Origin: Atopobacter sp. AH10
Lineage (GTDB): Bacteria; Bacillota; Bacilli; Lactobacillales; Aerococcaceae
Direction of reading: 5' to 3'
DNA: 64,000 nt
Assembly (NCBI RefSeq): GCF_003664595.1
Contig: NZ_QXPZ01000021.1
Location: 1-64,000 of the forward strand
In this document: in pieces, positions 1 through 64,000 of the stretch
Numbering within the stretch: the stretch's first letter is position 1
Layout of the letters: each line of letters opens with the position of its first letter
Program-made: the position numbers and the translations under genes
Notes under the pieces: generated by a model
The model's database searches: none
What the model was told of the DNA's origin: nothing
What the model saw: the letters and a program-made list of their open reading frames with translations, nothing else

Positions 1-13
1 CTTTATATGTCAT

Positions 14-37
14 AGACAGACTTCAGTCTGTCTTTTT
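14..37 (+). terminator. intrinsic terminator at window edge
   Basis: A 9-bp perfect stem (AGACAGACT with a TC loop) is followed by TTTTT. It would end a plus-strand gene lying to the left of the window and abuts the dispersed CAAAAAGTATAG motif that starts at 36. Confidence 0.6.
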
Positions 38-62
38 CACCAACAACAAAAAGTATAGAGCC
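26..62. repeat. dispersed convergent-end motif, copy 1
   Basis: A 37-base block, core CAAAAAGTATAGAGCC, that matches 57717-57753 at 35 of 37 positions and resembles 33641-33666. In all three cases it precedes a strong hairpin. The second and third copies certainly lie between convergent genes; here only the right-hand (minus) gene is visible. Confidence 0.7.
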
Positions 63-83
63 ATTATTTATTTGTTCCAAAAT

Positions 84-121
84 AAAAAGGCAAGCTATCT
101 TTCAAGATAGCTTGCTTTTTT
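84..121. terminator. bidirectional terminator of the sigma factor gene
   Basis: A 12-bp perfect stem (GCAAGCTATCTT, loop TC) has an A-run before it and a T-run after it, so it can stop transcription from both sides. It lies 22 bases beyond the stop of the minus-strand sigma gene. Confidence 0.8.
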
Positions 122-142
122 GAATAAGTTGAAAAATCTAAT

Positions 143-754
143 TTAGCGGTTGAAAAGAGGGGCTAAAGCGATTTTTATGCGGTCAATGCGACGGTAGAGA
201 GTGCGTCTGGAGAGACCAAATTGTTGAGCTAAGTCTTCCTTGCTTTTTCCGCCATGGTAGAGAGCAAGGAAAAGTTGACAATCTTCTGGGCGGATTTGTG
301 CCAGGCAGTCTCTTATCAAGAGGTTTTCGGCTAGATCATTCTGCTTTTCATCAGCTAGAAGATCTAAAAGGGCGGGATCGTTTTTGTCATCTTTTCGGTA
401 GCTTTTTCGATGCAAGAGGTCTAGATAAAAACGCCGTAAGCTGATCTTGGCATAAGAGATGAATTGATAGCGATTTTCCAGAAGCCAATCTCCTTTAAAA
501 CGTTGAGCGAGATCACAAAGTTTGAGAAAACCATCTTGAACAAAGTCTTCAAAGTCGCCGTGTGACTTAAAGATACCTAGATGAGCTAGGCTATAATAGA
601 TGACTCTTTGATGTTGTTCCCATAAATTTTCCATGTCTAGAGAAGTCAATACTTTATCAAATGACTTTTTTGGATGAGTGGATTGCAAGGAATTGTTTTT
701 GCTAGAGAGACTGATGCTTTCTTGAAGTGAATGACTTGATTTTTTTCTGTCCAC
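143..754 (-). CDS. ComX/SigH-like alternative sigma factor
   Basis: A 203-residue sigma-70 family protein. Residues about 45-112 form region 2 (helices with the DFEDFVQDGFLKL and QFISYAKISLRRFYLDLLHRK stretches that bind core RNA polymerase and the -10 element). Residues about 150-195 form a region 4 helix-turn-helix (SKEDLAQQFGLSRRTLYRRI). Region 3 and a long N-terminal domain are missing, and the first 35 residues are polar and probably disordered. Length and layout fit the ComX/SigX and SigH-like group that switches on late competence genes in Lactobacillales; ECF factors are the alternative. The start is GTG, chosen because AAGGA sits 7 bases upstream. The gene stands alone. No com-box promoter was found elsewhere in the window, so the target genes are unknown. 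The family is certain; the competence role is inferred. Confidence 0.8.
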   Translation of the reverse strand: MDRKKSSHSLQESISLSSKNNSLQSTHPKKSFDKVLTSLDMENLWEQHQRVIYYSLAHLGIFKSHGDFEDFVQDGFLKLCDLAQRFKGDWLLENRYQFISYAKISLRRFYLDLLHRKSYRKDDKNDPALLDLLADEKQNDLAENLLIRDCLAQIRPEDCQLFLALYHGGKSKEDLAQQFGLSRRTLYRRIDRIKIALAPLFNR

Positions 755-1184
755 TTGTTTATCCTTCTGGACGTCCCTTGTATTAGGCCCATCTATACTA
801 TGTTACAGACAGAAATGAAAATAAAATCGATGCATTTCTCATTATCCAAAGGCTTTTCATATATTTTCACATTTTTAAAAGTGTATTTTCTATTTTTGTT
901 TGTTATAAGGGGATATTATCTACTTTGTGAAAGAATAATTTCTGAGACTAGTTATTAGAGGATTATCATATATCTACAAAATGTCGATGTAAGCGGGAAA
1001 AAAGCTATCGAAGAAGGATTTTTTCTCATTTTCAATGAAAGCTTGTCATAAGAGGGAAAAGCAAAGATAATTATTTTTAAGGGAGATATAGTTCGAAATA
1101 GTTTAGAGGGAATGTTTTCAAATTTTTCTGACTAAATTGCTGAGTTTGGGTCAAAAGTGACCTGATTTGCTGATTTTGAAACCG
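755..1184. other. spacer without convincing gene
   Basis: An AT-rich spacer upstream of both flanking genes. It contains a small perfect dyad (GGTCA-AAAG-TGACC, 1149-1162) just ahead of the promoter at 1185, which could be an operator. A 67-codon reading frame in its first part lacks a ribosome site and resembles no protein. Confidence 0.4.
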
Positions 1185-1213
1185 TTGACAACAAGGGTGA
1201 AGATGCTTATTCT
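1185..1213 (+). promoter_or_regulatory. sigma-A promoter
   Basis: TTGACA at 1185-1190 and TATTCT at 1208-1213 with a 17-base spacer, 48 bases before the start of the next gene. Confidence 0.65.
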
Positions 1214-1261
1214 ATAAATAGCGGGTTCACTATAGCTTCTACTAATGAAAGAGGTGCTAGG

Positions 1262-1801
1262 ATGTTAAAAAATATCAAGGTGAATTTTGAAACGATCGAG
1301 CTCTTGCAATTTTTCTGGGAAACAGTGGCAAAAGGCGACAAGATTAGTGATTCTTATATCATGGATATTGTCAATAAACCTGAAATGCAGGCTATCTATA
1401 CAGAGGGATTCGATACTCAATCAGCGAGGAAAGTTTTGTCAGCTGTGATGAATAAAGAAGTTTTAAACGATGCCACAGACAAGGAAAAAGAGTTTTTCCA
1501 ATATAATATGTTTAATGCAGATGATCCTGGAAATGTGGAAATGATGCTGCCACCAGTCAAACTCTTGAACTTTGACGACTTAAAGGCAGAATACAAAGAA
1601 GAAAGTGACATAGAGGATTTACAGGTCAATGTCGTTCCTTCCTATGATATGGTCTCTCGAATAGATGGGCATAGTTTGACCCTCAATTTCTTCAAGATTG
1701 AAGCGGACTGGTCTGATATGGATCATGTCTTTGTGGAAGGAAAGATTTTGAAGGATTATATAGAGGATCGCTTACGGGAGATTATGGATCAGGCTCGTTA
1801 G
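1262..1801 (+). CDS. conserved hypothetical protein
   Basis: A 179-residue soluble, acidic protein that I do not recognise with certainty. It has no signal peptide, membrane segment or cysteine cluster. The first two thirds look helical (residues 1-90) and the last part alternates strands and a C-terminal charged helix (KDYIEDRLREIMDQAR). The start ATG is preceded by GAAAGAGGTG and a good promoter. It is a single gene closed by a strong terminator at 1914. No function is proposed. Confidence 0.8.
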   Translation: MLKNIKVNFETIELLQFFWETVAKGDKISDSYIMDIVNKPEMQAIYTEGFDTQSARKVLSAVMNKEVLNDATDKEKEFFQYNMFNADDPGNVEMMLPPVKLLNFDDLKAEYKEESDIEDLQVNVVPSYDMVSRIDGHSLTLNFFKIEADWSDMDHVFVEGKILKDYIEDRLREIMDQAR

Positions 1802-1913
1802 GAAGAGAGAACTAGCTCCTATAGTGTCTGTGTCGCAAAATTTGCCTTGGGGGAGGTGCAGGGCAAAGAAGAGGTCAGAGCTATTTTAAACATATAGGGA
1901 GAGCAACTAGTTG

Positions 1914-1941
1914 GCACGGGGATTAACCCCGTGCTTTTTTT
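1914..1941 (+). terminator. intrinsic terminator
   Basis: An 8-bp perfect GC-rich stem (GCACGGGG / CCCCGTGC, loop ATTAA) followed by seven T. Confidence 0.9.
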
Positions 1942-2115
1942 AACCCCCTGAGTAACTAAAAAGGTAAAATAATACTTTCCTATGACCGATTTCCTCGTGT
2001 TTTTTATTTTTTTAAGTGGCTATGTCAAGAAAAAGGCATAATCTAGCTCCTACTTTTTTGTGTTTCAAAAGTAGAGTAGAATGAAGGGGAGATAGGATTT
2101 AGCCTTGAATTCATC

Positions 2116-2290
2116 GAAGAGTAGTGGATAACTCCTGTAAGGAAGGGAGTTTATGAAAGGCTTGGCTCCATTGAAGAAATAGTTGACGACTTCTAGAAGA
2201 ACGGAAGTTTTGAAATAGCTGATGACAATTGATGGAGTAGTAGACGGACGACTCCTCGTATGGAGAACAAGGGATGTAAGTTTTAAAAGG
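2116..2290. repeat. degenerate 58-bp tandem array ahead of deoB
   Basis: Three diverged units beginning near 2116, 2173 and 2232. Each starts with a GA(G/A)TAGT-like box and contains a short hairpin (AACTCC..GGGAGT, GACTTC..GGAAGT, GACTCC..GGAGAA). The array fills the deoB leader and ends in its ribosome site. It may be a decayed duplication or a repeated regulatory hairpin. Confidence 0.5.
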
Positions 2291-2300
2291 GGGATTTTTG

Positions 2301-3488
2301 ATGCGATTTAAACGAGTATTTGCTATAGTTTTAGACTCTGTTGGTATAGGGGCTGCAGCCGATGCCAGTCAATTTGGTGATGAGGGGGCAGATACATTAG
2401 GCCATATAGGAGACTATTTTAAGGGTAAATTATCATTGCCTCATCTTGCTCGCTTAGGTTTATCCAATATACGTCAACAAGCTATTTTGGGTCTTCCAAA
2501 AGCAAATCCAGCAATAGGCTCTTTTGGAAAAATGGGAGAAGTTTCAGTTGGGAAAGATAGCATGGATGGTCATTGGGAAATGATGGGCTTACCAGTGACA
2601 AAGCCTTTAAGTTTTTATCCGGAAGGTTTTCCTAAAGAAATCATTGAAAAGATTGAGAAATTCTCCGGACGCAAGGTTGTTGCCAATCGTCCAGCTTCTG
2701 GAACAGAAATTATCAAGGAACTTGGTGAGCACCAAATGAAAACGGGGGATCTGATTGTTTATACTTCAGGAGATTCTGTTTTACAAATTGCAGCTCATGA
2801 AGAGATTATTCCTCTTGAAGAACTCTACAAGATTTGTCGCTATTGTCGTAGTTTGATGAACGGGCCGGAACATACTATAGGTCGAGTGATTGCAAGACCT
2901 TATGTTGGCTCTGATAAGGATCACTTTGTTCGGACGAGTCATCGGCACGACTTTTCTTTAAAACCTTATGGGTCAACTGCTCTTGATGCCATTCAAACAG
3001 CTGGATATGAAACGATTGGGATTGGGAAAACCAACGATATCTTTTCTGGGCAAGGTTTAAATCGGGTTTACCATAATGAGAGCAATATGGATGGAATGGA
3101 TCATGTGGATGAGGTGTTAGGACAAGACTTTACAGGTTTTTGCTTTGTGAACTTGGTTGATTTTGATGCCATGTACGGCCATAGAAGGAATCCGGAAGGC
3201 TATGGACAAGCTTTAATGGATTTCGACCATCGTTTAGGTAATGTTTTAGCTAACTTGAGGGAAGATGATCTCTTAATGCTAACAGCTGATCATGGGAATG
3301 ACCCTTGCTTTAAGGGAACGGATCACACCCGAGAATATGTGCCACTATTGGTCTATTCCAAGAGCCTAGTGGGTAATGTTGATTTAGGACAACGAAAGAC
3401 TTTTGCTGATATGGGGGCAACTATTCTCCATAATTTTGATTTGCCACATGAAAATGTAGGAACAAGTTTCTTGAATGAACTTCGCTAA
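2301..3488 (+). CDS. deoB: phosphopentomutase DeoB
   Basis: A 395-residue alkaline-phosphatase-superfamily enzyme that interconverts (deoxy)ribose 1-phosphate and 5-phosphate, linking nucleoside salvage to the pentose phosphate pathway. The family motifs are complete: N-terminal metal site (VLDSVGIG), [10 protein letters not shown], the Thr nucleophile region ([13 protein letters not shown]), and C-terminal metal ligands (TADHGNDP and [15 protein letters not shown]). The length is normal. The start at ATG 2301 has GGGGGA 6 bases upstream; the TTG just before it is too close. It stands alone here rather than with deoC or nucleoside phosphorylases. Confidence 0.97.
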
Positions 3489-3525
3489 CTCAGTTCTAAT
3501 ATGGATGGAAATTTTGTATATAAGA

Positions 3526-3648
3526 AAGGGACTGGGATAAAAGCCTAATAATTAAGCAAGTCCAAATAAGAAAGTGCGTCATATCAAGTCTTGAAAAACT
3601 TGATTGACGCACTTTTCTCGTTTTTTATGACTTTTGTCCCAGTCCCTT
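3526..3648. repeat. nested inverted-repeat element
   Basis: An outer 18-bp inverted repeat (AAGGGACTGGGATAAAAG at 3526-3543, partner 3631-3648, one G-U position) encloses an inner hairpin at 3571-3615 (AAAGTGCGTCATATCAAGT). The inner arm begins with the same AAAGTGCGTCATAT as the hairpin at 21231. It may act as the deoB terminator, and it looks like a small dispersed, MITE- or REP-like unit. Confidence 0.75.
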
Positions 3649-3957
3649 AATGTGTAGGGAATACTTGGGAGACATTTTGTTTTTGAGAGGAAATTTAAAG
3701 GGGCTAGTAAAAGTTTAGGGGAGGCTATAGCATGTAGGGTTTGGGTATAACCTTGATGACTTTTCACATGATCAAGGGTAAATTTGTTCGGAAAAACAAA
3801 ATAAAGCGTATGTTAAGTTTTTTGTGTAGGCAAAAAAATAGTAAAACACGAACATTTAAAGAAAAATAAATAAAATAATTCGTTAGAGTACTTTACATTG
3901 TGCAAAAGTACTATATAATAAGACTATCAACTAAGCAAAGCACATGAGGAGGACCAC
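3649..3957 (+). promoter_or_regulatory. purC upstream region with promoter and PurBox-like sites
   Basis: TTTACA (3892-3897) and TATAAT (3914-3919) with a 16-base spacer form the promoter. Two imperfect PurBox-like sequences lie upstream: TTTTCCGAACAAA on the minus strand (about 3783-3795) and AAACACGAACATT (about 3843-3855), against the lactic acid bacterial consensus AWWWCCGAACWWT. PurR control is inferred; the second site matches poorly. Confidence 0.5.
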
Positions 3958-4638
3958 ATGGAAAAGATTTACACTGGAAAAACCAAAGACGTTTATGAAA
4001 TCGACGACAAGTCCGTTTTGCTCCACTTCAAGGACGATGTGACAGGTAAGGATGGAGTTTTCGATCCTGGTGAAAATCAAGTCGGCTTGCAAATTGAAGG
4101 TGCTGGTCACTCTGCTGTTGCAATGACCAAATTCTTCTATGAAAAACTAAACGATTTAGGCCTATTTACTCACTTTATTTCTGCTGACTTGGATAAAAAT
4201 GAAGCAGTTGTCCGTAAGGCTAAAGTATTCGGTAAGGGTGTAGAAGTCATCGTTCGCTATCGAGCAGTGGGGTCATTCTTACGCCGTTATGGTGCCTATA
4301 TCGAAGAAGCTGCTGAATTGCCAAGTTTCGTTGAAGTGACTTTGAAAGATGACAAACGCAACGATCCACCAATTTCTGCGGATGCTTTAGAGATTTTATC
4401 GATTATGGATAAGAATCAATACAAAGAATTAGAAGACCTTGCTCGTAAGATTGGGGAAGTCGTCAAAGCTGAATTAGCTAAAAAAGACTTGGAATTATAT
4501 GACATCAAATTCGAATTTGGAGAAATTGATGGGAAAGTGGCTTTGATTGATGAAATTTCTGACGGTAACATGCGTGCCTACCATAAGGGTGAATATATCC
4601 AACCACTCGATTTAGAAAAGCGTTTGTTAGGGGAATAA
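3958..4638 (+). CDS. purC: phosphoribosylaminoimidazole-succinocarboxamide synthase (SAICAR synthetase)
   Basis: A 226-residue cytosolic enzyme that joins CAIR and aspartate with ATP in purine synthesis. It shows the N-terminal ATP motif (YTGKTKDVYEIDD), the VIVRYRAVGSFLRRYG segment, and the C-terminal signature ALIDEISDGNMR. The length is typical of the short bacterial form. The ATG has GAGGAGG 6 bases upstream. It is alone here, without the rest of the pur operon, and is followed by its own terminator. Confidence 0.95.
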   Translation: MEKIYTGKTKDVYEIDDKSVLLHFKDDVTGKDGVFDPGENQVGLQIEGAGHSAVAMTKFFYEKLNDLGLFTHFISADLDKNEAVVRKAKVFGKGVEVIVRYRAVGSFLRRYGAYIEEAAELPSFVEVTLKDDKRNDPPISADALEILSIMDKNQYKELEDLARKIGEVVKAELAKKDLELYDIKFEFGEIDGKVALIDEISDGNMRAYHKGEYIQPLDLEKRLLGE

Positions 4639-4663
4639 TAGATAACTTTTGAATGATGCTATC

Positions 4664-4716
4664 GGCTAAGTAGCTAGGGACAGTTTGAAGCCTGTCGCTA
4701 GTCACTTAGCCTTTTT
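4664..4716 (+). terminator. purC terminator
   Basis: A long stem (GGCTAAGT..CTAG.GACAG pairing with CTGTC..CTAG..ACTTAGCC) followed by TTTTT. Confidence 0.9.
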
Positions 4717-4753
4717 CCTTTGTTAACGTTTAAGAAGAGGATCGGACTAAAGG

Positions 4754-4790
4754 AAAAAACTCCTCCTCAGTAAGAGATGAGAAGGAGTTT
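4754..4790 (-). terminator. terminator for the MATE gene
   Basis: Read on the minus strand, an 8-bp stem (AAACTCCT / AGGAGTTT) runs into six T. It lies about 180 bases downstream of the MATE stop codon. Confidence 0.6.
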
Positions 4791-4968
4791 AGAGGGTATT
4801 TAAAGGGTAAGGTAAGGGCGCTGTTTAAGGAACTTAAAATAGCCTAATGTAGTGTTCAAATGTTCTATAGCTGGACTGGAATTTTACTAAAGGAGTGTAG
4901 TGTCAAATAAATTGTGTAAACTGTCTTGTAAGACTGTAGATATAGTGTGGGAAGTCTTTTTTAATAGA

Positions 4969-6324
4969 CTAAGCTATTTTGGCGCCTTCTTTGCTTCTTG
5001 CAGCGAGAGCTTTTAGAGAAGATAATCGACGTTTTAAAAGGAAAGACGAGCATACTAGGGTGATAGCCTCGGAAATGGCGAGAGAGAACCAGATAGCGCC
5101 AGCTCCCAAAAGACGTGGGGCTAGTGTTAAAACAGCACAAATGACCACATAACCTCGGAGGAGGGAAATAATTAATTCAAAGTCAGGGCGATGAACAGCC
5201 GTCAGATACCCCCCTATGCCAATGTTGAATCCAAGAAGGAGAAAGGCGAGGCTAAATTCACGAATAGCTTTGACTGTAAATTGAACGAAAGTAGGATCAG
5301 CTTGACTCAAGAAAACAGCGATGATTTGTCGAGGAAAAATCTGGATTAAAGCCACTAGAACGATGGAAGAAATGGCAATGGTTAGGAAAATCATTCTACG
5401 GAGTTTTTTCATCGTAAAGTAAGCCTCTGCCCCAAAAGAGTAAGAGATTAAAGGTTGTCCACTTTGGAGGATAGCGATCATAGTGTTGGTGATGAGGGTC
5501 ATCAGGTAGACAATAACAGAGAAACTAGCGATTTTTTCTGTCCCATAATAAGTAAGAATGGAGTGGTTGAATAAGAGAATAGTAAAACCTGAAGCCAGTT
5601 CTGTTAAGGCAGAAGGAATACCGAAGCGTACGATGCGGATAAAATCGGTGAAGTGAAAGCGAAATGGAGTGAAGGATAAATTGGAGCGTTTGGATAGAAA
5701 GTGAAGGCAATAACCTAGACTGGGCACTAATTGAGCCAAGCCTGTTGCGACTGCAGCACCATACACTCCCAAATGAAAGATATAGATAAAGATGTAATCT
5801 AAGGCGATATTGGTTAAGGCAGATAGACTTGTTAAGAAAATAGCTAACTTAGGATGGCCATCCGCTTTGATAAATATTTCAAAGACATAGGTTAAAGCAA
5901 AGAAAGGGCTAAAGAGAATAATGACGTGAAGATAGTCGTGTGCCAAAGAGCGAATACTTTCTTTAGCGCCTAAAATAGATAAGATCAAGTCGATGTGATA
6001 GAAAGAAAAAGCCGCTATAAGGAAAGACAGGCCGGCAGATATGGCGATGCCTAAACTGAAAAATTTATTCGCCTTTTCTAGATGTTTTTGCCCTAGCTGG
6101 TAGGTGATCATATTCGAGGTGCCGATGGAAATTAACATTGCTAGAGCAAACATGACCGTTGTGAAAGGTAAAGAAACATTCACGGCAGATAGTGCAGTTG
6201 CCCCAACACCTTGTCCGACGAAGATCCCGTCTACCATCGTGTAACTGGAAAAAAGAATCATAGAACCTAGAGTGGGTAATAAAAATCTCAAGTAGGTTCG
6301 ATAGATATTGCCACTAATTAACAT
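4969..6324 (-). CDS. MATE family multidrug efflux pump
   Basis: A 451-residue protein with about 12 membrane segments in two similar halves, as in MATE transporters that export cationic drugs using Na+ or H+. The N-terminal TMVDGIFVGQGVGATALSAVN stretch and the internal IPSALTELASG region of the second half are typical. The start at ATG 6324 is chosen because GAGGAGG lies 5 bases before it; an in-frame ATG 18 bases further up would place the ribosome site inside the gene. It is divergent from a BmrR-like regulator with the MerR operator at 6361 in between, which indicates drug-induced expression. The substrate is unknown. Confidence 0.92.
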   Translation of the reverse strand: MLISGNIYRTYLRFLLPTLGSMILFSSYTMVDGIFVGQGVGATALSAVNVSLPFTTVMFALAMLISIGTSNMITYQLGQKHLEKANKFFSLGIAISAGLSFLIAAFSFYHIDLILSILGAKESIRSLAHDYLHVIILFSPFFALTYVFEIFIKADGHPKLAIFLTSLSALTNIALDYIFIYIFHLGVYGAAVATGLAQLVPSLGYCLHFLSKRSNLSFTPFRFHFTDFIRIVRFGIPSALTELASGFTILLFNHSILTYYGTEKIASFSVIVYLMTLITNTMIAILQSGQPLISYSFGAEAYFTMKKLRRMIFLTIAISSIVLVALIQIFPRQIIAVFLSQADPTFVQFTVKAIREFSLAFLLLGFNIGIGGYLTAVHRPDFELIISLLRGYVVICAVLTLAPRLLGAGAIWFSLAISEAITLVCSSFLLKRRLSSLKALAARSKEGAKIA

Positions 6325-6353
6325 ATAGTCCTCCTCATTCATGCTATAATTTT

Positions 6354-6384
6354 AGTGTACACCTTGGAGTGACTCCAAGGTCAA
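6354..6384 (-). promoter_or_regulatory. MerR-type promoter and operator for the efflux gene
   Basis: On the minus strand TTGACC and TACACT are separated by 19 bases, the over-long spacing that MerR regulators correct by DNA distortion. The spacer holds a 21-bp dyad with half-sites ACCTTGGAGT and ACTCCAAGGT around one central base (6361-6381). Confidence 0.88.
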
Positions 6385-6457
6385 GAAAGAATGAATGAAA
6401 AAATGAGGAGAAGTCATGAGGAAGGACTATTAGCAGAGGGCAGATCAAGGAGGATTT

Positions 6458-7261
6458 ATGAAAGTTGAATATACGATTGGTGAAATGGCGAAACTTTACC
6501 ATGTATCAACAGATACCTTACGTTATTATGAAAAAGAGGGTCTCTTAATTCCGAAACGAGCCAAAAATGGGTATCGGGTATATACCTTATTTGATACTTG
6601 GAAGCTTAATGTCATTAGTATGATGAAACGATTAGGGGTCTCTTTAGGGGAAATCAAGGCGTTCTTAGATCAACGATCAGTTGATCGAGAGAAAGAATTG
6701 TTGAAGGAAGAAGCTATGTATATAAAAGAACAAATGGCTAGCTTGCAAGAACAATTACATCATATAGAAGAAGGTTTGCGTATTTTAGAAGATGCAGTGA
6801 ACCCTAAAAGGATGGGACAGGTTTCCTATTGCCATTTTCCTAAACGCAAGATGATTTATATTGAGCGAGCTATTTCTTCTGATGACGAAGTAGATATGGC
6901 CTTTAGTCAATTAATGAATAAAAAGCCTGGGGGATGGCCGATTTACAATAGAGATTTTGCGACTATTTTACCTTTAGAGCAACTTTTGCGTAAAGAATAC
7001 AACCAATATAGTCATGCAGTTCTTTTGTTAGCGGATGATCAAGAACCTTATGATGGAGAACTAAAAGAGGGAGAATATGCCATTCTTCGGGTAAAAGGAC
7101 CCTATGAAAAGCTAGCTCTGGCTTATCAAGACTTGTTGTCTGCCATTGACTCTTCAGGTAAGAAAGTCGTGGGGAATGCCATTGAACGTTATATGATCGA
7201 TGTGAATCATAGCGCCAATCCAGAAGAATACGTCACGGAACTCCAGATACGAGTGGAATAG
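6458..7261 (+). CDS. BmrR-like MerR regulator with GyrI effector domain
   Basis: A 267-residue protein. Residues 3-72 are the winged helix domain (YTIGEMAKLYHVSTDTLRYYEKEGLL), followed by a dimerising coiled coil (about 78-118, rich in Glu and Gln) and a GyrI-like small-molecule domain (about 120-265). In BmrR this arrangement binds lipophilic cations and turns on an efflux gene. It is transcribed away from the MATE pump across a shared MerR operator, so the pump is its likely target. AAGGAGG precedes the ATG. Confidence 0.92.
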   Translation: MKVEYTIGEMAKLYHVSTDTLRYYEKEGLLIPKRAKNGYRVYTLFDTWKLNVISMMKRLGVSLGEIKAFLDQRSVDREKELLKEEAMYIKEQMASLQEQLHHIEEGLRILEDAVNPKRMGQVSYCHFPKRKMIYIERAISSDDEVDMAFSQLMNKKPGGWPIYNRDFATILPLEQLLRKEYNQYSHAVLLLADDQEPYDGELKEGEYAILRVKGPYEKLALAYQDLLSAIDSSGKKVVGNAIERYMIDVNHSANPEEYVTELQIRVE

Positions 7262-7546
7262 GGGATATGTTGTTAGCAAGTATTTATTGCTATAATAGAG
7301 TTAGATAGATTGACGAGCTCTTGTTTGTTTTGAATGCAGCAAGTAAAGCTAAGAAGCTACTTGAAATAGAAAGAAATTTTCAGTACAAGAGCAATAGTGA
7401 GCGCTTTTTTACTAGCTAAAAGTGCTAAAGAAGTCAACGAAGACGAGTGTCAATACATATTTTTTTCCATAGATAACAGTTGCATCCGTCATGTCAAAAT
7501 AAGCGCTAGGACTTTGCCAAGATCGTTCAAAAAAGGGGGGATTAAA

Positions 7547-8173
7547 ATGGCAAAGAGAGGGGAAAAAGTTGCCACACAGGAAAGGTTAAGGCAATCGGAT
7601 AAAGAACTGCGTGAATTATTGGATTATTATTTGTTTGCAACCTTACATTTGTATGGGATTATTGAATTGACAGATTTTCTACGCATTATTCAACAACATC
7701 ATGGAGTCATCATAAACGAAAATGAATTTTCCTATTTAATGTCGAATTGGATGGAAGAAAAGGGAGACTATTTTCTGTATAAAAATTGGATTGTGGATAA
7801 GTCTCTAAGAGATTCACTAGGGGATATAGATAAATTGGCACAAAAGCAAGCGCAGTATACCCGTTATCTACCCGACCCATTTGAATATGTGCTATATGCT
7901 GATGATGATTATACGGATAACCCTTATTTAGGGGCTTTATCAGTTTTTTTAAGACGGTCTTTTGATTTATCGACCATGCAGGCTATGCAACTGATCAAAA
8001 TATCCAGTAAGAAAATGAGTGCTAAAGCTATGTGTGAGGCGATTGTTAAAGCCCAACCCTCTCAATATATGTGCGATTTAGAAGAGTTAAATCAGTTAGT
8101 GGCAAACTTTTATCCTTATGAGCGTAGGCCGGAATTATTGGGGAATAGGCCTGTCGATTTTGTTGCTTCTTAA
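7547..8173 (+). CDS. conserved hypothetical protein
   Basis: A 208-residue soluble protein, mostly helical, rich in Tyr and Asp/Glu (PDPFEYVLYADDDYTDNPYLG). I do not recognise it. There is no signal peptide or membrane segment. The start ATG follows AAAAGGGGGG; the frame stays open for 50 more codons upstream, but that part has no ribosome site and a different composition. The preceding 285 bases (7262-7546) hold no other gene. A 41-bp tandem array follows the stop codon. Confidence 0.75.
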   Translation: MAKRGEKVATQERLRQSDKELRELLDYYLFATLHLYGIIELTDFLRIIQQHHGVIINENEFSYLMSNWMEEKGDYFLYKNWIVDKSLRDSLGDIDKLAQKQAQYTRYLPDPFEYVLYADDDYTDNPYLGALSVFLRRSFDLSTMQAMQLIKISSKKMSAKAMCEAIVKAQPSQYMCDLEELNQLVANFYPYERRPELLGNRPVDFVAS

Positions 8174-8218
8174 AAATTTAAGCAGGATTAAACTAAGGCG
8201 AGTCTATGATAGGAACAA

Positions 8219-8423
8219 GTGTGGAAGAAGTTGATAAGGCTAGTCTTTTGCAGAAACTCGTGTGAAACAAGTTGACAAGACTAGTCTTTTACAGAAATTC
8301 GAGTGAAACAAGTTGATGAAACTGGTCTTTTACAGAAATTCGAGTGAAACAAGTTGATAAGACTAGCCTGTGATAGAAATTAGTGTGAAGCAATTGAGCA
8401 GACTTGTCTTGTATAGTTTCGCT
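8219..8423. repeat. 41-bp tandem array, five copies
   Basis: Units start at 8219, 8260, 8301, 8342 and 8383, an exact 41-base period, with the shared core GTGAAACAAGTTGATAAGAC and CAGAAATTCG. Units 3 and 4 are nearly identical and the outer ones have diverged. A weak sixth copy may occupy 8178-8218. It fills the spacer before the proline iminopeptidase gene and has no open frame. Confidence 0.92.
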
Positions 8424-8473
8424 AAACACAAGGCGATCAGTTCTACATATGTTTATAAAAAGGGAGGAAGCAG

Positions 8474-9361
8474 ATGGAAAGAGAAGTAGAAGAAGCTTAT
8501 ATGCCATTTGGAACAGCCAAGACCTACTATCGTATCGTTCATCCAAATGGGAAGAAGGATCCGCTTATTTTCCTTCATGGAGGGCCGGGATCTACCCATA
8601 ATTATTTTGAGAGTTTTGATGAACTGGCAGAAATAGTAGACAGACCTTTCGTTATGTATGATCAGATTGGTTGTGGCTTATCCGATTATTCTGGAGGACC
8701 GGAACTCTTTAATGCGGAAACGTGGATGAATGAATTAGCTGCCTTAAGGGAGTATTTACATTTGGACAACTGCCATTTATTTGGTCAATCTTGGGGTGGT
8801 ATGTTAGAAATCGCCTATATGATTGAACGGAAGCCTAAAGGGGTGAAGTCAGTTATTTTGTCTTCAACTTTACCAGCTGCACATCTGTGGAAAGAGGAGC
8901 AATTCCGTCGCATCTCTTACTTGAATGAGGAAGATAGAGAAGCTTTTTATCGAGCGGAAAAGACAGGGGACTTTCAAGATCCAGCTTATTTAGAGGCTTT
9001 AGATCGTTTTATGGAAAAGTATTGTGCGTCTGCTCCTAAAAAGGACGATCCAGAGTATATGAGAAGAAAGAAAATAGGTGGGCGTCAAGCTTATGTAGTG
9101 GCTTGGGGAGAAAATGAATGCATGCCAACAGGAACCTTGGCCGGCTTTGATTATACAGAGCGATTAAATGAAATATCTGTGCCGACTTTAATCACTAGTG
9201 GGCAGATGGATCTTTGCTCACCTTTCATTGCGAAAACTATGTTGGATCGTTTGCCAAATGCTCAGTGGGAATTATTCCAATATTCACGCCATATGCCATA
9301 CATAGATGAGAAAGAAAAATATCATGACATATTGTTGAAGTGGTTGGCTCAGTTCGATTAG
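8474..9361 (+). CDS. pip: proline iminopeptidase
   Basis: A 295-residue alpha/beta hydrolase that removes N-terminal proline from peptides in the cytosol, part of peptide use in lactic acid bacteria. It has the oxyanion motif HGGPG (35-39), nucleophile GQSWGG with Ser106, an Asp in SGQMDLC and the catalytic His in SRHMPY. The length fits the short PepI type. The start ATG has AGGGAGGAAG upstream. It forms its own unit between two repeat-filled spacers. Confidence 0.92.
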   Translation: MEREVEEAYMPFGTAKTYYRIVHPNGKKDPLIFLHGGPGSTHNYFESFDELAEIVDRPFVMYDQIGCGLSDYSGGPELFNAETWMNELAALREYLHLDNCHLFGQSWGGMLEIAYMIERKPKGVKSVILSSTLPAAHLWKEEQFRRISYLNEEDREAFYRAEKTGDFQDPAYLEALDRFMEKYCASAPKKDDPEYMRRKKIGGRQAYVVAWGENECMPTGTLAGFDYTERLNEISVPTLITSGQMDLCSPFIAKTMLDRLPNAQWELFQYSRHMPYIDEKEKYHDILLKWLAQFD

Positions 9362-9397
9362 TGAAGATCAATTAAAGCTGAGTGAGTTGATGAGTTT

Positions 9398-9508
9398 GGC
9401 GTATTAGGGAAAAAATAGCTGATTCACCAAAATAAGAGGTAAAAATAGCTGATTCAGCAAACAACAGGTAAAAAAATAGCTGATTCACCAAAATAAGAGG
9501 AATACGCC
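9398..9508. repeat. 30-bp tandem array framed by an inverted pair
   Basis: Three units of AAAATAGCTGATTCACCAAA type begin near 9411, 9441 and 9472 (period 30-31). They are bracketed by GGCGTATT (9398-9405) and its inverted complement AATACGCC (9501-9508), so the array could form the loop of a stem. Confidence 0.8.
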
Positions 9509-9558
9509 TTACTTATCGAGGAAATAGTAAAAAAACAATCCAAAGAAGGAATGAGAGA

Positions 9559-9921
9559 ATGCTTTTAGTAGGCTACAAAAAATGTTCGACCTGCCGTGGA
9601 GTAGAAAAAAGCTTAGAAGCTTTGGGCTTAGACTATAGCTATCGGCCGATTGAAAAAGAAAATCCAAGTGTTGAAGAATTGAAAACTTGGCATGAACAAT
9701 CTGGGTTAGATATAAAAAAATTCTTTAATACATCGGGAATAAAATATCGTGAATTGGGTTTAAAGGACAAGCTTCCAGCTATGACTTTGGAAGAAAAATA
9801 TGACTTGTTGGCCAGTGATGGGATGTTGGTTAAACGTCCTATTCTATTGACTGATCAAGATATTTATGTAGGCCCTCAAGTGAAAAAATACTTGTCTAGT
9901 CTAGAGGAAGAGAAAAAGTAG
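9559..9921 (+). CDS. ArsC/Spx family protein
   Basis: A 120-residue thioredoxin-fold protein of the ArsC/Spx/YusI family. It carries a CSTC motif (Cys9, Cys12) near the N-terminus, the family stretch KKFFNTSGIKYRELGL and the anion-site Arg in VKRPIL. A CxxC pair is Spx-like; the length and FNTSG motif also fit YusI/YffB-type putative reductases, so the function stays open. It is followed by nth after a 72-base gap. Confidence 0.85.
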   Translation: MLLVGYKKCSTCRGVEKSLEALGLDYSYRPIEKENPSVEELKTWHEQSGLDIKKFFNTSGIKYRELGLKDKLPAMTLEEKYDLLASDGMLVKRPILLTDQDIYVGPQVKKYLSSLEEEKK

Positions 9922-9993
9922 ATGTAAAGATGATGAGTATCTAGAAGGGAAAGCTAGACTATCGTATAGGAAATCGTTGAAGGAGGCGATGGA

Positions 9994-10680
9994 GTGGGGA
10001 GAAGATTGTTGAAACAAAGGGAAGTAGAGGCTTTGGTTCGAGCTATGATGAAGCTGTATCCGGCTAGTCGGTCGGAGTTGATGTTTTCGAACCGTTTTGA
10101 GCTCGTCTGCGCAGTAGCCCTAAGTGCTCAGACAACAGATAAGGCTGTCAATTTAGTCACACCTGCTTTATTTTCAGCATACCCAACTCCAGAAGCTATG
10201 AAAGATGCCCCTTTAGAGCATTTGGAAGAACTTTTGAGCACTATTGGACTTTATCGAAATAAGGCCAAACACCTCAAAAAAATGGCACAACAGTTGGTGG
10301 ATGATTTTAATGGACAAGTTCCCGGCAGTCGGGAAGATTTAGTGACTTTGGCTGGCGTGGGAAGAAAGACAGCTAATGTGGTCTTATCTAATGGATTTGG
10401 GGTACCAGCTTTTGCGGTAGATACGCATATTGAACGAGTCTCTAAACGGATGAAATTTGTTCCAGCTTCTAGTACAGTACGACAAGTGGAAGATCGAATG
10501 ACACGTCTTTTACCAGAAGACTTGTGGACAGATGCCCACCATTCTATCTTGCTATTCGGACGATATCAATGTACAGCTAGAAATCATGATCACAAGGCAT
10601 GCTTAAAGCGTTTAGCAGAAGTCTTAAAAGAAAACCCAGATGCAAGTGAAGCAATAGATTATTTAGGGTCGATAGAATAG
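9994..10680 (+). CDS. nth: endonuclease III with degenerate Fe-S ligand set
   Basis: A 228-residue HhH-GPD DNA glycosylase/AP lyase that removes oxidised pyrimidines. The helix-hairpin-helix LAGVGRKTANVVL carries catalytic Lys125 and VDTHI carries Asp143, 18 residues later as in E. coli Nth (K120/D138). The C-terminal [4Fe-4S] motif Cys-X6-Cys-X2-Cys-X5-Cys is broken: Cys193 and Cys203 remain, but the second ligand is His200 and the fourth is Glu209. Catalysis should persist while the cluster is probably lost. The start is GTG with AGGAGG 7 bases upstream. Confidence 0.93.
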   Translation: MGRRLLKQREVEALVRAMMKLYPASRSELMFSNRFELVCAVALSAQTTDKAVNLVTPALFSAYPTPEAMKDAPLEHLEELLSTIGLYRNKAKHLKKMAQQLVDDFNGQVPGSREDLVTLAGVGRKTANVVLSNGFGVPAFAVDTHIERVSKRMKFVPASSTVRQVEDRMTRLLPEDLWTDAHHSILLFGRYQCTARNHDHKACLKRLAEVLKENPDASEAIDYLGSIE

Positions 10681-10717
10681 AAGAAAGGGTAGGGAACTAA
10701 TCTTTCTTAAATGAGCA

Positions 10718-10763
10718 AAGCACATCATCGCTACTATTTTAGTAGGATAGATGTGCTTTTTTT
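10718..10763 (+). terminator. terminator after nth
   Basis: The stem AAGCACAT / ATGTGCTT with further pairing inside, followed by seven T. Confidence 0.85.
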
Positions 10764-10951
10764 GTTGATTTTTAGCCTGAATTCCCGGAACAAGGTGTTT
10801 CAAGGCATAACGATTAGAATATGTTTTTGAGGGATGAGGAAGTTGCATATATTTTAATCACTAGCATATAGTGGGAATTTACACCGTTAGATGGATCTGA
10901 CAGGAGCTATGTAGGGAAGATCCGAGAGTAAATAAATTTTATGATACATTC
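10764..10951. other. spacer
   Basis: No gene, hairpin or repeat was seen here beyond the promoter at its right end. Confidence 0.4.
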
Positions 10952-10981
10952 TTGACTGTATTGAAAACCACATGCTATAAT
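10952..10981 (+). promoter_or_regulatory. promoter of the peptide/ABC operon
   Basis: TTGACT (10952-10957) and TATAAT (10976-10981) with an 18-base spacer, about 70 bases before the 18-codon gene. Confidence 0.7.
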
Positions 10982-11051
10982 AAATGACAAAATTTATTCT
11001 TTTAAGAATATTTATATAAGTTTTAAATTTGTAGAAAAGAGGAGACTGAAG

Positions 11052-11108
11052 ATGAAAAAATCAGTTAAAAATATAGGAAAGCAGCTGTGGCAGCCTGGTA
11101 AAGAATAA
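11052..11108 (+). CDS. 18-residue cationic peptide, first gene of ABC operon
   Basis: The complete product is MKKSVKNIGKQLWQPGKE: five Lys, one Glu, one Trp, no Cys, no leader and no double-Gly site. The ATG has AGAGGAG 7 bases upstream, as good as any site in the window, and the stop TAA overlaps the next gene's ribosome site (TAAGGAG), so translation is probably coupled. It could be a leaderless secreted peptide (bacteriocin, toxin or signal) handled by the following ABC genes. A regulatory leader peptide is the other option. I know no family for it. Confidence 0.65.
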   Translation: MKKSVKNIGKQLWQPGKE

Positions 11109-11118
11109 GGAGAAAAAC

Positions 11119-12258
11119 ATGAGATGGCGGGATTGTTTAGCTATTAGGATGGCGTCTTCGTCCAGAAAAATGGCAGGAAGTCCATTTTTATTAACAATAT
11201 ATACTTTATTAGCATCCTGTATTTTTTCTTTTTTTTCTATAGTTGTACAATTCAGTAATTATACATTTACTTTATTGATCAATTCGCTAGTGTTATATCT
11301 CATTGTTTTATATAATCAACCGTTCATCACAAGAGAATTTAATAACACTCGCTTTTTAACGTATTGTACAAATCCGTTTGTACGATTAAGATTACTTTTT
11401 GTTCTTGTCGCTGACAATAATCCGATTGCCTACTTGTTGCCAGTGTATTTATTGATCAATAGTTTGTTTAATTTTTTTGATCCATATAAAATTTTCTTAC
11501 TCATGTATTCACTGAGTATCATATGTCATTGCTTGATTGTACAACAAATTGTCCGTGAAAGGCAAAGAATTGCTTGCTTATTAGCGTTAAGCTGTATACT
11601 CATTATAAGCTTTTATGAAATTAAAATAGTTCCACTATTGTTTTTGTTGAATCTTGGCCTACTATATTTTGTGTTGATGAAGTATGTTCAGTTGCCTATA
11701 ACAATAGATAGGCAACTGAATAATAAAATAGTCCATTCTAGTAGCTCTTACAGTGGAATTTTTTTTATTTATAAAGTGGTAGCGAAGCAAATATATAGGG
11801 GTAGCTATAAAATTGTTTTCTTTATTGTACTGAGTTTTCTTTTGGGAGTGCTAGTTAGTAGATTTCTTGCTAATGATTTTACAAGCATTTTTTTATATAA
11901 TGCTATGTTAGAATTCGAATTGCAAATGGATGAAAAATATAAATATCTTTATAAGTTCCTTCCAAAGTTTTATTTTTTAAATAATGGGCAGCTCAGTTTT
12001 TTTGAACGCTACATCTTATCGTATAACTTTATTTCTGCTGTAAAAATTGCTCTGTGCATGATTGCTTTCGGTCTAGGGACGAATGTTAGTGTGTATAAAT
12101 TGCTTATCTATGTAGCCTTGTTAGGACTACTGAGCATTACTTACTTTAAAATGGAAGAAAAAATGTATAGCAAAAAGAAGAAAATAAACAACTTAATCGT
12201 TCAATATAGTGTCTTTACATTGCTATCTAGTACGCTTCTATTGATTAACCTTTTATAA
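11119..12258 (+). CDS. polytopic membrane protein, putative ABC permease
   Basis: A 379-residue protein with about 9-10 hydrophobic segments, a basic N-terminus (MRWRDCLAIRMASSSRKM) and Lys-rich ends of loops. A central cytoplasmic part (about 185-235) and an extracellular-type loop (about 265-315, LEFELQMDEKYKYLYKFLPKF) interrupt the membrane spans. It resembles the variable permeases of peptide export or bacteriocin immunity ABC systems in length and layout, but I recognise no named family. Base composition is clearly more AT-rich than in the flanking genes. The start overlaps the ribosome site placed in the stop of the 18-codon gene. Confidence 0.8.
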   Translation: MRWRDCLAIRMASSSRKMAGSPFLLTIYTLLASCIFSFFSIVVQFSNYTFTLLINSLVLYLIVLYNQPFITREFNNTRFLTYCTNPFVRLRLLFVLVADNNPIAYLLPVYLLINSLFNFFDPYKIFLLMYSLSIICHCLIVQQIVRERQRIACLLALSCILIISFYEIKIVPLLFLLNLGLLYFVLMKYVQLPITIDRQLNNKIVHSSSSYSGIFFIYKVVAKQIYRGSYKIVFFIVLSFLLGVLVSRFLANDFTSIFLYNAMLEFELQMDEKYKYLYKFLPKFYFLNNGQLSFFERYILSYNFISAVKIALCMIAFGLGTNVSVYKLLIYVALLGLLSITYFKMEEKMYSKKKKINNLIVQYSVFTLLSSTLLLINLL

Positions 12259-12273
12259 AGGAGATTTTCTGCC

Positions 12274-12378
12274 ATGAAAATTTCGATTAGAAAATATGGC
12301 TTATGGTTAATGGTATGGACTCTCCTTTTAGTTTGTTACTTGTTATTTCTGCGGTTATTGAAGGTGGTATATAAATGA
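12274..12378 (+). CDS. 34-residue single-span membrane peptide
   Basis: A short gene with AAAGGAG upstream whose TGA overlaps the ATG of the ABC ATPase (ATGA). The product has a basic N-terminus (MKISIRKYG), one hydrophobic span (about residues 9-29, LWLMVWTLLLVCYLLFL) and a basic tail (RLLKVVYK). It could be a small subunit of the transporter, an immunity peptide or a membrane-active peptide. Its position and coupling argue that it is real. Confidence 0.65.
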   Translation: MKISIRKYGLWLMVWTLLLVCYLLFLRLLKVVYK

Positions 12379-12977
12379 ATTTGATTCAAGTGTCTAATTT
12401 CTATCAAGATATTAGTGACCAATTTGCTCTTAATTGTAAACACCTTAAAATTGAACCAGCAGTCTATCAATTTAAAGGAGAAAATGGTTCAGGCAAGAGT
12501 ATTTTTTTAAAATACTTGGCTAAGTTAATTCCTGAAAAACACTCAATGATTCAAAATAATTGTCAAAGGATCTTATATTTAACCAATGAAGAAATAGCAT
12601 TACCTAACTTAACGGTCAGAGAAAATCTTCAATTAAATCATTTTATTTTTAAAATAAGAGAGGAAATACGTACAGATTTAATTCCAGAAGAGCATCTATC
12701 CTTATTATGTAAAAATGCCTCATTGGGAACTAGGCAGAAAATAGGCCTTAGTTTGGCTTTGGTTGAAAATTTCTGGGATTTGATCGTCTTGGATGAAGCG
12801 TTTTCCAATCTAGATTCAGATGCTTTAGAAACATTTTTGTTAGCTATTGAGAAACGGGGCCATGAAGGGACAATTGTTTTATTTGTGGAACATCAAATCA
12901 ATTTTTCTAGTTATAGTTTCTTTAAAGGCTTAAAAGTCATTCGAATGATGCAGGGGGAAATTGATGAAGAAATGTAA
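12375..12977 (+). CDS. short ABC transporter ATPase
   Basis: A 200-residue nucleotide-binding protein with Walker A GENGSGKS (36-43), a degenerate signature SLGTRQKIGLSLAL, Walker B DLIVLDEAF and an H-loop His in FVEHQ. The SLGTRQ signature and short length are typical of ATPases of bacteriocin export and immunity systems. It should energise the membrane proteins on either side. It overlaps both its neighbours, which indicates one translationally coupled unit. Confidence 0.92.
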   Translation: MNLIQVSNFYQDISDQFALNCKHLKIEPAVYQFKGENGSGKSIFLKYLAKLIPEKHSMIQNNCQRILYLTNEEIALPNLTVRENLQLNHFIFKIREEIRTDLIPEEHLSLLCKNASLGTRQKIGLSLALVENFWDLIVLDEAFSNLDSDALETFLLAIEKRGHEGTIVLFVEHQINFSSYSFFKGLKVIRMMQGEIDEEM

Positions 12978-13452
12978 ATTAATTTATCTGGTATTTGCTA
13001 GTTACCTCACTAGTTTTTTGCTGTTAGTTTTTGAATATATTAACTCTCATACAACTTTAAAACTTCAACTCAATTTTGTTCAGAAAGAATTAGGAATTTC
13101 ATCCACTAAACTCTCCCTGTTAGTTTTTCTTATTGCTACTATATATTCAATTATTGCTTTGTTGTTGTACTATAAAGTAGGTGAATTTTTTGCTCTTAAA
13201 TGCGATAATATAAAAAACTATAATAGCGAGCAACTTATCGTTTCTATAATGATTAGTGAAACTGTATGTTACGTTACTAGTTTATTTCTTATTCGACACA
13301 TTGATATAAATAGCATACGATTAATTATTCCGACATTGGGGCTAATCATCTTAGCTACCTTATTGAATAAAAAATATTCTTTTAAGTTTGTCCTAACAGT
13401 TCTATTGGTTCGTTTTTTATTTTATCTAAGTAATCTACTTGTTGTGGTCTAA
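12964..13452 (+). CDS. small membrane protein of the ABC operon
   Basis: A 162-residue protein with four or five predicted membrane spans (about 5-25, 48-70, 85-105, 115-133, 138-160) and no recognisable motif. The ATG lies inside the end of the ATPase gene with GGGGGA about 5 bases upstream. It is probably the second membrane half or an accessory subunit of the transporter. Confidence 0.75.
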   Translation: MKKCKLIYLVFASYLTSFLLLVFEYINSHTTLKLQLNFVQKELGISSTKLSLLVFLIATIYSIIALLLYYKVGEFFALKCDNIKNYNSEQLIVSIMISETVCYVTSLFLIRHIDINSIRLIIPTLGLIILATLLNKKYSFKFVLTVLLVRFLFYLSNLLVVV

Positions 13453-13476
13453 GCTACTAATATAGAGGGAGATAAA

Positions 13477-13980
13477 ATGAAAAAGACTAAAATACTTATA
13501 GGTATGATGATATTATCATGGATAGTCTTAAGCTATCGTTTTTATGAAGCTTTTTTAAAAAAAGTAAAGTTAATGGATATACCGTCTACAGGGGATCATT
13601 TAATCGATTCAATGCTCAATGAAAGTAATCATTTTTCCTATCAACAAGCTTTATTTCAGCAAAATTCGAGCAATAAATTACTATTGATATTTCTGTTCCT
13701 TCTACTAGCAGTAAGCTTCTTTTCCTATATAAAAAATAAATTTGTGTTTGCTCACATATTTTATATCGGGTATATCGTGTTGAATTTCATTAAAGAGATT
13801 TATAAACTCTATCATACTGATCGGCTGATTGTAGATTTAAGTTTATCTGATGCGAAGGATTTTGCGAGTATAAGTCTAAATTTCAGCCTCCACTTCACTT
13901 TTTTTATAGGGATTGTTTATTTAGGGATGACTTTTTATAGTTTATATAAAACACATACATATTCTCTTTGTGGCAGTTAA
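13477..13980 (+). CDS. membrane protein of the ABC operon
   Basis: A 167-residue protein with an N-terminal span (6-24), an exposed polar stretch (33-64, MDIPSTGDHLIDSMLNESNHF) and three further spans (68-86, 88-110, 133-158). It is not recognised. RBS GAGGGAG precedes the ATG. As the last gene of the operon it could be an accessory or immunity protein. The operon terminator lies at 14231. Confidence 0.72.
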   Translation: MKKTKILIGMMILSWIVLSYRFYEAFLKKVKLMDIPSTGDHLIDSMLNESNHFSYQQALFQQNSSNKLLLIFLFLLLAVSFFSYIKNKFVFAHIFYIGYIVLNFIKEIYKLYHTDRLIVDLSLSDAKDFASISLNFSLHFTFFIGIVYLGMTFYSLYKTHTYSLCGS

Positions 13981-14230
13981 AATCACATGGGCATACGTCT
14001 TAAAAATGTCATCTTGCTAAGAACGAATGGCTTTAGCTAAAGTGCCTTAGGAGAATTATAGCCTATGTCCTAAAATTCTTTACGAGTCGCTAAAGATAAT
14101 TGGATAAACTAAAAAGCCTAAGAAGACTCTTAGCCAACGCCATTTAAGGCAAGTGGCACTTCTTATGAGCAGGGCTTATTTTCTAAATCATTTGTACAGT
14201 TCATCAAGAAATAAAATAGTTCTATAAAAA
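13981..14230. other. spacer after the ABC operon
   Basis: No open frame with a ribosome site is visible. The composition returns to that of the rest of the window. Confidence 0.35.
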
Positions 14231-14277
14231 GACCTAGAATTTGGTAAGCATAACTTGCCAGATCCTGGGTCTTTTTT
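14231..14277 (+). terminator. terminator of the peptide/ABC operon
   Basis: An 18-base arm GACCTAGAATTTGGTAAG pairs with CTTGCCAGATCCTGGGTC using a few wobble positions and is followed by six T. Confidence 0.85.
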
Positions 14278-14323
14278 GTTATAGCTAAGAGATAGCTATT
14301 GGTGAGAAAAGTAAAAGAGGCGA

Positions 14324-14339
14324 ATGCTAACGTTTGCAT
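14324..14339 (-). promoter_or_regulatory. cre site (CcpA)
   Basis: On the minus strand ATGCAAACGTTAGCAT matches the catabolite-response consensus WTGNAANCGNWNNCAW at every defined base. It lies about 130 bases before the PTS regulator gene, so glucose repression of the PTS locus is expected. Confidence 0.8.
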
Positions 14340-14388
14340 TAAAGGGGGCTTACAGTAAAATAGAGGGCAAAGAAATAGTATGAAGAAC

Positions 14389-14412
14389 TAATGGCCATTG
14401 CAATGGCCATTA
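14389..14412. promoter_or_regulatory. 24-bp perfect palindrome, possible operator
   Basis: The half-site TAATGGCCATTG is followed directly by its exact inverse. With no loop it is better read as a protein binding site than as an RNA hairpin. It sits 59 bases before the regulator start. Confidence 0.6.
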
Positions 14413-14470
14413 ATTAGTGAAAACCTTATCATTTTTTAAGTTAGAATATGATTAATAGGAGGAGAGGAAA

Positions 14471-15952
14471 TTGGATCATCAAGATAAACGACTCCATAAG
14501 CTCTTATTCATTTTAGCCGAACAGAGAGATTACATGACAGCTGACGATTTAAGTCATCTGATGAATGTCTCGAAGAAAAGCATTTATAGGGCGATTAAAA
14601 CCATTAATGAAACGAGTGTTGATCGGCCTCTGATTGTTTCTGAAAGGGGCAAGGGCTATAAGTTAGATTACGATGTTTATATGACCCAAGAAGGGGTGGA
14701 TCAGCAAGATATGATGGATCCACAAACTCGTCAAACTCGAGTGATGGAAACCTTATTATTGTGTTCCCCTCAAGCTGTGAAAGTCTCTGATCTTTACTCT
14801 ACTTTTTATGTTAGTGATTCAACCATTAATTTGGACGAAAAAATGATTTCTGAAAACTTAAGATCCTTTGATTTGAAACTTTTGAGGCAGAACAAACGTT
14901 TAGCCATTATTGGCAAGGAAATGAATGTTAGAAGAGCCCTATTAGAGATGATTCAACCCTTAGAGGTTATGGATATGGAAGAATTTTCTTTATCAAATCA
15001 TTTTAACAAGTATGATGCTTTATTCGTTTCGGATAGACTTCGTGAAATTGAGCGCTATATGGGGTCGCTTATTCCCTATCCTTATAACATCAACATATTT
15101 TCTCACTTATATATTTTGATTGCCAGAAGTAGAAGAGGGCAGACGGAAGATGACGATCAAGAATTAGATCAGATGGTGGAAGAGGCAAACTTTTCGAATG
15201 AGAGATATCTGCATATTGCAGAATCCATTATTCAAACTACCGAAAATTATCTCCATAGAAGTTTAAGTAAACGTGAAGTTCTCTATCTGTATCAATACTT
15301 GATTTCATCTCGCTTGTCAAAGGATCCTGATCCTACAATAGTTTATTCTGAAGAATTGCGGGAAATGACCAATGATTTAATTAAACGAATGGGCGAAAAA
15401 TTGCATCGCCATTTCAATGATACTAAGTTAGTAGTGGATTTGATCCAACATATGAAACCCTTGAGGAATCGTTTAGTAAATGGGATACGGATTCACAATC
15501 CTTTATTAGGGCAGATTCAAGTGGCCTATCCAGATATTTTTAAATGCCTACAGGAAGTTATAGAAGAAATAAGGATGATATACCATCTGCCAGAAATTAC
15601 AGCAGATGAAATTGGCTTTTTGACGGTTTATTTTGCGAGGGCAGTTGAAACAAGTGTTCAAGCTATTCGAACGATTGTGATGTGTACAACAGGGCTAGGG
15701 ACATCAGAATTGATTCGGGTGAAAGTTAAAAAGAAATTTCCTGAATTAGAAGTTATAAGGGTAGTTTCTCGCTATGAAATAGACCAAATTTTAGAAGAAA
15801 TGTCCGATATTGAATTGGTCTTAACCACGATTGCTTATTCTCCTAAAATTGCCATACCGACATTACTTATATCAGCCATGTTAACAACGAAAGATTGTAT
15901 GAGGATTCAAGAGATGATAGATGCTTTAACGAAAGAAGGACGTAGGGAGTGA
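14471..15952 (+). CDS. PRD-domain PTS regulator (BglG/MtlR type)
   Basis: A 493-residue activator or antiterminator-like protein: N-terminal winged HTH (about 8-60, DLSHLMNVSKKSIYRAI), a second HTH region (about 88-140), two PTS regulation domains (about 180-290 and 300-400, with the phosphorylatable His in ERYLHIAES and HRHFNDTK contexts) and a C-terminal EIIB-like domain beginning at VMCTTGLGTSE (Cys about 404). The EIIA function is on the separate next gene. It should control the Gat-type PTS genes downstream in response to PTS phosphorylation. The start is TTG after AGGAGGAGAGG. Confidence 0.9.
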   Translation: MDHQDKRLHKLLFILAEQRDYMTADDLSHLMNVSKKSIYRAIKTINETSVDRPLIVSERGKGYKLDYDVYMTQEGVDQQDMMDPQTRQTRVMETLLLCSPQAVKVSDLYSTFYVSDSTINLDEKMISENLRSFDLKLLRQNKRLAIIGKEMNVRRALLEMIQPLEVMDMEEFSLSNHFNKYDALFVSDRLREIERYMGSLIPYPYNINIFSHLYILIARSRRGQTEDDDQELDQMVEEANFSNERYLHIAESIIQTTENYLHRSLSKREVLYLYQYLISSRLSKDPDPTIVYSEELREMTNDLIKRMGEKLHRHFNDTKLVVDLIQHMKPLRNRLVNGIRIHNPLLGQIQVAYPDIFKCLQEVIEEIRMIYHLPEITADEIGFLTVYFARAVETSVQAIRTIVMCTTGLGTSELIRVKVKKKFPELEVIRVVSRYEIDQILEEMSDIELVLTTIAYSPKIAIPTLLISAMLTTKDCMRIQEMIDALTKEGRRE

Positions 15953-16395
15953 TGAAAGGCTTAGATTATTTTTATGTAGACCACTTAAAGGATAGATTGG
16001 CTTATTGTAACTTTGCGTTTCAAACGATGAAAAAATATTTGCCCAGTCAATTTAGTCAAGAAGATTGGATAGCTGAGTTGGATAGAAGAGAAAATCTAGG
16101 AAATTTTCAGATAGGTCGACATACTCTACTCCCTCATATTGAAGTGGAGGGAATAGAGAGGTCTCGTATCAATCTACTCCTTTTACAAAAGCCACTCATG
16201 TGGAGCGAGGACATACAGGATGTTTATCTAATAGTTACCTTTTTAGTGAAGAAAGATGGACGAGATCTTGGACGTAGAGATCTTCTGCGTATGATCAATT
16301 GGTTAGCTGAGGAGGAAATCGAATCAGATGTCTTGGCCTTACGAAATGTTGAAGAATTAGAGGCCTATCTATCTCAAGTTTTTGATGAAGGTTAA
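15952..16395 (+). CDS. regulatory EIIA-like PTS protein (fructose/mannitol type)
   Basis: A 147-residue PTS EIIA type 2 domain with the conserved phosphohistidine context GRHTLLPHIE (His about 59). Its ATG shares one base with the TGA of the PRD regulator, so both are translated together. A full EIIA for the transporter is encoded downstream, so this copy may signal to the regulator and stand in for the EIIA domain fused to the end of related MtlR-type regulators. That role is inferred from position. Confidence 0.82.
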   Translation: MKGLDYFYVDHLKDRLAYCNFAFQTMKKYLPSQFSQEDWIAELDRRENLGNFQIGRHTLLPHIEVEGIERSRINLLLLQKPLMWSEDIQDVYLIVTFLVKKDGRDLGRRDLLRMINWLAEEEIESDVLALRNVEELEAYLSQVFDEG

Positions 16396-16452
16396 TTATT
16401 TGACAGAGAATGTAACATTGCTAGGAAAAGTTTAACGAAAGGAGGATAGAAA

Positions 16453-16977
16453 ATGGAATTATATAAAAGTTATGGTCGAGTGGTTACAGCAAAGGGAAAG
16501 GTTAGCTACCATGATATTACTGAGGAAGTCAGAGAAATAGTAGATAAAAGTGGGATAAAAGAAGGGCTTATAACGATTTTAACATCTCATACCACTTGTT
16601 CTATCTTTCTAGAAGAATTTGCTCATGATCAAAATGAAGATGGTGATGATTTTCTCCAAGCGGATTTAAATCGTGTCTTGGATCGCCTCATACCGATGCA
16701 TAGTCGGTCTTATCAATATCAATATCCAGGGCCAAAACATTTAGCTGCCGTGCGCTCTTGGCCGAATCATCAGGCTTATTTACCACATGATGAGATCAGT
16801 GATTTATTTAATGGCGATGGTCATCTAAGAGCGACCTTGCTAGGGTCAAGTGTAAACCTGGATCTGAAAGATGGGAAACTAGGGCTCGGAAAAACGGGAT
16901 ATGTGTATTTTGTCGATTTTGATCAAACAAGAGAAAGAGAGCGCCATTATTGTGTGATCATTATTGGGGAAAAATAA
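16453..16977 (+). CDS. YjbQ family protein
   Basis: A 174-residue member of the YjbQ/UPF0047 family, with the central motifs SHTTCSIFLEE, NEDGDDFLQADL, a HLRATLLGSS stretch and KLGLGKTGYVYFVDFD. Some members have weak thiamine-phosphate synthase activity in vitro; the in vivo role is unknown. Its insertion between a PTS regulator and an aldolase suggests work on a phosphorylated intermediate of this pathway. AAAGGAGG precedes the ATG. Confidence 0.88.
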   Translation: MELYKSYGRVVTAKGKVSYHDITEEVREIVDKSGIKEGLITILTSHTTCSIFLEEFAHDQNEDGDDFLQADLNRVLDRLIPMHSRSYQYQYPGPKHLAAVRSWPNHQAYLPHDEISDLFNGDGHLRATLLGSSVNLDLKDGKLGLGKTGYVYFVDFDQTRERERHYCVIIIGEK

Positions 16978-16991
16978 TGGAGGTTTAAAGC

Positions 16992-17834
16992 ATGAGAGTT
17001 GATGCTAAAAAATTGCTTTATGAAGCTAAAATAGGAAACTATGCTATTCCTGCTTGTAACTTTATTGATAGTGATTCTGCCAGAGCTTATTGTCGTGTAG
17101 CAGAGAAAGAAAAAAAGCCTCTGATTCTTTCTTATGCAGAAAAGCATCAGGGCATTATATCTTTAGAAGAAGCTGCGATGATTGGAAACTATTTTCAAGA
17201 GCATTCTCAAGCAGCGATTGTTCTTCATTTAGATCATGGAGAAGATAAAGATTTCATTAAACGAGCGATCGAACTGGGCTTTAATTCGGTCATGATCGAT
17301 GCTTCAAGTCAAAGTTTTGAAGAAAACGTTCGTTTAACAAAGGAAATTGTCGATTTAGCGAAGAGCAAAGGGGTACAAGTGGAGGCAGAATTAGGACACG
17401 TTGGGGCGAATGAATTAGTGGATAAGACTGGGAGTACAGGATCCATTTATACGGAAGCTGAAAGTGTTAAACGTTTCGTTGATTTGACTCAGGTGGATTC
17501 ATTGGCTGTTTCTATTGGTACAGCACATGGTTTATATAAGGGGACTCCTAAAATCAGTTTTGAAGCTTTGGATAAAATTCGAAAAGTTTGTTCAATCCCT
17601 TTAGTACTCCATGGAGGTTCTTCCAGTGGCGATGATAATTTGAGTCGCTGTGCAATATCTGGAATTTCTAAGATTAATATCTACACTGACTTTATTACGG
17701 CTGCTTTTACAAGCGTTCAAAAGGATGCAGAAGTTAATAATTGGATCGATTTAAAGAGAACAGGGCAGTTAGCCATGGAAAATACACTGAGGCATTATTA
17801 TGAAGTTTTCCATACAAAAATTTATAAGGAGTAG
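16992..17834 (+). CDS. class II ketose-(bis)phosphate aldolase (GatY/FbaA family)
   Basis: A 280-residue zinc aldolase with Asp/His motif HLDHGED (about 80-86), the EAELGHVG loop, GTAHGLYKG and LHGGSS metal-ligand segments, and the phosphate-binding end KINIYTDF (most relatives have NVNTE or NIATE). It should cleave a phosphorylated ketose to dihydroxyacetone phosphate and an aldehyde. No sugar-phosphate kinase is encoded nearby, so a ketose 1-phosphate delivered by the PTS is a plausible substrate. The gene starts 14 bases after the yjbQ-like gene. Confidence 0.92.
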   Translation: MRVDAKKLLYEAKIGNYAIPACNFIDSDSARAYCRVAEKEKKPLILSYAEKHQGIISLEEAAMIGNYFQEHSQAAIVLHLDHGEDKDFIKRAIELGFNSVMIDASSQSFEENVRLTKEIVDLAKSKGVQVEAELGHVGANELVDKTGSTGSIYTEAESVKRFVDLTQVDSLAVSIGTAHGLYKGTPKISFEALDKIRKVCSIPLVLHGGSSSGDDNLSRCAISGISKINIYTDFITAAFTSVQKDAEVNNWIDLKRTGQLAMENTLRHYYEVFHTKIYKE

Positions 17835-17983
17835 AAAGTCAACGTGTCGAAAGCAGTGAGATAGCTAAAGATTGAAACATTTTATAGAAGCTTTTAATTT
17901 GAAAGCTAGTTGTAGAATAGTGTGAATACTGTTAAGGGGATCATCTGGATTATTCCCATTTTTATCAAGAAAGGAGGATACAA

Positions 17984-18661
17984 GTGGAGAAAAGTGTAAA
18001 AGCAACTAAGCCATTTTTTATGGTGAATCCAAAGTCTTATCTGTACGGGGAAGCTCTACTGGATTTAGCCCTAGAAGCAGATCGCTTGGCAGAGGATAAA
18101 GACATACAAATATACTTTACGGCGCCTTATGCGGATATTCATTTAATTGCTAGTCATACTAAAAATATAATCGTCACAGCTCAACATATGGATGGACTTG
18201 ATCCCGGAAGAGGGATGGGCGCAGTTTTAGGAGAATCCCTATACGAAGCAGGAGCAAGAGCTAGTTTTTTAAATCATGCGGAATGTCCTTTGACGTTACA
18301 TCAATTAGTCAAAAGTATTCACAAAACACGAGCGTTAGGCATGATCTCCATTGTTTGTGCGGATAGTTTGGAGGAAGCTCGAGCTATTGCTATCTTGCAC
18401 CCTGATATTTTGTTATGTGAAGAAACAGGTCAGATTGGTACAGGACAAGTGAGTCCGGTGGCATATGTACAAGAAACAATAAACGCCATTCGTTCTATTG
18501 ATCCCAATATTCTTATCATGCAGGCTGCTGGAATTAAAAGCCCTGAAGATGTCCGTTATGTGATGGATTTAGGTGCTGATGGGACTGGTTGTACTAGCGG
18601 TATTGTTAAAGCTGAAAATCCAAAAGCTATGTTAAGAGCCATGCTAGCTAGTTTGAGATAG
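17984..18661 (+). CDS. triose-phosphate isomerase family protein
   Basis: A 225-residue TIM-barrel protein of the short type seen in archaeal TPI and in tetrulose-phosphate isomerases of erythritol pathways. It shows an N-terminal NPKSYLYG (Asn and Lys of the active site), LNHAECPLTL with the catalytic His region, ILLCEETGQIGTG with catalytic Glu, and the phosphate loop MDLGADGTGCTSGI. It is most likely a dedicated isomerase for a sugar phosphate made by this locus, not the glycolytic enzyme. The start is GTG with AAGGAGG 7 bases upstream. Confidence 0.85.
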   Translation: MEKSVKATKPFFMVNPKSYLYGEALLDLALEADRLAEDKDIQIYFTAPYADIHLIASHTKNIIVTAQHMDGLDPGRGMGAVLGESLYEAGARASFLNHAECPLTLHQLVKSIHKTRALGMISIVCADSLEEARAIAILHPDILLCEETGQIGTGQVSPVAYVQETINAIRSIDPNILIMQAAGIKSPEDVRYVMDLGADGTGCTSGIVKAENPKAMLRAMLASLR

Positions 18662-18712
18662 CTAGTGGCAAAGGGAATTTTAATGGAATACTCTCTTGTG
18701 TCCAGTCTTTGC

Positions 18713-18820
18713 TTTATTGTTTTAAGTGAAGAATATCAGTTTATCGTTTTAAGAAAAGAATATTAGTTTATCGTTTTAAGTGAAGAATATCAGTTTATTG
18801 TTTTAAGAGGAAAATACAGG
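18713..18820. repeat. 27-bp tandem array, four copies
   Basis: Units start at 18713, 18740, 18767 and 18794 (exact 27-base period), consensus TTTATCGTTTTAAGTGAAGA plus ATATCAG. It separates the TIM-like gene from the transporter genes and has no hairpin. Confidence 0.92.
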
Positions 18821-18865
18821 AAATTTTTTCCCAGCGAGTAATTTTTATAGAAAGGGGGTTATGTC

Positions 18866-19336
18866 ATGGAAGATCAATTTGTACTAGCTTTACAAAAAGC
18901 AGACATAACCGACCGCAAGCAAGCTTTAAGCTATTTAGCAGATAGTCTTTATAAAAGGGGGGATGTCAAAGAAAGTTTTTCTGAAGCTATTTTGGATAGA
19001 GAAGAGCACTTTGCGACTGGATTAGCGATTAATGGAATTGGTGTAGCCATTCCTCATACGGATAATCAACATGTGATTCATTCAAAAATTGCGGTAATGA
19101 CCTTAAAAGAACCTGTTGAATTTTTGCAAATGGGTTCTTTAACAGAAACAGTTCCAGTGAAAGTAATCTTTATGTTAGCCCTAGAAGACGCCCATGGCCA
19201 TTTAGAAATGTTAAGTAAGTTAATGGAATTTTTCCAAGATCAAAAAGCCGTAAAAGAACTATTAACAATAGAAGCAACAGAGGACGGAAAAGAAGAATTA
19301 AAGCACTTATTAATCAGTCATGGTATTTTCTTGTAA
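18866..19336 (+). CDS. PTS EIIA component, galactitol-type
   Basis: A 156-residue PTS EIIA type 2 protein with the phosphohistidine motif GVAIPHTDNQHV (His about 68). It passes phosphate from HPr to the EIIB encoded three genes on. AAAGGGGGTTATGTC precedes the ATG; the EIIC gene follows after 13 bases. Confidence 0.92.
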   Translation: MEDQFVLALQKADITDRKQALSYLADSLYKRGDVKESFSEAILDREEHFATGLAINGIGVAIPHTDNQHVIHSKIAVMTLKEPVEFLQMGSLTETVPVKVIFMLALEDAHGHLEMLSKLMEFFQDQKAVKELLTIEATEDGKEELKHLLISHGIFL

Positions 19337-19349
19337 GGAGTGATCGATA

Positions 19350-20669
19350 ATGTTAAATGTTGTACAAAAGTTTATAGACTTAGGTCCTACAATTGTCTTA
19401 CCTATTTTAATATTTATATTTGGATTAGCTTTAGGGACGAAACCTCGTCAAGCTTTTAATGCAGGTATTACAGTAGGGATTGGATTTATTGGGTTAAATT
19501 TAGTCATCGGTCTTTTAGGTGGAAATTTAGGCCCTGCTGCTCAAGAAATGGTTAAGCGTTTTGGTTTGCATTTGAATACTGTTGATGTGGGATGGCCTGC
19601 TGCTTCTGCTATTTCTTATGGGACTTTGCTAGGAAGTCTTGCTATTCCAATTGGTATAGCGGTGAATTTAGTCTTGTTAGTGATGGGTTGGACGAAGACT
19701 TTGATGGTGGATATCTGGAATTTCTGGCATGCTGCCTTTGTAGCTTCACTTGTCTTTGCCGTGACACATCAATACCCATTAAGTTTATTTGCGATGGTTA
19801 CTTATTTATTACTCATGTATCTATTGGGAGATATCATTGCGCCAACAATTGGTGAATTTTACGGTTTTCCAAATATTACATTTCCACATGGGACGTCTGC
19901 GCCTGGTTTCTTAATTGCTATTCCTTTGAACTGGTTATTCGATCGTATTCCAGGATTCAACAAAATTGATGCTAATCCTGAATCTATTCAAGAAAAATTT
20001 GGCATTTTCGGAGAAACTACTGTGATGGGCTTGATCATTGGTATTGTGATGGGCTTATTAGCTGGATTCCCTATCGGAAAGACTTTACAACTAGGGGTTA
20101 CTTTAGCCGGGGTGATGGTTCTCTTGCCAAGAATGGTGGCCTTGTTAATGGAAGGTTTGACGCCTATTTCTGAAGCGGCTAATGCCTTTATTCAAAAACG
20201 TTTCCCAGGTCGCGAATTAAATATTGGGATGGACTCTGCTTTATCTGTAGGCCATCCAGCTGTTTTGTCCAGTTCTTTGATTTTAGTGCCAATTACGATT
20301 GCCTTGGCCTTTATCTTACCGGGGAATAAGACCTTACCATTTGGGGATTTAGCGACTATTCCATTTGCCGTTTGTTTGATGGCGGCTGTATTTAAAGGAA
20401 ATATCGTCCGTACAGTTGTTGCAGGGACGGCTTATATTGCCTCTATTTTCTACATCACCTCATGGGTAGCTCCTTTAGTAACAAGTGCAGCTAAAGCAGC
20501 TAACTTTGACTTGGGTGGGAATAATTCTATTACAGCTTTGGTTGAAGGGGGCTTATGGCCAACTTGGCTATTTGTCTTTGCTGCTAAGAGCTTGCCATGG
20601 GTGATTATAGGCTTGATCTTTGTAGGAAGCTTGGTAGGTTTGTACTATACTAATAAAAAGAAGGCTTAG
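19350..20669 (+). CDS. PTS EIIC component, galactitol family
   Basis: A 439-residue membrane permease of the Gat family with about 11-12 spans. It has the typical N-terminus VVQKFIDLGPTIVLPILIFIFGLALG, the GITVGIGFIGLNLVIGLLGGNLGPAAQ segment and the NIGMDSALSVGHPAVLSSSLILVP motif. It should import a polyol or related sugar. Galactitol itself is unlikely because no galactitol-phosphate dehydrogenase or tagatose-phosphate kinase is present. Confidence 0.93.
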   Translation: MLNVVQKFIDLGPTIVLPILIFIFGLALGTKPRQAFNAGITVGIGFIGLNLVIGLLGGNLGPAAQEMVKRFGLHLNTVDVGWPAASAISYGTLLGSLAIPIGIAVNLVLLVMGWTKTLMVDIWNFWHAAFVASLVFAVTHQYPLSLFAMVTYLLLMYLLGDIIAPTIGEFYGFPNITFPHGTSAPGFLIAIPLNWLFDRIPGFNKIDANPESIQEKFGIFGETTVMGLIIGIVMGLLAGFPIGKTLQLGVTLAGVMVLLPRMVALLMEGLTPISEAANAFIQKRFPGRELNIGMDSALSVGHPAVLSSSLILVPITIALAFILPGNKTLPFGDLATIPFAVCLMAAVFKGNIVRTVVAGTAYIASIFYITSWVAPLVTSAAKAANFDLGGNNSITALVEGGLWPTWLFVFAAKSLPWVIIGLIFVGSLVGLYYTNKKKA

Positions 20670-20765
20670 CGGATCTTGATGTAGAGGGAGTTTTCCTGAT
20701 AGAAAAAAATCTGATGAGCGAAGTCTTTCAAGCAGAAAAGTGCTGACTGGTGAGGAGGATTAGCA

Positions 20766-21050
20766 ATGAAAAAATTATTGATTATGTGTGGATCTGGTAT
20801 TGCGACTTCTACAGTAGTTGTAGCTGCTGTTAAAAAATGGTTGCTAGAAAAGGGATTGGACAAAGAAGTGGCCATTACTCAATCCAAAGTTGCTTCTGAG
20901 GTTAATCATATTGATGACTATGATGTGGTTATCTCGACAACTGCTGTTCCGGATAAGATCAAAGACAAGGTGATCATGGGGATCCCTATTTTAACGGGTG
21001 TTGGGAAAGAAAAAGTTTTTGAGCAACTAGAATCTGTCCTTCGCCAATAG
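20766..21050 (+). CDS. PTS EIIB component, galactitol-type
   Basis: A 94-residue cytosolic phosphocarrier with the phosphocysteine loop MCGSGIATST (Cys8). It completes the EIIA-EIIC-EIIB set; the order A-C-B is unusual because the common Gat order is A-B-C. The ATG follows GAGGAGG. The 95 bases before it contain no gene. Confidence 0.93.
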   Translation: MKKLLIMCGSGIATSTVVVAAVKKWLLEKGLDKEVAITQSKVASEVNHIDDYDVVISTTAVPDKIKDKVIMGIPILTGVGKEKVFEQLESVLRQ

Positions 21051-21230
21051 TCTTTTAAACTTATTCCTAGTTAAGGAGTAAAGACAAAGCGTATCAAAAG
21101 GCAAGTGAGTAAAAAGTCTTTGCCCTATTGATTGAAGACCTATGAAGAAGAGAAGTTCTTTCAAATAGGGAGATGGAGAAATTTTAGGAAATTGGGGATA
21201 AAAGTCTAGTGAGCAAATAGCCGAAAAAGA

Positions 21231-21276
21231 AAAGTGCGTCATATTCTTGTGCTTGGGCAAGAATATGACGCACTTT
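21231..21276. terminator. 19-bp perfect hairpin after the PTS locus
   Basis: The left arm AAAGTGCGTCATATTCTTG pairs perfectly with 21258-21276 across an 8-base loop. The first 14 bases equal those of the hairpin arm at 3571. No T-run follows on the plus strand, while an A-rich stretch precedes it, so it may work better on the minus strand. Confidence 0.75.
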
Positions 21277-21332
21277 ATTGAATAGCTTGTCCTTTGTATG
21301 GAGGAGAATTGGGATAGATGAGTGTTCGATTG

Positions 21333-21410
21333 TGGATTTTCACTCGTATTCTATTATTTGATAAAATTGATGTTAATCCATAATCTATTCAAGGAAAATT
21401 TGGTATTTCT
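21333..21410 (+). pseudogene. decayed fragment of a Gat-type EIIC gene
   Basis: From 21357 to 21409 the bases align with the intact EIIC gene (about 19955-20007) at roughly 85 percent, covering the KIDANPESIQEKFGIF codons, but with an in-frame TAA (CCA TAA TCT). Similarity fades on both sides, though 21333-21356 and 21440-21495 still echo flanking EIIC sequence. This is the remnant of a duplicated EIIC gene or of a second PTS copy. Confidence 0.6.
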
Positions 21411-21583
21411 AGAGTATTTGACATCTAATGAGCTTATTGGCTTGTCTAGTTTAGCCGATCGGTTCATCTTAACAGTTCGTCTTTAGTCTTGCTTTCTTAA
21501 GATACAGATGGGAGAAAGGTAAAGATTGGACTAAAAAAAGACAGCGGGCTTCTTTCCTTATCAAGATTAGGGGGATAGTGTGC

Positions 21584-21589
21584 TATAAT
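21584..21589 (+). promoter_or_regulatory. extended -10 promoter
   Basis: TGCTATAAT, an extended -10 element, lies 24 bases before the DUF1002 gene. The matching -35 (TCAAGA) is weak. Confidence 0.5.
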
Positions 21590-21612
21590 GACCAAGTAAA
21601 GGAGAGGATAGT

Positions 21613-22572
21613 ATGATGAAAAAGTCCTGGAAAAGTTTACTGACCAGCTCAATTGCTTTTGTAGCTAGTGCCGTACTCTTACAGGCAACACCAGTTCTTG
21701 CTGATAAAGTAGACATTGAGCCTATGATGACTTATGGCGAGTCATTAAATCAAGAAGAATTAGCCCAAACTAAGTCTGCACTTGGTGTGAAAGATGGGGC
21801 AAAGGAAGTCCCAGTTTACATCAATGAGTTGAACAGTCTTTTGCAAGATGACTACCCTTATAGTCAAGTTTATTCGTCAACCTACATTACACCAGCTAAA
21901 AATAATGGGAAGGTTACGGTTGAAATCGTGACTCCAAAAACAATTACAGCTATCACAGAGGCTCAGTACCAAAATGCTGCGATTACAGCAGGGGCAGTAG
22001 ATGTTAATATTAAAGTGGCGTCTGTCAAAGCTGTAGACGGCTCAGGGGCGCTTGCTGGGGTGTATAAATCTTTCCAAGCTGCTGGCTATACTTTAAATAG
22101 TCAAAATGTCCAAGTAGCGCAAAACGAATTAAATACTTTGTCAGCTATTTCGAAAGAAAATAAGGGCAAAGAAGGCTTCTCTGATAAAGAGCTTAATGCA
22201 GCTATTGCTGAGATTAAACGACAAATCCAAGCAGAAAAAGAGAAAAATGACGGTCAAATTGATCAGGATCAAGTCAAGCAAATTGTGGTCAACATCATTA
22301 ACAACTACCATTTAGGAGATGTGTTGAGCCAAGAAAACATTCAACAAATTGTAGGGCAAATGAATCAATTTAGTCAACTTCAATTATCCGATGCCCAAAT
22401 TCGCCAATTGAAAAATTTAACCCAATCTTTGAAAGATAAGGGTGGAGAATTGATCAAGGAAGCCAAGAAAAAATGGGATAAGGTAGACCCTAAAAAGAAA
22501 GAAGAAACTCAAAACTTCTTGAGAAAGCTTTGGAAGGATCTCATCAACGCCATTCGAGAATTTTTCCGTTAA
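21613..22572 (+). CDS. secreted DUF1002 protein
   Basis: A 319-residue protein with a Sec signal peptide (KKSWKSLLTSSIAFVASAVLLQATPVLA, cleavage about residue 30), then a DUF1002 domain (about 35-235; motifs MTYGESLNQEELAQTKSALGV and TYITPAKNNGKVTVEIVTP) like B. subtilis YpuA. A C-terminal Lys-rich helical tail (about 255-319, KKKWDKVDPKKKEETQNFL) could bind the wall or membrane. The function of the family is unknown. The ATG at 21613 or the next codon fits GGAGAGGATAGT. Confidence 0.88.
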   Translation: MMKKSWKSLLTSSIAFVASAVLLQATPVLADKVDIEPMMTYGESLNQEELAQTKSALGVKDGAKEVPVYINELNSLLQDDYPYSQVYSSTYITPAKNNGKVTVEIVTPKTITAITEAQYQNAAITAGAVDVNIKVASVKAVDGSGALAGVYKSFQAAGYTLNSQNVQVAQNELNTLSAISKENKGKEGFSDKELNAAIAEIKRQIQAEKEKNDGQIDQDQVKQIVVNIINNYHLGDVLSQENIQQIVGQMNQFSQLQLSDAQIRQLKNLTQSLKDKGGELIKEAKKKWDKVDPKKKEETQNFLRKLWKDLINAIREFFR

Positions 22573-22666
22573 ATAAAATAATATACGTATAGAGTACTTA
22601 ACAATGAATATTGTGTTAGATAGTGTTGGCTATTTAGAGCAAAATAACTTTCTAACGAGCAAAACT

Positions 22667-22705
22667 ACCCCCTAAAGGTGAATCCAACATTCAACTTTAG
22701 GGGGT
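22667..22705 (+). terminator. C-rich hairpin after the DUF1002 gene
   Basis: ACCCCCTAAAG pairs with CTTTAGGGGGT and is followed by GTTT. It resembles the hairpin at 25168, which lies on the other side of the ABC exporter module. Confidence 0.75.
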
Positions 22706-23165
22706 GTTTCTATAGGCTGGGATATCTAGCTTCAAGCTAAAACTCAGCTGAACTGTAAAATGAAATGCGACGATGACTGAAAAAATACATGACATTGATA
22801 AACTGTAATGGAGGCAAAACAGAAATGCAGAGGTCCATGCCAAGTTAAATTTTTGGCACTTTATTTAAAATAATACTTGACATAAAGAGTATCTTAACTT
22901 AACATATATTAAATCAAAATAAAAATTAAGAATTAAGTAAATAATGATGCGAAGCCTTGCAGCATGCGTGAGGAATATTTTCTCAATCAGTAAGTATTTT
23001 CTATCAATACCCTTACTAGCAAACAGTAGCTTCTTTCAAAATACTTAGTTCACCCATATAAAGTAAAGCTGTGAACATAGAATAGTTCTTTAAGGCTTGA
23101 TCTTCTTAGGGCATTAATTTTTATAATGGGAACATACTATATTCTATCATTTAGGAGGGATCATA
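22706..23165 (+). promoter_or_regulatory. leader region of the exporter module
   Basis: A promoter-like TTGACA (22877-22882) and TAACAT (22900-22905) with a 17-base spacer lie 260 bases before the small gene, leaving a long untranslated leader. A 34-codon frame starting at 22944 has no ribosome site. Nothing else was recognised. Confidence 0.5.
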
Positions 23166-23354
23166 ATGGATAATACTGTTGGTTTATATACTAGTCTCGA
23201 TGATATCGGAAATCATGAGCGCCACTATACAAAACTTGGAGATTTCCAAAAAGGAAACAAACCTTGTATTGTGAGGTATGTGTCAGATACTGGCGCAACT
23301 GTGCAATATCAAGATAAACTCTATTCACTTGAAGCAGGAATGGTTCTAGCCTAA
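23166..23354 (+). CDS. 62-residue protein preceding an ABC exporter
   Basis: A small soluble protein of unknown family. The N-terminal half is polar (YTSLDDIGNHERHYTKLGDFQKGN), and the C-terminal half looks like a small beta fold (PCIVRYVSDTGATVQYQD) with one Cys and the end SLEAGMVLA. There is no signal peptide and no Gly-Gly leader. TAGGAGGGATC precedes the ATG, and the exporter begins 18 bases after the stop. It may be a peptide precursor, a leader-recognition helper or a transporter accessory protein; sequence alone does not decide. Confidence 0.7.
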   Translation: MDNTVGLYTSLDDIGNHERHYTKLGDFQKGNKPCIVRYVSDTGATVQYQDKLYSLEAGMVLA

Positions 23355-23372
23355 ATTTTTAGAAAAAGGTGG

Positions 23373-25163
23373 ATGGGTTATGACGAAAAAATACTTAATT
23401 ATCTTAGTTTGTATTTAAAAAGTTTAAAGTTTGTATGGAAAAGTTCAAAAGCTGTCATGGTATGGATGATTTTAATGATCCCTATACAATCTGTTCTCCC
23501 TTCTGTTAGTCTTTATGTCACAAATGTTATTGTCAATAAAATAGTCTCTTTGAATGCTATCCATCTTACTCTATTAGTTTCAGTTTGGGGCTTGACGTTC
23601 TTTCTGAACAATCTCATTTCTCCCTTGCTGGTGATGATACAAGGTCGTATGACAGATTTATTAACCTATCAATTAAATACGGAATTGATGCGTAAATCTG
23701 AGAGACTTCAGAGCATCAGTTATTTTGAAGATAGTGAATTTTACAATGATATACAACTGCTTAGTTCAGAAGCCAGTTGGCGGCCAGTTAATTTATTGGT
23801 GTTTGGAACGAGTTTAATATCCAATGCTATTGTATTTATTTCTATGCTAATCATGCTTAGCTCTGTCAATATATTGGTAAGTATACTCATGCTGCTGGTG
23901 TTAGTGCCCCAAGGAATTATAGCTTATCGCATCCAACAACAGGCATTTGAAACATTGGTGTCAAATAGTGAAGAATCTCGTCAGTTAGATTATTATAGTC
24001 AGGTCCTTTTGAGTAATAACCACATTAAAGATATTCGACTTTATAATCTGTATGCATTTTTTATAGGGAAATACACAGATGTCTTTACATCAATCACTGG
24101 GAAATTGCAGGGTGATCGGAAAAAGAAATTTACGAATTCAGCTGTATTTATAAGCTTGAATAGTCTAATCATCATTTCGATATTTTGGTATATGATGATG
24201 CAAATTAAAAAAGGGGTTTTAAACCTAGGTGTTATTGTTGTCTTTTCTACTGGTATCGTATATGCTATAAATAGTATGGCTAGACTTGTAGAAGATAGTT
24301 CGCTCCTCTATGATACATTGCTCTATATGGAAAAGTTTTTTAAATTTATTGAAATAGATGATGGGATGGATCAAGGTTTAACGTTTACTAATGCTGAAGA
24401 ACATTCTAGTGACGACATTATAGAATTTAGACATGTTAACTTTTCTTATGCCAATACGTCTGATGTAGTATTAAGCGACATCAACTTTAAAGTAGCTGAA
24501 GGAGAAAAAATTGCGATAGTGGGTGAAAATGGAGCTGGGAAAACAACTTTGGTTAAGTTGTTGTGTGCCTTCTATCCTAACTATTCCGGGGATATCCTAG
24601 TGAATGGGAAGTCCCTTAGAGAATATGAGTGGACAGACTATAGAAAACAGATGACATCCATTTTCCAAGATTTTTCTAAATTTGATATCTCACTAAGGGA
24701 AAATGTAGCCTTGTCAGATCTAACAAGATTATCTAATGATGAGGATATTGTTGAAGCGCTTGATAAAGGGCGATTTAATTTAAATAATATGCCATTAGAT
24801 CAAATGCTCGGTCGAAAATTTGAGGGAGGAAAAGAATTATCAGGAGGAGAGTGGCAGAAAGTTGCCCTATCTAGAGCCTTCTTCTCTAACGCACCTATCC
24901 TAATTTTAGATGAACCGACAGCTTCAATTGATGCCAAAGCAGAGTATGAACTATTTCAAGATTTTCAGCATTTGACGCAAGGAAAAACCGTCTTTTATAT
25001 TACCCATAGATTGGCTAGTGTAAAATTTGCGGATAAAATTTTGGTGCTTAAATCAGGGAAAATCCACTCATTTGGCACACATAATGAGTTGATGAAGAAG
25101 GATGAGTACTATAGAGAGTTATATATCATGCAATCGTCAATGTACGCTGAGGAAGAAGCATAA
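23373..25163 (+). CDS. ABC exporter with fused membrane and ATPase domains
   Basis: A 596-residue half-transporter: a membrane domain of six spans (about 25-320) and an ATPase domain (about 350-590) with Walker A GENGAGKTT, Q-loop IFQDFSKF, signature KELSGGEWQKVALSRAF, Walker B PILILDEPTASID and H-loop ITHRL. Architecture and short N-terminus match exporters of lantibiotic and other RiPP clusters (without a C39 peptidase). No modification enzyme is encoded beside it. The ATG at 23373 is poorly spaced from AAAAAGGTGG, so the start is uncertain by a few codons. Confidence 0.92.
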   Translation: MGYDEKILNYLSLYLKSLKFVWKSSKAVMVWMILMIPIQSVLPSVSLYVTNVIVNKIVSLNAIHLTLLVSVWGLTFFLNNLISPLLVMIQGRMTDLLTYQLNTELMRKSERLQSISYFEDSEFYNDIQLLSSEASWRPVNLLVFGTSLISNAIVFISMLIMLSSVNILVSILMLLVLVPQGIIAYRIQQQAFETLVSNSEESRQLDYYSQVLLSNNHIKDIRLYNLYAFFIGKYTDVFTSITGKLQGDRKKKFTNSAVFISLNSLIIISIFWYMMMQIKKGVLNLGVIVVFSTGIVYAINSMARLVEDSSLLYDTLLYMEKFFKFIEIDDGMDQGLTFTNAEEHSSDDIIEFRHVNFSYANTSDVVLSDINFKVAEGEKIAIVGENGAGKTTLVKLLCAFYPNYSGDILVNGKSLREYEWTDYRKQMTSIFQDFSKFDISLRENVALSDLTRLSNDEDIVEALDKGRFNLNNMPLDQMLGRKFEGGKELSGGEWQKVALSRAFFSNAPILILDEPTASIDAKAEYELFQDFQHLTQGKTVFYITHRLASVKFADKILVLKSGKIHSFGTHNELMKKDEYYRELYIMQSSMYAEEEA

Positions 25164-25167
25164 AGAA

Positions 25168-25213
25168 CTACCCCCCTAAAGATGGAACTTAACCTCCATT
25201 TTTAGGGGGGTAG
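25168..25213 (+). terminator. C-rich hairpin after the ABC exporter
   Basis: CTACCCCCCTAAA pairs with TTTAGGGGGGTAG, with inner pairing ATGGA / TCCAT. No strong T-run follows. The outer arms match the hairpin at 22667. Confidence 0.7.
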
Positions 25214-25263
25214 CTCATTATCTAAGGCTTTTTTGCCGGATTGAGACTGTTTTCTTCTTAGAC

Positions 25264-25728
25264 TTATTTTAAATGCATCAAGAACATTAGACCGCTATAG
25301 AGATAGTAAGTGATACCAGCTGCGATGATGGGACCAGCTGCTAATCCTTTGAAGCAAACGACTCCGATGATGGTGCCAATGACTAGGGCAACAGAGACTT
25401 GAGGACTTTGAGCGATTAGATTCACGCCATGGTAGGAAAAGATGGCGACCGCAATCCCACATGTAATCGCTATCCAACCAATAGGGCTCTTGAAACACTC
25501 GAGGAGGTCTTTTAGACCGATTTCTCCTGTAGCGATAGGCACTAAAATAGTAATGGTAATAAAGGTGACACCCCAATGGATGCCTTTAGCTTGTAAAATA
25601 GAAAAAATACGTTGTGAAAAAGGCAATAATTTGAGAAAAACAATGACAAGTGTCGCTATAATAAGGGAATTGTTTTTGGAAAGATAAGCTATGAGCAAGA
25701 TTAAGAATAGGAAAAGATAAGATTCCAT
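25264..25728 (-). CDS. DUF441 family membrane protein
   Basis: A 154-residue protein with four or five spans and the family motifs [42 protein letters not shown] and the C-terminal [17 protein letters not shown]. The function of the family (YtwI in Bacillus) is unknown. The start at 25728 has GAGGAGG 6 bases upstream; longer in-frame starts lack this. Confidence 0.88.
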
Positions 25729-25933
25729 AAGTTCCTCCTCGAATAGTTTGACTAGTTTGAATAAGTACTCCCATTGTATCATGAATCACAAGCTATTAAA
25801 AAGGGAGCCTGAATGGCGTCCATCTTTTTTTCGATCTATGATAGAATGATAATGTAAAAAGAGAAAGGCCTTTCATTATAGGAAGGCCGACTAGGGGATT
25901 TAGTCCTAGATCAACTATAGAGGGGGAATGAGT

Positions 25934-27631
25934 ATGAAATTTGTATCACCAACTTGTCGACAAACAGCCCATCAGGCAATGGGGGCAGAGCTATTGGAAG
26001 ATGTCCTTGCCTTACAAAATCAGGAATTGGGGTTACAGTTGTCTCTTTCCTTTGACTGTAAATCCTGGGTGAATTTGAATGAGGACACTAGCTTGCCTTG
26101 GAGCGGTTTGATCGAACGCTTCCGTATCCGTTTAGTAGCTGATGGCCTAGATGCCAGAGTTTCCTTTGAGGGAGATGTGGAAGATGATGATGGTCAAAAG
26201 AAGAAGGATCGCATTCTTCACCAAAGTGCTGGATTTTTACCAAAGGGAGAACATTTTTTTTGGATTGATGTAAAGGGGGCTACAGCAGGGAAATACCTGT
26301 TAACGGCTCAATTGCTTCAACGCAAAGGCTACGAAGAAGAAGAACTAGTCGATAGTTGTTCCTTGTTAGTTGAAATAGCAGAGTTTGATTTAGACGATTT
26401 AAAGGATAAATCTCAGCAGGAAAGCTTCTTTTTAGATTTATGGCAACACCCCTCTTCTTTAGCGAGATATTATCAGCTAGATTTATGGTCTGACGAGCAT
26501 TTCCGTTTGATAGAAACTTTTATGGAGGCTCTGGCTGAAGCAGGTCAAAAGGTTTGTGATCTGATTATTTCGGATTATTCCTGGGCGGGGCAAGATTGTT
26601 ACCATGTGCTGGATAATCCTTCTAGTTTATTTGAGTACAATATTGTGGGGCTTAGTCGTCAGTCTGGACAATTACAATTAGACTTTAAGGCAATGGATCG
26701 CTATTTAAGCCTGTGCGAACGTCTAGGGATGGCCGAAGAAATTAATTTATTTGGTATTTTAGGGAATTGGGATGGCAGAAGCTTTGGTAAACCTATTGAA
26801 GATTATTTAGATCCTATTCGTTTACAAGTTTATGATCTGGATAAGGGGCACTATAACTTTGTCACAAGTAAGGCGGAACTAAAGGAATATTTAAGACAAG
26901 TTTTTGCGCATTTGCAGGAATTAGGCCTTTGGGATAGGGTAAAAGTCATTGCGGATGAACCGAACAATCCTGAAATTTTTGCGACCTTTGAAGCTTTCCT
27001 AACATCCTGTTCCGATCAAGCCATTGTCTTTAAGCATGCCTGTTTACATGGAGAGTTTTTGGAGAACTATGAGGGAAATTTTGATTCCAATTCAGTCATA
27101 TCATCTGTTTTAATTGAACGGATGGGACAGGAAGACTCAGCAATTTTTAAACATCGTAAGGAAATGACCTGGTACAATTGTTGCTTCCCTCAAAATCTCA
27201 ATGTCTTTATTCGAAGTCATTTGATGGAAAGCTACCTGATTGGCTATTTCACCTATGCTTTTGAAGTGAAGGGATTTTTACGTTGGAATTATTGTTTATG
27301 GACAGAGGATCCCAATAAGGATATTACTTATAAAAGTTATAAATGGGCTGCAGGAGATATGTTCTTTGTTTATCCAGCTAGAGATGGGAGACCTGAATTT
27401 AGCCTTCGCTTTAAAAATATGAAAATGGGTATAGAAGATTGGCAATTATTGAAGGCGGTAGAAGCTAAAAAAGGGAGAGCCTATGTCTTAACTCTCTTAA
27501 AACCTTTAATTGGGGATGCTGACCAAATGACTTATGATGAGAAAGAGGATAGGATCAATTTTACCTATAATGAGGATTATAAGGCAGTGACTCAACTCAA
27601 GAGGGCTTGCCTGGATATATTAAGGAGATAA
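25934..27631 (+). CDS. DUF4091/GH123-like glycoside hydrolase
   Basis: A 565-residue cytosolic protein without signal peptide. Residues about 1-150 form a beta-rich N-terminal domain and about 165-520 a TIM-barrel DUF4091-like domain, with VKVIADEPNN (about 338-347) carrying an Asp-Glu pair as in GH123 N-acetyl-galactosaminidases. Aromatic residues (WNYCLWTEDPNKDITYKSYKW) could line a sugar pocket. It is followed by a sugar ABC transporter, so it probably splits an imported amino-sugar-containing oligosaccharide. The ATG at 25934 has GGGGGA 6 bases upstream. The leader contains a GGCCTTT / AAGGCC hairpin. Confidence 0.82.
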   Translation: MKFVSPTCRQTAHQAMGAELLEDVLALQNQELGLQLSLSFDCKSWVNLNEDTSLPWSGLIERFRIRLVADGLDARVSFEGDVEDDDGQKKKDRILHQSAGFLPKGEHFFWIDVKGATAGKYLLTAQLLQRKGYEEEELVDSCSLLVEIAEFDLDDLKDKSQQESFFLDLWQHPSSLARYYQLDLWSDEHFRLIETFMEALAEAGQKVCDLIISDYSWAGQDCYHVLDNPSSLFEYNIVGLSRQSGQLQLDFKAMDRYLSLCERLGMAEEINLFGILGNWDGRSFGKPIEDYLDPIRLQVYDLDKGHYNFVTSKAELKEYLRQVFAHLQELGLWDRVKVIADEPNNPEIFATFEAFLTSCSDQAIVFKHACLHGEFLENYEGNFDSNSVISSVLIERMGQEDSAIFKHRKEMTWYNCCFPQNLNVFIRSHLMESYLIGYFTYAFEVKGFLRWNYCLWTEDPNKDITYKSYKWAAGDMFFVYPARDGRPEFSLRFKNMKMGIEDWQLLKAVEAKKGRAYVLTLLKPLIGDADQMTYDEKEDRINFTYNEDYKAVTQLKRACLDILRR

Positions 27632-27835
27632 GACAGTAAAGTAAGTTAGTAGGGCTAATTTTAGGAAACAAAATCAGCAAGAATGACTTTTTTAGATCGT
27701 TGCTCTCTTTGCTGCCTGTGCATTAAAAGGAGCAACAAAGGAAGTGGGTGAGAGAAATTTTGCCAGTAAGGGAAAGGGACTGGATTTAAGGAATAGTGGC
27801 AGTAGGGAACGGATTTGATGAGAATTGAAGGAAAA

Positions 27836-27849
27836 AGTGAGCGCTTGTA
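27836..27849 (-). promoter_or_regulatory. cre-like site
   Basis: TACAAGCGCTCACT on the minus strand has the AAGCGCT core and fits the cre consensus except for one base at each end. It lies 70 bases before the solute-binding protein gene. CcpA binding is possible, not certain. Confidence 0.35.
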
Positions 27850-27919
27850 TTGTCGAAAAGTTCCATCAATGATAAAACAATAGAGGAAGAAAAAATAAAT
27901 CAATCGAGGAGCGAATAGG

Positions 27920-29188
27920 ATGAAGAAATTTGTCAAAAGTTTGTTGTCTCTAGCTATGTCTGCTACATTGTTAACTGCTTGTTCTTCTGGAGCAGGTCAA
28001 CAGGCAAAAACGGATAATAAGGGGAAAGATAAACCTGAAATTTCCTTTATGATCCCAGAATATGGTGCCCCTAGTGATGAAATGCTCACAGCATTTGAAA
28101 AAGAATCGGGTATCAAGGTTAAGGTCATGAAAACAAGTTGGGATGATATTCGTGATAAGATTTCTACCGCTGCAGTTGGTAAAAAAGCAGCAGCAGATGT
28201 CTATGAAGTAGACTGGTCATGGGTAGGGGAATTCCAAGCTGCTGGTTGGTTAGATAAATTAGAGGTGGATGCTGAAACTCAAAAAGATATTCCATCCCTT
28301 GAAACTTTCAAAGTAGGGAAGGACTATTATGCTATTCCTTACTCAAACGAATACCGTATGGCGTATTACAATACAAAAAGCTTTAAAGCAGCGGGATTGG
28401 ATAAAGCCCCTAGCACTTTTAAAGAAGTTTTAGCAGATGCTAAGGCCTTAAAAGAAAAAGCAGGAGTAGAATATCCTGTAGCTTTGCCAATGGCGGCAGA
28501 TGAAAATACTTCGACATCTTTCTTTACTTTAAATTATGCCCGCAATGGGAAAGTGTTTAACGATGATAACACTTTGAACAAAGAAAATGCTTTGGATACT
28601 TTGCGTTACATCGATGCCTTGAACAAAGCAGAATTAATTAACCCATCTTATCGGACAACGAACGAAGGCAAATACCAATACCTGCAAAAGGGGGAAGCAG
28701 TTTATGCAGTAGCTCCTTCTTTCTATGCTATTCGTTGTGATAGCAAAGAAAATTCTTCAGTAGTCGGCCAAGTAAACGTGGCACAATTGCCAGGTAAAGA
28801 AGGCCTATCGGATAAGACGGTCTCTTATGTAGAAGCTGTTGGGGTTTCTCCTTACAGTAAGAATAAGGAAGCTGCGAAGAAATTTGTTCAATGGTATACA
28901 CAAAAGAAGACACAAGAACAATTGTTTAAAGTGGTAGAAATATTGCCAACACGGACATCTGCTTTGGAAGCAGTAGTAGCTAAGGGCGAAATTCGTGAAT
29001 CTAAAGCCATGCTAGAAATGGCGCAACGGGTTCAAACGCCATTCCCACATGGTGTACCAAAATATTACACAGAAATGTCTACAACCATCTTTAATACGAT
29101 CAATGAAATGGCTAATGGGAAATTGACCCCAGAACAAGCTGCTGATAAGATGGTTGAAAAGATCGATGCTTTAGTGAAACAAAAATAG
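27920..29188 (+). CDS. sugar ABC transporter solute-binding lipoprotein
   Basis: A 422-residue family 1 binding protein with a lipoprotein signal (LLTACSSGAG, lipidated Cys about 21), the mature start PEISFMIPEYGAPSDEMLTAFEKESGIKVKV, and the ADVYEVDWSWVGEFQAAGWLDKL sugar-site region. It captures an oligosaccharide outside the membrane for the two permeases downstream. It is followed by a terminator-like hairpin that may lower expression of the permeases relative to it. Confidence 0.93.
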   Translation: MKKFVKSLLSLAMSATLLTACSSGAGQQAKTDNKGKDKPEISFMIPEYGAPSDEMLTAFEKESGIKVKVMKTSWDDIRDKISTAAVGKKAAADVYEVDWSWVGEFQAAGWLDKLEVDAETQKDIPSLETFKVGKDYYAIPYSNEYRMAYYNTKSFKAAGLDKAPSTFKEVLADAKALKEKAGVEYPVALPMAADENTSTSFFTLNYARNGKVFNDDNTLNKENALDTLRYIDALNKAELINPSYRTTNEGKYQYLQKGEAVYAVAPSFYAIRCDSKENSSVVGQVNVAQLPGKEGLSDKTVSYVEAVGVSPYSKNKEAAKKFVQWYTQKKTQEQLFKVVEILPTRTSALEAVVAKGEIRESKAMLEMAQRVQTPFPHGVPKYYTEMSTTIFNTINEMANGKLTPEQAADKMVEKIDALVKQK

Positions 29189-29205
29189 AATGAACAGATA
29201 AAGCT

Positions 29206-29255
29206 GGTCGATCGCTCAATAATGCGTTTGCTTGTTGAGGGGTCGACCTTTTTTT
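29206..29255 (+). terminator. intercistronic terminator/attenuator
   Basis: The arms GGTCGATC.CTCAA and TTGAGG.GTCGACC close a stem followed by seven T. Its place between binding protein and permease genes is common in sugar ABC operons. Confidence 0.85.
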
Positions 29256-29349
29256 GAAAGAGGACTAGTAGCTTGACTAACCCTTTTTCAAAAGAGGAAA
29301 CATAACTAGTCAAAAAGAAACGCAATGCTTAATGAAAAGGAGGCCTTTT

Positions 29350-30207
29350 ATGAAAAAAGCTAAACCCTATCTCTTTCTTTCACCTATGTTAGTCATTATG
29401 GGAGTTTTTGTTGTTTACCCAATTATTCGAACCTTGTTGTATAGTTTTTACCGTTTGAAATTGACAGATCCTACCAATGTCAGATATATCGGATGGGAAA
29501 ATTATAGGGTCATTCTTCATTCCGCTGATTTTTATAGAGCTTTAGCTAATAGTGCCTATATATTGGCTTTCGTTCTTATTTTGGGTTTAGGGGCAAGTTT
29601 GGTGGTTGCTCTGATGCTGAATCGACAGTCCCGATTGAGTCCTATCTTAACCGCCATAGCCATTATTCCATGGGCTTTACCGCCTATAGTGAATGGGATT
29701 ATATGGCAGTTTATTTTTTATCCTGGCTATGGTTTGTTAAATAAACTTTTGCTCTCTTTTGGCTTTATAACACATCCTCTAGCGTTGACGAATCAAAGGC
29801 TAACTTTAATGGCAATAGCGGCATTGGTTCTTGTTTTTCGAGTGGTTCCTTTTTGTGCTATTTTATTGTTAGCTGGTCTTCAAGCAATCCCTCATGAACT
29901 ATATGAAGCCTCTCGAGTAGATGGGGCTAATACTAGGCAAAACTTTACTTATATTACCTTGCCTCTCCTCCTTCCACATTTGACTGTTGTCTTGATTCAG
30001 CTTACGATGGCTGGGTTAAATATTTTTGATGAGATGGTTGCTTTATCTGGTTACCGCTTGGAGAGCCAGACTCTCTTGGTCTATAACTATATGAATACTT
30101 TTTCTTTCTTGAACTTTGGTTACGGATCAGCCATTACCTATTTGATTATGATCTTGTCTGGTTTGATAGGTTTTATATACATAAAATCAATGGCTGGAGA
30201 AGATTAG
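29350..30207 (+). CDS. sugar ABC transporter permease 1 (MalF type)
   Basis: A 285-residue permease with six spans and the EAA loop ELYEASRVDGANTRQNFTYITLPLLLP (about 185-212) that contacts the ATPase. The start at 29350 follows AAGGAGG; an in-frame ATG 18 bases upstream would put that site inside the gene. It pairs with the next permease. Confidence 0.93.
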   Translation: MKKAKPYLFLSPMLVIMGVFVVYPIIRTLLYSFYRLKLTDPTNVRYIGWENYRVILHSADFYRALANSAYILAFVLILGLGASLVVALMLNRQSRLSPILTAIAIIPWALPPIVNGIIWQFIFYPGYGLLNKLLLSFGFITHPLALTNQRLTLMAIAALVLVFRVVPFCAILLLAGLQAIPHELYEASRVDGANTRQNFTYITLPLLLPHLTVVLIQLTMAGLNIFDEMVALSGYRLESQTLLVYNYMNTFSFLNFGYGSAITYLIMILSGLIGFIYIKSMAGED

Positions 30208-30394
30208 ATAACTTGACTGCTGATTAAGGCTAGCTTTCTGTTAGTTTTCTAGAAGATGTATTCGGCTTAGACTTGTGTATAAAAGAGAATCTTCGCTAAG
30301 CTGATCACTACACTATTTTCACTAACTTAAAGTGAGTAGCTAGTCTTCCTAAGAATTTGAATTGCCTTATTTTGGGAGTGTAAAGGGGGATGTT

Positions 30395-31240
30395 ATGAAA
30401 GAAGGAAAGTTGATCAATGGTTTGTATTGGCTGACAGTGCTTTTATTTTTGTTATTTAACCTGCTTCCTTTTGTGTGGGCCTTTATTTTAAGTGTGACGC
30501 CTGAACGTGAAATGCTTCAAGAAACGAGTCAAATTTTTCCTAGTCAAGTCTACTGGGGGAATTATCAAGAAATACTCAACCCACAATCAAATGCTTTTAG
30601 GAATGTGAGTCAAGGAATGGTTAATTCTTTATCGATGGCTTTCTTGACTGTTTGTATTGGCCTGCCGGTTGCTTTAATGACAGCTTATAGTTTTTCCCGT
30701 TTCCGTTTTTGGGGAAGGAAGATTTTGTTAAAGGGGCTCTTGTTGACGATTGTCATTCCAGTGATGACGACGATTATTCCTATCTATGCGATGTTTGCCC
30801 ATTATGGTTGGTTAGATAACCATTTTTGGATCAGCTTGATCTATATTTCGTCTTTTTTACCGATTAGTACTTGGATGATCTATAGCTATCTCAAGGCTAT
30901 GCCAAAAGAACTTTGGGAGGCCGCTCGGACAGACGGATGTAGTGAAAATCAAGCTTTCTTTAAGGTTATTTTACCGAATGCCTATCCCATAGTGCTTGCG
31001 GCAGTTTTGATGTTATTTTTAATGAGCTGGAGCCAGTACCAAATTCCGATGATTTTAACTAGCTCACAAGAAAATAAAGTGGTGACCTTGGTGATGTCAG
31101 AATTCATGACTCGGGATACGATTCATTACGGCATGGTGGCTACTGCTGGAATTTTAGCCATTATACCTCCAGCTTTTTTTGCCCTAGTATTTAGACGATT
31201 TTTAATATCCGGTCTTACCAGTGGGTCAGTGAAAAGTTAA
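30395..31240 (+). CDS. sugar ABC transporter permease 2 (MalG type)
   Basis: A 281-residue permease with six spans and the EAA loop ELWEAARTDGCSENQAFFKVILPNAYP. AAAGGGGGATGTT precedes the ATG. A 187-base spacer without gene separates it from permease 1. Confidence 0.93.
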   Translation: MKEGKLINGLYWLTVLLFLLFNLLPFVWAFILSVTPEREMLQETSQIFPSQVYWGNYQEILNPQSNAFRNVSQGMVNSLSMAFLTVCIGLPVALMTAYSFSRFRFWGRKILLKGLLLTIVIPVMTTIIPIYAMFAHYGWLDNHFWISLIYISSFLPISTWMIYSYLKAMPKELWEAARTDGCSENQAFFKVILPNAYPIVLAAVLMLFLMSWSQYQIPMILTSSQENKVVTLVMSEFMTRDTIHYGMVATAGILAIIPPAFFALVFRRFLISGLTSGSVKS

Positions 31241-31400
31241 ATGAAAGGGAGAGAGCTTTTCGCAATGGATTGACCTAGATCGAATCAATGCCTTTTTTCA
31301 GAAAGTTTGACTGATCTTCTTGCGTAAGCTTGGAACTAGAATAAATTCTCTCTTTTAGAAAACTTGAATGATTTTTATGCAGACAAATGGAGGAAATAAA

Positions 31401-32291
31401 ATGTGTCTAGCCTATCTAAAACAATACTTTGATAAGAATGATTCAGCTAGCTTTTTGAGGGATCTAAAAGAAATAATAGAAGGAAAAAGCCCACGAGCTA
31501 ATGTATGGTTGAGACAATTAGAAAGCTCTTATGAAAAACGTCAAGAGCTAGCTTTGAGAGTCATGAAAGAAGGGTGGCCTCATGGTTTAACGAAAAGAAG
31601 CTTCGAATTGGAAAGCATGTCAGCAGAAGACCGATTATTGACTCTTTTGATGTATTTCCCAGCCACAGTTTTGGCTTACCAGCAAAAGGGCATCCCCTTA
31701 GAGATTTTAGAGGAGAGTCTAAAAGATTTTTACTTGAGAGAGCGTTTATATTGGGAAAGACACGCTCAAGTGGGATTAAGCTTTGATGATGCCCAGTGGC
31801 TTTTGCGTATCTTTGCCTTGAAAATTTTTAAGTTGGGAGCCTTACAGTTTGAATTGTTCCAATGGCAGGCAGATCAGGCTTATTATCATATCGATTTCAC
31901 AAAAGAACAAAGGGAATTCATAGGAGAAGGACGACCTGTTTTAGCAACGCATATTATGCAAGAAGAAGATATTTCATTGCCCTCAGCGAAAGCTTCTTTT
32001 GATCAAGCTAAGAGATTTTTCCCTCACTATTTTCCAGATTTCCCTGCTAAAGAATTTTATTGTTTCTCTTGGCTATTGTATCCTGGCTTAACTAAAGCTT
32101 TAGGGAAGAATTCTCGGATTATCGCTTTTCAAAGTTTATTTCAAATCTTTGCTCAAACAGCTTGGCCTGATATGGCCTTGAAACGTCTCTTTGAAGAGTC
32201 CCCAATTAGCATGCGGGATTCGAGCCTGCAAAGGTTGGCTAAAGAAGATAGGGAGATTCTAGGTGCAGCTATTGGAATAAGGCGAATATAA
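31401..32291 (+). CDS. GNAT-like acyltransferase domain protein
   Basis: A 296-residue cytosolic protein resembling the two-domain N-acyltransferase (NAT_N/GNAT_C-like) proteins that occur next to glycoside hydrolase genes in streptococci and relatives. It has a helical N-terminal half (RANVWLRQLESSYEKRQELALRVMKEG) and a C-terminal half with VLATHIMQEEDIS, SFDQAKRFFPHYFPDFPAKEFYCFSWLLYPGL. It may transfer an acyl group to or from an imported amino sugar; this rests on weak similarity and context. The ATG has GGAGG upstream. Confidence 0.65.
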   Translation: MCLAYLKQYFDKNDSASFLRDLKEIIEGKSPRANVWLRQLESSYEKRQELALRVMKEGWPHGLTKRSFELESMSAEDRLLTLLMYFPATVLAYQQKGIPLEILEESLKDFYLRERLYWERHAQVGLSFDDAQWLLRIFALKIFKLGALQFELFQWQADQAYYHIDFTKEQREFIGEGRPVLATHIMQEEDISLPSAKASFDQAKRFFPHYFPDFPAKEFYCFSWLLYPGLTKALGKNSRIIAFQSLFQIFAQTAWPDMALKRLFEESPISMRDSSLQRLAKEDREILGAAIGIRRI

Positions 32292-32440
32292 TTTTTCAGT
32301 ATTGGGTATAGGTTAACTATAGGCTTAAGCTAACTGTGATTTTTCAGTATAGGCTTTGGAGTAGCGATAGCTTTAAGACGAACATATAATTTTTAGTTTT
32401 TAGCTAGGCTGTGGCTATTGGAATAAAGGCAGATAAAGTT
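32266..32440. repeat. degenerate 48-50-bp tandem array spanning a gene end
   Basis: ATTTTTCAGTAT-like cores recur at 32291, 32339 and 32389, and GCTATTGGAATAA occurs both inside the last codons of the acyltransferase gene (32268) and at 32414, three periods later. The array therefore grew from the 3' end of the coding region. Confidence 0.7.
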
Positions 32441-32537
32441 GCTAGCTATTCTGTTTAGTGGCGACTATAGGCTTAGGGTTTATATAAATTTTTACCCATT
32501 CAGTAAAGGAAGAAATGATAGGAAAAGGAGGGAGAGC

Positions 32538-33611
32538 ATGTCTTGTATTGAGTTGATTGGACTGAAAAAGCTATATAAAGATGGGACTTCAGCGGTTGAT
32601 AACTTCAATTTAAGGATTGAAGATGGAGAATTGGTGGTTTTAGTTGGTCCAAGTGGTTGCGGAAAATCAACTGTCTTACGCTTAATAGCAGGCCTAGAAG
32701 ACTTGACAGATGGAGATATTCGAGTGAATGGGCGCTCTATAAAGGCGATGGATCCGAAAGATCGGGAGATGGCGATGGTCTTTCAAAATTATGCCCTCTA
32801 TCCCCATTTGACAGTTGAAGGAAATTTGGCCTTTCCTCTTCAATTGAAAAAAATGGATCCCAAACGAATCAAAGACAGAATAGGGCAAGTCTTGGATGTC
32901 TTGGGATTAAAGGAAATATGTCATAGAAAGCCAAGAGATCTTTCAGGAGGACAACAGCAGAGAGTGTCTGTTGGAAGAGCTCTTTCAAGAAAACCAGCTG
33001 CCTTTTTACTTGATGAACCCCTATCTAATTTAGATGCCATTTTGCGGGCGAAAATGCGAGTAGAGTTAGCGAAGTTAAAGCAAGCATCTGGCGCAACTAT
33101 GGTCTATGTTACCCATGATCAAATAGAGGCGATGACTTTAGCGGATAAATTGTTGGTGATGAACGAAGGGAAAATTCAACAAATTGGTAGTCCTAGAGAG
33201 ATTTACTCCAATCCTTCGAATCGCTTTGTAGCTGAATTTATTGGCCTACCTCAGATTAACTGCTTGACTTGTCCCATAAAACAAGGGCGAGTAGATATAT
33301 TGGGAAAAAGTTATCAGTTGACAGGAATGGTGATGAATGGTCTAGACCAAGTGATTATTGGGATTAGACCAGATCAACTCCTATTAAAAGATGGAGACCA
33401 TTGGCAAGTACAATTGATTGAAAATTATGGGGATCATCAAGTAGTCTTTTTAGAAGATTCTAGTGGGCAAGCAGTCCGTGTTCAAGTGGAAGCAGGGCAG
33501 ATAGTCAAGATGAAGCAAGTTTTTGATTTAGGGATAAGAGACTTAAGAAGCGTTCTCTTGTTTGATGCCCAAAATGAAGAACGGTTGGCGGGACAATTAA
33601 GAGAGGTATAA
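32538..33611 (+). CDS. MsmK/MalK-type sugar ABC ATPase
   Basis: A 357-residue ATPase with Walker A GPSGCGKST, Q-loop VFQNYALYPHLTVEGN, signature LSGGQQQRVSVGRALSR, Walker B AFLLDEPLSNLDA, H-loop VTHDQ, and a C-terminal regulatory OB domain (about 240-357). It energises the two permeases upstream and perhaps other sugar transporters. The start has AAGGAGGGAG 7 bases upstream; the frame is open 33 codons further without a ribosome site. Confidence 0.93.
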   Translation: MSCIELIGLKKLYKDGTSAVDNFNLRIEDGELVVLVGPSGCGKSTVLRLIAGLEDLTDGDIRVNGRSIKAMDPKDREMAMVFQNYALYPHLTVEGNLAFPLQLKKMDPKRIKDRIGQVLDVLGLKEICHRKPRDLSGGQQQRVSVGRALSRKPAAFLLDEPLSNLDAILRAKMRVELAKLKQASGATMVYVTHDQIEAMTLADKLLVMNEGKIQQIGSPREIYSNPSNRFVAEFIGLPQINCLTCPIKQGRVDILGKSYQLTGMVMNGLDQVIIGIRPDQLLLKDGDHWQVQLIENYGDHQVVFLEDSSGQAVRVQVEAGQIVKMKQVFDLGIRDLRSVLLFDAQNEERLAGQLREV

Positions 33612-33640
33612 GGTTGAGGGGGAAGAGGAGCGTTCCACAT

Positions 33641-33666
33641 TTCACAAGAACAAAAAGTATAGGGTC
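33641..33666. repeat. dispersed convergent-end motif, copy 2
   Basis: TTCAC-AAGAACAAAAAGTATAGGGTC, a diverged copy of the motif at 26-62 and 57717-57753, placed directly before the bidirectional terminator that separates the ATPase gene from tyrS. Confidence 0.65.
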
Positions 33667-33673
33667 AAATAAT

Positions 33674-33720
33674 AAAAATGATCAAAAGCCTTTTGGAGTA
33701 AAGGTTTTTGATCATTTTTT
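33674..33720. terminator. bidirectional terminator between ATPase gene and tyrS
   Basis: AAAAATGATCAAAAGCCTTT pairs with AAGGTTTTTGATCATTTTT (one bulge); A-run and T-run flank the stem, serving both converging genes. Confidence 0.88.
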
Positions 33721-33768
33721 TTGAATATAGGTTAAGTTGTTGCGGAATTTAGCCTCCAGCAAAAGGGG

Positions 33769-35022
33769 TTATTTGACAACAGCAAGGAAGTATTTTTTCT
33801 TCCCACGACGAATAACCACAAATTTACCGTCAAAGGCTTCGTTTGGATCAATAATGATATCGAGTTCACGACGGCGTTCGCCATTGATGGTGATGGCGCC
33901 ATTCTTGATGTCTTCACGGGCTTGTCGTTTGGAAGACTCAAAGCCATTGTTGACGAGGAAGTCGACAATGTTAGTAGCTTCTGAAGAAATTTCTGTATGA
34001 GGCATTTTATCAAAAGCTTCAGCAATTTCATCAGCGCTGAGATCACGAATTTCTCCTGAGAAGAGTTTTTCAGTAATCTTTTGTGCACTTAAAAGAGCAG
34101 TTTCTCCGTGGACAAATCGAGTGACTTCTTCAGCTAATCGACGTTGAGCTAGACGTTTTTCAGGACGTTTAGCCACTTCTTCTTCTAATTCGGCTATCTC
34201 TTCTTTTGTCAAGAAAGTAAAGTATTTTAGATATTTGATGACATCTCTATCGTCTTGGTTGATCCAGAATTGGTAGAATTCGTAAGGAGAAGTTTTCTTT
34301 GGATCTAACCAAACAGCTCCACCAGCTGATTTACCAAATTTTGTGCCGTCTGCTTTGAGCATGAGTGGGATAGTTAGGCCGTAAACTTTGACGTCAGAGC
34401 CTTCAATGCGGTGGATAAGATCGATTCCAGCAGTAATATTTCCCCATTGATCTCCACCACCTATTTGAAGTTGGATATCTTTTTCGCGGTAGAGGGTCAA
34501 AAAGTCAATAGATTGGAGAATTTGGTAGGTGAATTCTGTGTAAGAAATCCCAGTTTCTAAACGACTGGCCACGATGTCTTTGGCTAACATGGTGTTGACG
34601 TTGACAAATTTGCCGTAGTCACGCAGGAAGTCTAAAAGAGAGATCTTGGATAACCAGTCATAGTTATTGACGAAAGTTACTTGGGCACTGTCGCCGAATA
34701 GTTTTTGCATTTGTTCTGTTAGACACTTGACGTTGTGTTTGACCACTTCCATGGTTTGTAGTTGGCGTTCTGACTTGCGACCAGAAGGATCTCCGATAGA
34801 ACCAGTTGCACCACCAATCAAGATGTGTGGTCTGTGGCCGGCTAGTTCAAAACGTTTCATCATCATGAAAGGAATGAGGTGGCCAATGTGGAGACTATCA
34901 CCAGTTGGATCGGCTCCGCAGTACAAGCCCACACTTTTTTCATTTAACAATTCCTTTAGGCCTTCAGCGTCAGTTTGTTGGTTGATGGCGCCACGCCATG
35001 TGAGTTCTTCAATAATATCCAT
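33769..35022 (-). CDS. tyrS: tyrosyl-tRNA synthetase
   Basis: A 417-residue class I synthetase that charges tRNA-Tyr. It has YCGADPTGDSLHIGHLIP (HIGH motif), GDQWGN, the KFGKS form of KMSKS, and a C-terminal S4 RNA-binding domain (about 350-410, DFLVNNGFESSKRQAREDIKNGAITINGE). A T-box leader stands upstream. AAAGGAGAG precedes the ATG. Confidence 0.97.
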   Translation of the reverse strand: MDIIEELTWRGAINQQTDAEGLKELLNEKSVGLYCGADPTGDSLHIGHLIPFMMMKRFELAGHRPHILIGGATGSIGDPSGRKSERQLQTMEVVKHNVKCLTEQMQKLFGDSAQVTFVNNYDWLSKISLLDFLRDYGKFVNVNTMLAKDIVASRLETGISYTEFTYQILQSIDFLTLYREKDIQLQIGGGDQWGNITAGIDLIHRIEGSDVKVYGLTIPLMLKADGTKFGKSAGGAVWLDPKKTSPYEFYQFWINQDDRDVIKYLKYFTFLTKEEIAELEEEVAKRPEKRLAQRRLAEEVTRFVHGETALLSAQKITEKLFSGEIRDLSADEIAEAFDKMPHTEISSEATNIVDFLVNNGFESSKRQAREDIKNGAITINGERRRELDIIIDPNEAFDGKFVVIRRGKKKYFLAVVK

Positions 35023-35284
35023 AAGTTTCTCTCCTTTTTGTGTATAAATGAAGTGGAATAAATGATCATCTGAATGGGATCAGAAGTCTGCCATAACTTA
35101 GGCAAGAGATAGAGATAAGCTTAAACGATTTTTATAGTAGGAATCTTCTTTTATAAGATCCAGAAAAGCGAATACAGCTTGTGCGTCTTAAAAAATTGAG
35201 CTAGATCTAAGGAAAAAGCTAAAGAAGTTGTGGGGTATGATTTTTTGTCGCTAGGGCTTAGAGGGCAGTGCTAAAAAGATTTTT
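35023..35284 (-). other. long gap between T-box and tyrS
   Basis: About 260 bases separate the T-box terminator from the tyrS start, which is longer than usual. No open frame with a ribosome site is seen on either strand. Confidence 0.4.
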
Positions 35285-35500
35285 AATCAATAAAAAAAGC
35301 CCCTGCATATGCTAGGGACGTCAAGACGCGGTACCACCCAAATTCAAGCCAAAATAGCTTGCACTCAAGGCCTATTAACGCTAGGCGGACGATTGATACT
35401 AGTTAGATTTGTAATTGATGTAGCTCCCTGTCTGGCTTGCACCCTCCGCCAGTTCTCTGAACGCTGAGAAGCTTCACTAAAGAATCGATCAATAAGCTAT
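35285..35500 (-). ncRNA. tyrosine T-box leader
   Basis: Read on the minus strand: the stem I region with GGTGCAAGCC.. and AGCTACATC (Tyr codon UAC as the probable specifier), the invariant T-box GGTGGTACCGCG (35327-35338), and the terminator GTCCCTAGCATATGCAGGGGC followed by seven T (35292-35319). Uncharged tRNA-Tyr should stabilise the antiterminator and allow tyrS transcription. Confidence 0.93.
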
Positions 35501-35511
35501 GTTTTGTGTTG

Positions 35512-35540
35512 ATTGTAGCACGGACTTGTAGGGAAAGCAA
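35512..35540 (-). promoter_or_regulatory. promoter of the T-box/tyrS transcript
   Basis: TTGCTT (35535-35540, minus strand) and TACAAT (35512-35517) with a 17-base spacer. Confidence 0.7.
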
Positions 35541-35738
35541 GGGAGAATTTAGAGCCTTGCCAAGCTGAAAGAAGAGCTGAAACCCTATCCAGCTTAAATA
35601 GAACCTGTTGACGCTTGAAAAGAGCGCTAGGGGGAAGGTTAGTCTATTTTCCCTTGCCCAGAGATAGACTTAGGCTCGTTCTCTTCCCCTAAAAAAAGAA
35701 AGTCAGCTGTGCGGGGAGAGAATAGAGCCAATAAAAAC

Positions 35739-36905
35739 TTAGAAAGTGACCTTAGACCGTTTATACTCACTAGGCGAAAGTCCGGTTGCTGATCGGAAAG
35801 ATCTGGAAAAGTGAGATTGGTCAAAATAACCTAGCTGTTTGGCAATATCTTTCAGGCTTAAGCTAGTGGCTTGAGTGAGAAGTTTTTTGGCGCATTTGAT
35901 TTTTTCTTGACCAATATATTCAGAGACGGAAAGTCCCATTTCATCTCTAAATCGTTTACGGAGTTGGGACTCGCTAATGTAGAAATGGCGAGCGATTTCA
36001 GAGACTTTTAAAGAATCAGTCAAGTGGGAGTGGATGTAATTGGTAATATGATCCACCAAGCAATCACTGTGATCTGGTGCGAGTTCTTCGATTAAATCAC
36101 GATAATCTTTTGCGGCTTGAAAACGAATTTTCACGCTTTCTTCCGGACTTTTACTGGCAGCATTAGCCTTTAATGTGTTTGTACGTAGAGCATAACTTTT
36201 TTTGGCCGATACACCTTCAGCTAAAGCCACTCTGTTCATCAATTCAAGAAGAAAAGTGGTGTAGTTTTGGTGGCGTTTGAGTGATTTTACAGGGCGCTTG
36301 TTTGGGCATGGAGTACCTTCTGTTAGAACATCAGTTTTACCTTGCAAATAGCGCACGAGGTTAATTTCGAATTGGTAAAATTGTTGGGTTTGATTGCAAC
36401 GAGGATGATCAAAGCTATCCAAGGTTTGTTGGATATGTTCCCATTGAATGAGATCAGAATATTTTTTGATTTGGCTCGGCAATAAGTTAGATAGTTTTTC
36501 TGTCATACAGAAGTTGATGAGGATGAGCATTTCAGAAAGACCTTCAAGAGAGAGTAAAGGCAAAGCCAACAATTCGTGTTTGAGTCGTTTGGCGTCCTCT
36601 TTGGATAAAAGGTGGTTAAAGGATTTGGTGATTGGTCGGCCTTCTAATGGCGATAAGAGGAAAGGGCCAACAATGACAGTGTCCATATTATAATGAGCTA
36701 TGGCAAACCACTCGTTGTAGAAGCCAGGAACAAATTGTAGGGTATTTTGGTTTTCTCTACCATAATCGGCAAGGAGGTCGAAGTTATACAAATCTGCGGC
36801 AGGGAAAGTATTTTTAGAAGGTGCGGACTCGTTGTTAGGGTCTGGGTGAAGTGTTAAAGCTACGGGTAGGATGGCCTGTAAAGCGTTAAAGAAAATAAAA
36901 TTCAT
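35739..36905 (-). CDS. AraC family transcriptional regulator
   Basis: A 388-residue protein. The C-terminal 100 residues hold two AraC helix-turn-helix motifs (KVSEIARHFYISESQLRKRFRDEMG and SLKDIAKQLGYFDQSHFSRSFRSATGLSPSEYKR). The first 270 residues are an uncharacterised helical sensor domain without cupin motif. Size and domain type recall AraC regulators linked to surface proteins in Gram-positive cocci, but no such target lies beside it. It is separated from tyrS by the T-box region. Confidence 0.88.
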   Translation of the reverse strand: MNFIFFNALQAILPVALTLHPDPNNESAPSKNTFPAADLYNFDLLADYGRENQNTLQFVPGFYNEWFAIAHYNMDTVIVGPFLLSPLEGRPITKSFNHLLSKEDAKRLKHELLALPLLSLEGLSEMLILINFCMTEKLSNLLPSQIKKYSDLIQWEHIQQTLDSFDHPRCNQTQQFYQFEINLVRYLQGKTDVLTEGTPCPNKRPVKSLKRHQNYTTFLLELMNRVALAEGVSAKKSYALRTNTLKANAASKSPEESVKIRFQAAKDYRDLIEELAPDHSDCLVDHITNYIHSHLTDSLKVSEIARHFYISESQLRKRFRDEMGLSVSEYIGQEKIKCAKKLLTQATSLSLKDIAKQLGYFDQSHFSRSFRSATGLSPSEYKRSKVTF

Positions 36906-37388
36906 CGGCGGTTATCCTTCCTTTGTTGAAAATGTTGATGCGAGTGATGAATGTAAAATGGTTCCCAATTATCCCTTTTGAGAAAATACAAATAAGGATA
37001 CTCTTACTTGACTGTATTATTGTCATAAACTATACGACAGAAGAAATATTTTTGAATCATTCTAAAAAAAGTTTTTTTAATTCGTTTATTTGAGTGAATG
37101 AAAATGACCAATAGAGATAAAGGTCTATCTCTATGAGAAGTTCTCCTTTTCGATCTAAGAGGGGATGATCATTTATCCAGCAAATGAGCCCTTCTTTCTG
37201 TATAGGAACCAGTAGAGTACAAAAGTAAGACGTGCTTAATTGAAGAAGAAGGGAGAGACTTGTTTGAAAGAAAATGGTTGCAAGAGTTCGTCCCCCAGTA
37301 GAGCAAACGTTCGCACTTTTTCTCCTATAAAGTATAGCATATCTTAATGGACTATCCTAGATAGACTCAAAAAAAGAGGCGGAAAGTG
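36906..37388. other. long spacer upstream of the AraC-type gene
   Basis: About 480 AT-rich bases. GCAAACGTTCGC (37303-37314) is a near-dyad close to TATAAAGTATAG; no coding region is associated with it on either strand. Nothing else was recognised. Confidence 0.35.
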
Positions 37389-37508
37389 ATGGATAAAAAT
37401 CGTTTTGTCAACAAATTTTTAACTTATGGAAGAAAGCACTTGGCATATTTCAGAAAGAAATGCAAGAATTTTCAGGAACAGATAAGGGAGCTTAATAAAG
37501 CCGTTTGA
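37389..37508 (+). CDS. possible 39-residue basic protein
   Basis: A short frame starting MDKNRFVNKFLTYGRKHLAY and ending in a charged helix (FQEQIRELNKAV). AGAGG lies about 9 bases upstream, so the ribosome site is moderate. It could be a genuine small basic protein or chance; the spacer has no other gene. Confidence 0.3.
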   Translation: MDKNRFVNKFLTYGRKHLAYFRKKCKNFQEQIRELNKAV

Positions 37509-37569
37509 TCGTTAAGCTATGTCCTGGAGCAAGTATCTATTTTAAGGGATGTATTTGAAATTTCTATTG

Positions 37570-37598
37570 TTGCTATGCTTTTTATGGACTTGTATAAT
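37570..37598 (+). promoter_or_regulatory. folate operon promoter
   Basis: TTGCTA (37570-37575) and TATAAT (37593-37598) with a 17-base spacer, 72 bases before folB. Confidence 0.7.
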
Positions 37599-37669
37599 CA
37601 AGGGAGGATGAGGCTTTTTTAGATTTGAATGAAAAATGAAAAAGAAGAGCGAAAGTGAGGCGATTGAGG

Positions 37670-38035
37670 ATGTATCGGATTTTGATGAAAAACATGAAGT
37701 TCCATTCGCATATTGGGGTCTTTGAAGAAGAAAAGAAATTAGGTCAAGCCATAGAATTGGACTTACTTGTAGAAGTCAAAAAGACACCTAAATGTGATTC
37801 TATTGAGGATACTGTTTCCTATGCAGATTTTTATGACATTATAAAAGAAGAGGTCGAAAACAGTCGGGCGGATTTAATTGAGACATTGGCCCAGTCAATA
37901 GTAGAGGCCATTAAGGCATGGGATACAAAAGGTCAATTGAGCAAGGTGAATGTCAAGTTGCGTAAAATCGCTTTGCCTATTGATGGCATTTTAGATTACG
38001 TGCAAGTTGAAATGGGGGATGACCTCAATGATTAA
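37670..38035 (+). CDS. folB: dihydroneopterin aldolase
   Basis: A 121-residue enzyme that splits dihydroneopterin to hydroxymethyl-dihydropterin and glycolaldehyde in folate synthesis. The N-terminus MYRILMKNMKFHSHIGVFEEEKKLGQ has the catalytic Glu, and a Lys lies in VNVKLRKIALPIDG. The start at ATG 37670 gives the family's usual N-terminus and has GTGAGG 9 bases upstream; a GTG at 37655 would destroy that site. It overlaps the next gene by 8 bases. Confidence 0.93.
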   Translation: MYRILMKNMKFHSHIGVFEEEKKLGQAIELDLLVEVKKTPKCDSIEDTVSYADFYDIIKEEVENSRADLIETLAQSIVEAIKAWDTKGQLSKVNVKLRKIALPIDGILDYVQVEMGDDLND

Positions 38036-39098
38036 GGTCTATCTTTCTCTTGGTTCTAATTTGGGGAATCGCTTAGCCTATCTGAAAGAAGCTGTGAAGC
38101 GATTAGCTGAAGATCCACAGATTGAAGTCGAAAAAGTGTCTCGTGTTTATGAGACCAGTCCAGTTGGAGGGGTAGAACAAGGAGCTTTCTTGAATATCGC
38201 TGTACGCCTATCAACGCTTTTACCGCCACTAGATTTGTTGGATAGGATGCAAAAAATTGAGCAGGACTTAAAGCGTGAGAGATTAGTTCATTGGGGTCCT
38301 AGAACGATTGATTTAGATATGTTATATTATGGAGATCAAACTATAGAGCATGAACGGCTAATTGTTCCACATAAGGAAATGTATAAACGTTTATTTGTAT
38401 TAGTGCCTTTGACGGATGTATGGACAGACGAATTTTTTTGTCAAGAAGAGGTTTTAAACACTATTATTCAGCTCAAGGGTGAGAAGCAAGAAATACAGTG
38501 TATAGGAGAATGGACGATGGAAAAAACAAAGCAGGAGCGTATTGAAGCGGCGGTTAGAGAGATATTATCAGCAGTTGGCGAAGATCCTAATCGGGAAGGT
38601 TTACTTGAAACGCCTAAACGGGTGGCTAAAATGTATGATGAAATTTTAGCCAGCACGACTGAAAAGGAATTTACCAACTACAAGCTATTTGAATCTGAAA
38701 CAGCACAAAATGCGCAAATGGTATCAGTGAATGATATTCCTTTTTATTCCATGTGTGAACATCATATGCTACCTTTCTTTGGGAAGGTTCATGTGGCCTA
38801 TATTCCTAAGGCTGGGCGGATCATTGGCTTGAGTAAAATACCACGTTTAGTTGACCATGTCTCTCGTCAGTTGAATTTACAAGAACGGATTACCAAGGAT
38901 ATTGCCGATACTTTAGAAGATATTTTAGACCCTTACGGTGTGGCCGTAGTGGTAGATGCCAGACATATGTGTGTGGAAATGAGAGGCGTGAAGAAAACCA
39001 ATTCAGTGACTCGAACCACTTTCTTTACCGGAGAATTTGATCGGGATAGGGACTTGCGCAAGGAGTTTCTTCAAACCGTCAACCGTTATAGGGACTAG
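38028..39098 (+). CDS. folKE: fused HPPK (FolK) and GTP cyclohydrolase I (FolE)
   Basis: A 356-residue bifunctional protein. Residues 1-160 are 6-hydroxymethyl-dihydropterin pyrophosphokinase (YLSLGSNLGNRLAYL, VYETSPVGG, HWGPRTIDLDMLYYG). Residues 165-356 are GTP cyclohydrolase I (GEDPNREGLLETPKRVA, zinc ligands in SMCEHHMLPFFGKV and RHMCVEMRG). The two are the first and a later step of pterin synthesis. A similar fusion is known in Lactococcus. An in-frame ATG at 38517 with its own ribosome site could also give free FolE. Confidence 0.94.
   Translation: MIKVYLSLGSNLGNRLAYLKEAVKRLAEDPQIEVEKVSRVYETSPVGGVEQGAFLNIAVRLSTLLPPLDLLDRMQKIEQDLKRERLVHWGPRTIDLDMLYYGDQTIEHERLIVPHKEMYKRLFVLVPLTDVWTDEFFCQEEVLNTIIQLKGEKQEIQCIGEWTMEKTKQERIEAAVREILSAVGEDPNREGLLETPKRVAKMYDEILASTTEKEFTNYKLFESETAQNAQMVSVNDIPFYSMCEHHMLPFFGKVHVAYIPKAGRIIGLSKIPRLVDHVSRQLNLQERITKDIADTLEDILDPYGVAVVVDARHMCVEMRGVKKTNSVTRTTFFTGEFDRDRDLRKEFLQTVNRYRD
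38504..38519 (+). promoter_or_regulatory. internal ribosome site and start for FolE
   Basis: AGGAG at 38504-38508 stands 8 bases before the in-frame ATG 38517 (Met164), exactly at the start of the FolE domain (MEKTKQERIEAAVREIL). Initiation here would give a 193-residue FolE of normal length. Confidence 0.5.
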
Positions 39099-39193
39099 GA
39101 TTAATCGCTTGTTAGTAAAACGAGAGTGAGTAAAATGCTATAGAGCCTAGTAAGAGGAACTTATAGAGACTAGCGCGAGAAAGAAGGAGAGAA

Positions 39194-40573
39194 ATGGTCG
39201 ATAGAAGAGCTAGGACTAGCATCCATTTAGTCGAGACGAGGTATGGAGAAGGAGATCGTTTATCTTCGATGAAAAAGGTTTTAGAAGCCTTGAATCATCC
39301 AGATCATGCCTATGAGATCATTCATTTGAGTGGAACTAATGGAAAAGGGTCTACGGCAAGTATGATCGGGGCCTTTTTGGAAGTAAAGGGACAGAAAGTA
39401 GGCTATTTTACGAGTCCCTACTTTGATCATCCAAGAGAAATGATTCAAATGAATGGGGAATGGATAAGTTTAGAAAGTTTCGAGCGCTATGAAAAACAAA
39501 TTTTAGGGCTAGTGGAGAAGCTATTGGGCGATCAAACGGCTTTATCAGAGTTTGAAGTAGCTGTTTGTATCGCTCTTCTTTACTTTAAAGACCAGGCTGT
39601 GGATACTCTAGTTTTGGAATGTGGCTTGGGCGGTAGTTTAGATGCGACTAATGCCGTTGATCGGGTAAATTACTCGATATTTACGCCTATTAGTTTGGAT
39701 CATATGAATATATTAGGAAGAACTGTCAAGGAAATTGCAGAGAATAAGGCAGGAATGATTAGGCAAGGAGATCGGGTGATATCTGCCTACCCTCAAAAAG
39801 CTGAAACTCAAGCAGTTCTTGAAAGAATTTGTCAAGAAAGAGTAGCTTATCTGACGGATGGATCAGCTATTGAGATAAGAGTAGAGGACTATAGTGATGA
39901 GTGGATTTCAAATGGAGAGAAGCGGCCACTTAGAAAAATTGACCTGCGTTATCCGGATTGGTCTTCTTATCAGTTTCATTTTTCTTTACTAGGTCATTAT
40001 CAATTGCAAAATTTACGGACGGTCGCCTGTTTCTTAAAGGATTATGCGGATATAAAGTCTTTAGAATTATCTCATAGGGATTTTGAGAAAGCTTTTAGTC
40101 ATTTGACTCTAAGAGGTCGATTTGAATGCCTAGACGGGCCTGTTTTGACCATTTTAGATGGCGGGCATAATGTAGCAGGAATCAAGGAATTATCTCTTAG
40201 TGTGAAGGAATGGTTCAAAGGATGCACGATTATCGGTGTTTCTGCTTTTTTGAAGGATAAGCAAGTGCTAGAGTCCTTGCCTTATCTTGATTTTTTGGAT
40301 CAGCTTATTGTGACCCAAGCATTTCATCCAGAAAGAGCCATGAAAGCTGATGAACTGGGGGCTTTGTATAAGGAAGTTTTCCCTAACTTAAGTCAACAAG
40401 TCATCAAGGATCCAGAAGAGGCAATTCTTTCAGCCTATCAGTTAGCCGAGCAAATAGAGAAAGAGAAAAGGGTTGTTCTTGTCGTATTCGGCTCCTTCCA
40501 TTTACTGAAGAAAATTCGTCCACTGGTCATGAAATTTCATAAAAGGCAAGATGGAAAGACACGCTTGATTTAA
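39194..40573 (+). CDS. folC: folylpolyglutamate/dihydrofolate synthase
   Basis: A 459-residue Mur-ligase-like enzyme that adds glutamate to dihydropteroate or folates. It has the P-loop HLSGTNGKGSTASM, the VGYFTSPYFDHPREMIQMNG loop, LECGLGGSLDATN, TPISLDHMNILG and the C-terminal LDGGHN. The ATG follows AAGGAGAG. It stands 95 bases after folKE and probably belongs to the same transcript. Confidence 0.94.
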   Translation: MVDRRARTSIHLVETRYGEGDRLSSMKKVLEALNHPDHAYEIIHLSGTNGKGSTASMIGAFLEVKGQKVGYFTSPYFDHPREMIQMNGEWISLESFERYEKQILGLVEKLLGDQTALSEFEVAVCIALLYFKDQAVDTLVLECGLGGSLDATNAVDRVNYSIFTPISLDHMNILGRTVKEIAENKAGMIRQGDRVISAYPQKAETQAVLERICQERVAYLTDGSAIEIRVEDYSDEWISNGEKRPLRKIDLRYPDWSSYQFHFSLLGHYQLQNLRTVACFLKDYADIKSLELSHRDFEKAFSHLTLRGRFECLDGPVLTILDGGHNVAGIKELSLSVKEWFKGCTIIGVSAFLKDKQVLESLPYLDFLDQLIVTQAFHPERAMKADELGALYKEVFPNLSQQVIKDPEEAILSAYQLAEQIEKEKRVVLVVFGSFHLLKKIRPLVMKFHKRQDGKTRLI

Positions 40574-40600
40574 TGCTTAAAGGGTAAAAGGGGTGGTGAT

Positions 40601-41122
40601 GTGGGAAAAGCCTATCAAACATGGATCGATAAGTGCTTAGATCAGTTTAGCCTAGACAAGGTCAAAAAAGGAGAAGTGTTGAAAGCACAATTGCCAAGTC
40701 AAAGGGATGAATTGTGGGTCGATCGAAAGACTAGTTATCATCTTTCTGCAAGTGTGGTGACCTTTGTTGAAGGGAAATTGTTAATGGTTTTTCATCCCTA
40801 CCAAAAGGAGTGGCTCTTGCCGGCTGGACATGTTGAACAGGGGGAATGGCCCTTTGAAACAGCTTGCCGAGAGTTGGCTGAAGAAACAGGGAGAAAAATT
40901 GTCCCCCAAGATGTAAAAGATCTGGAACTGATTGACCTTAATCTGATCCCTATTCAAGCCAACCCTAGTAAAGATGAGCCTTTTCATTATCATTTGGATT
41001 GCCGTTATATTTTCAAGGGGAATTGTATAGAGTTAAAAGAAAAAGAACTCATCTGCCGCTTGGTTCCTGATGAGGAAGTCCCAGAAGAATTTCGGCCTTA
41101 TTTACGTTATAGGCTCAATTAA
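40601..41122 (+). CDS. Nudix hydrolase, candidate dihydroneopterin triphosphate pyrophosphatase
   Basis: A 173-residue Nudix protein with a complete box (GHVEQGE, seven residues, then RELAEETG, about 77-98). Its place in a folate cluster suggests the FolQ step that removes pyrophosphate from dihydroneopterin triphosphate, as the lactococcal Nudix enzyme does. The start is GTG with AAAGGGGTGG upstream. Nudix is certain; the substrate is inferred from context. Confidence 0.8.
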   Translation: MGKAYQTWIDKCLDQFSLDKVKKGEVLKAQLPSQRDELWVDRKTSYHLSASVVTFVEGKLLMVFHPYQKEWLLPAGHVEQGEWPFETACRELAEETGRKIVPQDVKDLELIDLNLIPIQANPSKDEPFHYHLDCRYIFKGNCIELKEKELICRLVPDEEVPEEFRPYLRYRLN

Positions 41123-41137
41123 AAAGGAGGAAGTTGA

Positions 41138-41866
41138 ATGTTTCCAATACAATGGTCTAAAGAAGGATTAACTTTAGCTTTAGCTGGAGTAGATTATAAC
41201 TTACGAGGGCAGAAAGAACCCATCGCTTATCAGGAGTCATTAGAAGCAATGAAAAATTCTCTGCAAGGGAATGTTGAACAAGTCTATACCTGTCAACAAA
41301 CTCATAGCAGCAGGGTAGTAAGAGTGGATGGAAAAGTAGCAACAGATTTTATGGGCTACCCACAATTTGAAGAAACGGACGGCTTGATGACCAGTGAAAA
41401 AGGTCAGGCGCTTTTGGTAAAATTTGCCGACTGCACCCCAGTTGTTCTCTATGACCCGGTTAAAAGAGCTTTGGCTGTTGTCCATTCTGGTTGGCGGGGG
41501 ACTCAGCAGCGGATTAGTCTAGAAGCTATTCGACTGATGGGAAAAGAAGTTGGGAGCAAGAGGGGAGACCTATTCGCCTACATTGGCCCTTGTATTGATC
41601 CTAAAATATATGAGGTAGATCAACCTGTCTATGAAGCTTTCAAGGATTTTCCTAGCCGTGATGAATTCTTCTTGGCAAAAAATGAGCCGGGTAAATATTT
41701 CTTGCAGATGGCTCATGCGAACAAGATCATTTTAAAAGAAGCGGGATTAAAAGAAGAGCAAATTTCTTCTTGCAAAGAATCGACCTATACAGATCCTCGA
41801 TTGCATTCAGCCAGAAAAGAAGGGCCATCATATGGCTTGAATGGTTTATTAGTGATGATGGTTTAA
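41138..41866 (+). CDS. YlmD/PgeF-type copper/zinc multidomain oxidoreductase-like protein
   Basis: A 242-residue member of the DUF152/laccase-domain family, with metal ligands in CQQTHSSRV, FADCTPVVLYD and VVHSGWRGT plus IGPCIDPKIYEVD. Members act as purine nucleoside phosphorylase or deaminase (FAMIN-like), or as editing factors for peptidoglycan precursors (PgeF). The gene begins 15 bases after the Nudix gene (GGAGGAAGTTGA site), so it is co-transcribed, but its link to folate is unclear. Confidence 0.9.
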   Translation: MFPIQWSKEGLTLALAGVDYNLRGQKEPIAYQESLEAMKNSLQGNVEQVYTCQQTHSSRVVRVDGKVATDFMGYPQFEETDGLMTSEKGQALLVKFADCTPVVLYDPVKRALAVVHSGWRGTQQRISLEAIRLMGKEVGSKRGDLFAYIGPCIDPKIYEVDQPVYEAFKDFPSRDEFFLAKNEPGKYFLQMAHANKIILKEAGLKEEQISSCKESTYTDPRLHSARKEGPSYGLNGLLVMMV

Positions 41867-41883
41867 TTTTTCTTTTTAGAAGA

Positions 41884-42110
41884 GATTGTCTAAGAAAGAA
41901 GAGGGGCTTGAATTTGACTCAGTTGATTTGATATGAAAATGTCTGATTAAATCGGAAGTGATTTGCCCTAGAAAGAAAAGGGCATGAACTAGGCCTAATT
42001 TATTTGATATGAAAATGTCTGATCAAGTCAGAAGGGATTGCCTTAGACAGAATAGGGCTGATCCAAGTCAGAAGGGATTGCCTTAGAAAGAAAAGGGCTG
42101 ATCCAAAGAA
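41884..42110. repeat. nested tandem array (76 and 40 bp)
   Basis: GATTG(T/C)CTAAGAAAGAA-like cores begin at 41884, 41960 and 42036 (exact 76-base period) and again at 42076 (40-base sub-period). Units 3 and 4 share GTCAGAAGGGATTGCCTTAG and GGGCTGATCCAA. The array fills the spacer. Confidence 0.85.
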
Positions 42111-42166
42111 GGATAGCTGTTGGGCTATTTATATCTTGCATTTTGAAGAGGAGAGGGGGAAGTGGA

Positions 42167-43573
42167 GTGAAAGAGGAAGTAGTGATTGGTCTAGATATAG
42201 GGACAACGACTGTTAAAGCCCTTGCGGTGACAGATGAGGGGGAAGTGACGGCTAGCTATGCTAAAACTATTTCTGCTGTTTATGGAGAAGGAGGATCTTG
42301 TATAGCAGAGCCTTATCAACTCTTAGAAGCAGTGGTGGATGTGTTGAAGGGGATAGGTCATTTTTGCCCGACTCAATCTATTAAGGGATTGAGCTTATCT
42401 TCTGCCATGCATTCGGGGATGCTTTTAGATGAAAACTTTAAACCCTTGACTCCTCTTTTACTCTGGTCAGATAGTCGTTCCAAAGAAGTGGCTAAAGCCA
42501 TGCGAAAATCAGCTATTGGGCGACAATTCTATAGGCAAACGGGTATGCCTATTCATGCCATGTCTCCAATGATTAAGTTTATTTGGGCTAAGGATCAGTA
42601 TAAACAGGCTTTTCAACACTATCGTTATCTAGCAGGGATCAAGTCCTTTTTAATGGAATACCTTACTGGGTATTTTGTGGTAGACCAAGCTTGTGCTGGA
42701 GCAACTGGCTTACGAAATCTTTATCAAAGGCAATGGGATAAAGCTATTTTGGCGGAAGTGGATATGGATATAGACTCACTACCAAGATTAGTAGATTCAA
42801 CAAAGGTTTATCCCTTATCTTGCCCCGATTTACCTGAGTGGGAGTCCATACCTGTAATGGTAGGAGCTAGTGATGGCTGCTTAGCCACTTTTGCCAGTTA
42901 CAACGGTCAAGTAGAGACAAGTCTTACGGTAGGCACTTCAGCAGCTGTGAGACAAATGTCCTCACGAATTGCCTTAGATGACAAAGGTCGGACTTTTTGT
43001 TATGAGTTAACTCAAGGACTATATGTCATTGGGGCGGCTTCGAATAATGGAGGAAATGTCCTCCAATGGGCTAGAAAACTCTTTAATCGAGATTTTACTG
43101 ACTTATGTCAATTGATGAAAAAGGGAGAAATTGGCGCTCATGGACTGAGCTTTACGCCTTATTTATTAGGCGAGAGATCTTTAGTGATGGATGAAATGGT
43201 TAAGGGAGAATTTTTACATGTCTCGATGCAGCATCAGATTGAAGATTTTATGCGAGCTATCGGAGAAGGTCTTATGATGAATCTTGCTCGCTTGGTTGCC
43301 TTAACTGAAGAAGTGGGAGAAAAGTCTGATCAACTCGTTATTTCTGGTGGCGCTATGCGATTTCAACCTTTAAAGCAGATCCTAGCAGACTTATTAAATC
43401 GCCCATTAATTGAAAGAATTCAAGAAGATTCATCAGCTTATGGGGCAGCAAAATTTTTCTATGCTTATACAGAAGGTTTGGATAAGTGGAGAAAACAATC
43501 AGCTTGCCAGTTAAGCACGCACCCTAACTTAGAAGCTCATGAAAGCTATTGTAGATTAGGGAAACTACCTTAA
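42167..43573 (+). CDS. FGGY family carbohydrate kinase (gluconokinase-like)
   Basis: A 468-residue two-domain kinase with ATP/sugar motifs GLDIGTTTVKALAV, LWSDSRS (catalytic Asp), SPMIKFIW, GASDGCLA and LTVGTSAAVR. The closest overall match is to gluconate kinases of this superfamily; xylulokinase is the alternative. The start at GTG 42167 follows GGGGGA; the upstream TTG start would include the ribosome site. No matching permease or dehydrogenase is adjacent. Confidence 0.85.
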   Translation: MKEEVVIGLDIGTTTVKALAVTDEGEVTASYAKTISAVYGEGGSCIAEPYQLLEAVVDVLKGIGHFCPTQSIKGLSLSSAMHSGMLLDENFKPLTPLLLWSDSRSKEVAKAMRKSAIGRQFYRQTGMPIHAMSPMIKFIWAKDQYKQAFQHYRYLAGIKSFLMEYLTGYFVVDQACAGATGLRNLYQRQWDKAILAEVDMDIDSLPRLVDSTKVYPLSCPDLPEWESIPVMVGASDGCLATFASYNGQVETSLTVGTSAAVRQMSSRIALDDKGRTFCYELTQGLYVIGAASNNGGNVLQWARKLFNRDFTDLCQLMKKGEIGAHGLSFTPYLLGERSLVMDEMVKGEFLHVSMQHQIEDFMRAIGEGLMMNLARLVALTEEVGEKSDQLVISGGAMRFQPLKQILADLLNRPLIERIQEDSSAYGAAKFFYAYTEGLDKWRKQSACQLSTHPNLEAHESYCRLGKLP

Positions 43574-43616
43574 AATAAACTGGCTTAGCTAAAATAGCCA
43601 AGATGAATAAAAAATC

Positions 43617-43639
43617 GCCCTAGGTCAAGAAGTATAGGG
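43617..43639. terminator. small hairpin after the kinase gene
   Basis: GCCCTA and TAGGGC close a short stem around an AAGAAGTATA loop. No T-run follows, so termination is doubtful. Confidence 0.35.
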
Positions 43640-43684
43640 CAATAGCTATAGTTGACTAAAAATGTTATGGAAAGGATGAATAGG

Positions 43685-44281
43685 ATGGTATATAGTTTAG
43701 GGGTTTTATTAGCGGATGGTTTTGAAACGATTGAAGCTTTATTACCAGTGGATGTTTTCCGCCGTGCAGGTGAAAAAGTAGTCTTGTTGAGTACAAATGG
43801 AAAGAAAGAAGTCTTGTCTGCACAAGGGGTTACGATTAAAACAGATGCGTTAATGGAAGAGCTCGATCCAAAAGACTTAAAAGCAGTTTTCCTTCCAGGT
43901 GGGATGGGAGGCGCTGAAAGCTTACGTGACAATCTAAAGGCTCGTGAATTTATCCAAGAGGTTTACGCTAACGAAGGACTTGTAGCCGCTATTTGTGCAG
44001 GACCGATTGTTTTAGAGAAGGCAGGACTATTGAAAGAGACACACTTTACAGCTTTCCCAGGTTTAGAAGAAAAGTATTTTGAAGGTTTAAAACCAGAAGA
44101 TCAATTAGTTGTTTTAGATAAGAGAATACTGACTAGTCGTGGACCAGCTCCAGCTTTCCCATTTGCTTTAGCCCTTCTAGCTACGGTATCTTCTCCTATA
44201 AAAGCGGAAGCTATTTATCAAGCTATGCAGGGGCCAATGGTTTTCCCTGCAGAGAAATGGAAAAATATTTCAATAGACTAA
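43685..44281 (+). CDS. DJ-1/PfpI family protein (YajL-like)
   Basis: A 198-residue protein with the DJ-1 fold: GVLLADGFETIEALLPVDVFRRAG (Glu of the active site), VFLPGGMGG and the nucleophile elbow VAAICAGPIVLEKAG (Cys about 99). Such proteins act as glyoxalase, deglycase or chaperone; the exact role is debated. The start at ATG 43685 has AAAGG 9 bases upstream; upstream ATGs at 43667 and 43676 are less well placed. Confidence 0.9.
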   Translation: MVYSLGVLLADGFETIEALLPVDVFRRAGEKVVLLSTNGKKEVLSAQGVTIKTDALMEELDPKDLKAVFLPGGMGGAESLRDNLKAREFIQEVYANEGLVAAICAGPIVLEKAGLLKETHFTAFPGLEEKYFEGLKPEDQLVVLDKRILTSRGPAPAFPFALALLATVSSPIKAEAIYQAMQGPMVFPAEKWKNISID

Positions 44282-44672
44282 GGAGAAAAAGCAAGCTCAT
44301 ATCTTTTAGTAGGATAGAAGCTTTGAAAAAAAACTGACCTAGTGCGATAAAATGAGCAAAAGTATGCCTTAAGTGCTGAACTTCTCCCATAGTTTTACAG
44401 CGCATCTTATCTAAACCAAATCCCCCAAACTCTAGCCTTTTGATGAGTTGGGGGATTCTTATTTAATAGGGGGAAGTGTAGCGTAAAGGCCTATTTTTAA
44501 TTGGGCTTAAACGAATGTTTCTTTGAGAAAGAGGAGATCTGTATTCATTTCTTTAGCACATTGTATTTTTAGGATAGGCTCTTTATAATACGATGTATGC
44601 AGGTTACGGACCTAGGCTCATTTTAGGATAACGACTGTAAATGTTTGAATGAAAGAGAGGAAGGTCCTTTTT
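44282..44672 (+). other. spacer with hairpin and pab promoter region
   Basis: A stem AATCCCCCAA.ACTC / GAGT.TTGGGGGATT occupies 44419-44457 and may end the DJ-1 transcript. TATAAT at 44584-44589 is the likely -10 of the pab operon, without a good -35. No gene was seen. Confidence 0.5.
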
Positions 44673-45269
44673 ATGTATTATATATTGGATAATTATGATT
44701 CATTTGTATACAATCTATCCGCTTATATGCAAGAATTAGGTCAGGAAGTTCTCGTCAAGCGAGCAGATGAAATGGATTTAACTGAGATTGAGACCTTAAA
44801 ACCAGAAGGGATTATCTTGTCACCAGGACCTAAACGACCGGAAGATGCCATAGAATCCCAAAAAGTCATTGAAAAATTTAAAAATAAGATCCCAATATTG
44901 GGCGTATGTTTAGGGCACCAAACGATCGGGCTTTTCTTTGGAGCAGATGTTGTTAAGGGGAGTCGGCCTTTACATGGGAAGATAACAAGACTAAAGCACG
45001 ATGGTAAAGGATTGTTTCGCGATCTACCGCAAAATTATCAGATAACCCATTATCATTCACTGGTCGTTTTAGAAGAATCTTTGCCAGAAAGTTTAAAAGT
45101 AACAGCTTTTAGTGAGGATGGAAGTGTTATGGGGCTACAGCATCGCCATTTACCCATTTATGGAGTTCAGTTTCATCCAGAAGCTATTTTAACTGAATAT
45201 GGGCATGAACTTTTGGCGAATTTTCAACTGATTTGTAAGTCTTGGAGGAAATATCATGCAGTTGATTGA
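44673..45269 (+). CDS. pabA: aminodeoxychorismate synthase glutaminase subunit
   Basis: A 198-residue class I glutamine amidotransferase with the N-terminal YILDNYDSFVYNL, oxyanion SPGPKRP, nucleophile GVCLGHQ (Cys about 79) and His-Glu pair in VQFHPEAIL. It supplies ammonia to PabB. The start follows AGGAAGG by 8 bases. It overlaps pabB by 14 bases. A trpG role is possible, but the neighbours favour pab. Confidence 0.93.
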   Translation: MYYILDNYDSFVYNLSAYMQELGQEVLVKRADEMDLTEIETLKPEGIILSPGPKRPEDAIESQKVIEKFKNKIPILGVCLGHQTIGLFFGADVVKGSRPLHGKITRLKHDGKGLFRDLPQNYQITHYHSLVVLEESLPESLKVTAFSEDGSVMGLQHRHLPIYGVQFHPEAILTEYGHELLANFQLICKSWRKYHAVD

Positions 45270-46632
45270 GCAAATGGAACAGTACCCACCGATTCATCAG
45301 ATTTTTAGCCTACTTCATGAGGAAAAAGATGCTGTGTTTTTAGATTCCTCTTTACAAAATCATTTAGGGCGCTATTCCATTATTGGACTAAAGCCATATT
45401 TGAAGCTAGTCAATGGGACGAGTTTTACAGTTAACGGGAAATTATCTGAAATCCCTTTTGAAGTATATGTGAAAAAGTATTTGCAAGAACATAAAGAAAT
45501 CAATCAGACTCATTTGCCCATAACTTCGGGAGCAATTGGCTATTTTTCCTATGATTATGGAAGAAAAAAGGAAAATGTCAAGGCTCATTGCAAAAAGGAT
45601 GTCGATATTCCTGATTGTATATTGATATTTTATGATCATTTTATTATTGAAGATCACCAAGAAAAGAAATTATGGCTTGTTGCCAATGATCATTTACAGG
45701 ATGCTCAGTCGGGAATAGAAGAATTAAAAGAACTTATTCAAAGAAGTCAAAGCCTAGTTCAAAGGGATACACTCTTAGTAAAAGATAGAAAGTCTTTGAA
45801 AAAAGCAGAGCAAGTTACGGCCAATTTTGAAAAGCAAGACTATATGAATGCGGTAAGTCAAGTGATGGATTATATTGTCGAAGGGGATATTTGTGTTGCA
45901 AATTTAACCCAGCAGTTAAAGGTAAAAAGTTGCCTATCACCATATGAAATGTTTGAAAAGTTAAGAAAAGAAAATCCGTCGCCATTCGGAGCTTATTGCA
46001 ATTATGGAGATTTTAAGATTGTCTCTTCCTCTCCTGAGCGTTTCCTTCAGATGAAAAAAGGAAAGATTGTGACACGTCCAATTAAGGGGACAAGGAAGAG
46101 AGGCGCTACGAAAGAAGAAGACGATCTAATGAAAAAAGACTTAGCAGAATCCAAAAAGGATCAAAGTGAATTATTAATGATCGTTGATTTAGAACGCAAT
46201 GATCTTAACCGTGTGTGCTTGCCAGGATCAGTCAAAGTCACCGAATTATTTAAAATAGAGAGTTATGCGACAGTTTTTCATTTAGTCGCTAATATAGAGG
46301 GGCAACTGCGTAAAGATCTGACAGTGATGGACCTTTTGGATGCGACTTTTCCTGGTGGGTCTATTACAGGAGCACCAAAAGTTCGGGCAATGGAAATTAT
46401 TGATGAGTTGGAACATAGTCGCAGGAATATTTACACCGGTTCTTTGGGCTATCTGTCCTTGGATGGCTCTTGCGACTTTAATATCATCATTCGAACCGCC
46501 TTATATAAAGATCAAAACTATTATTTGGGTGTAGGTGGTGGGATCACTTGTGAATCGGATCCGACATTCGAATATGAGGAAACTCTACAAAAAGCAAAGG
46601 CCTTACTTCAAGTACTAGAAGAAAAGGATTAG
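45256..46632 (+). CDS. pabB: aminodeoxychorismate synthase component I
   Basis: A 458-residue chorismate-binding enzyme. PIKGTRKRG carries the Lys that distinguishes PabB from TrpE (PIAGT), and GGSITGAPKVRAMEII and YTGSLGYLSLDG are the other active-site signatures. It turns chorismate and ammonia into aminodeoxychorismate. The 3' end (last 10 codons) is duplicated in the following spacer. Confidence 0.95.
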   Translation: MQLIEQMEQYPPIHQIFSLLHEEKDAVFLDSSLQNHLGRYSIIGLKPYLKLVNGTSFTVNGKLSEIPFEVYVKKYLQEHKEINQTHLPITSGAIGYFSYDYGRKKENVKAHCKKDVDIPDCILIFYDHFIIEDHQEKKLWLVANDHLQDAQSGIEELKELIQRSQSLVQRDTLLVKDRKSLKKAEQVTANFEKQDYMNAVSQVMDYIVEGDICVANLTQQLKVKSCLSPYEMFEKLRKENPSPFGAYCNYGDFKIVSSSPERFLQMKKGKIVTRPIKGTRKRGATKEEDDLMKKDLAESKKDQSELLMIVDLERNDLNRVCLPGSVKVTELFKIESYATVFHLVANIEGQLRKDLTVMDLLDATFPGGSITGAPKVRAMEIIDELEHSRRNIYTGSLGYLSLDGSCDFNIIIRTALYKDQNYYLGVGGGITCESDPTFEYEETLQKAKALLQVLEEKD

Positions 46633-46693
46633 AGAAGAGAAAATGAACAAGAGTTTAAAATAACTTACTTCAAGTACTAGGAGGAAAGGATAG
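46602..46693. repeat. duplicated 3' end of pabB
   Basis: The last 31 bases of pabB including its stop (46602-46632, CTTACTTCAAGTACTAGAAG...) recur at 46664-46693 with two substitutions and a one-base deletion; the period is 62. The copy ends just before the pabC ribosome site. Confidence 0.9.
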
Positions 46694-46709
46694 CAATAAG
46701 GAGGAAGAT

Positions 46710-47462
46710 ATGCAGATCACTATGGATGAAGGCTATCAATTTGGCCTAGGTGTATTTGAAACAATTGCTGTTAAAAAAGGGATTCCTCTATTTTTAGATT
46801 GGCACTTACAACGGATGAATCAGTCCTTAAAGGCTTTGGGGATAAAGCGTTCTGTCACAAAAGAAGAAATCAGGGACTATTTGGCTAAAAATGAATGCAG
46901 TGAGCATGCGCTAAAGATTATTATATCTTCTCAAAATACAGTGATGATATTACGGGATAATCCCTATACAAAAGAACGGTACATTAAGGGCTTTTCTCTT
47001 GATTTTAGTCAGGTTTATAGAAATGAGACCTCCTTTTTAACTAGACATAAAACTTTGAATTATGGGGATTCTATTCTAGAAAAAAGGCATGCTAAAGATC
47101 TTGCCGTAGATGAGTTGTTATTATTTAACAGTAAGGGACAAGTCTGTGAAGGGACAGTTAGCAATGTGTTTTTTGTGAAGGATAGTCAAGTCATTACTCC
47201 GCCAGTATCTTGTGGCTTATTGCCAGGAATTGTCAGAAGATACCTTTTAGAAAATTTTTCAGTTAGAGAAGAGATCATCAAAAGAGAAGATCTGGAAGAA
47301 ATGGACGAATGTTTTGTAACGAATTCTCTGATGGGGATTATGCCTGTGAATCATGTAAATAATATCAGTTATAAAAGGCGAGAGATAACACAAATGTGTC
47401 AAGAGCACTATCATGAAACTATTTTAAAGATTATAGAAGGAAGAAATATTTTGATAGGTTAA
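46710..47462 (+). CDS. pabC: aminodeoxychorismate lyase
   Basis: A 250-residue PLP enzyme of aminotransferase class IV that releases p-aminobenzoate and pyruvate. It has YQFGLGVFETI, catalytic Lys in HKTLNYG, the Glu-PLP site CEGTVSNVFFVKD, and TNSLMGIMPV near the end. Compared with relatives the N-terminus is slightly short. AAGGAGGAAG precedes the ATG. It completes a pabA-pabB-pabC operon. Confidence 0.92.
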   Translation: MQITMDEGYQFGLGVFETIAVKKGIPLFLDWHLQRMNQSLKALGIKRSVTKEEIRDYLAKNECSEHALKIIISSQNTVMILRDNPYTKERYIKGFSLDFSQVYRNETSFLTRHKTLNYGDSILEKRHAKDLAVDELLLFNSKGQVCEGTVSNVFFVKDSQVITPPVSCGLLPGIVRRYLLENFSVREEIIKREDLEEMDECFVTNSLMGIMPVNHVNNISYKRREITQMCQEHYHETILKIIEGRNILIG

Positions 47463-47468
47463 AGGTAA

Positions 47469-47512
47469 AAAGCGAGTATGAATGTTGCTTAATCAACATT
47501 CATACTCGCTTT
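47469..47512. terminator. bidirectional 19-bp hairpin
   Basis: AAAGCGAGTATGAATGTTG pairs perfectly with 47494-47512 across a 6-base loop, between convergent pabC and the membrane protein gene. A close relative of this hairpin lies at 57770-57813, also between convergent genes. Confidence 0.9.
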
Positions 47513-47644
47513 ATTATGTGTTAAGTATCAAAGTCAGGCTACTGGCTTTAGTACTTTCGCCTTGTCAATAGAAGAATGGAATTGTTCCTTTGATTTATGC
47601 CATTAAAAATGGAAGGATGAGTGACAGTAATTGCCCCAATTCCC

Positions 47645-49330
47645 TTAGTTAGTCTCTAGTTTTACTTCATGAGCCTTTTTCTTATGATCAACTTTAAGGC
47701 TGAGTTTTTGCCCTTTTTGGACAAATGGAAGTCGATCGTTAATTGATACAGGAGCGTAGTAAACCTCTCCATCAATTAAGAGATAGTAGACTGTTTTACC
47801 ATCTATGACAACAGACTGTTTATCTTCTAAGATACCTGTGATCGTTTTTTGTTCTTCTTTCTCATCTTCATCAGAGGAGTTAGCAAGATGAGATTGGTCG
47901 TAGTTGGCCATGACGGCTTGAAGGGAACTTCCGGTAGCTACTTTTTGATAATCTTGCGCATCGACCATAGCATACATTTTTACTAGTCCTGCTTTATCCT
48001 TTAGGGACATGATGTAGGTTGGTCGATTATTTTTATTGATTAAAATAGGGAAGGTGGATTTGTAAGATTTCTCTTGAACGGCACCTTGAGCAGACTGCAT
48101 GGCAGAGTATTCTTCTGCAGCAGGTACGTTAAATTGCTTCGTTTCTTTTGTCCGCATATTAGTGAGGACAAAGCCAATGTTAGAATCATCACTGGTGACA
48201 GAAGTAATCCCAGTGTAAAGCCAAACATCATCGTTTAAAACGATATAGTTATATCCTTTAGTTGTTTTTGTGGCTCCTTTCTTAGCTAGTATGCTATTGA
48301 AGAAGCCATTTTTAAATAGGCCATGTTGATTTAATTGATTGACAACTATTTTAGACGAATAGACACGATCCACCCAGTTTGGAATATCCTTTAAGTTATA
48401 GAAATGATGGCTACCGTCCATGGCGTTAACTAGGACAGCTCCGTTTGGCTCCATGGATCTGAGAAGGAAATTTTTCCGGTAAGTTGTAGCAATATAGTAA
48501 GGATCACCCTTATCATCTACTTCAAAACTTGGATGGCCGAAAATTTTTGTTGGATAATTGAAACGAAGATAGCGATCAATTTGGCGGAAGAAATATTCTG
48601 ATTCTGTATATTTCATGGCTTGCCTTGGTTTCATTAATTTCACTTCTCCGTCAGTCATATCGACAGAAAGGTAATTAGGAATCCCTTGCTTGGAATTGGC
48701 TAACCATTTAAAGAAACCGGCGTAGCGTAAAGGACTCACTCGAACGGGTTTGTTAGCGACGTTGATTTGGGTATAAGCTGGGCTAGGTTCAAATTGCGAA
48801 ACTAAGTCAGTAATGGTTCCTAATTTCCTATTCCCTAAGCGTTGTGCTGTTCCACGATCGATGATTGGGACTTGTTCAATTTTGGTTTCCGTGATGGCTT
48901 TTTCAAATTTCCCCTCATGAGGTGTTATAAGCCGACTGTAAGCCTTGGCATTGAAAATAGGGGAAGTGAAGAAAAGAACTAGGAGGCCAATGAAAAATAG
49001 GATGGCAACAGCTTTAAGATAGAGTTTTACAGGTTTGAAAACTTGTTTAGCTGGGAGATAAGGATGTGTGATGGTACGGTGTAAATAATGGAGAAAAATA
49101 TAGCTCCCGACAAGTGGAATAAAGAAGCCCCAAGTATCCAAAGATTGCCAGTTTAAAGGAGGCAAACTGACGAAGTAGGCCATTGCCCAGGCCAAAGTCA
49201 GTAGGATATAAAAACTAGGCCAGAGCTTTTTAGGCAAGGATTTGATAGGCTTAGCAACTTTTCTTTGGTAAACTGCCCCTTGTGCTTGAAAATTTCTATT
49301 GAGAGATTGGAAAAAATCGTTGATAGTCAT
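47645..49330 (-). CDS. large conserved membrane protein
   Basis: A 561-residue protein with an N-terminal cytoplasmic segment, four membrane spans (about 36-56, 66-84, 106-126 and a weaker one) and a long extracytoplasmic C-terminal part (about 135-561, with an acidic linker SSDEDEKEEQKT near 490 and a terminal small beta domain). It resembles membrane proteins with large outer domains conserved in lactic acid bacteria, but I cannot name a function. AAAGGAGG precedes the ATG; it is a single gene. Confidence 0.85.
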   Translation of the reverse strand: MTINDFFQSLNRNFQAQGAVYQRKVAKPIKSLPKKLWPSFYILLTLAWAMAYFVSLPPLNWQSLDTWGFFIPLVGSYIFLHYLHRTITHPYLPAKQVFKPVKLYLKAVAILFFIGLLVLFFTSPIFNAKAYSRLITPHEGKFEKAITETKIEQVPIIDRGTAQRLGNRKLGTITDLVSQFEPSPAYTQINVANKPVRVSPLRYAGFFKWLANSKQGIPNYLSVDMTDGEVKLMKPRQAMKYTESEYFFRQIDRYLRFNYPTKIFGHPSFEVDDKGDPYYIATTYRKNFLLRSMEPNGAVLVNAMDGSHHFYNLKDIPNWVDRVYSSKIVVNQLNQHGLFKNGFFNSILAKKGATKTTKGYNYIVLNDDVWLYTGITSVTSDDSNIGFVLTNMRTKETKQFNVPAAEEYSAMQSAQGAVQEKSYKSTFPILINKNNRPTYIMSLKDKAGLVKMYAMVDAQDYQKVATGSSLQAVMANYDQSHLANSSDEDEKEEQKTITGILEDKQSVVIDGKTVYYLLIDGEVYYAPVSINDRLPFVQKGQKLSLKVDHKKKAHEVKLETN

Positions 49331-49621
49331 AAAAAACCTCCTTTTGGGTGTGGCTAAAAATATACTTGGCTTTAAAAATAAGCTTATTTTGCCCTATCTT
49401 TATAAGTATAGTATAGCATAATGCTACTGATTCAATCATTAGAGAGGAGAGCTTTAGATTTTCTTGTGTGGAGCTTTGAAGTGAAAGATAAAAGCAGAAG
49501 GAAAGCGTTAAATTAGAGTCATTTCTTTCAAAAGAATGCTAAAATAGGAGAGAATCTCATTTGTAACGATAAGTGTCAGCAATTTTGCGGAAGAACAAGC
49601 AAGCTATAAAGGAGGGAGAAC

Positions 49622-50344
49622 ATGTTACAGGTCAGTGACTGGACGGTTTGTCAAGAGAATAGTCTGGTGTTAGATCATTTGAGCTTTCAACTAGCTAAAG
49701 GGAAGCTTTTGGCCATTCTTGGTCCAACAGGGGTCGGTAAATCTACTCTTCTTTTATCTTTAGCGGGCTTATTGCCTCATGAAGCTGGAGACATTAGCCC
49801 CACAATTTACCCTCATCAAATCGGTTTTTTGTTTCAAGAATCTAGTTTATTTCCTTGGATGACTGTTGAAGAAAACATACGATTAGGTTTTCATAAACAA
49901 TTTTTGGATAAAAGGGAAGTGGATAGGCTCTTGTTTGAAGCTTTGGAAAGATTAGATTTACTTCGATACAAGGATCGCTATCCCCATCAGTTAAGTCTAG
50001 GTCAGGAACAAGCTGTAGCGCTTGCTCGGATTTTAGTCAAGCATCCCCCGTATATCTTTTTAGATGAACCTACAGGAGTGCTTTCTCCTGAAGAAGCCAA
50101 AAAAACCTGGAAAGAATTAGAAAAGATCAAGGAAGAACAAGGCGCGACTATAATACTTGCGACTCACCGAATCCATGAAGCGCTTGTTATGGCAGATTAT
50201 GTAGCCGTATTAAGGAAGGGACGGCTCTTGACCTTTGAAGAAAATCCTTTAAGAGATGAGGAAAGGCAGGAGGATGCTCCGGCTTATCGTCAATACTATA
50301 GGAAAATAGAAAAATATTTAGGAGGGGCGACTCATGACTGTTAA
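49622..50344 (+). CDS. ABC ATPase (nitrate/taurine/thiamine-precursor type)
   Basis: A 240-residue ATPase with Walker A GPTGVGKST, Q-loop FLFQESSLFPWMTVEEN, signature LSLGQEQAVALARIL, Walker B YIFLDEPTG and H-loop ATHRI. It overlaps the permease by 11 bases. AAAGGAGGGAG precedes the ATG. No binding protein gene is present in the unit. Confidence 0.92.
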   Translation: MLQVSDWTVCQENSLVLDHLSFQLAKGKLLAILGPTGVGKSTLLLSLAGLLPHEAGDISPTIYPHQIGFLFQESSLFPWMTVEENIRLGFHKQFLDKREVDRLLFEALERLDLLRYKDRYPHQLSLGQEQAVALARILVKHPPYIFLDEPTGVLSPEEAKKTWKELEKIKEEQGATIILATHRIHEALVMADYVAVLRKGRLLTFEENPLRDEERQEDAPAYRQYYRKIEKYLGGATHDC

Positions 50345-51101
50345 ACGTTGCGTCTATGGAACAGTATGGCTTATTTTTGCTTGGTTTATAGTTGCCATCC
50401 TCTATAAAAATGAGTGCTTACCTCAGCCTTTTACCGTATTGACCTATCTTTTCACCCAGCAGATTATTTGGAAACATTTTGGGATGACTTGTTTGAGACT
50501 CTTGCTTGCTTCTTTTATTTCCTATACACTGGGGAGCTTGATGGCGCTTTGGATGGCAACTTCCTATCGTGCTAGACGCTATCTTTTGCCAATAGGGCAG
50601 ACCTTATATGATTTACCCCGTATTGCTTTTTTCCCTTTGTTTTACCTGTTTATTAAAAATCCTTTTATAGCTCAACTACTTGTTTTGGTTTTTGTGAGTA
50701 TATTTTATGTGGGGATGCCTCTCTATGAATCCTTGGTTGAGTTGCCAGAACGCTATTTTTGGATTGCTAGATCTCTAGATTTTTCAACGGGTATGTGGGT
50801 TAAGAGAGTAGCCTTTCCAGCTGTTTTACCTCGTTTGATTTTCATGGCAAGGCAGTTAGTAGGAATGACGCTAATGATTATTTTTGTGACAGAAAACTAC
50901 AGAACGCATTTAGGGATAGGGAAATACCTGCTCCAATCTTATGTGAAGGGGCAATATAAAGGCCTTTACGCAGCCCTACTGTTAATCCTTTCCTTAAATG
51001 CTATAATTGCTTTGATGATCGAGTGGATTAAACAGCGAAATATGGAATGGCTAACCCCATTGAGCCCTTTTAGCTGGCGGATGAAAAAGAAGGAGAAGTA
51101 G
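50334..51101 (+). CDS. ABC permease (SsuC/TauC/ThiX type)
   Basis: A 255-residue permease with six spans and an EAA-like loop SLDFSTGMWVKRVAFPAVLPRLIF (about 145-168). The family imports sulfonates, nitrate, pyrimidine precursors of thiamine, or metals. The substrate here is open; a metal is suggested only by the DtxR-type regulator in the same operon. Confidence 0.9.
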   Translation: MTVKRCVYGTVWLIFAWFIVAILYKNECLPQPFTVLTYLFTQQIIWKHFGMTCLRLLLASFISYTLGSLMALWMATSYRARRYLLPIGQTLYDLPRIAFFPLFYLFIKNPFIAQLLVLVFVSIFYVGMPLYESLVELPERYFWIARSLDFSTGMWVKRVAFPAVLPRLIFMARQLVGMTLMIIFVTENYRTHLGIGKYLLQSYVKGQYKGLYAALLLILSLNAIIALMIEWIKQRNMEWLTPLSPFSWRMKKKEK

Positions 51102-51102
51102 T

Positions 51103-51756
51103 ATGACCCCAAGTAAAGAAGATTATTTAAAAGTCATGATGGAGTTAAGTGAAGTCCATGAAAAAGTGACCAATAAACTTATTGCAGAGACCTTGCAAAT
51201 TTCCCCTCCAGGCGTGACTGATATGATGAACAAGTTAGTGAAAGAGGGCTTCGTATTAAAAGAACGGTCACGTGGTTTTCGTTTATCAAAAGAAGGTCAG
51301 TTGGTGGCCTCAGCTTTAATTAGAAAACATCGTATTTTAGAAGTTTTCTTGGTAGAAAAATTGGCTTATAGTTTATCAGAAGTTCATCAAGATGCAGAAG
51401 TATTAGAACATGCTTGCTCTGATCAGTTCATTGATAAGTTAGAAGCTTTTTTGAATTTTCCCACACAATGTCCACATGGAGGAGCTATTCCAGATAGGGA
51501 TGGCCTGTATCGCAAAGAGGAATTACATCCTTTGTCAGAGGTTAAAGAGGGTAAACAAGTGAGAATCCATCGCTTCCTTGATGACCCTGATATTTTGATG
51601 GCAGTAGAGGTGCAACAAATTTCACTTGGAGAAATTTACCGAGTGGTTGAAAATATTCCTTTAAAGAATCGACTGACGATCCAGAGAGGCGACCATGTGA
51701 TTACCTTAAGTGCTCAAGCGGCAGATAATATTTTTGTTGATCGTTTAGAGCATTAG
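51103..51756 (+). CDS. DtxR/MntR family metalloregulator
   Basis: A 217-residue repressor: winged HTH (about 1-65, NKLIAETLQISPPGVTDMMNKLVKEGFV), dimer and metal-binding domain (about 65-140, with VHQDAEVLEHACSDQFIDKL and FPTQCPHGGAIP) and a C-terminal FeoA/SH3-like domain (about 150-217). It should sense Mn2+ or Fe2+. AGGAGAAG lies at the end of the permease gene one base upstream of the overlap, so it is in the same operon and could regulate it. Confidence 0.9.
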   Translation: MTPSKEDYLKVMMELSEVHEKVTNKLIAETLQISPPGVTDMMNKLVKEGFVLKERSRGFRLSKEGQLVASALIRKHRILEVFLVEKLAYSLSEVHQDAEVLEHACSDQFIDKLEAFLNFPTQCPHGGAIPDRDGLYRKEELHPLSEVKEGKQVRIHRFLDDPDILMAVEVQQISLGEIYRVVENIPLKNRLTIQRGDHVITLSAQAADNIFVDRLEH

Positions 51757-51814
51757 TTTTATCTCGTTACTAGTCGTTAGGAGAAGTAGAGCTGAGAAAA
51801 GAAAGGAATTGACA

Positions 51815-52522
51815 ATGAAAATAGGGATTATTGCAGCTTTGGATGTAGAATGTCGGACTTTATTGGATGAAATGGTTGATGCAAAGCAAATTAGTGTGGG
51901 GCCACATGTATTTTATGAGGGGCAATTAAAAGGAAAAGATTGTGTTGTTGTCCAATGTGGCGTAGGGAAGGTTGCAGCGGGCGCTGTAGCCACAGTTTTG
52001 ATCACACAATTCGGGGTAGATCATTTGATCAATACTGGGTCTAGTGGAGGCGTGATGAAAGATGTGAAGATCAAAGATTTAGTCATTGCGGATACTTTGG
52101 CCTATGCTGATGTAGATATTACAAGTTTTGGTCGACCTTATGGCCAATTACCTGATTTGCCTGTATACTATCCAAGTGATCCAATTTGGATAGAAGCTGC
52201 TGAAAAAGCTGCAAAAGAAATGGCTTGGGCCTATCATGTCGGATTAATCGTCACAAGTGATACCTTTGTTTGTCGTGACACACAAAGAGCCAATATAACA
52301 AAGCATTTCCCAGAAACTTTAGCCTGTGAAATGGAAGGCTGTGCGATTGCTCAAATAGCCTATATGTACAAGATTCCTGTATTAGTGATTCGGTCGATTT
52401 CTGACAGTGCTGGGGCCGATTCTGAAGAAAATACCAGTATGGATTTTGATCGCTTTGTAGCAGAAGTAGGACATTTGGCGGCTGAACTAGTCTTGAAGAC
52501 TATTGAGATATATGGTGAATAG
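51815..52522 (+). CDS. mtnN: 5'-methylthioadenosine/S-adenosylhomocysteine nucleosidase
   Basis: A 235-residue enzyme that cleaves the adenine from SAH and MTA, recycling by-products of methylation and polyamine synthesis and feeding LuxS. It has the N-terminal GIIAALDVE (catalytic Glu), NTGSSGGV, the VTSDTFVC loop and ACEMEGCAIAQ, with the catalytic Asp in RSISDSAG. The start at ATG 51815 has AAAGGA 7 bases upstream. Confidence 0.95.
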   Translation: MKIGIIAALDVECRTLLDEMVDAKQISVGPHVFYEGQLKGKDCVVVQCGVGKVAAGAVATVLITQFGVDHLINTGSSGGVMKDVKIKDLVIADTLAYADVDITSFGRPYGQLPDLPVYYPSDPIWIEAAEKAAKEMAWAYHVGLIVTSDTFVCRDTQRANITKHFPETLACEMEGCAIAQIAYMYKIPVLVIRSISDSAGADSEENTSMDFDRFVAEVGHLAAELVLKTIEIYGE

Positions 52523-52530
52523 CTGACCTG

Positions 52531-52680
52531 AACGCTCACGGTCGCACATAGTGGTGGTGCTTCCTTGAGCAGGAGAAAGGTCCACTTCGCCCTTTGCCTT
52601 TCAGGACTTTTTGTCCTGAGTCAAAGGGCTCCAGTGGTTTTCTCCTAAACGCTCTCGGTCGCACATAGTGGTGGTGCTTT
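52531..52680. repeat. 32-bp direct repeats enclosing a long inverted repeat
   Basis: Two direct repeats (AACGCTC-N-CGGTCGCACATAG plus TGGTGGTGCTT; 52531-52562 and 52648-52679, one mismatch) enclose 52571-52646, whose arms AGGAGAAA..CCACT..GCCCTTTG..CAGGAC pair with GTCCTG..CAAAGGGC..AGTGG..TTTCTCCT. The RNA would form a hairpin of about 30 pairs. It has no reading frame. Confidence 0.85.
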
Positions 52681-52788
52681 CTTTTTAGTTCTTTATCGTA
52701 TATAGTAGTGTTATGATAATATCTAGTTATGAAAACCGCGAATTAAGGGTGGCTATCTTTGCCGGCTCTTTAGAAAGTAGGAGGATCT

Positions 52789-53991
52789 ATGCGAATCGGA
52801 ATTGATCAAATGTCTGTGTATATACCATCTTATATGTTAAAGATGGATGATTTAGCCCATGATAGGGGGCAAGATCCAGCTAAATTTCATATTGGGATTG
52901 GACAGGATGAAATGTCAGTGACTCCACCGAGTCAAGATAGTGTGTCCTTAGCGATGAATAGCGCTTGGCAAATTATCTCTTCTCCTGATCCTGTTACACA
53001 AAATAAACTATCCCGCTTGCGCTTGCTGATTTTTGCTTCTGAAACAGGAGTGGACCATTCGAAGGCAGGGTCTCTTTTCTTGATAAAGAGTTTGGGTCTA
53101 AAGAAGAATGTGCGGACAATGGAAATCAAACAAGCTTGTTATGGGGCAACAGCTGGTTTGCAGGCTGCTGTTGCAGAAATTTCTCGCCATCCTGAAGCTA
53201 CTGCTCTGGTTATTGCATCTGATGTTGCCAAATATGGTTTAAATTCTGGTGGTGAGCCCACACAAGGTGCTGGAAGTGTGGCTATGCTGATTTCAGCTGA
53301 CCCTCGTCTGGCCTATATTTCGGAAAATTCAGCTTGTTATGCAGATGATATTGCTGATTTCTGGCGCCCCTTGGATTGTAAATATCCCTTAGTCGATGGA
53401 AAGTTTTCTAATGAAGCTTATATAGATTTCTTTAAGAGAACTAGTCAAGACTATCTAGAGATGACAGGGCAAGGCTATGAAGATCTTAAGGCTATTTGTT
53501 GCCATCTTCCTTATAGCAAAATGGGGAAAAAAGCGCTCTTTCCGCTCATTGAAGGGAATAAACGAGAAGAAGAATTAAAAGAATTGTATGAATATTCAAC
53601 CTACTATGGCCGAAAAGTGGGGAATATCTATACTGGTTCACTTTATCTTGCTTTCTTTAGTTTGCTAGTGAAGTCCCACCAATTGAAAGCAGGAGATGAG
53701 ATTGGGCTGTTTAGTTATGGATCTGGAGCTGTAGGCGAATTCTTTACCATGACAGTGGTTGAGGGCTATAAAGAACATCTTCACCAAGAAAAATTGGACG
53801 AAATGTTACAAATGCGTATCATTCTTTCCATGCCCGCTTATGAAGCTATGTATAAAGCTTCGGAAAGGTTGATGGATGGGGATTTAGAGCAATTAAAGGT
53901 CTATTACGATTCAGCTTTATTCCGTTTTGAAGGAATCGAAAATGGGCATAGAATCTATACGGTTTTACCAGAAGATAACAAGATCTGTTAA
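52789..53991 (+). CDS. mvaS: hydroxymethylglutaryl-CoA synthase
   Basis: A 400-residue thiolase-fold enzyme that joins acetyl-CoA and acetoacetyl-CoA, the committed step of the mevalonate route to isoprenoids in Gram-positive cocci. It shows GIGQDEMSV with catalytic Glu, the nucleophile Cys in MEIKQACYGATAGLQ (about 113) and the His in CCHLPYSKMGKKAL. The length is near the usual 385-400. TAGGAGG precedes the ATG. mvaA is not adjacent. Confidence 0.96.
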   Translation: MRIGIDQMSVYIPSYMLKMDDLAHDRGQDPAKFHIGIGQDEMSVTPPSQDSVSLAMNSAWQIISSPDPVTQNKLSRLRLLIFASETGVDHSKAGSLFLIKSLGLKKNVRTMEIKQACYGATAGLQAAVAEISRHPEATALVIASDVAKYGLNSGGEPTQGAGSVAMLISADPRLAYISENSACYADDIADFWRPLDCKYPLVDGKFSNEAYIDFFKRTSQDYLEMTGQGYEDLKAICCHLPYSKMGKKALFPLIEGNKREEELKELYEYSTYYGRKVGNIYTGSLYLAFFSLLVKSHQLKAGDEIGLFSYGSGAVGEFFTMTVVEGYKEHLHQEKLDEMLQMRIILSMPAYEAMYKASERLMDGDLEQLKVYYDSALFRFEGIENGHRIYTVLPEDNKIC

Positions 53992-54106
53992 AATGTCTCA
54001 AGAAGTTACAAGGATCTTACTAGTCAATTATTAGAGAATGAAAAAGCCTTTTTGAATCTTAATCCGTGTTAAAGTGATCTTGTCACAAAGAAAGGAAGAG
54101 AAGATC

Positions 54107-55006
54107 ATGATGAACACGAAAATGGTTAAGGGGCTTGTAGGGAGCCTACTCTTAGGAGCTTTAGTCCTTCAAGTGCCAACAACAGCCGATGCGTCAAGTC
54201 AATCGGTTCATTGGACCCCTCGGACGAGTGAAGAGATTACTAAGTCTTTGAAAAAAGGCGCGAATGGTAAAGAGCTAAGTTATACAATTGTTTGGGGAGA
54301 CACCTTATCTCAAATTGCAGAAGCAATGGGGGTTGATGTCGATCATTTAGCCCAAATCAATTCTATCCAAAATAAGGATATCATTCATCCAGCTACGGTT
54401 TTGACTTATAATAAGGAAGCACATACCGTGACAGTTGAAGAAAAAGATGGAGATAAGGCGACATATAATCTACCAGACCCTACACAAGGTCAAACAGAAG
54501 TGAAGCAAAGTAAGCTTGCCCCAAAATCTGAGGAGCAATCAGCAAAAACTTCTGAAGCGGATCAAGTAGCTCCTCAAGGACAAGAGCCTGCAACAGAAGC
54601 TCCTGCAACAGAAAAACAAGAGGCAAAATCTGATAATAAAAACAGTGAAGCTAAAGAGGAAGTAAAGGAAACGGTAAGTCCTCAAACTAATGCTACAGCT
54701 GAAGAAAAAAGTAAGCCACAAGGGCGGGTGATCACTGTTGAAGCGACTGCTTACAGTCGTCATCAAGCAGGTTTATCCAATATGACAGCCAGTGGAGTGG
54801 ATCTTTCTAAAAATCCTCGTGTTATCGCAGTGGATCCTCAGTTGATTCCATTGGGATCTCGTGTCTATATTGAAGGCTACGGAGAATTTTTAGCCGCGGA
54901 TACGGGGGGAGCGATTAAAGGGAACCGCATTGACATCCATATGGAAAGCATAGCAGACTGTCAAGCATTTGGACGTCGGACGCTTCAAATTACAGTCTTA
55001 AACTAA
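54107..55006 (+). CDS. secreted LysM and 3D domain cell wall protein
   Basis: A 299-residue exported protein: signal peptide (about 1-31, ending ADA-SS), one LysM domain (about 48-92, SYTIVWGDTLSQIAEAMGV..IHPATVLTY), a long Gln/Glu/Lys/Pro-rich linker (about 110-205), and a C-terminal 3D domain (about 212-299) with ATAYSRHQAG, VIAVDPQLIPLGSRVYIEGYG, AADTGGAIKGNRIDIHM, the Asp residues of an MltA/Sps-like lytic fold. It probably cuts or remodels peptidoglycan. The start has AAAGGAAG upstream. Confidence 0.92.
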   Translation: MMNTKMVKGLVGSLLLGALVLQVPTTADASSQSVHWTPRTSEEITKSLKKGANGKELSYTIVWGDTLSQIAEAMGVDVDHLAQINSIQNKDIIHPATVLTYNKEAHTVTVEEKDGDKATYNLPDPTQGQTEVKQSKLAPKSEEQSAKTSEADQVAPQGQEPATEAPATEKQEAKSDNKNSEAKEEVKETVSPQTNATAEEKSKPQGRVITVEATAYSRHQAGLSNMTASGVDLSKNPRVIAVDPQLIPLGSRVYIEGYGEFLAADTGGAIKGNRIDIHMESIADCQAFGRRTLQITVLN

Positions 55007-55035
55007 ATTATTCTTGTGATAGTGAATAAAACAGG

Positions 55036-55069
55036 AGTCAGTTGATCTAAGGGTCAACTGGCTTTTTTA
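55036..55069 (+). terminator. terminator of the LysM-3D gene
   Basis: AGTCAGTTGA pairs with TCAACTGGCT, followed by six T. Confidence 0.88.
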
Positions 55070-55377
55070 TAAGCTAGAAATGCATGAAAAGTCCTAAGAG
55101 AATTGAAATAGAACTAAATGACCATTTCTATGGACAAAAAAGTAAGTCTGGAAGGCTTTACCCCCTTTTTAAATAAGCTTATAATAGAAACAATCCCTAA
55201 ATGAAAAATATATATTCAAAATGTTCATGGGAATAGTTCAAAAAATACAAATTATGATCTAGGGAAGCCCCTAAGTTAGTCAATAGAGATAAGAGGATAA
55301 GTTAAGAAAAGCTCTTATACAAACTTAGCTTGGCTTGAAGGGAAATTTTTAGGTCATAGGCATAAGGAGAGATGGAA
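55070..55377. other. spacer before transaldolase
   Basis: Contains TTATAATAG (about 55180) as a likely -10 element and no gene. Confidence 0.4.
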
Positions 55378-56091
55378 ATGACAGAATTAGCAACGGCCAT
55401 TTATTCAGATGGAGCAAGTATAGACGATATGTTGGAAGCACTCGCACAAGGGACAGTGACAGGCTTTACAACCAATCCGTCCTTGATGAAAAAGTCAGGA
55501 GTGACTTCTTACACCGATTTTGCTAGTGAAGTGGTACGACAAATAACGGACTATCCCGTCTCTTTTGAAGTCTTTAAAGATGATTTGGAAGGCATGCGAC
55601 AAGAAGCGTTAAAGATTTCTAGCTTAGGGTCAAATGTGTATGTTAAGATTCCAGTGATCAATTCCAAGGGAGAATCTACTGCTAGCTTGATCAAGGAATT
55701 GAGCCAAGAAGGGGTCAAATTAAATGTGACGGCTATTTTTACGGTAGAACAAGTGCGTGAAGTGGTGGATCATTTGACAGATGGCGTGGATAGCATTGTG
55801 TCCGTATTCGCTGGTCGCTTGGCGGATGCAGGGATCGATCCTATTCCAGTGATGAAAGAAGCTTTAGCCATTTGTCGTGAAAAGAAGGGTTGTCAACTCT
55901 TATGGGCCAGCACTAGAGAAGTGTATAATATCTATCAAGCCGAACAATTAGGGGTAGATATCATCACTTGCCCTCCAGCTGTGATTAAAAAATATGAACA
56001 AAATCAAGGGAAAACAGCCCTAGAAGGTTCTTTAGAAACCGTCCAAGGCTTCATGAAAGATATAAAGTCTCTAGGCTTCAGTATTTTGTAA
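55378..56091 (+). CDS. transaldolase (short TalC/fructose-6-phosphate aldolase type)
   Basis: A 237-residue class I aldolase of the short transaldolase family: GFTTNPSLMKKSG, the catalytic Lys in VYVKIPV (about 91), LNVTAIFTVEQV and SVFAGRLADAG. It moves dihydroxyacetone units in the pentose phosphate pathway. The related fructose-6-phosphate aldolase and transaldolase differ in small active-site details that I cannot settle here. AAGGAGAG precedes ATG 55378 by 6 bases; ATG 55372 is too close. Confidence 0.9.
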   Translation: MTELATAIYSDGASIDDMLEALAQGTVTGFTTNPSLMKKSGVTSYTDFASEVVRQITDYPVSFEVFKDDLEGMRQEALKISSLGSNVYVKIPVINSKGESTASLIKELSQEGVKLNVTAIFTVEQVREVVDHLTDGVDSIVSVFAGRLADAGIDPIPVMKEALAICREKKGCQLLWASTREVYNIYQAEQLGVDIITCPPAVIKKYEQNQGKTALEGSLETVQGFMKDIKSLGFSIL

Positions 56092-56125
56092 TAGAAGCAT
56101 TGCATTAACAATTAACAATAGGAAA

Positions 56126-56173
56126 AGTCCAATGGTTTGGTGGTTTATAGTGACCAAATCTTTGGGCTTTTTT
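56126..56173 (+). terminator. terminator of the transaldolase gene
   Basis: AGTCCAATGGTTTGGT pairs with ACCAAATCTTTGGGCT, then six T. Confidence 0.88.
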
Positions 56174-56497
56174 AGCCTATTATTAAAGGCAATTTTCTTT
56201 TTTTAAGACGGCTATATGAGATGCCTCTATAAAGTCAGTTTTTTATCTGATTTCAAAGAGCTAGTTTTTGTTAAAGGAGATTTACTTTTAAGGAAAATGT
56301 GGGCTTATTTTTGGGCATTGTCTAAAACGAAAGTAATAGAGATGAACTAATGGAGATTCATAGGCCTAGAGAACATAGCTTTTGCTCAAGAAGATTGGTA
56401 TTTTTTGATCTTCAGACTAAAGGCTTATGGTCTTTATCCGCCAAGTATATTAAACTAATAATAGTTAAGATTTCTTAAAAAAGGAGGCGACAAGTGG
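56174..56497. other. spacer
   Basis: AT-rich with no gene, hairpin or repeat recognised. Confidence 0.35.
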
Positions 56498-56914
56498 ATG
56501 GATAGATTCTTAAGATGGTGTTTTTGCCTATCGCTTAATGTCTTCTTTTCCTGGTGGATTATCTTAACCTTGATGAGCTTATTAGCGGGCGCTTGGTTAC
56601 TTGTCGGTTCTTTTTTGGCCACGCCTTTTATATACGCATTGTCTGTTTTTGAGGTTATTGGGGAGCACTTCTCTTTACCTAGTTTGATCGTATCTCTTCT
56701 TTTGGGCGGAATTGGTTTCTGTAGTATTTATCCCATGCTAAAGCTGACGGATTGGCTAAAGGATCGATTTTTGGACTATTGGAGATGGAACAAACGATTT
56801 GTCAAGCTAAGTTCCAGTGAGGCGGATGAAGAGGGAGATTGTTTGACATTAGGGGATCGAGGGCTTTTTGATGATGAAGCTTGTGAGGACACGACGTATT
56901 TTGATGAATTTTAA
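56498..56914 (+). CDS. small membrane protein of unknown function
   Basis: A 138-residue protein with three hydrophobic spans (about 6-30, 33-52 and 58-80) and an acidic cytoplasmic tail (about 100-138, SSEADEEGDCLTLGDRGLFDDEACEDTTYFDEF). I do not recognise a family. AAAGGAGG lies about 13 bases upstream of the ATG, rather far, so a nearby GTG is possible. Confidence 0.65.
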   Translation: MDRFLRWCFCLSLNVFFSWWIILTLMSLLAGAWLLVGSFLATPFIYALSVFEVIGEHFSLPSLIVSLLLGGIGFCSIYPMLKLTDWLKDRFLDYWRWNKRFVKLSSSEADEEGDCLTLGDRGLFDDEACEDTTYFDEF

Positions 56915-56943
56915 AGATAAAGTCCATCTGAAGCATAAGCCGA

Positions 56944-57013
56944 TAAATGTGAAAGTGGATAATAAATAATGATGCTGCTAAATGTGAAAGTGGATAGGAA
57001 ATAACGTAGTATT
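56944..57013. repeat. 35-bp tandem duplication
   Basis: TAAATGTGAAAGTGGATA occurs at 56944 and 56979 (period 35), with AATAA(T) tails, in the spacer between two unknown genes. Confidence 0.75.
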
Positions 57014-57077
57014 TTTAAAGCTCTGTCGTTAGTGCTTCATGGGGTAAAATCTATACAAAAGGTAAAGGAGCGATGTC

Positions 57078-57527
57078 ATGAGTACAAAAGCTTATACAAC
57101 TTATTGGGTTAATAGACGCGATGATGTTCGTAAAGAGCACGGGACATATGCTAGCGAAGAGGAAGCCGTTAAGGGTATAGAGGCTTGGTGGGAAATCCAT
57201 CAAGAGAAACCTCATCATGTGGAAAAGCTACGTACGAATACAGGAGCTTTAGAGATTTATTATGGTGAAGATTACTATTACTACCGTATTGAAGAAAGAA
57301 GACTAGACGGTAAGTTACCAGCTGCTCATGCTAAAAAACGTAGCCAAGCGGAAGTTGAAAGCTTGCGGAAAAAATATGATGTGTCAGAAGAATTATATCT
57401 TTATGAAGAACTAGCTGAGCCTTATCAAGATCGTTTAACTTTAGCGATGAATGATGGGAAGAAAATCTTAAATTTGCTTTACGATCATAGGGGGCGTCCA
57501 GTAAAGCCTTTGCTTTTAAAGGGCTAG
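57078..57527 (+). CDS. conserved hypothetical protein
   Basis: A 149-residue soluble protein rich in Tyr, Glu, Lys and His (YYGEDYYYYRIEERRLDG). The first 70 residues look like a small alpha/beta unit (AYTTYWVNRRDDVRKEHGTYASEEEAVKGIEAWWEIHQ), then a Lys-rich helix and a terminal KKILNLLYDHRGRP. The family was not recognised. AAAGGAGCG precedes the ATG. Confidence 0.75.
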   Translation: MSTKAYTTYWVNRRDDVRKEHGTYASEEEAVKGIEAWWEIHQEKPHHVEKLRTNTGALEIYYGEDYYYYRIEERRLDGKLPAAHAKKRSQAEVESLRKKYDVSEELYLYEELAEPYQDRLTLAMNDGKKILNLLYDHRGRPVKPLLLKG

Positions 57528-57586
57528 TTAGCTAGCTAAGAGCTTAAAAAAAGTGTTTTCTCTCCTATACTACTTTATAGCTTAGG

Positions 57587-57695
57587 CCATGAGATAGGGA
57601 CAAAAGGTATTCAAGCAACCATTGGGACAAAGATTTTTTTAGAGCTTAGACCATGTGTTAGGGACAAAAGCCTTAAGAGGTCATTTTTGTGATGT
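57587..57695. repeat. 54-bp degenerate duplication
   Basis: TAGCTTAGGCCATGAGATAG followed by GGACAAAAG and TAGAGCTTAGACCATGTG followed by GGACAAAAG begin 54 bases apart. GGGACAAAAG also recalls the arms of the element at 3526. Confidence 0.6.
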
Positions 57696-57716
57696 AGATT
57701 AGCTGTACAGGCAATC

Positions 57717-57753
57717 GTCTGTCTCTTTCACCAACATCAAAAAGTATAGAGCC
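57717..57753. repeat. dispersed convergent-end motif, copy 3
   Basis: Matches 26-62 at 35 of 37 bases. It is followed directly by the hairpin at 57770. Confidence 0.8.
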
Positions 57754-57769
57754 TAAATAAATAAAAAAC

Positions 57770-57813
57770 AAAGCGAGTATAAATGTTGTTAAATCAACAT
57801 CTATACCCGCTTT
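57770..57813 (-). terminator. terminator of ahpF, relative of the 47469 hairpin
   Basis: On the minus strand a 19-bp stem with two G-U pairs (AAAGCGGGTATAGATGTTG / CAACATTTATACTCGCTTT) leads into a T-rich stretch. It also shares TCAAAGTCAG and GTACTTT further out with the 47527 region. Confidence 0.85.
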
Positions 57814-57936
57814 TCTTGCTTTTTTACTGTCAAAGTCAGCACGTCAATTGTACTTTTTATTAGCTACGATTGACGTGTTTTTATAATGAAGATGAAGCAT
57901 TTTTCATCCTCTTGGTTAGGAAGAAAGGGAAAATAA

Positions 57937-59469
57937 TTAGCCTTGTCTCATAAGATAGTCGTGGGCACTCAAGGCAGCTGTAGCACCAGATCCCATCGAA
58001 ATAACGATTTGTTTATAGGTGGAGTTGGTGCAATCACCGGCAGCAAAAATGCGTTCTTGGTTACTTTGGCCTCGTTCATCTACAATAATTTCACCCTTAT
58101 CGTTGAGCGTGAGACAGTTTTTAACAAAATCGGTATTTGGAACTAAGCCAACCAGGATAAAGACGCCATCAGCTTTAATCGTATGACTTTCTTGACTGTC
58201 TCGGTCGACATAGGTTAAGGATTGAACTTTTCCTTGACCTTCAATGGCAGTGGTATTGGCCTTTGTCACAATTGTTACGTTGGATTTTTCGCGTAATCGT
58301 TCAAGAAGAACAGCATCAGCTTTTAAATGATCGGCATATTCTAAAACGGTGACACTTGAAGCTAAATTGGCCATATCTAGGGCGGCTTCTATACCGGAAT
58401 TGCCACCTCCAATGACGACAACAGGCTTATCTTTAAATAGTGGACCATCGCAGTGAGGGCAATAAGAAATGCCTTTTGCCTTAAATTCCTTTTCACCAGG
58501 GACATTAATGAGTCTCCAGTGGGCACCAGTAGCGACAATCAGTGTTTTAGAAGTGAGATAGCCCTGTTCACCAAGTGATACCTTTACTTTTTCATCTTCA
58601 ACTTCTAAGGAAGATACGGTCACATTTTCAATGAGGTCAATCGGATAGTGTTCGACATGCGCCCTAATTTGCTGCATGAGTTTTGGCCCTTCAGTGTAAA
58701 TTTGCCCGATCATGTTTTCTATACCGAGAGTTTCGTTGACCTGACCTCCAAAACTTTTAGCCACTAAAGCTACTTTTAAGCCTTTACGAGCGGTATAGAT
58801 AGCAGCTGATGCACCAGCTGGGCCTCCGCCTATGACAAGGCAATCGTATGGCTCATCAACTTGATAAGTAGGTTTTTCTTGCGGAGAAAGTAAGTCTAAG
58901 ATTTGGTCTAAATTTTGCCGACCAGAAGCCCATTCTTTGCCGTCAAGGAAAATAGTCGGAACAGCCATAACTTGGTATTTATCTGCCAAGTCTTTAAAGC
59001 TTCCTCCTTCAATCATACTGTGAGAAATATTGGGATTGAGGAGAGAAATGATGTTTAAGGCTTGAACGACATCTGGGCAATTATGGCAACTAAGGCTGAC
59101 AAATGTTTCGAAATGACAAGTTTGTTTTAAGCCTTCAATACGGGCTTTTTGTTCAGGACTAATTTTTGGGGCACGACCACCTACTTGCAAAAGGGCGAGA
59201 ACAAAAGATTCGAATTCATGCCCAAGAGGTAGACCAGCGAAGCAAATACCGCTATCGTAGTCCTTTCGATCAATGGTAAAAGAAGGTTTTAGCTTAAGAT
59301 CAGCGCTTGTTAAAGAAAGTTTGCCGCTTAGAGCAACAACTTCCTCCAGAAAGCTTTTGACTTCTTGAGAAGCAGGATCCTCGCCTAGACATGCTTTCAG
59401 GACAACTTCTTTTTCTAATAAAGTCAAATACTGACTTAGTTGTTGTTGAAGTTCAGCTGTTAAGACCAT
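57937..59469 (-). CDS. ahpF: NADH:peroxiredoxin reductase AhpF
   Basis: A 510-residue flavoprotein that reduces AhpC. The N-terminal tandem thioredoxin folds carry CHNCPDV (about 130), followed by FAD binding (CLVIGGGPAGASAAIYTARKG), the redox CPHCDG pair (about 340), the NADH motif VVIGGGNSGIEAA and the terminal FAD motif IFAAGDCTN. Length and both CxxC sites are standard. It lies 9 bases behind ahpC in the same operon. Confidence 0.96.
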   Translation of the reverse strand: MVLTAELQQQLSQYLTLLEKEVVLKACLGEDPASQEVKSFLEEVVALSGKLSLTSADLKLKPSFTIDRKDYDSGICFAGLPLGHEFESFVLALLQVGGRAPKISPEQKARIEGLKQTCHFETFVSLSCHNCPDVVQALNIISLLNPNISHSMIEGGSFKDLADKYQVMAVPTIFLDGKEWASGRQNLDQILDLLSPQEKPTYQVDEPYDCLVIGGGPAGASAAIYTARKGLKVALVAKSFGGQVNETLGIENMIGQIYTEGPKLMQQIRAHVEHYPIDLIENVTVSSLEVEDEKVKVSLGEQGYLTSKTLIVATGAHWRLINVPGEKEFKAKGISYCPHCDGPLFKDKPVVVIGGGNSGIEAALDMANLASSVTVLEYADHLKADAVLLERLREKSNVTIVTKANTTAIEGQGKVQSLTYVDRDSQESHTIKADGVFILVGLVPNTDFVKNCLTLNDKGEIIVDERGQSNQERIFAAGDCTNSTYKQIVISMGSGATAALSAHDYLMRQG

Positions 59470-59478
59470 GAATCTACC

Positions 59479-60042
59479 CTAAATTTTACCAACGAGGTCT
59501 AGGCCAGGAGTAAGTGTTTGATGATCTTCTTTCCATTTAGCAGGGCATACTTCACCTGGATGGCTACGAACATATTGAGCGGCTTTGATTTTATCGACTA
59601 AGCTAGAAGCATCCCGGCCGATACCATCAGCATTAATTTCTACGGTTTGGATGACTCCATCTGGATCGATTAAGAAAGTAGCACGATTAGCTAAGCCACT
59701 TTCCTCATCCAAAACGTCGAATTGACGAGAAATTTGTTGGCTTGGGTCACCGATCATCACATACTCTAGACTAGAAATGGCTTCTGAATGGTCGTGCCAT
59801 GCCTTATGAACGAAATGAGTATCTGTTGAGATAGAGTAAACTTCAGCACCTAACTCTTTAAATTTGGCATAGTTTTCTTGAACGTCTTGTAATTCAGTAG
59901 GGCAGACAAAGCTGAAGTCTGCTGGGTAGAAAACAAGGATACTCCAATGACCTTTCAAATCTTCATCGCTAACTTCGATAAATTTTTCTTGGTGGTAGGC
60001 GTGCGCCTTAAAAGCTTCAACTGTTTTTCCAATCAATGACAT
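59479..60042 (-). CDS. ahpC: alkyl hydroperoxide reductase AhpC (2-Cys peroxiredoxin)
   Basis: A 187-residue peroxiredoxin with the peroxidatic Cys47 in [13 protein letters not shown] and the resolving Cys in [10 protein letters not shown] (about 166). It reduces H2O2 and organic peroxides with electrons from AhpF. TAGGAGGAATTC precedes the ATG. A PerR-like operator lies 22 bases upstream of the start. Confidence 0.97.
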
Positions 60043-60063
60043 AAGAATTCCTCCTAAGATAAA

Positions 60064-60095
60064 TTAGAATGATTCTACATTCTTCTACTAGTATA
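60064..60095 (-). promoter_or_regulatory. ahpC promoter with PerR-like box
   Basis: The minus-strand -10 TATACT (60090-60095) is followed by a 7-1-7 dyad, TTAGAAT-G-ATTCTAC on the plus strand (60064-60078), close to the PerR/Fur consensus TTATAATNATTATAA. It would block transcription near +1 until peroxide inactivates PerR. Confidence 0.65.
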
Positions 60096-60319
60096 ACTCT
60101 TTCAAATAAAAAATGAAACAGATTTCAGGAAATATACTTCTGCTTTTGTACTAAGAAAATGTTAAGATACCCTAAAAAAAAATAAAGCTGGGCTTTGAAA
60201 AGTCTTTTTCTTTGTCGATAGCTGGCTAATTTCTTTAATCTCAATTGAATGATAACGAAAGGCCAAAGTTTGACGGGATAGCTTGCAGGTGATCTAGAAA
60301 GTTCACTCGAAAAAACCTA

Positions 60320-60373
60320 AAATCCAACAAAATTTATCCAATGCAGAATGGTGGACAAATTTTTGGGGGATTT
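60320..60373. terminator. large hairpin in the ahpC-comEB spacer
   Basis: AAATCC..AAAATTTATCCA pairs with TGGACAAATTTT..GGGATTT. There is no gene immediately on either side; the stem could belong to a small RNA or a decayed element. Confidence 0.5.
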
Positions 60374-60375
60374 AG

Positions 60376-60480
60376 TCTATAGGCAAGAAGACAAGGGAAG
60401 AGGACAAGGGAAGAAGACATGGTAAGCAGATAAGTCAAGAAGACATGGCAAGAAGACAAGGGAAGAGGATGAGAAAAGTT
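60376..60480. repeat. purine-rich short tandem repeats
   Basis: The plus strand is almost wholly purine, built from GACAAGGGAAGA and AGAAGACATGG units of about 11-12 bases. It is a homopurine tract of about 100 bases that may adopt unusual DNA structure. Confidence 0.7.
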
Positions 60481-60486
60481 GACAAT

Positions 60487-60575
60487 AAAAAAGCAAGTCA
60501 AGGGTAGAAGTTCCCACTAAAATTAGCTGGTGTGGTCTAATATTAGGGGCATTCATACACATCACTTGCTTTTTT
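60487..60575. terminator. 89-base element with inverted ends
   Basis: AAAAAAGCAAGT at 60487 is the exact inverse of ACTTGCTTTTTT at 60564-60575. The 65-base interior has weaker pairing. It may terminate transcription in both directions or be a small dispersed element. Confidence 0.6.
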
Positions 60576-60641
60576 TACATCATTAGTTGAATTATTGGCT
60601 AGGAGTGATCTAGTCACTATATTCTTCTGATTGACGACCTA

Positions 60642-60791
60642 TTCTGTAGATAGGGTTTAAGGTTGATATTATAGTTATGTAAGCCTTGTTTAAATGAAGC
60701 TATTCTATGGATAGGGTGGAAGGTTGACTTTATAGCTATGTCATTATTGTTTAAATGAACAGATTTCTATGGATAGGCTGAAGTTGACTTA
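60642..60791. repeat. 61-62-bp tandem array
   Basis: TTCTATGGATAGGGTGGAAG-like cores start at 60642, 60703 and 60765, followed by GTTGA.TTTATAGCTATGT and TTGTTTAAATGAA; the third unit is partial and runs up to the stop codon of the dCMP deaminase gene. Confidence 0.88.
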
Positions 60792-60793
60792 GA

Positions 60794-61450
60794 TTATTGG
60801 CAATTTTTACAGTCGCCATTTTCGCAGTTCTCAAAAAGTTGAGGGCTAGAGCTTGGTAGAACAGCATTGGATTCTAGCGCTAAACTCATTTTTTCAAAAA
60901 AATGTGGCGGTAATTTAATTTGATGAATAGCGACTCCACTTTGTTCTAACAGGTGGATCGCATAGGCATCGTTTCGGTAGTCATTGAGATAATTGATTTT
61001 TTTGATACCAGCCTGAATTAAGCTCTTACTACAAGATAGACAAGGGAAATGGGTAACATATATCTCTGCCCCATCTGTTTGAACACCAAATTTGGCACAT
61101 TGCAGTAAAGCATTCATTTCTGCATGAATAGTTCTAACACAGTGCCCATCTTGTAAATAGCATCCTTCATCTATACAGTGTGTTTCACCAGAGACAGAAC
61201 CGTTATATCCTCCTGCAATCATTCGTTTATCCCGAACGATAACGGCACCTACCATGGCACGTTGACAGGTGCTTCTTGTTGCTAGAACAAGACTTTGAGA
61301 AATGAAATAGTGATCCCATGGAATACGTTGCGTCATAAGCGTTGGCAAGAAGTACGATTTTCTATATGTTGAAGCTTCTTGCGCTGCCTCCTCTCGTTTT
61401 AAAAGATTTAAAAGTCTAAAATATCTTCCTTTATTATACGAAATTTTCAT
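60794..61450 (-). CDS. comEB: ComEB-type dCMP deaminase
   Basis: A zinc deaminase that makes dUMP from dCMP (the Bacillus ComEB homologue). It has zinc site HAEMNALLQCAKFG, PCLSC, and the family stretch GAVIVRDKRMIAGGYNGSVSGETHCIDEGCYL. Homologues begin near Met39 (MTQRIPWDHYF), whereas this frame runs 38 basic residues further to an ATG at 61450; neither ATG has a ribosome site on the minus strand, so the start is uncertain (61336 or 61450). A Cys-rich tail (CENGDCKNCQ) ends the protein. Confidence 0.88.
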   Translation of the reverse strand: MKISYNKGRYFRLLNLLKREEAAQEASTYRKSYFLPTLMTQRIPWDHYFISQSLVLATRSTCQRAMVGAVIVRDKRMIAGGYNGSVSGETHCIDEGCYLQDGHCVRTIHAEMNALLQCAKFGVQTDGAEIYVTHFPCLSCSKSLIQAGIKKINYLNDYRNDAYAIHLLEQSGVAIHQIKLPPHFFEKMSLALESNAVLPSSSPQLFENCENGDCKNCQ

Positions 61451-61467
61451 TTCAAAAGGAGAAGAGA

Positions 61468-61644
61468 ATGGAAAATAGTGAAGAAGAAAGGCTTAAAAAG
61501 AAGTTGGCAAACAAAAATATAAGAAAGCGCTATGAAATTTTGCGTCCTATTAATGAGAATTGTATAATAAAAAGTTGTGTATCTAATGACTTAAGGAGGA
61601 AAATATGGAACGTATTTGGATTTGTGGATCTAATGGGCGTTTAG
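61468..61644 (+). CDS. possible 58-residue protein overlapping the RmlD-like gene
   Basis: A frame starting MENSEEERLKKKLANKNIRK with AGGAG 6 bases upstream; it is basic and overlaps the first 40 bases of the next gene in another frame. The promoter of the next gene lies inside it. It could couple translation or be accidental. Confidence 0.3.
   Translation: MENSEEERLKKKLANKNIRKRYEILRPINENCIIKSCVSNDLRRKIWNVFGFVDLMGV
61540..61568 (+). promoter_or_regulatory. promoter of the RmlD-like gene
   Basis: TTGCGT (61540-61545) and TATAAT (61563-61568) with a 17-base spacer, 37 bases before the start codon. Confidence 0.65.
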
Positions 61645-62447
61645 GTAAGGCTTTGGAACATCATTTAAATCCGATTGATGCGGAAATCATCTCAACGGAT
61701 ATTGATACATTGGATGTCTCTGATTGTGATGAAGTCATCTTATTCGCTCGTCGAAATCGGCCAACCGTTATTATTAACTGTGCTGGGGTGACTAATCATC
61801 AGTATTGTCAAGACCATCCAGAAGAAGCTTACAGAGTGAACGGCTTAGGGGCAAGGAATGTGGCGGTTGCTGCTCAATTAATTAATGCCCAACTCATCCA
61901 TCTTTCTACTGACCAAGTTTTTGGTCAACATATAGATGGCCCTTGTAAAGAGTGTGACCAAGCTTCTCCACTTTCCATTTTTGGGAAGTCTAAATTGTTT
62001 GGGGAAGAGATGGTGTCTAGGGTGTGCCCTCATCATTTCATTATTCGCACCAGCTGGCTATACTCTAATGAAAACCATATGGTGGAAAAAGTTTTAGAAA
62101 AGGCTAAAAAGAATGAAGTGATTTCCATTTCGAGAACGGCTATTGGGTCGCCAACCTCTGCCTATGCCTTATCCTTGTTCATTATTCAATTGATGAAAAG
62201 CCATGAATATGGGGTTTATCATGCAAGTTGTGAAGGTTATTGTTCTCAACGAGAATTTACGGAAAAGATTTTGGAAAATGCGGGATTGACCGCCCAATTA
62301 AAAGAAGTAGAAGATTATTCCGACCAAATTTTCCGTCCCAAATCAGTTGCTTTGGAGAATTTTATTCTTAATATTTCTGATATTTATCAGTTTCCAACTT
62401 GGCAAGAAACCTTAGCGGACTATATGACTCATAATGGCTTGATGTAA
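61605..62447 (+). CDS. RmlD-like sugar-nucleotide reductase family protein
   Basis: A 280-residue short-chain dehydrogenase of the dTDP-4-dehydrorhamnose reductase family: Rossmann motif ICGSNGRLGKAL, INCAGVTNHQYCQ, STDQVFG, and the active-site segment PLSIFGKSKLFGEE. In RmlD this segment has the catalytic Tyr-X3-Lys; here Lys130 is kept but the Tyr position is Phe126. No other rhamnose gene is nearby. It may be a regulator-type relative (like MAT2B) or use another chemistry. AAGGAGG precedes the ATG. Confidence 0.85.
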   Translation: MERIWICGSNGRLGKALEHHLNPIDAEIISTDIDTLDVSDCDEVILFARRNRPTVIINCAGVTNHQYCQDHPEEAYRVNGLGARNVAVAAQLINAQLIHLSTDQVFGQHIDGPCKECDQASPLSIFGKSKLFGEEMVSRVCPHHFIIRTSWLYSNENHMVEKVLEKAKKNEVISISRTAIGSPTSAYALSLFIIQLMKSHEYGVYHASCEGYCSQREFTEKILENAGLTAQLKEVEDYSDQIFRPKSVALENFILNISDIYQFPTWQETLADYMTHNGLM

Positions 62448-62459
62448 AAGGAGAGACGG

Positions 62460-63737
62460 ATGAAACGATTGAAGAAAATGACACTAACGTCAAAAATTAT
62501 GTTAGGCCTTGTTTTAGGTTTAATCGTTGGTATTTTGATTAACCAATTGATGCCAGCCTCGACTTTACGAGATAAAGTATTGGTAGATGGGATTTTATAT
62601 ATCGTAGGCCAAGGCTTTATTCGCCTCATGCAAATGATTGTTGTTCCCTTAGTCTTCTTCTCCTTGGTTAATGGAGCAATGAGCATGGGTGATCCTAAGA
62701 AATTAGGGAAAATTGGGATTCAAACGGTTATTTTTTATCTAGTAACAACCACATTAGCTGTTGCTTTAGCTTTGATTATTGCTCATATGATTCAACCAGG
62801 TCAAGGAATGGACTTATCTAAAATGTTAGCTAGTGTTAAAGGGACTAAGCCTCTTTCAGCTGCAAATAAAATATCTATGGTGGATACTTTAGTGAATATT
62901 ATTCCGACGAATCCTTTTGCTGCCTTGGCAAATGGTGAAATGCTCCAAGTGATTGTTTTTGCCCTCTTACTGGGTGTGGTGCTCGCGAATGCTCCTAGTA
63001 ATTTGCAAGCCATTAGCAATTTGATGGAAGAAGGCAATCATTTGATGATGAGCTTGACGGGGATTGTAATGAATATCGCTCCTTTTGGGGTCTTTAGCTT
63101 AATTGCCAGAACTTTTTCCAATTTGGGCTTATCTGCAGTGGCATCTATGTTTGCTTATGTGGGGACGACTCTTTTAGGATTGACTGCCCACTTGGTATTG
63201 GTTTATTTGTTCTTATTAGTCGTTTTAGCACGAGTCAATCCTTTTACTTTCTTAAAGAAATTTTTCCCTGTGATGAGTTTTGCTTTATCGACTTCAAGCT
63301 CTAGTGCTACAGTTCCTTTGAATATTCAAAAGTTAGCGGAGATGGGAGTGAGCCGGAAGATTTCATCCTTTACGATTCCTTTAGGAGCAACAGTGAATAT
63401 GGATGGAACGGCTATTATGCAGGGGGTAGCAGTTGTGTTTGCTGCTAACGCCTATGGGATGCATTTGAGCTTAACGGATTATATCACCGTTATTTTGGCG
63501 GCTACCTTAGCTTCTATCGGGACTGCAGGAATTCCGTCTGTGGGGATTATTACTTTAACCATGGTCTTTAATTCAGTGGGCTTACCAGTGACAGCTATTG
63601 CAATGATTATGGGGATTGATCGGATTGTTGATATGTTCCGTACAACTGTCAATATAACAGGAGATGCGGTTTGTACGGTGGTTATGGCCAAATGGAATGG
63701 AAGCGAAACTTTTGACCAAGAGAAATACGATAGTTAA
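62460..63737 (+). CDS. dicarboxylate/amino acid:cation symporter (DAACS)
   Basis: A 425-residue transporter of the GltP/SstT family with eight spans and two re-entrant loops. It has the serine-rich motif STSSSSATVP, NMDGTA, the GIPSVG loop and substrate-site segment DMFRTTVNITGD. It imports glutamate, aspartate, serine/threonine or C4-dicarboxylates with Na+ or H+. The Asp in DMFRTTVN favours amino acids. It starts 12 bases after the RmlD-like gene, so both form one operon. Its last codons are part of a tandem array. Confidence 0.92.
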   Translation: MKRLKKMTLTSKIMLGLVLGLIVGILINQLMPASTLRDKVLVDGILYIVGQGFIRLMQMIVVPLVFFSLVNGAMSMGDPKKLGKIGIQTVIFYLVTTTLAVALALIIAHMIQPGQGMDLSKMLASVKGTKPLSAANKISMVDTLVNIIPTNPFAALANGEMLQVIVFALLLGVVLANAPSNLQAISNLMEEGNHLMMSLTGIVMNIAPFGVFSLIARTFSNLGLSAVASMFAYVGTTLLGLTAHLVLVYLFLLVVLARVNPFTFLKKFFPVMSFALSTSSSSATVPLNIQKLAEMGVSRKISSFTIPLGATVNMDGTAIMQGVAVVFAANAYGMHLSLTDYITVILAATLASIGTAGIPSVGIITLTMVFNSVGLPVTAIAMIMGIDRIVDMFRTTVNITGDAVCTVVMAKWNGSETFDQEKYDS

Positions 63738-63863
63738 TTGTTGATAGAATAATATATTTGTTGTAAAAAGTGGGATAGTTAATTGCCGATAGAATAATAA
63801 ATTGTGGCAAGAAGTAGGCTAGTTAACACCCTTTTGAGCGATAGAATTTGATGTAGAAAAAGT
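63729..63863. repeat. 45-bp tandem array spanning the symporter stop
   Basis: GATAGTTAATTG with GATAGAATAATA begins at 63729 and 63774 and, degenerate, at 63819 (exact 45-base period). The first unit contains the final codons and stop of the symporter gene. Confidence 0.85.
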
Positions 63864-63922
63864 ACTATAGGTCATCATCTATATAGATATTAAGTTTTAC
63901 TTACAAAAATGAATTAAAGATT

Positions 63923-63976
63923 AAAGGGAGTCTATCCTAGAGACCTAGTCTTGATGAGAAAGATAGACCCCCTTTT
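63923..63976 (+). terminator. terminator of the symporter operon
   Basis: AAAGGG.GTCTATC pairs with GATAGAC.CCCTTTT, ending in TTTTATTT. Confidence 0.8.
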
Positions 63977-64000
63977 ATTTGCTACTTGTTATTTCAAATA

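What the first reader, a model, noticed from the sequence alone, without database searches (positions are those of the whole stretch)
11052..13980. Operon of an 18-residue cationic peptide, a 34-residue membrane peptide and an unusual ABC system
Seen: six closely spaced or overlapping genes with strong ribosome sites, their own promoter and terminator, and a base composition more AT-rich than the flanks. The first gene gives MKKSVKNIGKQLWQPGKE and overlaps the next gene's ribosome site; the third gives a one-span peptide overlapping the ATPase start (ATGA). Known: SLGTRQ-type short ATPases and variable permeases are common in bacteriocin export and immunity. Inference: the 18-mer is a leaderless antimicrobial or signal peptide and the membrane genes export it or protect against it. 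No modification enzyme, leader or double-Gly site exists, so known classes do not fit.
Basis: partly seen in the sequence, partly recalled or inferred. Interest (0 to 1): 0.78.

Follow-up and report, generated by a model that had tools for sequence, protein, structure and literature searches.

The report
Disarmed circular-bacteriocin operon
This operon looks like a gene cluster for a ring-shaped antibacterial peptide that has lost the peptide gene and one helper gene but kept other transport and protection genes; the two tiny "peptide genes" appear to be leftovers of the lost ones.

Summary
The six reading frames exist as described, but the 18-mer and 34-mer are very probably not peptide genes of their own. 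The 379-residue protein, the ATPase and the 162-residue protein match the B, D and E genes of circular-bacteriocin operons (order A precursor, B, C SpoIIM/DUF95, D ATPase, E): profile E-values 2e-21, 1e-44 and 3e-11. In most homologous loci the 18-mer's slot holds the precursor and the 34-mer's slot SpoIIM (10 of 12 each). In another frame the DNA of the 18-mer ends in KYRKAAVAAW-stop, a circular-bacteriocin precursor C-terminus: 0 of 97,269 unrelated stop codons and 0 of 20,000 shuffles score as high. The DNA of the 34-mer, in another frame, ends in PFSLLLVISAVIEGGI-stop, resembling the SpoIIM C-terminus (4 of 37,977; 8 of 20,000; weaker). No PF09221 or PF01944 gene was found in the genome. 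Best reading: a disarmed circular-bacteriocin operon, A and C reduced to out-of-frame scars, with B, D, E and a 167-residue gene intact, probably as immunity. Immunity is untested, and in AS-48 the SpoIIM-type protein itself is needed for full immunity. Bacteriocin-less "cheater" clusters are known for other bacteriocins.

The parts
10952..10981 (+). sigma-70-like promoter, TTGACT-18-TATAAT with TG
   Evidence: 11 of 12 consensus positions; function not tested
11052..11108 (+). 18-codon frame MKKSVKNIGKQLWQPGKE in the slot of the precursor gene A; read here as a deletion scar that may still lead ribosomes to gene B
11069..11101 (+). scar of gene A: KYRKAAVAAW-stop, C-terminus of a circular-bacteriocin precursor, in another frame than the 18-mer
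   Evidence: 0 of 97,269 unrelated stops and 0 of 20,000 shuffles score as high
11119..12258 (+). gene B, 379 aa multi-span membrane protein of circular-bacteriocin operons
   Evidence: profile of 10 homologues E 2.1e-21, best unrelated decoy 0.82
12274..12378 (+). 34-codon frame in the slot of gene C (SpoIIM/DUF95); its stop overlaps the start of D; read here as a deletion scar
   Evidence: no similarity to SpoIIM in its own frame
12324..12374 (+). probable scar of gene C: PFSLLLVISAVIEGGI-stop, SpoIIM-like C-terminus with the IEG motif, in another frame, its TAA directly before the ATG of D
   Evidence: 4 of 37,977 unrelated frame ends and 8 of 20,000 shuffles score as high
12375..12977 (+). 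gene D, ABC ATPase of the circular-bacteriocin type (GENGSGKS, SLGTRQ, LIVLDE and H-loop histidine kept)
   Evidence: profile of 10 homologues E 1.2e-44; groups with 11 of them at 100/99 against 3 other ABC ATPases
12964..13452 (+). gene E, 162 aa membrane protein, in the place of pneumocyclicin pcyE
   Evidence: profile of 12 homologues E 3.4e-11, best unrelated decoy 0.63
13477..13980 (+). 167 aa membrane protein, distant relative of NF049893 (spr0155_permease); not noticed in the listings of the other circular operons
   Evidence: 57.5 bits, under the 120-bit cut-off
14226..14278 (+). terminator hairpin with T run
   Evidence: z -6.13

Best explanation
The operon descends from a circular-bacteriocin operon of the order A (precursor), B (membrane protein), C (SpoIIM/DUF95), D (ATPase), E (membrane protein). 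The bodies of A and C are gone. What remains of each is, at the 3' end, the last 10 (A) or about 16 (C) codons with the stop, in another frame than the 18- and 34-codon frames that now stand there; the start region and ribosome site in front are presumably the old ones. B, D, E and a 167-residue gene are intact behind a promoter-like site. The operon cannot make the bacteriocin. It most likely works as a self-protection ABC system: B and D, with E, keep a circular bacteriocin out of the membrane or remove it, so that the cell tolerates producers without paying for production. The scars may serve only to carry ribosomes to B and D by translational coupling. Shown by sequence: the homology, the missing genes, the scar of A; less firmly the scar of C. 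Inferred: immunity, expression, coupling.
For: B, D and E match homologues from circular-bacteriocin loci (each profile also holds G118, which has no precursor). Precursors in the relatives: PF09221 over its cut-off for 4 of 4 scanned and in 5 genomes, RefSeq annotation in 2 plasmids; L069, L072 and L172 were recognised by reading and alignment only. Precursor in 10 of 12 homologous loci, SpoIIM in 10 of 12. Scar of A: 0 of 97,269 and 0 of 20,000. Scar of C: 4 of 37,977 and 8 of 20,000. No PF09221 match better than E 0.51 and no PF01944 match in the genome. [quoted passage not shown] A review says the membrane protein and ATPase EnkB1 and EnkB3 can confer partial immunity (passages of PMC6131525).
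Against: No expression or immunity data. In AS-48 the gene required for full immunity is as-48C, whose protein is of the SpoIIM/DUF95 family, just the one missing here (passages of PMC4517551). The scar of C scores below all 10 true members in leave-one-out (5.7 against 11.0-23.9), and an unanchored scan of 10600-14500 finds a higher chance score across the stop of E. B is only 13-25% identical to single homologues. The intact genes may simply not have decayed yet; no close relative was found to measure selection. PF01944 is weak on this branch (it sees G075's gene only at E 0.03).
Confidence: 0.68

Rival explanations
1. A dead relic: the whole operon lost its use when A and C were lost, and B, D, E are intact only because too little time has passed.
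For: No close homologues to show selection; the scar of A is still readable, so the loss may be recent; in AS-48 the SpoIIM-type protein, missing here, is needed for full immunity.
Against: The losses hit A and C and spare B, D, E, the 167-aa gene, the promoter-like site and the ribosome sites; if two deletions fell at random over about 1162 codons, one in A and one in C has a chance near 0.02 (arithmetic, lengths of A and C taken from relatives; rough and post hoc). G118 also keeps B-D-E without A and C.
Confidence: 0.23
2. One reading: the 18-mer is a leaderless antimicrobial or signal peptide, exported or resisted by the membrane genes.
For: Good ribosome site, cationic, first in the operon.
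Against: Its DNA ends, in another frame, in a precursor C-terminus; homologous loci have no such frame in that place; B-D-E are circular-bacteriocin genes.
Confidence: 0.04
3. The 34-mer is a dedicated immunity peptide, small, cationic and one-span, and not a scar.
For: A review describes dedicated immunity proteins as small, cationic and hydrophobic and gives the carnocyclin order cclBITCDA; that its I is the immunity gene, directly behind B, is recalled.
Against: Its slot is that of SpoIIM in 10 of 12 homologous loci; a SpoIIM-like C-terminus in another frame lies directly before D; no NCBIfam match at E 1.
Confidence: 0.12

Closest known systems
Pneumocyclicin / uberolysin / circularin A cassettes (A-B-C-D-E)
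   Same: Order and sizes of B, D and E as printed for pneumocyclicin; protein families as in the homologous loci compared here
   Different: Precursor A and SpoIIM gene C are reduced to out-of-frame scars; an extra 167-residue gene follows E. The pneumocyclicin, uberolysin and circularin proteins themselves were not compared
Plasmid-borne uberolysin/carnocyclin-family operons (L173 Priestia flexa, L174 Staphylococcus aureus pWH39)
   Same: B-D-E homologues in the same order
   Different: They have precursor and SpoIIM genes; L174 also has HlyD and ABC accessory genes
Partial, bacteriocin-less clusters ('cheater' type) of streptococcins in pneumococci
   Same: Bacteriocin gene lost, immunity and/or transporter genes kept (passages of PMC6120550)
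   Different: Those are lactococcin-972-like, not circular; here a second gene, SpoIIM, is lost as well
G118 locus (L064)
   Same: B-D-E without precursor and without SpoIIM
   Different: No scar found; a 55-residue frame lies upstream; not shown to be a sister of the window operon

Membership tests
Circular (head-to-tail) bacteriocin gene cluster | precursor peptide gene of the PF09221/TIGR03651 type | tested here: not met
   none among 293 six-frame pieces of 10600-14500 (best E 4.5) or in the genome (best E 0.51); only the last 10 codons and the stop remain
Circular (head-to-tail) bacteriocin gene cluster | SpoIIM/DUF95 membrane protein gene | tested here: not met
   no PF01944 match in the genome (the model is weak on this branch: it finds the gene of G075 only at E 0.03); probable scar at 12324-12374
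Circular (head-to-tail) bacteriocin gene cluster | ABC ATPase D of the cluster's own kind | tested here: met
   E 1.2e-44 with a profile that leaves the window out. With the eight-row profile 7 of 395 genomes score 172 bits or more and the next 107, but 6 of the 7 are themselves in that profile
Circular (head-to-tail) bacteriocin gene cluster | large membrane protein B next to the precursor slot | tested here: met
   E 2.1e-21
Circular (head-to-tail) bacteriocin gene cluster | membrane protein E behind D (pneumocyclicin type) | tested here: met
   E 3.4e-11
Orphan bacteriocin immunity operon | confers protection against the bacteriocin | not testable with these tools
   needs an expression and sensitivity assay
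Orphan bacteriocin immunity operon | transport/immunity-type genes without the bacteriocin gene | tested here: met
Leaderless bacteriocin operon | short peptide gene conserved in homologous operons | tested here: not met

The most novel reading that the evidence does not exclude
The scars have been put to new use: frame-shifted remnants of a bacteriocin precursor and of SpoIIM now encode an 18- and a 34-residue peptide born by overprinting, for instance as obligatory coupling peptides or as a one-span subunit of a B-D-E immunity transporter.
Probability: 0.07. Interest if true: 0.6.

Novelty: new variant of a known kind. Interest (0 to 1): 0.36.

Why it matters
It turns an apparent new peptide system into a readable case of a bacteriocin cluster that has lost its weapon. 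B, D and E are spared and A and C are lost; print assigns full immunity to cirBD in one system but to the SpoIIM-type as-48C in another, so this locus is a natural test of which genes suffice for protection against circular bacteriocins. It also warns that short frames in bacteriocin operons can be deletion scars, which reading the other frames reveals. Published mining that demands a precursor, a DUF95 gene and an ATPase gene (PMC8534725, passages) would pass over such operons.

Tried and rejected
Single-sequence searches with the 379-residue protein found no relative, nor did the ATPase in viral contigs or the 162- and 167-residue proteins in plasmids. Streptococcus-like loci with the 167-residue relative were read first and proved a false lead: in the loci listed the gene stands beside other genes, not this ABC system.

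What was looked at and what was not: of 9 genomes found with the ATPase neighbourhoods were fetched (G378 was not); of the 80 loci, 12 were listed and only L072 proved a circular operon; of 16 plasmid records, 4 were opened; G169 was listed and is not of this kind, and G338 was fetched but not listed.

The 18-mer was first taken as an in-frame remnant of the precursor. In its own frame the similarity is weak: 1.3-1.7% of shuffles as good, 0.7% of 1603 short frames and 2.3% of the 354 with like charge; the other-frame reading explains it better. A motif count (5 of 11,688 short frames: 3 real precursor ends, one chance match, the 18-mer) was post hoc and is not relied on. The 34-mer in its own frame is not similar to SpoIIM (68% of shuffles as good). 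The hmmsearch runs on pools of short peptides gave no result of their own (a stale table was printed); those lines were ignored.

A scar of A upstream of B in G118 (...LFIAAW-stop) was considered and rejected (score -7.0; best stop-anchored score there -1.0). The trees did not join window and G118 firmly. The AlphaFold model of B was useless (mean pLDDT 38.4), so no fold search was made. PADLOC gave only partial ATPase matches. Behind the HhH-GPD gene (nth by my naming) 3 of 4 relatives have another gene pair in convergent orientation (recU/pbp-like by size and order, my naming), so no clean empty site was shown.
Full report
OBSERVATION. A good promoter-like site precedes them, and hairpins with T runs close the gene upstream and this operon downstream.

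WHAT THE LARGE GENES ARE. Family models recognise only the ATPase (Pfam ABC_tran) and, weakly, the last gene (NF049893, under its cut-off). Searches of 395 genomes of the order and 398 of the class with the ATPase gave 9 genomes besides the window's own at E 1e-13, with 53-94 bits. Of the 8 neighbourhoods fetched, 5 carry circular-bacteriocin precursors close by (L066-L070), one is cut by a contig end (L065), one has B-D-E without precursor (L064, genome G118) and one is unrelated (L071). PF09221 passes its cut-off for the 4 precursors scanned, and the protein before the ATPase in L067 is a SpoIIM relative at 25.0 bits, just under the 26.9 cut-off. TIGR03651 passes for one of 2 precursors. A Ruminococcus MAG (L072) shows the full order precursor, B, SpoIIM, ATPase, E. 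RefSeq names the precursor and SpoIIM in Priestia flexa and the precursor in Staphylococcus aureus pWH39. Among 12 loci compared, a precursor is seen in 10 (L066, L067, L068, L069, L070, L072, L172, L173, L174, L176) and SpoIIM in 10 (the same without L069, plus a fragment in L065); most of the SpoIIM proteins were recognised by reading and alignment. L069 has another gene order and L070 a B gene that seems broken. A Staphylococcus xylosus record (L175) that begins shortly before the ATPase was not counted.

STRENGTH OF THE HOMOLOGY. Profiles built without the window (B from 10, D from 10, E from 12 sequences, G118 among them; L065 B, L070 B, L066 D and L069 D not used) were run against the window protein plus 1403 other frames, in which the window's own copies also occur. 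B: E 2.1e-21, best unrelated 0.82. E: 3.4e-11, best unrelated 0.63. D: 1.2e-44, best generic ABC protein 6.2e-29. With an eight-row D profile that includes the window, 7 of 395 genomes of the order score 172 bits or more and the next 107; 6 of these 7 are in the profile, so only G273 is an independent find, and it proved a full circular operon. A phylum sample of 329 held no other at E 1e-33, with 9 candidates scored per genome. In the tree the 12 D proteins stand apart from 3 other ABC ATPases (100/99), but their inner order is open and the window's branch is long.

WHAT THE SHORT FRAMES ARE. In these operons the gene before B is the precursor and the gene before D is SpoIIM; in the window these places hold the 18-mer and the 34-mer. 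A precursor profile finds nothing among 293 six-frame pieces of 10600-14500 (best E 4.5); the SpoIIM profile's best piece is the frame just before D (E 0.11). That frame ends PFSLLLVISAVIEGGI and stops directly before the ATG of D, where the SpoIIM proteins end with a similar stretch, IEG in most, plus 2-7 residues. Anchored to the stop, 4 of 37,977 frame ends from unrelated loci and 0 of 2360 others in the window reach its score, though all 10 true members score higher. The same check on the 18-mer gives KYRKAAVAAW-stop at 11069-11101, against KYGKKYAAMW, RYGKAYAAAW and SYGKKYAAAW in relatives. 0 of 97,269 stops from unrelated loci reach its score, with either of two backgrounds; it is the best of 7911 in the window, and it lies within the leave-one-out range of the 11 true precursors (5.1-20.7). 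In dinucleotide shuffles of the two short regions the figures are 0 of 20,000 and 8 of 20,000. The other-frame readings were found after looking at the region, so the first figure, which survives such a choice, carries the case; the second is supporting. In an unanchored scan a chance place scores above the SpoIIM scar (8.9 against 5.7).

THE REST OF THE GENOME. No PF09221 match better than E 0.51 in the window's genome or 2.99 in G118, and no PF01944 match in either. The PF01944 model is weak for this branch: it sees G075's gene only at 0.03 and G247's at 5e-5. The 379-residue protein has no homologue in 75 other genomes of the family, so the operon is probably acquired; its low G+C agrees.

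HOW IT WORKS. Published work, as reported in papers read in part here: cirBCD serve maturation and secretion, cirE immunity (passages of PMC10028692). cirBCD are essential for production; cirBD and, in AS-48, as-48C are required for full immunity, and as-48D1 and cirE are small immunity peptides not sufficient alone (passages of PMC4517551). EnkB1 and EnkB3 can confer partial immunity, and a knock-out of the DUF95 gene of leucocyclicin Q left mature circular peptide inside the cells (passages of PMC6131525). The window keeps B, D and E and lacks A and C. Hence the proposal of a protection-only operon; the circularin and enterocin results fit it, the AS-48 result, where the SpoIIM-type protein counts for immunity, does not. 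Two random large deletions would land one in A and one in C with a chance of about 0.02, a rough, post hoc figure. 91.6% of circular clusters are reported to show translational coupling (passages of PMC7132975), and the short frames end on the ribosome site of B and on the start of D, so they may persist as couplers (inference).

KNOWN OR NEW. Incomplete, probably vestigial circular clusters are mentioned in print (passages of PMC7132975), and clusters that lose the bacteriocin gene but keep immunity and/or transport genes are described for streptococcins as a possible cheater type (passages of PMC6120550). Four searches of the library listed no paper that by title or the start of its abstract describes a circular cluster reduced to B-D-E with scars; the listings were capped (20 of 181, 12 of 12, 15 of 5143, 15 of 35), so this is a weak statement. 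Circular and leaderless enterocins sharing an immunity transporter are known (PMC10598978, outline and abstract only). The finding is a new variant of a known kind.

HOST. That the order is Lactobacillales is my inference from the Streptococcus-like group that carries spr0155 relatives.

Noticed in passing
window 8221-8410 and 9406-9500: Two tandem arrays, 41-bp unit x 4.7 and 31-bp unit x 3.1, on either side of the frame at 8474-9361 (alpha/beta-hydrolase by my reading).
   Followed up: no
L064 (G118), reverse complement 4891-5058: A 55-residue hydrophobic peptide frame before a B-D-E set that also lacks precursor and SpoIIM; possibly a second disarmed or altered circular operon.
   Followed up: partly
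L070 (G702), reverse complement 3748-4580: Two nearly identical circular-bacteriocin precursor genes in tandem, followed by a B gene that appears broken.
   Followed up: no
L068 (G228) 4195-4724: Two different circular-bacteriocin precursors in tandem before one B-C-D-E set.
   Followed up: no
L172, Enterococcus faecalis plasmid record LR962590.1, 2904-6069 of the locus: A complete circular-bacteriocin operon (by reading and alignment) in a record whose gene table holds one feature.
   Followed up: no
window 13477-13980: Distant relative of the streptococcal spr0155 'permease' family, which in the loci listed stands beside unrelated genes; its role in this operon is unexplained.
   Followed up: partly
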